Notes under the pieces: generated by a model
What the model saw: only the letters and a program-made list of their open reading frames with translations
Told to the model about the DNA's origin: nothing
Databases searched by the model: none
Shown: piece after piece, positions 1-20,063 of the stretch
Numbering within the stretch: position 1 is the first letter of the stretch
Layout: the number at the start of each line of letters is the position of its first letter
Source: a virus
IMG/VR virus record: IMGVR_UViG_3300030102_001148
Span: 1-20,063 of that record
Reading direction: 5' to 3' (one strand)
DNA: 20,063 nt
Program-made: the position numbers and the translations under genes

Positions 1-321
1 GCTAGTTTCATCTGACGGATCAGGTGTTGGCGGCTCCCAATCCTTCGTGGTGTTATTCAGCGTCCAAGATGCGTAAGGCTGTGGATTAACAAAGGCATCC
101 AATGTTGGATTGTAAGTGCCACCTATTACAGCGTACCTAGTCCGCATATTGTTATTATAGCTCGTTTGCTTCCAGTTAGTATCCGCCCCAACAAGAGCCT
201 GACAGAAGGCAACCCCTACTGCCTCACTCTCATTGCCCTCACTGTCTTGGCAATCCTCATCAGCAATGACCAATACGTTCAAAACCACGTTATCGTCATC
301 TATCTGTGCAAAATGCGCCAT
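1..321 (-). CDS. Conserved marine phage protein, 3' end cut by window edge
   Basis: This open frame starts with ATG at 321 and is still open after 107 codons at the left edge, so its C-terminus is missing. It is coding sequence I translated directly. The protein begins MAHFAQIDDDNVVLNVLVIA and later carries NWKQTSYN, and a Pro-rich stretch with PYASWTL and DWEPPTPDPSD. From memory this layout (MAHFAQID start, NWKQTSY middle, a Trp/Pro-rich end) belongs to a protein common in cyanophages and other marine phages, usually near tail-fibre genes; its function is not established. A Shine-Dalgarno AGGAGG at 334-339 lies inside the end of the preceding gene, whose TAG stop is only four bases away, so the two are probably translated together. 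A role in the virion or adsorption apparatus is suggested only by position. Confidence 0.82.
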   Translation of the reverse strand, partial: MAHFAQIDDDNVVLNVLVIADEDCQDSEGNESEAVGVAFCQALVGADTNWKQTSYNNNMRTRYAVIGGTYNPTLDAFVNPQPYASWTLNNTTKDWEPPTPDPSDETS

Positions 322-325
322 GTGA

Positions 326-880
326 CTACCCTACCTCCTGATTCCTAGCTGAATAGGGGATGTAGTTTATGTTGATAACAACCCTTCTATTCCCGCCAAA
401 TGTAGGAAGGACAGACCTGTGCAATATTACCGAATCAAAAACGACAAGCCTATTTGCCTTTGTCGAGATTACTTTGTCATGCCCCTTGAACTCCGTGCCG
501 CCCAAATCATCATCAAGATAGTAGATAGCAGTCTTGAACAGCTTTGAAATTTCTGGTGGCACTCTGCTTTCCACGTCTTCAAAATCCATGTGGAAGTTAG
601 ATACCGCTTGTGTATCGAGGGTCATATTAGCTTTGACCTTCAAGATGCAAAATGGATCAATCTTTTTGACAAGTGGCATAATGACAGAGTTGAAATCACT
701 CCAGCCAAAATTGTAAGACTCAGCGTGAAGGTTCTGATAGAACATATGCGTGAACTGAGGGTTGCCATCCCCCACAAAATCAGTGCTGGCCTGTGAATAC
801 CACGGGAAGTGATTGTCCTTTACTTGACATACCTGTTGGTATTCTTCGGGGGTCAGGAAGTCATCATGTATCTCAATCAT
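326..880 (-). CDS. 2-oxoglutarate/Fe(II)-dependent oxygenase (prolyl-4-hydroxylase-like fold)
   Basis: The 184-residue protein carries the facial triad of the 2OG-Fe(II) oxygenase superfamily: H97-x-D99 (FHMDF) and distal H154 (ILHRS), followed 11-12 residues later by R165/R166, which would bind the 2-oxoglutarate carboxylate. The strand AIYYLDDDLGGTEF (about 118-131) is typical of the double-stranded beta-helix core. The family couples decarboxylation of 2-oxoglutarate to hydroxylation of a substrate; the substrate here is unknown. Close relatives are frequent in cyanophages and other marine phages, often beside tail-fibre genes. The gene follows the polyglycine adhesin by nine bases, and its start has a GGGGG-type ribosome site at 885-890. 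No signal peptide or membrane segment is seen, so it probably acts in the host cytoplasm. The fold assignment is secure; substrate and role are not. Confidence 0.88.
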   Translation of the reverse strand: MIEIHDDFLTPEEYQQVCQVKDNHFPWYSQASTDFVGDGNPQFTHMFYQNLHAESYNFGWSDFNSVIMPLVKKIDPFCILKVKANMTLDTQAVSNFHMDFEDVESRVPPEISKLFKTAIYYLDDDLGGTEFKGHDKVISTKANRLVVFDSVILHRSVLPTFGGNRRVVININYIPYSARNQEVG

Positions 881-889
881 CCTAGCCCC

Positions 890-1873
890 CTATGGCGTCG
901 AATAACGGATAAGGACGATACCTGAACCACCGGAGCCGCCTGAGCCAGTTGATTGGCCCCCGTGATAACGTCCTGAACCACCGCCCCCGCCGGAGCCTGA
1001 ATTGGCGGATGCTGCGAAACCGTTGAGAGCGTTGTTGCCACCGTTCTGTGATGCGCCATTCCCTGCGCCACCGCCACCGCCGGAACCGTTATTGGCGGCA
1101 CCGCCACCGCCACCGCCGCCAGCCTTCTGGCCGTCTACGAAAGCTGCCTTTGAGCCGCCGCCATTTGCGCCTCTAGTGTTTGACAGTCCATTTGAACCAG
1201 CACTATTAGCACCACCGCCGCCACCAGCACCTCCAGAGTTTTGACCACCACCATTCGGGGCTGGGTGGCCCGTGCCTCCATTGTTGCCAAATCCACTTGC
1301 TGTCTTTGATGAACTACCACCAGCGCGAGTCGCATTTTGACCATCAACAGAACCACCGCCCCCGCCACCGGAGCCGCCAGCCTTACCATTAGATGCGGTG
1401 TTTCCACCGCCACCACCGCCATTGCAGTCAATATTAAAGCCACCGCCTATGGCTTTGCTATCACCACCTTGACCAGACTGCCCACCGCCGCCGCCTACTG
1501 TCACAGTCACGTTGCCGTTAATCGTCGTACTACTGCTTTGTTTGAACTCACCAGCACCACCGCCCCCACCAAGGTCAGCACCGCCCCCACCGCCAGCGGC
1601 GATGACGAGGGCTTCCATCGACCGAGAACCGTTGACAGTTAATGTACCCGAGCTTGTAAACCGGTGATAAGTGAAACCGCCGTTTGTAAACGTCGCGTTG
1701 CCGCCGGATGCGCTGAAGGATGATTTACCGTAAAAATCTGAAAGAGTGATTTCGCCAGAACTGGGAACACCTGATGCGGCGCTGTAATACTCACTCAAAG
1801 CGGTTGGCGCAGAACCGCCAAACTCCGTTTGAATATCACCAAGTGATATTTGCCCACTACTTTGAAGCGCCAT
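890..1873 (-). CDS. Polyglycine-rich tail-fibre tip / adhesin-like protein
   Basis: This 327-residue protein has an N-terminal module (1-50) with two similar motifs, SGQISLGDIQTEFGG and SGEITLSDFYG, which often open phage fibre-associated proteins. A small beta region follows (about 57-92, with TYHRFTSSGTLTV and SMEALVIAA). Then a long glycine-rich domain (94-318) contains at least nine runs of five or more glycines separated by short polar segments. It ends in GSGIVLIRYSTP, the usual closing strand of the glycine-rich fold. The known parallel is the polyglycine-II sandwich of T-even gp38-type adhesins, where loops between Gly runs contact the receptor; no gp38 orthology is claimed. The start ATG lies inside the end of the fibre gene (17-base overlap), with an AGGAG ribosome site seven bases upstream. 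Likely role: receptor recognition at the fibre tip. Confidence 0.75.
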   Translation of the reverse strand: MALQSSGQISLGDIQTEFGGSAPTALSEYYSAASGVPSSGEITLSDFYGKSSFSASGGNATFTNGGFTYHRFTSSGTLTVNGSRSMEALVIAAGGGGGADLGGGGGAGEFKQSSSTTINGNVTVTVGGGGGQSGQGGDSKAIGGGFNIDCNGGGGGGNTASNGKAGGSGGGGGGSVDGQNATRAGGSSSKTASGFGNNGGTGHPAPNGGGQNSGGAGGGGGANSAGSNGLSNTRGANGGGSKAAFVDGQKAGGGGGGGAANNGSGGGGGAGNGASQNGGNNALNGFAASANSGSGGGGGSGRYHGGQSTGSGGSGGSGIVLIRYSTP

Positions 1874-3569
1874 TTTCTAACTCCTTCACACGAGCCGACA
1901 ACTCTTTTACTGCTTCGATCAGAAGCGCATGAAGCTGATCATATGCGACCACATCGTATTCTGTTTCTTCATCGCCTGTTTTTAGGGGCAGGGTTGTTTG
2001 ACTAACAGCAGAAGGAAGAACTTGTGCAACATCAGTAGACATAACACCAGCAGATGATCCGCCGTGCTTATAGTCGAAGGTATAACCCGTAAGCTGTTCT
2101 ACTTTCGATAATGCGTCTGCAACAGGCTCTACGTTTTCCTTGAGTCGTGGGTCAGAAGCAATGGTCGTAGAAAACGCGATAACGTCGCCTTCTACATGGA
2201 GGTCACCGTCGCTTTCAAGGCGCATGTCATTTGCATTGTTGACGAAAAAGTCGAGCCGCGTGTTACCTGTCCATTGAATATAGTCAGTGCTATCGTGACC
2301 GAGTTTGCCGGTTGTAAAAATCGTACTTGAACCGGTGTCAATACTGCCAAACCCGCTTGTGATACTGCCGCTGTCAAGCGCCCCGGTTGTGACAATATTT
2401 GAGTCCCCCGCCGATGGCGCAGCGCCAATGTCAGAAAGAACCTCAGAAGCTGAACGCCCTTCGATAACCGTTCCATCAACACGCAAGAAGTCGTTGTCGG
2501 CTACGCCAGCAGCAAACTTTGCAACATTATTAGTTGATACGCCTGTGTTCAACGTCGCCACGTCGCCAAGTCCGATATCTGACCGCACCTCTGACGCACT
2601 TCGACTCTCAAGACCGTTGGCAGTAAAACGTGCGAACTCATCGTCCGCTACAGATGCGCTATCAATCTTGACTGCGTTGGTATTACTAATGCCAAAAGTA
2701 AGACTAGCTTGTGCGCCGATGTCTGACAGAACTTCAGAGGCAGAACGCCCCTCAATAGCTGTGCCATCGACACGCAAAAAATCGTTATCAGCTACGCCAC
2801 TAGTGAACTTCGGCACATTTGTGTTGGATATACCTGTGTCTAATACAGCCGCAGTACCAAGTCCGATATCTGACCGCACCTCTGACGCGCTTCGGCTTTC
2901 TAGACCGTCGGCAGTAAATCGTGCGAACTCATCGTCTGCTACAGACGAGCTATCAATCTTAACCGCGTTAGTATTACTGATTCCAAATGTCAGGCTGGCC
3001 TGTGCGCCAATGTCAGACAGCACCTCGCTAGTTGACCGACTTTCCAAACCGTTAGCGGTAAATCGAGCATATTCATCATCCGCCACAGACGAACTATCAA
3101 TTTTGACTGCGTTGGTGTTACTGATTCCAAATGTCAGGCTAGCTTGTGCGCCAATATCAGAAAGAACTTCAGAAGCAGAACGGCCTTCAATCGCGGTGCC
3201 GTCTACCCGCAAGAAGTCATTGTCGGCAACACCGGATGTAAATTTTGGTACGTTTGTGTTTGAAATCCCAGTATCTAATACTGCCGCAGTGCCAAGACCT
3301 AGAGATGTCCTGACAGTTGCGCCAGTTTCTAATACAAAATTAGCACCGTCTCCAACAATGAAACCGCCATCAGTAACAGCAAGTCCCGCTACGTCTTGTA
3401 GCTGTGCGTCAAGCCTAGCATTAGCAACCGTGCCTGTCAGATTGCCTGCTGGAATGCCGCCTGTACCAGTGATATTGTTGTTATTAAGATCAAGGTCGCC
3501 ACCAAGCTGCGGAGACGTATCTAAAACTACATCAACTGTTTTGTCTGGTGAATTTCCAATATAGCCCAT
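1857..3569 (-). CDS. Tail fibre with internal repeats and C-terminal S74 intramolecular chaperone
   Basis: The 570-residue protein has three parts. The N-terminus (1-99) begins MGYIGNSPDKTVDVVLDT, a common start of marine phage fibres, and includes the block 46-141 shared with the gene at 3931-4653. Residues 101-382 contain six repeat units of 47-51 residues in the order A-B-B-A-B-A, each ending in a version of SRSASEVLSDIG. After a beta-rich stretch (390-466), the last 99 residues form a peptidase S74 (endosialidase-type chaperone) domain. In that family a Ser-Lys dyad cleaves the chaperone off after it has trimerised the fibre. Here the dyad fits S472 and K477 in SDPRLKENV, followed by GYTFDYK, AGVMSTDV and a C-terminal helix with VAYDQLHALLIEAVKEL. 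Its ATG shares one base with the preceding TAA. Likely role: trimeric receptor-binding or adhesin-carrying fibre. Confidence 0.88.
   Translation of the reverse strand: MGYIGNSPDKTVDVVLDTSPQLGGDLDLNNNNITGTGGIPAGNLTGTVANARLDAQLQDVAGLAVTDGGFIVGDGANFVLETGATVRTSLGLGTAAVLDTGISNTNVPKFTSGVADNDFLRVDGTAIEGRSASEVLSDIGAQASLTFGISNTNAVKIDSSSVADDEYARFTANGLESRSTSEVLSDIGAQASLTFGISNTNAVKIDSSSVADDEFARFTADGLESRSASEVRSDIGLGTAAVLDTGISNTNVPKFTSGVADNDFLRVDGTAIEGRSASEVLSDIGAQASLTFGISNTNAVKIDSASVADDEFARFTANGLESRSASEVRSDIGLGDVATLNTGVSTNNVAKFAAGVADNDFLRVDGTVIEGRSASEVLSDIGAAPSAGDSNIVTTGALDSGSITSGFGSIDTGSSTIFTTGKLGHDSTDYIQWTGNTRLDFFVNNANDMRLESDGDLHVEGDVIAFSTTIASDPRLKENVEPVADALSKVEQLTGYTFDYKHGGSSAGVMSTDVAQVLPSAVSQTTLPLKTGDEETEYDVVAYDQLHALLIEAVKELSARVKELENGASK
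2424..3269 (-). repeat. Six-unit internal repeat of the fibre gene, order A-B-B-A-B-A
   Basis: Units start at about 3269, 3128, 2987, 2834, 2693 and 2543 (minus strand), giving periods of 47, 47, 51, 47 and 50 codons. A units read VPKFTSGVADNDFLRVDGT..EGRSASEVLSDIG; B units read AVKIDSSSVADDEFARFT..GLESRSASEVRSDIG. DNA similarity is high between same-type units, for example near 2570 and 2860, which both carry ccgatatctgaccgcacctc. This indicates recent duplication or ongoing recombination. Confidence 0.9.
3147..3434 (-). repeat. Fibre copy of the 96-codon block shared with 3988-4275
   Basis: Residues 46-141 of the fibre match residues 127-222 of the upstream neighbour (3931-4653) without a gap. 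By hand count 83 of 96 residues are identical. The shared block runs from GTVANARLD to SEVLSDIGA and includes one complete A repeat unit. A paralogous module duplication explains it. Confidence 0.9.
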
Positions 3570-3919
3570 TAGGTGATCTCCATTATGCTCAAGGTCGCGT
3601 CGATCTTGGCGGCAACGTCACAGTCAATCTTTAATACATCTGTTGTTTGCAAAACAACCTTGCCGCCAGAAAGAACCTCAACCGAAGAGCCAACCGGAAT
3701 TGGGATATCCTTAGCCAGCAGAACCGTCTCGTTGGTTTCTGTGTCCGATGTGTCAGAAACAAGCTGCACATCAGCAGTTATAGCACTACTATGTACGTTA
3801 CATAACACTAAGCCCAAAACGATGCTGGTTGTGCTTGACGGCACCGTATACAAAGTAAGCGGCGTACCAGCACTCGCTGGCATAGCCGCATTTGTTTTTA
3901 CCTTAAATGTATTAGCCAT
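3569..3919 (-). CDS. Putative virion structural protein, small beta-rich
   Basis: This 116-residue protein has no catalytic motif, signal peptide or membrane span. It reads as a single beta-sandwich-like domain: alternating strands such as TSIVLGLVLCNV, SAITADVQLVSD, SVEVLSGGKVVL and VLKIDCDV, with a conserved-looking IPVGSSVEVLSGGK turn. I recall similar short proteins starting MANTFK in many phages, where they sit next to fibre genes and are called hypothetical or structural. A GGAG ribosome site overlaps the stop of the preceding gene, and its own TAA overlaps the ATG of the large fibre by one base (TAATG), so the two are probably made in a coupled ratio. A role as a fibre-attachment, decoration or collar protein is an inference from position only. 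Confidence 0.6.
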   Translation of the reverse strand: MANTFKVKTNAAMPASAGTPLTLYTVPSSTTSIVLGLVLCNVHSSAITADVQLVSDTSDTETNETVLLAKDIPIPVGSSVEVLSGGKVVLQTTDVLKIDCDVAAKIDATLSIMEIT

Positions 3920-3930
3920 CTAAATCTCCA

Positions 3931-4653
3931 TCACCCCAGCGCAATCGCAAGAGCTGTTGCCTCGTCCGCTGCCGCTGTTGCGGTTGTTGCACCAATATCA
4001 GATAGAACCTCTGAAGCCGAGCGACCTTCAATAGATGTGCCGTCAATCCGCAAAAAGTCGTTGTCGGCAGCGCCAGATGTAAATACAGCTACATTTCCAT
4101 TACTAATGCCTGTGTCCGCTGTAGCTGACGAGCCAAGTCCGAGAGATGTCCTAACAGTGGATCCAGTTTCCAATACAAAGTTCGCGCCATCACCAACTAT
4201 GAAGCCACCATTTGTGACAGCAAGACCAGCGACATCCTGTAACTGCTGATCAAGTCTTGCGTTAGCTACTGTGCCACTTGCAAGATTACTGGCGTTCAAC
4301 GCAGTCAATGCACTGCCATTAGCCGCTATAATATTCCCACTTCCATCAAGGAACAGGGCTTTCTCTGCTGGCTGCGTACAGAAGATGGTTCTTGAACCAG
4401 AACTCCAATTCACCGCGTTGTCACTGTTACTAGACTGCAAGATCGTAGTACGAGCTAGTGTCGTGCCAGATGCCGTGTAGGTGCCGATACCAACCTCGAA
4501 ATCGGTGCCATCGGTGCAACAATAGTAGGTGGTGTTAGAGTTGCCTATCTGGGAGAACGCCTCAAAACCAGCAACGGCACCAGCTAATGTATAAGTGCCA
4601 GTGCCGGTGGTGGTTGTCGTCTCTTTGACGCGATCCTTTAGTACCAGTGCCAT
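3931..4653 (-). CDS. Short tail-fibre-like protein sharing a module with the main fibre
   Basis: The 240-residue protein opens with MALVLKDRVKETTTTTGTGT and continues with GFEAFSQIGNSNTTYYCC and TASGTTLARTTILQSSN. This N-terminal module (1-105) is very widespread in phage fibre or baseplate-like proteins, and I recognise it without a firm function. Residues 127-222 are nearly identical to residues 46-141 of the large fibre, including one A-type repeat unit. The short C-terminus (223-240) is Ala/Thr-rich and ends without an S74 domain. Its start sits on a TAATG junction with the previous gene. It may be a fibre base or adaptor whose C-terminal repeat packs against the matching repeat in the large fibre, or a shortened fibre paralogue. 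The adjacent CC pair at 45-46 is unusual for this protein set. Confidence 0.7.
   Translation of the reverse strand: MALVLKDRVKETTTTTGTGTYTLAGAVAGFEAFSQIGNSNTTYYCCTDGTDFEVGIGTYTASGTTLARTTILQSSNSDNAVNWSSGSRTIFCTQPAEKALFLDGSGNIIAANGSALTALNASNLASGTVANARLDQQLQDVAGLAVTNGGFIVGDGANFVLETGSTVRTSLGLGSSATADTGISNGNVAVFTSGAADNDFLRIDGTSIEGRSASEVLSDIGATTATAAADEATALAIALG
3988..4275 (-). repeat. Second copy of the 96-codon fibre module
   Basis: This segment encodes residues 127-222 of the 240-residue fibre-like protein and is the partner of the block at 3147-3434. Thirteen of 96 residues differ, mostly conservative changes plus a cluster in the middle (GSSATADT against GTAAVLDT). Two such blocks 840 bases apart in the same orientation are a substrate for recombination that would delete the intervening gene. 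Confidence 0.88.
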
Positions 4654-5087
4654 TACTTCAACTCGATAGTCAGGTTCCCTGCGTTGATACGGAAGATGTC
4701 ACCAGAAGCAATAGTCTTGTTAGCATCTAGTGCGCCAACAAACAGGATGTTTCCACTAGATGACGCATCGGCAATAAATACATGGGTAATTGTATCGTCA
4801 CCGCCACCACCAGAGGCAGGAAAATCAATGTTATTCGCGTTCGTTGCGGTCTGCGTGTCGGTTGAATCTGCACCTATTGTAGTCCAACCTGATGCGGCCA
4901 CCTGCTGTCGGGCGTAGTTTGTAAAGTCAGCCTCTGTTAAAGAGCCTGTCTCTGCCGCAGATACCGCAGTTGCTAGACCGACATAGATGCTGTCACCCGG
5001 CGAGGAAAAACTCAACGAGTTGTTCTTGAATATAAAATGCAACAACCTCCGCTCTAGGTAGTTTGTTGCTGCGTTTGATGTTGCCAT
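4653..5087 (-). CDS. Putative phage tail / virion structural protein
   Basis: The 144-residue protein starts MATSNAATNYLERRLLHFIF, an opening I recognise from a large family of small phage virion proteins (commonly annotated tail fibre or Gp80-like protein). Typical family features are present in order: a short N-terminal helix, IYVGLAT at about 34-40, NYARQQV at 57-63, NIDFPASGGG at 86-95, THVFIAD at about 101-107, and a C-terminal core with GNILFVGALD, TIASGDIFRINAGNLTIEL. The length is usual for the family. An AAGGAG ribosome site overlaps the stop codon of the adaptor gene upstream, and the TAA overlaps the next ATG. No enzyme motif is present. A place in the tail or fibre base is plausible by family and position; the exact role is unknown. 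Confidence 0.7.
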   Translation of the reverse strand: MATSNAATNYLERRLLHFIFKNNSLSFSSPGDSIYVGLATAVSAAETGSLTEADFTNYARQQVAASGWTTIGADSTDTQTATNANNIDFPASGGGGDDTITHVFIADASSSGNILFVGALDANKTIASGDIFRINAGNLTIELK

Positions 5088-5099
5088 TTTTTCTGCTCC

Positions 5100-5747
5100 T
5101 TATGATCTAGGCCGATCTGGCAAGCCCCTTCGATATGCGTCACTGTTTTCTCTCGACTCTGCTAGATCTTTAATACGCGATATCGCTTCAACAAACTGTT
5201 TTTCATACATCTGAAGCATGTCTTGTTCGCCTTTCATGTAAATATACGCTTCATACAAAGAACCGTAAAGTAAGGCGTTTGGCGCATTATCACTGAGCCA
5301 TGTAGTTCCACTATCCGCACCTGCTGTTAAAGAAGCTGGGCGATAGTAATAATGTATTTCGCAAGTGTAATTACTATCTGGAGTCGGAGCTAAAATTAAA
5401 TTATCTACGTCAAACATCGCATAGTATTTTGGAGTGCCTGTCGAAGAAGCGTTCGGATGGTACTCTTGAAGAAAATTAACATCCTTATGTAATAAAAATT
5501 CTTTTGAGCTTCCGTTTGTAATTGATAAGGAAAAAGTAGCAAGAAAATCTGTTGGAAGCGATAAAAATGGATCGTTTTGTGTAACAGCGCTTGTAGCGTT
5601 TTTACGAAAATACTCGAGATCAACCAGTTTAAAAATGCGATCTTCTGCCGCACGAATAAAAACAGGCAGATTCGTCACAAACGACGTTTCTGTATTTTCA
5701 GTAAAATCCTGAATCGCTGTTTTAAGTTGTGCGTATGTAAACGCCAT
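5100..5747 (-). CDS. Head-to-tail adaptor protein (SU10-adaptor-like)
   Basis: This 215-residue protein begins MAFTYAQLKTAIQDFTENTE and continues with LPVFIRAAEDRIFK, LSLPTDFLATFSLS, FLQEYHPN, GTPKYYAMFD and the strand EIHYYYRPASL. It ends with a helical segment (about 160-198: NALLYGSLYEAYIYMKGE..QMYEKQFVEAI). This arrangement, helical ends around a beta barrel, is that of the adaptor proteins that form a ring below the portal in SU10-like and other short-tailed phages, and near-identical openings occur in marine phages. It would link the portal to the tail nozzle or fibres. The start ATG directly follows the stop of the preceding gene, whose last codons (TTG GAG GAT) supply a GGAGG ribosome site. 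Confidence in the neck/adaptor role is good, less in the exact ring position. Confidence 0.78.
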   Translation of the reverse strand: MAFTYAQLKTAIQDFTENTETSFVTNLPVFIRAAEDRIFKLVDLEYFRKNATSAVTQNDPFLSLPTDFLATFSLSITNGSSKEFLLHKDVNFLQEYHPNASSTGTPKYYAMFDVDNLILAPTPDSNYTCEIHYYYRPASLTAGADSGTTWLSDNAPNALLYGSLYEAYIYMKGEQDMLQMYEKQFVEAISRIKDLAESRENSDAYRRGLPDRPRS

Positions 5748-6248
5748 TTAATCCTCCAACGTCACCGGTCCCACAGTCGCAGTTTTACCGCCCCCGCGTT
5801 GACTACCTGTCGTTGCTGTTCCGCTTGATGCGGTGAAGGTGTACCGATCAGTCGTCGTAACTGTAATCGAATACCCCGAACTATTTTCAAGAATCGCGCT
5901 AGTAAACCCATCAAAACCAACTGTCTCCCTAAAACGCACAGTATCACCGCTGGTTCGACCGTGGCTTTTTTCAATCACAGTAATAACCGCTGAGCCAGAA
6001 GAACCCGATAAGAAGGGGTTAACACCTAAAAGACGCGCAACTGCTGGCTCAGTTCTATCTGTTCTAGCGTCTTTAATCGCTATGTCGTCCGATAAATCTG
6101 TAGACGGCTCTAACTGCGGATGTTTTGACTCAAACTCAGAAACATGAACAATAGCACCGTTCCATTCTCGAACTCTTTCTGAGTATGGAAACGCAAAACC
6201 ACTTCTATCCGAAATAAATTTCGCATGTTTTCCTGTAGCGAATCCCAT
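5748..6248 (-). CDS. Conserved neck-region protein with a cysteine-free former zinc-ribbon motif
   Basis: The 166-residue protein begins MGFATGKHAKFISDRSGFAF and contains PYSERVREWNGAIVHVSEFE and KHPQLEP within its first 50 residues. In related phage proteins I recall this stretch as a four-cysteine ribbon (CDRCG..EWNGLRVCPEC..KHPQ). Here the four positions are Ser13, Ser16, His34 and Glu37 or nearby residues, and the whole protein has no cysteine. The C-terminal two thirds (about 70-166) is beta-rich, with ITVIEKSHGRTSGDTVRFRE, GYSITVTTTDRYTFTASSGTAT and a final GGGKTATVGPVTLED. It lies between two connector-type genes and starts on a TGATG junction, so a neck or tail structural role is likely. 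The molecular function is unknown. Confidence 0.68.
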   Translation of the reverse strand: MGFATGKHAKFISDRSGFAFPYSERVREWNGAIVHVSEFESKHPQLEPSTDLSDDIAIKDARTDRTEPAVARLLGVNPFLSGSSGSAVITVIEKSHGRTSGDTVRFRETVGFDGFTSAILENSSGYSITVTTTDRYTFTASSGTATTGSQRGGGKTATVGPVTLED

Positions 6249-6904
6249 CAGCTAATGATCCTTGGAACCAACCGTAAACTAGCACGATCTCGATCTTCAG
6301 ACGCAGCTCTAGCAAATTCTTCATCGTAGACAGATTTTAATACAGCGATTCGATCAGGAGCTACTTTCATGCTCAGGTAGTAAGCTAACCCGGCAACCAA
6401 GCAGGGAAAGAATCTAAACGGCAAATCGAAATCATTTGTATAAGTGTCCGCATCGTCAATACGAACCAAACGATAATACACAATTTGATCAGTAGAGTTT
6501 TCTGGAGTTTGCCATAAATTCACAACCGGATTTACTTGGCGATCTACAAAAAACTGAGACGGCTTACCCTTATCGCTTTTTGTAGGAATATTTAGATACT
6601 CGCCCCTACCAATCCGAGACATAGATGTGTCTGTACCGCTCCGACGTAAGACCATCTCTAAAATGTCGATGGTGTCCGCGCCTAGTGTATAAGTAGCCGT
6701 GCCTTCGGTAAGCGTTGTAGTTACTTGCTCAATAGTAAACAAGTTTACGCCACGGTTAGCCCACTCGGCTAACATAAGGTTTAAGGAACGTCGTGCAGTG
6801 CGTAGACTATAACCCGCTCGTACTTCAATACCGCAACGCTCGTATGCTTCTTCTATTGCATCCGATACATCAATATTGAAGTTTCTGGAGTCTGAGACAG
6901 CCAT
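6248..6904 (-). CDS. Putative head-tail connector / packaged-DNA stabilisation protein (gp4-like)
   Basis: The 218-residue protein opens MAVSDSRNFNIDVSDAIEEA, followed by YERCGIEVRAGYSLRTARRSLNLML and WANRGVNLFTIEQ (about 15-58). Then come a beta segment (LTEGTATYTL, DILEMVLR), VVNLWQTP, the strand IVYYRLVRIDD, and a closing helical part (LPFRFFPCLVAGLAYYLSMK, YDEEFARAASEDRDRA). This order is shared with a widespread connector family in podoviruses, usually compared with P22 gp4 or T7 gp11, whose rings sit under the portal and keep the packaged DNA in. Both of its junctions overlap by one base. The connector class is likely; the gp4 versus gp11 equivalence is inference and cannot be settled by eye. 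Confidence 0.72.
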   Translation of the reverse strand: MAVSDSRNFNIDVSDAIEEAYERCGIEVRAGYSLRTARRSLNLMLAEWANRGVNLFTIEQVTTTLTEGTATYTLGADTIDILEMVLRRSGTDTSMSRIGRGEYLNIPTKSDKGKPSQFFVDRQVNPVVNLWQTPENSTDQIVYYRLVRIDDADTYTNDFDLPFRFFPCLVAGLAYYLSMKVAPDRIAVLKSVYDEEFARAASEDRDRASLRLVPRIIS

Positions 6905-7584
6905 TACTCATCTTTCGCATATAGATTATCAAAAATTTGATTTACGTCCATCGTATAGTCTAAATCAGATTTTGAATAGTGAATATGCTGTGATGGACGA
7001 AAGTCTGGAGGACCGCTACCGGTTTCGAACCATGCTGGGTGCGTAACACGGACTCGATTATTAGGCAGCGCTACAATATTTCCTGTCCATCTACCTGCGT
7101 CCAACAACTCTAAAACATGACTTTGTTTATGCTGTGCCGGATCATCTGCCACTTCACTTTCTGTGTAATCCACAGTAAAATAGTATTTAGCAGGATAAAA
7201 CTCACCGTCGATTTTTGCTAACCACGGACACGGATGCGCTCGATCTAAACGGTAAACTGCATGCGTATGGGACATACAATCCCACGGCTGAGCAAAATGC
7301 ACAGGCATGGGTTCCGGCCATTTTTCAAACGGTGTATCACCAACTAGCGCGGTAATCGGCATACGCGCCCACATCGCTCCGCCGTGAACATTTTGTTCCT
7401 CGGTTTCTTCGTCTACTTCAAAACCTGTAAACAAAACTTGAAAGCTCAAACAACGACTCGGAATCGTTGTCACAGCAATCGCCATAGCGTGTAAAAACTC
7501 GCCATGATATTTCATATGGTTATGCGTGTACTCTCTTCGCACCCAGCACTTGAAATGCGAAATATTGCTTTGTAAATATGGCAA
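6904..7584 (-). CDS. Conserved marine phage neck-region protein, TTG start
   Basis: I chose a TTG start at 7584, giving MPYLQSNISHFKCWVRREYT. This opening recurs in marine phage homologues I recall, and the next in-frame ATG (residue 24) would remove it. The 226-residue protein is rich in aromatic and His residues, with HNHMKYHGEF, FEKWPEPMPVHFAQPWDCM, YFTVDYTE, HVLELLDAG, PNNRVRVTHPAWF and HIHYSKSDLDY. No catalytic signature is recognisable and there is no signal peptide or membrane span. A weak GGGAAG ribosome site lies in the end of the preceding gene, whose TAA is two bases before the start. Its stop overlaps the ATG of the connector gene (TAATG). The position suggests a neck or tail component; the function is unknown. 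Confidence 0.66.
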   Translation of the reverse strand: MPYLQSNISHFKCWVRREYTHNHMKYHGEFLHAMAIAVTTIPSRCLSFQVLFTGFEVDEETEEQNVHGGAMWARMPITALVGDTPFEKWPEPMPVHFAQPWDCMSHTHAVYRLDRAHPCPWLAKIDGEFYPAKYYFTVDYTESEVADDPAQHKQSHVLELLDAGRWTGNIVALPNNRVRVTHPAWFETGSGPPDFRPSQHIHYSKSDLDYTMDVNQIFDNLYAKDE

Positions 7585-7585
7585 G

Positions 7586-7906
7586 TTACTTCCCGGCTTT
7601 TACTCTTTTTATAGCAGCATTCAGACCCCCCGCAGATCCACCTTTGGATCTCCGACGAACACCACCAACTGCACCGCCTTTTGCCATACCCTTTGGACGT
7701 CCACCGCCCATCATACGGTTGACCATTTTATCGTCAACAAAGCCACCTAAAGCCATCTCAGAAACATCCACAATTTTACCGGGATTAAGTTCTTCAACAG
7801 CCGGATCAGGCACCATACGTCTCGGTGCGCCACCAGCGGCACCACCCTTTGACATTCTCCTAACGCCGCCTCTTGCGCCGCCTTTCGCCATACCTTTTTT
7901 CTTCAT
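7586..7906 (-). CDS. Small Gly/Lys/Arg-rich basic protein with a duplicated motif
   Basis: This 106-residue protein has two near-identical 23-residue arms, at 4-26 and 72-94, each of the form KGMAKGGAxGGVRRxSKGGx followed by AGG; only three positions differ. Between them is a less basic linker (31-68) containing PDPAVEELNPGKIVDVSEMA and FVDDKMVNRMM. It has 24 Lys/Arg and 7 Asp/Glu by hand count. The Gly/Lys/Arg arms are probably unstructured and suited to nucleic-acid binding; similar AKGGA..GG tracts occur in small marine phage proteins. It starts on a TAATG junction and ends two bases before the TTG start of the next gene. No family function is known to me. It could be virion-internal and DNA-binding, or a low-complexity structural tail protein. 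Confidence 0.7.
   Translation of the reverse strand: MKKKGMAKGGARGGVRRMSKGGAAGGAPRRMVPDPAVEELNPGKIVDVSEMALGGFVDDKMVNRMMGGGRPKGMAKGGAVGGVRRRSKGGSAGGLNAAIKRVKAGK
7625..7897 (-). repeat. Pair of 69-base direct repeats inside the Gly/Lys/Arg-rich gene
   Basis: The two copies lie at 7829-7897 and 7625-7693, in the same frame and orientation, and encode the duplicated basic arms (20 of 23 residues identical). The unrelated spacer encodes the acidic linker. An internal duplication is the simplest origin. Confidence 0.85.
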
Positions 7907-8193
7907 TACGATTTCCTTTTCTTCCGCCGTAAAGGTTTAACATTACGAGGCTTACCCTTAGTGGGCTGACCTAATTTTACCTTCTGACGAATTCTACTTC
8001 TTTTTTCAGAAGCTGTCAACTCGCCTGTAGTCTTAGGGGTTTTAGAACTAATCCTTTTGGAAGGGCGACAGTAAGGTGTACCTCTTTTTTCGCCTTTACG
8101 ACGACCACATTTTTTGCCGGTGCGAACATCTTTCCAGTCTTCTTTAAACCATCGTTTAAGAGCAAGACCAGCTTTTGTTTTTCGAACAGCCAT
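7906..8193 (-). CDS. Basic DUF5872-like phage protein
   Basis: The 95-residue protein has 36 Lys/Arg against 6 Asp/Glu by hand count. The diagnostic stretch is RWFKEDWKDVRTGKKCGRRK (about 14-33) followed by GEKRGTPYCRPSKR and ISSKTPKT. I recall this pattern as DUF5872, found in marine phages and some large eukaryotic DNA viruses; its function is unknown. The two cysteines, C29 and C42, are the only ones and lie within the conserved block, so they may form a disulfide or bind metal. The C-terminal third is a Lys/Arg-rich, probably disordered tail. The start has a TGAGGA ribosome site made from the stop of the preceding gene, and its TAA overlaps the next ATG. A virion-associated or DNA-binding role is an inference from charge and location. 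Confidence 0.75.
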   Translation of the reverse strand: MAVRKTKAGLALKRWFKEDWKDVRTGKKCGRRKGEKRGTPYCRPSKRISSKTPKTTGELTASEKRSRIRQKVKLGQPTKGKPRNVKPLRRKKRKS

Positions 8194-8200
8194 AAAATCC

Positions 8201-8491
8201 TCAGGCGTACTTTGTCACTTTTCGTCTATCCGACATGACTTTTCCGCAGCCTCTTGCAACATTTTTTTGAGAACTCGCTCTTTTTCTTCTATTCGCTGCA
8301 CGTTCCAATGCCTTGCCATAGCCTCCTCCAGCCGCTCTCGCGACTCCAGAAGACGATTTTTTACGTTTTTTAGATTTTCCGTAGTTAGCTGCTCCGACTT
8401 TTCGGCATTTAGCAATCGCTCCAGACGCATACGCTGATGGGAAAACCTTATAGCGAGCTTTAACTTTTCTGTAACAAGCATCTTTAGGCAT
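8201..8491 (-). CDS. Small basic phage protein with a conserved DACY..KVKARYKVFPSAYASG domain
   Basis: The 96-residue protein begins MPKDACYRKVKARYKVFPSA, then YASGAIAKCRKVGAANYG. I recall this 40-residue module from many marine phage small proteins, where it appears alone or fused to Lys-rich tails; no function is known. The middle (38-76) is a basic low-complexity linker with two KKRKK-like clusters and a Gly-rich hinge. The end, GCGKVMSDRRKVTKYA, is a second motif I recall as a C-terminal tail in other small marine phage proteins. There are 29 Lys/Arg and 3 Asp/Glu. A strong AAGGAGGA ribosome site precedes the ATG, which lies eight bases inside the previous gene. An overlapping 88-codon frame on the same strand is a shadow. 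The charge suggests DNA or RNA contact. Confidence 0.76.
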   Translation of the reverse strand: MPKDACYRKVKARYKVFPSAYASGAIAKCRKVGAANYGKSKKRKKSSSGVARAAGGGYGKALERAANRRKRASSQKNVARGCGKVMSDRRKVTKYA

Positions 8492-8774
8492 CTTTTTTAG
8501 TCCTCCTTATGCTTTCTTTACCTTGACGAAAAATTTTAGCAACTTCTGTTTTGCCCATAACTTTCGCCCTTTGCTCACCTACCGTTAATATTTGTATTTT
8601 TCTTGCGAAAGACTTTTTAACCTTTTTTACTTTTGCAACGGTTGCTCTAGCATCCGCAGGAGTAGCAAATTTTATTCTAACAGTGTCCTTAGGGTTCTCA
8701 TCAGTGTACAGTCTACGTCCTGATCCTTTTGGTTTTTTGCCTGTGCCAACTTTTGGATCCTTAGGCTTTGCCAC
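8484..8774 (-). CDS. Small basic conserved phage protein, GTG start
   Basis: The 96-residue protein starts with GTG at 8774, preceded by a GGAG ribosome site eight bases upstream, and reads MAKPKDPKVGTGKKPKGSGR. It continues with RLYTDENPKDTVRIKFATPA, then DARATVAKVKKVKKSFARK, and ends IQILTVGEQRAKVMGKTEVA followed by a Lys/Arg tail. Unlike its neighbours it looks folded: a beta strand (VRIKFAT), a helix (ADARATVAKVKKV) and a second strand and helix. The motif KFATPADARATVAKVK is familiar from cyanophage and pelagic phage proteins of unknown role. There are 29 Lys/Arg and 9 Asp/Glu by hand count. It overlaps the previous gene by 14 bases and the next by 8. Function unknown; a nucleic-acid-binding or virion-internal role is possible. 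Confidence 0.74.
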   Translation of the reverse strand: MAKPKDPKVGTGKKPKGSGRRLYTDENPKDTVRIKFATPADARATVAKVKKVKKSFARKIQILTVGEQRAKVMGKTEVAKIFRQGKESIRRTKKDA

Positions 8775-8922
8775 GTCTTTTTCTCCTACCAGCGCAATGT
8801 GCGCGTTCGCTAAAACCCCTAGGTTTTTTGCAATTTATGGACTTCTTTCGTTTTGCACTCCACTTACGTTTTTGCGGCGGCTTCGAAACCTGTTGCCGCA
8901 TCTGTGCACGACCCATCACCAT
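8761..8922 (-). CDS. Very small basic Cys-containing protein, start set by a TAATG junction
   Basis: I place the start at ATG 8922, giving 53 residues (MVMGRAQMRQQVSKPPQKRK...). A longer reading from GTG at 8976 has no ribosome site and would overlap a real gene in another frame. The ATG at 8922 shares its A with the TAA of that upstream gene, a coupling used repeatedly in this operon. The protein has 20 Lys/Arg and one acidic residue. The motif SINCKKPRGFSERAHCAG (about 28-45) matches a pattern I recall from many marine phage small proteins (CxxPKGFSxxxHC), which might be a Cys/His metal-binding knuckle. Only two Cys and one His are seen, so metal binding is uncertain. Its end overlaps the next gene by 14 bases. 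The function is unknown. Confidence 0.66.
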   Translation of the reverse strand: MVMGRAQMRQQVSKPPQKRKWSAKRKKSINCKKPRGFSERAHCAGRRKRRGKA

Positions 8923-9080
8923 TAGATAAGCTGCTCTAAACCTGCAGCGACAACGATCAGAACCATAATACCCCACATACGGTTATCGAGCGACTTCAAC
9001 TTATCTTGAATATCAGCATACCGTTGGCTGCAATCAGCTTCGTGTTTTTCTAAAAGTTTTAAAACTTCTTCGGCTCTCAT
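8922..9080 (-). CDS. 52-residue single-span membrane protein (XhlA/holin-like)
   Basis: This short gene reads MRAEEVLKLLEKHEADCSQR, then YADIQDKLKSLDNRMWGIMV, and ends LIVVAAGLEQLI. Residues 1-33 form a charged amphipathic helix with heptad-like Leu/Ile spacing; residues 35-48 are a hydrophobic, probably membrane-spanning segment. The EKHEADCSQRY..I..KL plan is that of small phage proteins compared with hemolysin XhlA, which assist host lysis in some Gram-positive phages; the homology is by eye. Both ends are stop/start overlaps: its ATG at 9080 shares a base with the TAA of the gene before it, and its TAA at 8922 shares a base with the next ATG. It lies inside a run of basic proteins, so a lysis, spanin-like or membrane-anchoring role are all possible. 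Confidence 0.72.
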   Translation of the reverse strand: MRAEEVLKLLEKHEADCSQRYADIQDKLKSLDNRMWGIMVLIVVAAGLEQLI

Positions 9081-9364
9081 TAACACTTCCATCTTCTACG
9101 AGCTTGACGCAACCGCGAGTTCGGGTTTTTTGCTGCCTTCGGAAACTTTTTCATCTGTCCAGCAGAACGAGCGCAAAAAGACTTACGCCTCTTTGCAGCT
9201 GCGCTACCCTTCTTAACTTTACCTGTAACAGCTGTCTTGAGCTTACTTCCGGGGTTTGCCCTTCTGTAAGCCGCAACACCGGCTCTAGTCATTCCCGCCC
9301 CAGCTTTTGTGGGGCGGAAATTCTTTTTGTTGCGCGGCGGCATTTTTGCCTTGCGCCTAGCCAT
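9080..9364 (-). CDS. Highly basic DUF6321-like phage protein with no acidic residues
   Basis: The 94-residue protein has 32 Lys/Arg and neither Asp nor Glu. The conserved order is MPPRNKKNFRPTKAGAGMTR (8-27), AGVAAYRRANPGSKLKTAVT (28-47), then AAKRRKSFCARSAGQMKK and NPNSRLRQARRRWKC at the end. I recall this as DUF6321, present in marine phages and some giant viruses, function unknown. The two cysteines (C64 and the C-terminal residue C94) are in the positions I recall for the family. It begins on a TAATG junction with the structural gene before it and ends on another with the membrane protein. The absence of acidic residues resembles protamines more than folded enzymes. A DNA-binding or virion-internal role is therefore the leading guess, unproven. 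Confidence 0.78.
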   Translation of the reverse strand: MARRKAKMPPRNKKNFRPTKAGAGMTRAGVAAYRRANPGSKLKTAVTGKVKKGSAAAKRRKSFCARSAGQMKKFPKAAKNPNSRLRQARRRWKC

Positions 9365-9768
9365 TAACCATATTCCTTACGCATGTAGAGAATAATGGTG
9401 TAGGTATCAGCGCTAGTGTGGCCGACCGTGGTAAATTTTATATCCCCTGTTTTACCCGAACCTGAATTATTAGTCAGTCCGCCAAACGAGGAATAGTCAT
9501 GATTACCACTTTGGTTTTCGCCCAGCTCAATACAAAGAAGATCAGTAGTAGCGTCCCATAAAATTTGGACTTTCATTCCGATACACTGCCACCAGATGCG
9601 TTCAATAGAAACGCCTGTGCAAGTGGTGCCATCAGAATTAGCCGCAAGAGCGCTAACGTCTACTTTCGTAACAGCTGATTCACCCGTACCGTCTGAAATA
9701 TTTGTTAATTTCAGAACAGCAGTTTTTTCACCGTCGACAAGGGTCTGTGAGGCTACAGCATCAGCCAT
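9364..9768 (-). CDS. Putative virion structural protein
   Basis: The 134-residue protein begins MADAVASQTLVDGEKTAVLK and continues LTNISDGTGESAVTKVDVSA, SIERIWWQCIGMKVQILWDA and GGLTNNSGSGKTGDIKFTTV, ending YTIILYMRKEYG. The plan of alternating beta strands with a Trp pair in the middle and a final strand is one I recall from conserved structural proteins of cyanophages and pelagiphages. No enzymatic motif, signal or membrane segment is present. A very strong ribosome site (AAGGAGGT) is built around the stop codon of the preceding gene, eleven bases before the ATG, suggesting high expression. Its TAA overlaps the next ATG. It may be a capsid decoration or fibre-related protein; the role is not established. 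Confidence 0.68.
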   Translation of the reverse strand: MADAVASQTLVDGEKTAVLKLTNISDGTGESAVTKVDVSALAANSDGTTCTGVSIERIWWQCIGMKVQILWDATTDLLCIELGENQSGNHDYSSFGGLTNNSGSGKTGDIKFTTVGHTSADTYTIILYMRKEYG

Positions 9769-9778
9769 GTTAACCTCC

Positions 9779-10402
9779 TTAGAATACTGAGTATTCTAGT
9801 TCAACCGTAAAACGCCCAGCGGTCACATCAGCATTAACAGTGGTAGTTGCAACAGCGTATAAATGAGTGCTTGCAATAGCCGCCGTCACATTAGGAACAA
9901 AGATATGATAGTTCCCGGCTGTGTCGTTGAAGTTAATGTCGATTTCAGTAATCGACTGAGTCGCGCTTAACTGTTCGTGGAAGGACGTAACGCCCGCACC
10001 CACAATCTCTGTGCCTGAAGATACCGCTGCGTTTGTCGCGGTTCCGCTGGTAGCACTAAGTTGCAGGTTTCCAACCAAAGTTTGACCAGCGGCAGTTGTA
10101 ATTCCAATCAAAGCCCTGTGGATAAAAAACTTTGATGGGGTTACGAGGCCATCGGGTGCGTCTGTATTAAGCGTTCCAAGCTCTACAAGAACATCCCCAT
10201 CTGCGTATGCAGTGCTGGCCGCATCAGTAGCGGCTAAAGATCCAGCAAAAGACTGAATCTTTCTTGTTCCCATAGAAACGAGTTGACCGGTAGAGTTAAC
10301 AGAAAAACCAGTTTCTGTAATAGCACCCGTGGTGCTGCTTTCATTGATCACATTAAATCCGCCCTTAGAGCGGACCGGACCTGAGAAGGTAGTATTTGCC
10401 AT
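9779..10402 (-). CDS. Putative virion structural protein, first gene after the capsid terminator
   Basis: The 207-residue protein opens MANTTFSGPVRSKGGFNVIN, a start I recall from many marine phage virion proteins. It has a Ser/Thr/Ala-rich composition with almost no charged clusters, no cysteine, and repeated beta-like strands (GFSVNSTGQLVSMGTRK, KFFIHRALIGITT, EIDINFNDTAGNYHIFVPN, GRFTVELEYSVF). It is the first gene after the rho-independent terminator that follows the major capsid gene, so it depends either on read-through or on its own promoter; I see no convincing sigma-70 promoter. An AGGAGA ribosome site lies six bases before the ATG, and a C(UUCG)G hairpin lies just upstream of it. 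The function is unknown; capsid fibre or decoration are reasonable guesses. Confidence 0.68.
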   Translation of the reverse strand: MANTTFSGPVRSKGGFNVINESSTTGAITETGFSVNSTGQLVSMGTRKIQSFAGSLAATDAASTAYADGDVLVELGTLNTDAPDGLVTPSKFFIHRALIGITTAAGQTLVGNLQLSATSGTATNAAVSSGTEIVGAGVTSFHEQLSATQSITEIDINFNDTAGNYHIFVPNVTAAIASTHLYAVATTTVNADVTAGRFTVELEYSVF

Positions 10403-10424
10403 TTAGATCTCCTGTCGTGGCAAG

Positions 10425-10442
10425 TGTCAGCCGAAGCTGTCA
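10425..10442 (-). promoter_or_regulatory. Small C(UUCG)G hairpin in the leader of the 9779-10402 gene
   Basis: On the minus strand TGACAGC-TTCG-GCTGACA can fold with the stem CAGC/GCTG closed by the unusually stable C(UUCG)G tetraloop, extended by two more pairs beyond an A-A mismatch. It lies between the capsid terminator and the ribosome site of the next gene. No U-tract follows, so it is not itself a terminator. It could protect or mark an mRNA 5' end created by processing. Confidence 0.45.
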
Positions 10443-10463
10443 GGGACGTAGTTACTATAAATG

Positions 10464-10492
10464 AAAAAAGGGCGACTGAAAAGCCGCCCTTT
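10464..10492 (-). terminator. Rho-independent terminator after the major capsid gene
   Basis: Reading the minus strand, AAAGGGCGGC pairs with GTCGCCCTTT around a six-base loop TTTTCA, giving ten pairs with one G-U, and runs into TTTTTT. It begins about 20 bases after the capsid stop codon. The plus strand lacks a comparable T-tract, so it acts on leftward transcripts. It is the only intrinsic terminator I found in the window. Confidence 0.88.
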
Positions 10493-10512
10493 GATCGTGT
10501 GTTTTGTAGGGT

Positions 10513-11421
10513 TTATGCCCCCGGCGAACCGAATACGCAACGCGGATCGGAGAAGCCAAAGCTGTAACGCTCACGAGCCTTAAACCGCATGTTGCCGGTG
10601 TCGAAGTCACCTTCCATCTGAGTACGGATCGGTGCACGTTCAAAGTGCTTGAAACCGTTTGGTGCGTCAGTCTTAATGAAGAACGCATCGGTATCCGTTA
10701 AGAAGTGGTTGATGACGTAGCCTTCCGACATCATGCCCATGCTGCGAAGAGCATTTACATCGTTGTCGGCAGTACCCGTACGAAGAGTCGAAGCCATCAG
10801 ACGCTCAGCGACAAACTGAAGTGCCGGAGGAATGATTAGCTTAGTACCACGAAGGGCGATTTTCAGACCACGCTCGTCGACGAAGCCCGAAATGCTAATC
10901 ATAGCATCTTCAAGCGAAGTCTCGTTCAGGTCTGCTGCAACAGATGGCTCATTTGCAAGCGTACCACCGCCAGAAAGCGGGTGGTCAGTTGCACAAAGCT
11001 CTTTGCCATCGCCGCCAGTAAAGCTGGAGTTGAAGGCGTTGTTAAGGACGTTAGCCGCCTTAACTTGCTTTGTGTGGGCCATCGAACGAGCCAGTGCGCG
11101 AGTGTAACGAGACGCCAGACGGTCGTACAGGTTATCCTCAATAGCTTCCTCGGTAATCGAGAAGGCTAGTGCAATGGTCTCGTGGGTGTAGCGGGAAGTG
11201 AACGACTCCTGTGCGTTGTCGAAATTAACCGCTCCACCTTCGTTTTTAGTCGGTGCTGCACCGAATCCGGTCAGCATGACTTCTTCTTCGAACGCACGAT
11301 CAGATGACTCGGTGTCGAAGATTTCAGCATGTTCGTTTTCGTAACGACCATACTCCATACCAAAGAGGGCGTTGAGACCGGGCTCAAGCTCTTTGGCGAG
11401 TTGCGCGCGTGAAATTGGCAT
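10513..11421 (-). CDS. Major capsid protein (Mu gpT-like, HK97 fold)
   Basis: The 302-residue protein matches the plan of Mu gpT-type major head subunits. It has an N-terminal arm (1-50), the extended region with FTSRYTHETIALAFSITEEA (74-93), and a long spine helix RLASRYTRALARSMAHTKQV (101-120) leading to AANVLNNAFNSSF. The hallmark LCATDHPLSGGG follows at 142-153. Later come the P-domain strands GTKLIIPPALQFVAERLM and DTDAFFIKTDAPNGFKHF, and the end RYSFGFSDPRCVFGSPGA. No propeptide is obvious, consistent with a separate scaffold gene. A GGGAGG ribosome site precedes the ATG. The gene is followed at once by a strong terminator, a common arrangement for the most abundant virion protein. The co-chaperonin upstream probably serves its folding. 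Confidence 0.9.
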   Translation of the reverse strand: MPISRAQLAKELEPGLNALFGMEYGRYENEHAEIFDTESSDRAFEEEVMLTGFGAAPTKNEGGAVNFDNAQESFTSRYTHETIALAFSITEEAIEDNLYDRLASRYTRALARSMAHTKQVKAANVLNNAFNSSFTGGDGKELCATDHPLSGGGTLANEPSVAADLNETSLEDAMISISGFVDERGLKIALRGTKLIIPPALQFVAERLMASTLRTGTADNDVNALRSMGMMSEGYVINHFLTDTDAFFIKTDAPNGFKHFERAPIRTQMEGDFDTGNMRFKARERYSFGFSDPRCVFGSPGA

Positions 11422-11437
11422 TATCTAGCCTCCCTCA

Positions 11438-12004
11438 TTAGGTGCCAGCGGTCTGCGTATACGCATGCTCGTTAATTAAAACGTATGCATTCGTGTTTGC
11501 AGAGCTGGTGTCGCTGTTGTCAGGATCCTTGGAGATGCCGATAATACGCAGTTGAGCAGCGGAAGCTCCAACAGTTGCCGAAATCTCAGTAGATGAAATA
11601 CCGGTTGTCGTTGAACCACTGGTCGTCGAAGTAGTGTCAGCATTTGCTCCAACGGCAGTATCCGCGAGAGTACCGTCGCACTGTACTTCAAATACAATGC
11701 GAGGGTCATCGTAAACTTGTGCGACAATGTCGCTAGCTGCGATGCTACCGGGATAGTAGTTGGAGTGGGTCGGCTTGCCCGTCGTTGGATCGGTATAGAA
11801 AACACCGTTGAAAACACCGACAATATCAGCCGAAGAAGAGGCTGCAATGTCGATATCACCATCTGCAGTCATAATGACCAGCGAACCCTGAAAAATAGCG
11901 TTCGAGGCACCTGACGGAATGGTGTATTCATTCGCAGTGAAGTTCGAAGTACCGCCCAAGGTACGGACTGGCTTTAAACCAAAAGCAAAATCTTTATTTG
12001 CCAT
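11438..12004 (-). CDS. Putative capsid accessory or decoration protein
   Basis: The 188-residue protein begins MANKDFAFGLKPVRTLGGTS and contains ASNAIFQGSLVIMTADGDI, DIVGVFNGVFYTD, PTHSNYYPGS, VYDDPRIVFEVQCDG and a closing LRIIGISKDPDNSDTS..NAYVLINEHAY. A Thr/Ser-rich insert (about 123-140) separates the two halves. I recall this order from a family encoded immediately beside the major capsid gene in many marine phages. Its beta-rich nature and location fit a head decoration protein, but it has no assigned function that I know. A strong AGGAGGA ribosome site lies in a short 37-base spacer, and the major capsid gene follows after 16 bases, so the two are expected to be co-expressed at high level. 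Confidence 0.68.
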   Translation of the reverse strand: MANKDFAFGLKPVRTLGGTSNFTANEYTIPSGASNAIFQGSLVIMTADGDIDIAASSSADIVGVFNGVFYTDPTTGKPTHSNYYPGSIAASDIVAQVYDDPRIVFEVQCDGTLADTAVGANADTTSTTSGSTTTGISSTEISATVGASAAQLRIIGISKDPDNSDTSSANTNAYVLINEHAYTQTAGT

Positions 12005-12041
12005 GTTTTCGTCCTCCTAAAAGGGCTAGAGAAAAAGCGGC

Positions 12042-12503
12042 CTACTTAGTGTTTGGGCCACCAAAGGTTACACGAGACTGCCGCTCCTGAGAGATCGGCA
12101 TGGAAGGGTGTTGCTCCTTCATGAGATCGTTATCAACCGCTGTCATCTGATCTGCAGTTTGCTGATCAAAATATTCAGCACGGCTTTCCGCGATCTCTTC
12201 TGGCACCTTGGTTAACATCAAACCGCCAACACCGATAACTCCTGCATGCCGACCATCGTCGATAGTAGGCGCGTCGAAGTCCGGGTAATCCTCTGCGCGA
12301 ACAGGTTCATAACCCTCACGAATCCGACCAGATACGTTCTTACGGTCTTCTTGACCACGAACCTCTGTACGAACCCATCTGAATTTATAGCCTTCAGGCG
12401 GCTGCGGTGCTTCAAGCGATGAAGCTGGTCTCCAAGGTTTTCTGCGCTCAGTCTTAGAGCGAGTTTCAGAAGCGCGAGGAGTCCTCTTGTTGATTTCCGA
12501 CAT
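12042..12503 (-). CDS. Conserved head-cassette protein between scaffold and capsid
   Basis: The 153-residue hydrophilic protein has a basic N-terminus (1-26, TPRASETRSKTERRKPWRP), then PPEGYKFRWVRTEVRGQED and NVSGRIREGYEPVRAEDYP (about 36-75), VIGVGGLMLTKVPEEI (89-104) and an Arg/Gln-rich end with SQERQSRVTFGGPNTK. I recall this pattern (RWVRT, KNVSxRxREG(W/Y)EPV, GGLxLxKxPxE, final TFG) from proteins lying between scaffold and capsid genes in marine phages. Its ATG directly follows the scaffold TAA, with the scaffold's last codons supplying AAGGAGG. The constant location argues for a role in head assembly, perhaps as an internal or scaffold-associated component, but no biochemical function is known. 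Confidence 0.7.
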   Translation of the reverse strand: MSEINKRTPRASETRSKTERRKPWRPASSLEAPQPPEGYKFRWVRTEVRGQEDRKNVSGRIREGYEPVRAEDYPDFDAPTIDDGRHAGVIGVGGLMLTKVPEEIAESRAEYFDQQTADQMTAVDNDLMKEQHPSMPISQERQSRVTFGGPNTK

Positions 12504-13391
12504 TTAAGCCTCCTTCACGTGTTTCGCGTATTCCTCGAGTGGAACACCGAGTTTTTTAGCGATAGCCACTTGACTCTGGGTCAAACGAACTGTCTTGCGC
12601 CCGGTTTTTGCATTTCTGCTAGCAGGAGCAACGGTCTGGGCGGGTTTCCGTTGTCCTGATCTCTGACCCTCAAACTTATGAGGGAACTCGTTCCGAATGC
12701 GAGAGTCTATCTCAGCATAATAATCCTCTGAAGCAGGGTCATAACCCTCTTCTTCGATCAGTTTACGATGAATTGAGAATGCTGTAAAGGTCATCGCCTC
12801 ATCTTTTCCGAACCACTCGTTATCTGACGCCCATTTTTGAGCGCGAGGGTCAGGTGCGACTTGAGCTTGTTGCTCTGCTTGCGGAACCTGTGGTTCGTTA
12901 AGCGTAACCTCGGTAACCGCTTCTTGCTCTTTCTTTAAGCGCATTTCGTCCCGTGCAAGACGGTCGTTTTCTACAGCTAACCGAGAAACCAGTTCCTGCG
13001 CATCAGCAAGGGCTTCTGAATCACCCTCCTCATACGCTAACTTTACAGCACGTTTTGCTTCAGCAAGCTCACTTTTTACACGACCCGCTGACTCGGTCAT
13101 AAACGCAGCAGTGCTTTCGCTATAGTTTTTGTTAAGCTGCTCATTTTCTTCTTTGAGCTTTTTAGCAAACTCTAATGCTGCTTGTTCGCGACGCTCCGCT
13201 TCTCGCATTTTATACGTTAAGCGGTCAATACGCTTTTTTACGCCTTCCGAATACTGTTCATGCTCATCATCTGAAGCGGCTGCTTGCTCAGGGGCCTCTT
13301 GTTGCTCCTCTTCAGCGCCTTCTTCCTCAACTTCAATTTCAAGGTTTTCGGCCTCTTCTGCGACCTCTTCTCGCTCTTTAACGTCAGACAT
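12504..13391 (-). CDS. Putative capsid scaffolding protein
   Basis: The 295-residue protein has the profile of phage scaffolds: a very acidic N-terminus (1-50, Glu-rich), a long coiled-coil region (about 50-160, rich in Glu, Lys, Arg and Ala heptads), a Gln/Pro linker (165-183) and a compact segment at 186-232 (QKWASDNEWFGKDEAM, AFSIHRKLIEEEGYDP). The basic C-terminus, KTVRLTQSQVAIAKKLGVPL then EEYAKHVKEA, resembles the helix-turn-helix by which scaffolds bind the major capsid protein. It has no cysteine. The position between portal/chaperone and capsid genes is canonical. A TTTAGGAGG ribosome site contains the stop codon of the co-chaperonin. The scaffold assignment is inferred from architecture and context; no protease motif is seen. 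Confidence 0.8.
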   Translation of the reverse strand: MSDVKEREEVAEEAENLEIEVEEEGAEEEQQEAPEQAAASDDEHEQYSEGVKKRIDRLTYKMREAERREQAALEFAKKLKEENEQLNKNYSESTAAFMTESAGRVKSELAEAKRAVKLAYEEGDSEALADAQELVSRLAVENDRLARDEMRLKKEQEAVTEVTLNEPQVPQAEQQAQVAPDPRAQKWASDNEWFGKDEAMTFTAFSIHRKLIEEEGYDPASEDYYAEIDSRIRNEFPHKFEGQRSGQRKPAQTVAPASRNAKTGRKTVRLTQSQVAIAKKLGVPLEEYAKHVKEA

Positions 13392-13399
13392 AATGCCTC

Positions 13400-13876
13400 C
13401 TAAACTGCAATAATATCGCGGGGATCATCTATAACCGCGAGGATTTCATCGTCATTTAACAACCGAGGCTCTGCGCCATCGATCTTAAAACGAGAACCAG
13501 CGTAACGACCGAACATTACCCAGTCGCCTTGTTTACACCACGCACCATCAGGGAACTTACCCTCATCCTTGTACGCATCCGGCCCCAAGCTAACAACGTA
13601 ACCAACGTTCGTTGCTAACTGATTCCGCTCCCGCGTTTCGTCGGAAAGGATAATACCACCCTTAGTGGACTCAGGTAGAGTATATGGAAGAATAAGGACA
13701 CGCCAGCCAGTCGGCTTCGGAAGACGTTCTAATGCAGAACGTGAGTCATCCGTTTGCTCATCTGATAAAGCAAAAGTAGCAGGATTTAACAAATCTTTTT
13801 TCTTTTGCGATTCCGCATCTTTAGCGGCTCGGCGTTCCTCTATTACATGGTCAGGAACGTATAACCGTTTAGTCAT
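13400..13876 (-). CDS. GroES-like co-chaperonin with N-terminal extension
   Basis: The 158-residue protein carries a Cpn10 domain from about residue 52 to 152, against about 97 residues for bacterial GroES. Visible features are the barrel start LPKPTGWRVLILPY, a mobile loop LPESTKGGIILSDET (67-81) with the hydrophobic triplet IIL that would dock into GroEL, NVGYVVSLGPDAY, the strand GDWVMFGRYAGSRFKIDG, and the closing LLNDDEILAVIDD. The first 50 residues are a charged, helical-looking extension (IEERRAAKDAESQKKKDLL) not found in GroES. Phage T4 gp31 is the precedent: it replaces host GroES to let GroEL fold the capsid protein. The place between portal and scaffold suggests the same use here. 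The ATG lies eight bases inside the preceding gene. Confidence 0.9.
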   Translation of the reverse strand: MTKRLYVPDHVIEERRAAKDAESQKKKDLLNPATFALSDEQTDDSRSALERLPKPTGWRVLILPYTLPESTKGGIILSDETRERNQLATNVGYVVSLGPDAYKDEGKFPDGAWCKQGDWVMFGRYAGSRFKIDGAEPRLLNDDEILAVIDDPRDIIAV

Positions 13877-14060
13877 CGTCGGCAGTCTCCATACGCTTAC
13901 GCGTTTCTCTTAGGATTTGTTCTATATCGCCAAGAGCAGAAACTCGGCCCATATAATGTTGGTAGTCCTCCATAGAAGACACACCATTCGACATTAGCGT
14001 TTCGCTAATTTCTGCTTGTCGTTTCTCGATTTTTTCTAGCAAATAGCTAATTATGTCCAC
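13869..14060 (-). CDS. Small coiled-coil protein, GTG start
   Basis: The 63-residue protein reads MDIISYLLEKIEKRQAEISE, TLMSNGVSSMEDYQHYMGRV, SALGDIEQILRETRKRMETA and ends DDD. It is almost all helical: two heptad-like helices joined by NGVSSMEDYQHYMG, which implies a helical hairpin or dimer. The start is GTG, whose first G is also the last base of the TAG of the gene before it (TAGTG), and its end overlaps the co-chaperonin start by eight bases; coupled translation is likely. I recall similar sequences beside portal or co-chaperonin genes in marine phages, without known function. A helper in head assembly is a guess from its place. Confidence 0.7.
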   Translation of the reverse strand: MDIISYLLEKIEKRQAEISETLMSNGVSSMEDYQHYMGRVSALGDIEQILRETRKRMETADDD

Positions 14061-14431
14061 TAGAAAGTGCCTTTAAAATCCGTACCTTTAATTGCGATGC
14101 CGCCGCCTTTACAACGGTTAGCAGCTAAAACCTCATCGCCCTGATAGCTTCCGCGACCTCGACCACCACCTTTAGCTCGCTTTACACCAGCCCCTGCTAA
14201 TTTATCAGCATAAGTGATCTTATCTTTCGGTTCCGCCAACGCAGCAAATTTCTTTTGTTTATCTGTCATCTCAGAACCGCCCCCCGAACGCTTTCTAACA
14301 GGAGGTTTTTTGACTCCAGCGTCTTTACGGCCCATAGCTTCGGCTAGATCAAACTCTAAAATTTGGAGCATATCAGGATCAGTTGTATTTTTGATTTGCT
14401 CTATCAAATCTTTTACACGTGTATTAGCCAT
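14060..14431 (-). CDS. Small basic protein with TDKQKKFAALAEPKDKITYADK motif
   Basis: The 123-residue protein has two parts. Residues 1-35 form an acidic-amphipathic helix (VKDLIEQIKNTTDPDMLQIL). After a basic linker (40-53), the segment MTDKQKKFAALAEPKDKITY (55-74) leads into ADKLAGAGVKRAKGGGRGRG, and the end is ANRCKGGGIAIKGTDFKGTF. I recall both the KKFAALAxPxDKIT(Y/F)ADK block and the C-terminal GGGIA..GT.FKG tail from many small marine phage proteins, usually between portal and capsid genes; no function is assigned. A ribosome site AGAGGTAA is formed by the end of the portal gene, three bases before its start. The Gly/Arg region could bind nucleic acid. A head-assembly or virion-internal role is an inference. 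Confidence 0.72.
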   Translation of the reverse strand: MANTRVKDLIEQIKNTTDPDMLQILEFDLAEAMGRKDAGVKKPPVRKRSGGGSEMTDKQKKFAALAEPKDKITYADKLAGAGVKRAKGGGRGRGSYQGDEVLAANRCKGGGIAIKGTDFKGTF

Positions 14432-14433
14432 AA

Positions 14434-16794
14434 TTACCTCTTTGTCGCTAAGGTGACATTTGCTCGAAGTGCAGCGATATCTTCGTCGGAAGAAATTTCT
14501 GCCTTTTTAAGCTCACCGTCCTGTTGAAGTTTAGCCGCATCAAGCTGGTTACGCGCTTGATCAGCCATTGCTTTACGCTGGACTTCTTGCTGTTGGATCT
14601 GCAGCTCTTGTTGTTTAAGCTGTACGATTGGATCAAACTGACCTGTTCCTGCCGCTTGCTGAGCCATTTGTGCAATCTCCGCTGTTGCTTGGGCGGTAGC
14701 TTGAGCAAGCATCGCCTCTTGCTCAGGAGGTAATACTTGACCTTCTGCCGGGAGCGGGAAGCCAAGAATCTGCTCGACTTGTTGGCGATACTTCATCGCT
14801 AAATGCTCTTGCATATGCGCCATAAGCGACTGCATAGCCATAGCGTTCTTTTGAACATTCGGATCTTGTAAAAACGCACTATGCGTAGCAACGTGCGCAT
14901 CATGGTTTTGCGACTCAAACGCTTTTAGGGACTTACTCATAAGAGCGTCCATATTTTCACTAACCGGGTCTTTTGGAGCCGCTTCGTCTTTCGGCGGCAA
15001 GATCTTATCGACGTTTTGAATATTTAACGCTAAATACATCCGGCGATAGGCTTCGTGTAGGTCATGAAGCTGCGGCGCAGATTGCGCTAATTGTAACTGC
15101 GTTTGAGCTAACGTAACACGCTGACTCATACTAAACATCGCCGGATCGCTTACCGGTACAATATCAATACGATCATCGAAATCGTCTGTTTTTGCGCTTG
15201 CACCTACATCGCCGGGTATCTGATAAGGATACTCAGGCGGCAGGTAATTTTTAATGACGTTTGCTAAAATGCGTAGTTCTTGGCGCTGGGCGTAATGTAA
15301 GCGTTTATGGATTGCGCTAAGAACTTTTGTTCCCTGTTCCAACAGCGCAACAGTAGTGCCAACTGGGTTAGCTTGACTACCCTCACCGATATTCATATCC
15401 GTGACGGACGCAAAACGCCGACCGCTATCAACAAGAACGCCTAGCATTTGGAGGAGTGTGCCAGACGGTTCTTTATACGGTAGCGGCATAATTGCCTCGC
15501 GGATCGACGAACCGGGTGCGTCAACGTCACGGAACTCTCCCGGCTGGAGCGGTAAATCTTCGTCACGGACTCGTAAGCCACGCGCCTTAAAACCAGCCGG
15601 TAAATTAGCTAACGTACCAGCATCAATTAACTGGCGTAAAATTGAGGTAGCAGACTTCGTTAAGCCACCAATCATATGGATTAAACCAAAACCATAAAAA
15701 CCTAAGCCCGGTAAAAACTTATAGTGAGTAAAATACCGAACCTTTGACTTCTTAGCGTCGTCCTGTTCATAATTTCTACGAATAGCTAATATTTCAGCCG
15801 TTTCTTCGTGAATTGTTACGATATAAGGAACCGCGATTCCAGTTTCTTCGCCGTCGTCGTCTTTTTCTTCAAAACCCGGTAAATCTAGGTCGACGTGCAT
15901 TTCTAACAGCGTTACAGAATCGCTAGCCTGTACGCTACGGCGAAAACCAGTTAAATCTTGAACTTTATCTTTTGCATCGTCGATTTCTGCGCCTTCATCC
16001 GCAAATAATTCCGTATCGCGGTAAAAACCAGAAACTTGGAGCTTACGAACATCGTTCAAGTTCATATTAATGACATGCGTAAAACGCGGCGTCGTTTCTA
16101 AACTTGACTCGGTGTACGAAACAACTAAATCATCCGGCATGACAAACTTGCTAACCGGACGATTTAGTGTTTGATCAAAATATGTCTTTTTAAAAGCCGA
16201 ACCAGCAAGTGGTAGGTAGAACAACATTTGATCCAGTTCCGGATCAAACTCTTCCATGACATCTAAAACCATAAAATTCATATAGTTTCGGACGCGCTCA
16301 GCTTGTTCTACTATTTCCGGCGTTTCGTTCCCGATGATGCGCGTTTGCGTGGGGCCACCGGGCGGGAGGAGTTCTTTGTACGCACCCGCTTGGAATTGGG
16401 TCGCGCTTTCGGCGATGAGCGGGTGGTAGACGCCGGTTGCGCCTCTGAACGGTTCTTCCCTGTCATCGGTTTTAATTCCGAGGAGGTCGAGGCCGTTCGT
16501 ATATTGGTCAAGCCAGTCTTGACGCGATTCCAAATCGTCTTTATATGACGATAAAAGTTCTGTAACAAGCTCATCTAAGTCTCCTTCATCTATATTTTCT
16601 GCTAAATTAGCGTAAAAGTCGGAGTCTTCGCGAGTATCGTCCTCTACATAGCCAACTATAGCACTACCGTCTTCTAACATGACGGTATCGTCCGAGGCAA
16701 ACAGCGGCATTTGCTCTTCTTCAGTCGTTTCGATTTCAACTTCCGCTTCTTCCGGAGTTGCCATCAGCTGTGTAATCGACTTTTCAACCGCCAT
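14434..16794 (-). CDS. Portal protein (P22/SU10-like)
   Basis: This 786-residue protein is the largest in the window and has the plan of long podovirus portals. An acidic N-terminus (1-75) precedes the clip/wing part with DLESRQDWLDQYTNGLDLLG (87-106), ATGVYHPLIAESATQFQAGA (119-138), FDPELDQMLFYLPLAGSAFK (183-202) and KTYFD. The stem and crown regions follow, including GLGFYGFGLIHMIGGLTKSA and TDMNIGEGSQANPVGTT. The last 200 or so residues are a Gln/Ala-rich helical tail (QQEVQRKAMADQARNQLDAA), as expected for a C-terminal barrel or tunnel reaching into the capsid. Twelve copies would form the DNA gate at one capsid vertex and bind the terminase and adaptor. The start has a GAGG site that overlaps the terminase stop, ten bases apart. 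Confidence 0.9.
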   Translation of the reverse strand: MAVEKSITQLMATPEEAEVEIETTEEEQMPLFASDDTVMLEDGSAIVGYVEDDTREDSDFYANLAENIDEGDLDELVTELLSSYKDDLESRQDWLDQYTNGLDLLGIKTDDREEPFRGATGVYHPLIAESATQFQAGAYKELLPPGGPTQTRIIGNETPEIVEQAERVRNYMNFMVLDVMEEFDPELDQMLFYLPLAGSAFKKTYFDQTLNRPVSKFVMPDDLVVSYTESSLETTPRFTHVINMNLNDVRKLQVSGFYRDTELFADEGAEIDDAKDKVQDLTGFRRSVQASDSVTLLEMHVDLDLPGFEEKDDDGEETGIAVPYIVTIHEETAEILAIRRNYEQDDAKKSKVRYFTHYKFLPGLGFYGFGLIHMIGGLTKSATSILRQLIDAGTLANLPAGFKARGLRVRDEDLPLQPGEFRDVDAPGSSIREAIMPLPYKEPSGTLLQMLGVLVDSGRRFASVTDMNIGEGSQANPVGTTVALLEQGTKVLSAIHKRLHYAQRQELRILANVIKNYLPPEYPYQIPGDVGASAKTDDFDDRIDIVPVSDPAMFSMSQRVTLAQTQLQLAQSAPQLHDLHEAYRRMYLALNIQNVDKILPPKDEAAPKDPVSENMDALMSKSLKAFESQNHDAHVATHSAFLQDPNVQKNAMAMQSLMAHMQEHLAMKYRQQVEQILGFPLPAEGQVLPPEQEAMLAQATAQATAEIAQMAQQAAGTGQFDPIVQLKQQELQIQQQEVQRKAMADQARNQLDAAKLQQDGELKKAEISSDEDIAALRANVTLATKR

Positions 16795-16804
16795 AGCTCA
16801 TACC

Positions 16805-18283
16805 TCAATAGTAAACAAACTTTTTTAGTTTGTATTCTAACTCGTCGTCTTCATAATCTGTCGGCTGGCGGATAAACCCACCTTGCCTAAAGCGTAATAG
16901 GGCTTGTGTCGTGGAATCAACCAAATCGTCGTGTTCTCCGTGGGGGAACTCGCACAGTTCTTCGATAAGCTGTTCTGCGAAGCGCGTTTCTGGAACCCAG
17001 ACCAATCCGGACTCAAAAATGGGTGAAACAGCGTTAGCGCGAGCAATCTTATCGTTCCCTCTGTTTGGCGAATAATTCTGCACGGGAATACCCATGGCTC
17101 GTAATTCTTGCGTCAAGGGTAAACCAGACGCTTTTGACTCGATAATAACTGAATCAGGATCCCAGTGTATATAACTTTCGTAAGCAACCTGTTTTAGCTC
17201 CGGAAAATCATAGCGATCTTTGATCGAATCAAGCAAAATTATGTTGTATTGGTCGGTTTCTTCGTTACGGAAGACGCCCCAAGTCGTAATCGCGCTAAAA
17301 TCAGCGGTTTGTGACTTCAAAAACGCCGTATCGTAGCTTTGGATGATATATTCAGGCGTTGGCGGGGCTACTTTATCCCAAATATTGATCCATTCGCGCT
17401 GAATTATCGCGCCTTCACCGCCTGTAGGCTCCTGCATCCACTGCGCAGCCCATTTTTGGTGCGGCAAAGAGGCTCGAATACCTTCTAATTCTTCAATTTT
17501 CCAAAATTCTGGCCAACAAGGCGCACCAGACGGCATAATTGCAGGAAATTCTATAACTTCCCACTGGTCAGCTTTCGGATCCATGGCCTGTGCCTTTAAT
17601 AATTGGCCTGTAAGATCCTTTTTTGACCACCTAGTCATAACTAAAATGATAGTTCCGCCCGGTTGTAGACGCTGCCGGGGGCCAGATGTATACCATTCGT
17701 AGGCCATATCCATGGCCGTTTCGCTCATCGCGTCTTGTTCCGAGTGCGGGTCGTCAATAATAAGAACATCAGCACCACGACCAGTGATCGCACCTCCGAC
17801 ACCAGACGCAAAATACTCTCCGCCCTTCGATGTCTCCCATCGTCCTGCAGCCTTGGAATCCGCTCGCAATGAAACATCGCTAAAAACTTTCTTGTAATCG
17901 TCCGTATCTACGAGGTCACGAATTTTTCTACCAAAACGTACCGCTAGTTCGCCGGTATGCGTTGCCTGAATGATCTTTAGATCAGGTTTAAGGCCCAAGA
18001 GCCAAGATGGAAGAAAATAGGACGACATTTCTGACTTCGAATGTCGTGGCCCCATATTAATAATTACGCGCTTTAATTCACCACGCGCAATACGATTAAA
18101 CGTCTGGGACATTTTACGATGGTGCGCACCCTCAATAAACGAAGGCCACATCGTTTTGACATAAGTTAAAAAGTCCTCGCGCGATTGTTTACGGACCTCA
18201 CGCTGCTTTAGCTCTTCGGCGATAACAAACGCAAGTTCAGCTTTTTCGCGGGGTAGATGAGAAAAGTCAGCGTTATCGAGCAC
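16805..18283 (-). CDS. terL: Terminase large subunit (packaging ATPase/nuclease)
   Basis: The 492-residue protein has the two-domain plan of TerL. The ATPase has a deviant Walker A, GPRHSKSE (78-85), a Walker B ending VLIIDDPH (173-180) with D177/D178, and the coupling motif VMTRWSKKDLTG (215-226). The nuclease is RNase H-like, with D318 in QSYDTAF, E382 in VIIESKASG, and D452/D453 and D456 in HDDLVDS. The enzyme pumps DNA into the prohead through the portal and cuts concatemers. The start is GTG at 18283, overlapping the previous gene by 11 bases; the terminal SHLPREKAELAFVIAEELK supports it. No small terminase gene is visible; it may lie beyond the right edge. The length and all motifs are complete, so the gene is intact. 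Confidence 0.95.
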   Translation of the reverse strand: MLDNADFSHLPREKAELAFVIAEELKQREVRKQSREDFLTYVKTMWPSFIEGAHHRKMSQTFNRIARGELKRVIINMGPRHSKSEMSSYFLPSWLLGLKPDLKIIQATHTGELAVRFGRKIRDLVDTDDYKKVFSDVSLRADSKAAGRWETSKGGEYFASGVGGAITGRGADVLIIDDPHSEQDAMSETAMDMAYEWYTSGPRQRLQPGGTIILVMTRWSKKDLTGQLLKAQAMDPKADQWEVIEFPAIMPSGAPCWPEFWKIEELEGIRASLPHQKWAAQWMQEPTGGEGAIIQREWINIWDKVAPPTPEYIIQSYDTAFLKSQTADFSAITTWGVFRNEETDQYNIILLDSIKDRYDFPELKQVAYESYIHWDPDSVIIESKASGLPLTQELRAMGIPVQNYSPNRGNDKIARANAVSPIFESGLVWVPETRFAEQLIEELCEFPHGEHDDLVDSTTQALLRFRQGGFIRQPTDYEDDELEYKLKKFVYY

Positions 18284-19592
18284 TCTTTAACGCCTTCATC
18301 ATATTATCTGCATTAGTAAACGCGCCTTCATAAACGTCGATTGTGCTTATGTCAGAGTACTCACCTTGAAGTAATGCATCATACCAAAGTTCTGCTACTG
18401 GGGTATCGGGGTTTTCGTCTAATCTTTTTCGAGCTGCTTCTTTAGCTTCTTTTCCTGTCAAGTCCATAGGTATAGAGTCGTCACCAGGATTCCAGTTTGG
18501 ATTACTAACTGTAAAACTATCGTCAGGAGTTTCGTCTATTAATTTTCTAAAAGTATCAGTACCTTCTTTATGAACCATTTCTAATGCTTCGCGAACCGTC
18601 ATATCTGGGTTTGCTTGAATAAAACTATCTGCAATTAACTCTTCTAAAAGCTCCATATGGTCTGAACGGTTCATATCGTCAGGAATATTGGTTTCGCCAA
18701 ATTTCCCAGCCTTGTCGTAATCATACTTAAATGCAGTATGCGTTTCAGGCGTTTTCCCTGATGTAGGAAGGCTAGATAATTTAGTGTCTAGATCAAGATC
18801 TCTACCATCGTATTTTGCTGACCTTAAATATTTTGGGATAGTCGTATCAACTTGTTCAAGTTTTGGTGCTCGACGTCTAATGGCGTCTTCTAAATTACTT
18901 AAAAATATATAATTTTGAGTTAGCTTTTCTTCAGCATCTATTGAATCCAGCGTTCTCCGTGGAAAGGGCTGACCTGTTAAATAATTAATAACGGGCGAAC
19001 CATCTGGACTCGTTTCAGGGGTAATAAAAGAATTATCATAAACTTTAGATAATTTATCTCTTACAAAAGGTATCTTATCTAAGATATTAGACCCTGTAAT
19101 ATTCGGTACAGCTTTTGCTACTTTTGAAGCTGCGCCCATCGGTACCTCAGCAATGCCCTTTGCTACAGCTGTCGTTGCAACAGGTAACGCCGCTAATCCT
19201 TTTACAACAGCTCGTCGCTGCAAATCAGGATTATCCGGTACATCCGCTTTTGGTAAAACTTTCTTTCCAGCTTTAACTGCAAGGCCCAAAGGTCCAAGAC
19301 CCTCGAGCGCACTTAACCCGACTATACCAGCCCCGAGACCTTTACCAACTAAATCGTCAGAGCGCTGGTACATCCGCGCTCCTTCTTGACCGCCGAATAT
19401 AGCCCCCGCCGGAGTAAAATCAGCAATACCCATAGAACCAAGCATCGTTGGCGAACTTTCGTCGCCAAAAATATCTCGCGCTAAATCATAAGATCGGTAA
19501 TTATCCATACCGAACTTATCGCGTAAAAGATTTGCTACATACTGGGTAGAACGTTCCCGAAACGTCGGATTATATGCGCGTAATTCGGCCAT
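18273..19592 (-). CDS. Large unknown protein upstream of terminase, with internal twin-arginine-like motif
   Basis: The 439-residue protein starts MAELRAYNPTFRERSTQYVA and contains MGIADFTPAGAIFGGQEGAR (54-73), an opening I recall from marine phage proteins of unknown function encoded near the terminase. Two hydrophobic Gly/Ala stretches follow (82-108 and 128-150). The second is preceded by QRRAVVKG (125-132), resembling the core of a twin-arginine signal, but it lies 125 residues from the N-terminus. The rest (190-439) is charged, soluble-looking and rich in Asp/Glu/Pro, with no catalytic motif I recognise. It starts one base after the preceding stop with only a weak ribosome site. It could be an internal virion protein ejected with DNA, or a membrane-interacting accessory factor. 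Confidence 0.7.
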   Translation of the reverse strand: MAELRAYNPTFRERSTQYVANLLRDKFGMDNYRSYDLARDIFGDESSPTMLGSMGIADFTPAGAIFGGQEGARMYQRSDDLVGKGLGAGIVGLSALEGLGPLGLAVKAGKKVLPKADVPDNPDLQRRAVVKGLAALPVATTAVAKGIAEVPMGAASKVAKAVPNITGSNILDKIPFVRDKLSKVYDNSFITPETSPDGSPVINYLTGQPFPRRTLDSIDAEEKLTQNYIFLSNLEDAIRRRAPKLEQVDTTIPKYLRSAKYDGRDLDLDTKLSSLPTSGKTPETHTAFKYDYDKAGKFGETNIPDDMNRSDHMELLEELIADSFIQANPDMTVREALEMVHKEGTDTFRKLIDETPDDSFTVSNPNWNPGDDSIPMDLTGKEAKEAARKRLDENPDTPVAELWYDALLQGEYSDISTIDVYEGAFTNADNMMKALKSAR

Positions 19593-19593
19593 A

Positions 19594-20063
19594 CTACACC
19601 GTTACGTTAAAGTTCTGACGCGGGTCCATATTTTGGGAAAATAAATTACCGATACCTAAATCTTGTAACGGCATCTGATAATTAAACTGAATACTCTTAT
19701 CTTCGCCTAGCGGGTCAATTCTTAATTCATACTGGCCCTTCCCTATATCGCCTTTGACGGAAGGACCACCCTCTCTTATCATACTACCAAGACGGTTTAA
19801 CGCATTAGGGTCAAAAAAATTATTTTGTAAAGCGTCTAAACCTGCTGTTTGAACTATTCCCGGAATATTTTCAATCGGTACACCTTCCGTAGGTACACCA
19901 GTAATACCACCTTTTATTTGCTGCTCACCAGCCTTTACCGCGTTACCCCGATTAATAATTTCATCAGCCTTATTAGAAACTTTATCTAAGAGCCTTGAAC
20001 CTTGGTCGATTAAAAAATCAGTCTGACCGCCAGTAAGCATATCTAAAATACCACCGCGTAATG
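19594..20063 (-). CDS. Unknown protein, probably 5'-truncated by the window edge
   Basis: The frame has ATG at 20040, giving 148 residues (MLTGGQTDFLIDQGSRLLDK...), but it stays open to the right edge through codons reading LRGGILD, so the true start may lie outside. A GGTGG about ten bases before the ATG could serve as a weak ribosome site, so neither start is settled. The visible protein has a helical N-part (KVSNKADEIINRGNAVKAGE), a Gly/Pro/Ile segment (GGITGVPTEGVPIENIPGIV), and a C-part with GQYELRIDPLGEDKSIQFNY and NFNVTV. No family is recognised. It lies two bases before the 439-residue unknown, so the two probably belong to one functional unit. Confidence 0.6.
   Translation of the reverse strand, partial: LRGGILDMLTGGQTDFLIDQGSRLLDKVSNKADEIINRGNAVKAGEQQIKGGITGVPTEGVPIENIPGIVQTAGLDALQNNFFDPNALNRLGSMIREGGPSVKGDIGKGQYELRIDPLGEDKSIQFNYQMPLQDLGIGNLFSQNMDPRQNFNVTV

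Follow-up and report, generated by a model that had tools for sequence, protein, structure and literature searches.

Fiber genes of the T4 type (gp37) undergo domain duplication and motif mosaicism, gaining, losing, and exchanging small domains by recombination. Proteins of the gp38/Tfa type are encoded directly downstream of fiber genes and recognize the fiber, and the LtfA and LtfB proteins of phage DT57C reportedly form a multiprotein or branched fiber. In marine phages, metaviromic islands have been described in which tail fiber and host recognition genes vary between near-identical genomes, and the portions of that source considered here also describe fibers with repeats and S74 domains (PMC3909814). 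A fiber together with its cognate chaperone forms a module common to unrelated Alteromonas phages, as stated in the sections of PMC10579305 considered here.

Layout of the fiber locus

The window (the whole stretch of DNA analyzed, 20,063 nt, positions 1 to 20,063 of IMG/VR record IMGVR_UViG_3300030102_001148) comes from a marine virus and carries two neighboring tail fiber genes made from common interchangeable rod pieces. The relevant features are as follows.

4653..5087, minus strand: gene for a 144-aa homologue of GP4 fiber I gp80 (Pfam PF23140, PDB 8jou_a)
3931..4653, minus strand: small fiber, 240 aa, with N-domain, HD, one A unit, and C-terminal tag (ORF, module scan)
4138..4275, minus strand: small-fiber HD module, the first half of the common 96-residue block
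3991..4137, minus strand: small-fiber A unit
3934..3960, minus strand: C-terminal tag ATALAIALG, the nine residues directly before the small-fiber stop
3569..3919, minus strand: m116, a 116-aa gene (ORF)
1857..3569, minus strand: large fiber, 570 aa, with N-tag, LGG module, HD, six units, linker, and S74 domain
3555..3569, minus strand: large-fiber N-terminal tag MGYIG
3297..3431, minus strand: large-fiber HD module
3150..3296, minus strand: large-fiber unit A1
3006..3149, minus strand: large-fiber unit B1
2862..3005, minus strand: large-fiber unit B2
2715..2861, minus strand: large-fiber unit A2 (49 residues the same as in A1, DNA 76% identical)
2571..2714, minus strand: large-fiber unit B3
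2424..2570, minus strand: large-fiber unit A3
2004..2156, minus strand: Peptidase_S74 (intramolecular chaperone) domain, PF13884, large-fiber residues 472-522

The modules are evident in both fibers, and the initial annotation described them correctly: the two proteins have a gapless 96-residue block in common (3147-3434 and 3988-4275) in which 83 of 96 residues are identical, and the large fiber carries six units of 48 or 49 residues each, in A-B-B-A-B-A order, over 2424-3296. The repeats were found alike by a repeat search and by Tandem Repeats Finder and, since the two methods agree, lie far beyond chance; no inverted repeat of at least 20 nt, of the kind that would flank an invertible fiber cassette, was found within 1500-6500. 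The small-fiber architecture obtained by the module scan is Nsm-HD-A-Cs. In the large fiber, the units are followed by a linker of 88 aa (TRI) and by the S74 domain, which scores 40.4 bits against PF13884 (cutoff, 22). The gene beside the small fiber scores 100.6 bits against PF23140 (cutoff, 27), matches PDB 8jou_a with an E value of 5.4e-12, and is the probable virion-side anchor. A single 116-residue gene does separate the two fiber genes, all on the minus strand; m116 starts 11 nt past the small-fiber stop, and its own stop shares 1 nt with the large-fiber start. The initial annotation took this gene as a mere separator, but it probably matters most at this locus.

The C-terminal tag, m116, and the gene behind it

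ATALAIALG forms the exact last nine residues of 68 of the 69 distinct Cs-type fibers. Among 115 distinct complete fibers with at least 450 nt of downstream sequence (13 others were too short), 91 carry the tag, and m116 lies within 200 nt in 86 of these and after one intervening gene in the remaining 5. No untagged fiber (0/24) has m116 within 200 nt. Counted from the m116 side (loci L001 to L356 plus the window), 133 of 150 distinct upstream neighbors carry the tag, a number that leans towards the tag, as the upstream ORF was chosen with preference for it. The other 17 comprise 5 with one gene in between, 8 from a single group whose m116-like gene here is a second, distant copy, and 4 other weak matches. 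A tag-anchored scan of IMG/VR gave at least 120 stretches, and 80 loci were examined; among the matches listed, the tag ends the ORF in all 80 (ORFs of 66 to 1,191 aa), occurs on at least 14 N-terminal families, and is followed next by m116 in 64 of the 71 loci with enough downstream sequence and one gene later in 5 of the 7 exceptions. Named phage records, 16 of which were hand-picked out of 47, agree in 14 cases (13 end in AIAL or AIALG, and S-BM3 ends in ALTIALG) and lack a clear tag in 2 (S-SRM01 ends in LIYSIVFG, and DSL-LC04 has none). Judged from these sequences, the tag/m116 pairing is found in many viruses that are mostly marine and otherwise unlike one another.

The last 60 nt of the small-fiber type are 98% conserved between the window and loci L012 and L013. 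A nucleic acid element in this conserved 3' end was considered and rejected: across 58 distinct tails, identical residues use the same codon at a rate of 0.465, no higher than elsewhere in the gene (0.46 to 0.52), so selection acts on the peptide. On a tree of m116, a single change accounts for the AIALG and AIAL tag variants (107 rows), compared with 14 for the fiber N-terminal family (37 assignable rows); the tree is a quick one of 118 columns that takes in tag-selected loci, and the N-terminal families were assigned by rough patterns. Since the tag adjoins m116, physical linkage alone could hold a tag variant and an m116 lineage together.

The gene behind m116 often shares 1 nt with it. Of 182 distinct genes behind tagged m116, 156 begin, like the large fiber, with a tag of the M-x-[YF]-[IL]-G kind, compared with 116 of 1,628 first-M ORFs as background; the N-tag occurs elsewhere too, and 26 of the 182 genes are without it. 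Tag, m116, and N-tag are associated across these loci.

No Pfam family was matched by m116 at an E value of 0.01, and the PHROGs that it matches (26609 and 1276) are both of unknown function. In the phage records examined, including pelagiphage HTVC010P, m116 is labeled only "structural" or "hypothetical"; several deposited records call it a (virion) structural protein, a label that is annotation only. Searches of PDB chains gave no credible match for the m116 profile (best E value 0.021, AlBeta86) or for the small fiber by sequence and profile. AlphaFold models were poor (two predictions, mean pLDDT of 64.9 and 49.1), and a Foldseek search of the PDB with them gave a best E value of 0.17 and none at 0.001. 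The string ALAIALG was not found in PMC text, and among the papers listed by wider searches none dealt with a comparable C-terminal tag or connector gene; sequences of this sort are seldom printed in papers.

We favor, with modest confidence, a segmented fiber consisting of a tagged strut, an m116 joint that is the partner of the tag, and the next fiber beyond it. The small fiber would be the strut. It would run from an N-domain, next to the gp80-like anchor gene, through a shaft in which relatives differ in the number of HD, A, and B modules, to a fixed tag of nine residues at the C terminus. m116 would hold ATALAIALG and act as the joint, and the next gene, here the S74-tipped large fiber, starts with the second tag, MGYIG, and probably forms the segment on the far side of the joint. 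Physical binding, the order of the parts in the virion, and an effect on reach or host choice are what we infer from this arrangement.

m116 might instead be a cognate assembly chaperone or a transient cap for the C-terminal tag and form no lasting joint, which we regard as unlikely. Its position directly downstream of a fiber gene is that of gp38/Tfa-type proteins, and it would recognize a conserved fiber C terminus; yet the recurrent start tag of the next gene and the frequent 1-nt overlap are left unexplained by such a role, several records annotate m116 as a (virion) structural protein, and no chaperone family was among its Pfam results at an E value of 0.01. The fiber/chaperone module in the considered sections of PMC10579305 would be the precedent. 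A more improbable explanation is that the tag serves some other partner (for example, another tail protein or trimerization of the fiber itself) and that its tie to m116 is adjacency alone. Few bases separate the two at most loci and would lead to joint inheritance, but five tagged fibers and five scan loci keep both despite an intervening gene, and m116 is absent behind the 24 untagged fibers.

Age and number of the shaft units

The initial annotation reported near-identical DNA between same-type units and read the array as an active duplication and shuffling system. In the large fiber, same-type units are in fact only 71 to 87% identical in DNA. Identity between the small and large fibers is 74% over the common 96-residue block, and the small-fiber A unit is 66 to 72% identical to the large-fiber A units. 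Units A1 and A2, which agree at 49/49 residues and 76% of bases, have a pS of 0.85; the closest pair, B2 and B3, is 87% identical with a pS of 0.49. Divergence between the large-fiber units is deep and fairly even, and for 7 of the 9 window modules, the nearest module belongs to another phage and not to the window. This divergence and nearness to other phages indicate that the window fiber array is an old mosaic with no recent duplication. Recent tandem duplication was rejected, as the DNA divergence among units is too great.

Same-codon use within a fiber is 0.43 for A units and 0.46 for B units, compared with 0.38 and 0.39 across unrelated fibers and with values of 0.385 and 0.389 from the fiber's own codon usage. 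The pS of A1 and A2 had prompted the idea of codon scrambling selected against recombination, which was rejected because within-fiber same-codon use is slightly above, not below, the unrelated-fiber and own-usage values.

Relatives do not have the same repeat number, as they would in the fixed architecture that the initial annotation set against shuffling: among 142 distinct complete fibers of the small-fiber gene slot, unit number ranges from 0 to 10. A clean whole-module indel is seen in 24 of 21,237 pairs, which fall into three groups; within these, genes that are otherwise nearly the same are set apart by exactly one unit or by a bigger block of modules. At single-base resolution, four indel junctions show ties of 44, 5, 7, and 0 nt. 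The extra unit in long alleles is only 66 to 80% identical to same-type units of its own gene and therefore is no tandem copy made after the alleles split. As far as these alignments tell, unit number changes through in-register recombination between diverged units. Variation in unit number among relatives is thus retained from the earlier proposal; active duplication in this gene is not, given the deep, even divergence and codon sharing barely above that of unrelated fibers.

Active tandem duplication in this gene combined with in-register packing of the two fibers is very improbable: near-identical relatives do differ in unit number, and B2 and B3 are mutually closest (0.879 versus 0.864 and 0.871 in other phages), possibly through one older local duplication, but the same-type units and the extra units of long alleles are as diverged as given above, 427 same-type within-fiber pairs from 142 distinct ORFs include none at 95% DNA identity and one at 90% (nearly identical repeats can drop out of short-read assemblies), and units occur in two ORFs at 2 of 235 unit-bearing loci, many of which are fragments, so that packing is not conserved.

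Among cultured phages, only 3 of 50,697 records match the units at an E value of 0.001; the HTVC106P match is limited to 43 residues of the HD end, and the other two, from Streptomyces phages, are 32% matches. GTDB genomes gave 1 locus, in a Maricaulis metagenome-assembled genome. Against Pfam, the unit array gave 13 weak matches (E values up to 10), with no tail fiber repeat family among them and none above its family's curated cutoff.

Proposed interchangeable parts and known systems

The locus would encode a segmented tail fiber of interchangeable parts. Shaft modules would be swapped, and unit number altered, by in-register recombination of diverged homologous units, often between phages, while constant tags would let bodies of any length still fit. 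More tentatively, and with slightly less than even confidence, we propose a general two-tag snap joint, in which a 116-aa connector would sit between variants of the nine-residue C-terminal tag, carried by fibers of 14 or more N-terminal families, and an N-tagged protein. Such a joint would allow pelagiphages, Roseobacter, SAR116, and methylophilales phages, some cyanophages, and a Rhizobium phage to exchange bodies of 66 to over 1,000 residues, with the joint unrebuilt. If true, this would give m116 and PHROGs 1276 and 26609 a testable role, supply a sequence rule for finding fiber genes and their order in metagenomes without body similarity, and explain how fiber bodies swapped between unrelated phages still fit. 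The unit-indel alleles make fiber-length evolution directly measurable in natural marine phages.

The gene beside the small fiber is a homologue of gp80 of podophage GP4; the PDB searches found no match for the small fiber and no credible one for m116. To our knowledge, the set of tag, m116, and N-tag has no counterpart. T4-type gp37 genes are alike in domain gain, loss, and exchange; the window fibers differ in having no near-identical copies and shaft units of another family. Compared by description, DT57C LtfA/LtfB resembles the proposed fiber in using more than one gene product, whereas here the connector would be a separate 116-aa gene. The portions of PMC3909814 considered describe no unit-level indels, C-terminal tag, or connector gene, and its metaviromic islands are like this locus in fiber variation, repeats, and S74 domains. 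Finally, like the gp38/Tfa-type modules in the considered sections of PMC10579305, m116 is a small gene directly downstream of a fiber gene and shared with it across unrelated phages; unlike them, it matches no Pfam chaperone, follows a nine-residue tag carried on differing bodies, and precedes an N-tagged gene.

Gene order at the fibre locus

The window is a virus record of 20,063 bases, whose terminase is closest to those of phage DSL-LC04, phage 023Pt_psg01 and pelagiphage HTVC027P (59 to 61%). Its fibre genes lie on the minus strand.

Genes of the fibre locus, in minus-strand order
4653-5087, minus strand: GP4-gp80-like gene, first in this order
3931-4653, minus strand: small fibre, after the GP4-gp80-like gene
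3569-3919, minus strand: m116, the 116-residue gene between the small and large fibres
1857-3569, minus strand: large fibre, with a Peptidase_S74 domain at its end

A 327-residue protein with long glycine-rich stretches (890-1873, minus strand) matches phrog_2295 and, below threshold, Gly_rich_2 (18.8 bits against a cut-off of 24.3); it may be another tip protein. The 184-residue protein at 326-880 (minus strand) looks like a 2OG-Fe(II) oxygenase. A passage of PMC3909814 lists genes for such oxygenases within variable host-recognition regions. Within the structural gene block, a 226-residue protein (6904-7584, minus strand) matches phrog_3704, named ferredoxin (E = 1.4e-27).

Shaft modules and changes in unit number

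The initial annotation described a block of 83 identities in 96 residues common to both fibres and an A-B-B-A-B-A order of units in the large fibre, and both descriptions are correct. The block consists of a single HD module and a single A unit, which occur together repeatedly across this fibre family. Same-type units of the large fibre are 71 to 87% identical in DNA and 78 to 100% in protein; A1 and A2 share all 49 residues at a pS of 0.85. Among 427 same-type pairs from 142 distinct ORFs with at least two units, median identity was 93% in protein and 73% in DNA. None of these pairs reached 95% DNA identity and one reached 90%, in loci (among the matches listed) that are mostly short-read assembly fragments, in which near-identical repeats could be masked but repeats at 85 to 95% could not. 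At identical residues, units of one fibre used the same codon at a rate of 0.43 (A) or 0.46 (B), compared to 0.38 and 0.39 for units of unrelated fibres. By profiles seeded from this window, seven of its nine HD, A and B modules have their nearest module in another locus rather than elsewhere in the window, the exception being B2 and B3. Together, divergence, codon use and nearest modules argue that the unit array is old or was put together from a wide pool. The sole unit-like match in a GTDB scan was a Maricaulis MAG contig (L357, 67% identity).

At the gene position of the small fibre (the slot), unit number ranges from 0 to 10 in 142 distinct complete fibres. It varies in 5 of 21 clusters having at least two members and N-domain DNA at least 97% identical, and in 3 of 14 clusters at 99%. 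An all-against-all test found a clean internal indel in 24 of 21,237 pairs, forming three groups.

Clean internal indels between relative loci
L047-L050 and L052 versus L073-L076: 144 nt
L017 versus L098: 1452 nt
L054 and L056 versus L041, L045 and L067: 141 or 144 nt

Flanks are 93 to 100% identical. In four junctions read base by base, the crossover joins two different units at matching positions, with ambiguity stretches of 44, 5, 7 and 0 nt. Where the alleles differ by a single unit (three cases), that additional unit is no more than 66 to 80% identical to other same-type units of its gene. The indels are thus unequal exchanges between diverged units, either a loss in one allele or an import into the other. 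Mosaicism extends to the tip: in ten loci without any A or B unit (L310-L313, L315-L319 and L321), the tip is 75 to 82% identical to the window's S74 end. In locus L133, the gp80-like protein is 99% identical to the window's in sequence and 83% in DNA, and the slot fibre has 914 residues versus 240.

The C-terminal tag and m116

Slot fibres differ in their C-terminal endings. Of the distinct complete fibres, 115 are followed by 450 nt or more of sequence (13 more were left out as too short), and 91 of them end in IALG or AIAL. The m116 gene lies within 200 nt downstream of 86 of these; the other five (L021, L246, L249, L262 and L264) have one gene before it, encoding 741 to 868 residues and ending WKEVA. 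It lies within 200 nt of none of the 24 fibres with other endings. On fibres without m116 (such as L017, L018, L022, L098 and L135), another ending recurs, DFGLITGS..EDYGSVA or DYGLITSS..EDYGAIT, possibly a different docking tag. The exact ATALAIALG end occurs in 68 of 69 distinct fibres of the Cs type, across protein lengths of 127 to 912. Viewed from m116, loci not selected by tag give 150 distinct upstream neighbours, of which 133 are tagged; the 17 untagged comprise 5 with an intervening gene, 8 at a second, distant m116-like copy and 4 other weak matches. This second protein (106 to 108 residues, without a tagged neighbour) occurs in L033, L036, L039, L042, L043, L045, L054 and L055, which form one phage group.

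Searching IMG/VR with a DNA pattern for ATALAIALG-stop gave at least 120 stretches. In all 80 loci read, the match is an ORF end (66 to 1191 residues where the start is visible). Downstream sequence of 230 nt or more is present in 71, and m116 comes next in 64 of these (E below 1e-3). In five of the seven misses, m116 follows after one further gene; of the other two, one is cut off by an early contig end and L378 carries no m116. Bodies carry A/B unit motifs in only 21 of the 80, and the N-termini fall into 14 families, 8 with at least two members. In L411, L416, L421, L424 and L434, a protein of about 149 residues starting MAN(D/S) separates tagged fibre and m116, and could be either a second connector or an insertion. 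From 47 phage records with m116, 16 were chosen for variety; the upstream protein ends AIAL or AIALG in 13, ALTIALG in S-BM3 and LIYSIVFG in S-SRM01, and lacks a tag in DSL-LC04.

A quick tree was built from few columns of 126 m116 proteins, tag-selected loci included; on it, presence of the final G changes in one step (107 rows; 19 other endings excluded), the six G-less rows forming one supported group. Fibre N-terminal family requires at least 14 steps (37 assignable rows), and one N-domain occurs with both tag types. At sequence level, this shows the tag belonging with m116 rather than the fibre body; binding is not implied, since adjacency alone could tie the two.

The gene after m116 and a proposed segmented fibre

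After a tagged m116, 156 of 182 distinct starts fit M, one or two residues, [YF][ILVM]G (the N-tag), with 31 cases excluded for a contig edge or no start; in 90 of the matches the start overlaps the m116 stop by one base. The window's large fibre, starting MGYIGNSP, has this overlap. Background is 116 of 1628 first-M ORFs of at least 100 residues (7%; 150 loci, some next genes included).

Our reading of the locus is a fibre made of segments that have standard ends; it would run from an anchor through a variable-length strut and its C-tag to an m116 joint, then the N-tag and a distal part. Structure models were of too low quality to inform it. The N-tag favours a joint, as do deposited records that annotate m116 as a "structural protein". 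That m116 is instead a fibre chaperone or cap is a serious alternative, because fibre chaperones are often encoded immediately downstream of the fibre.
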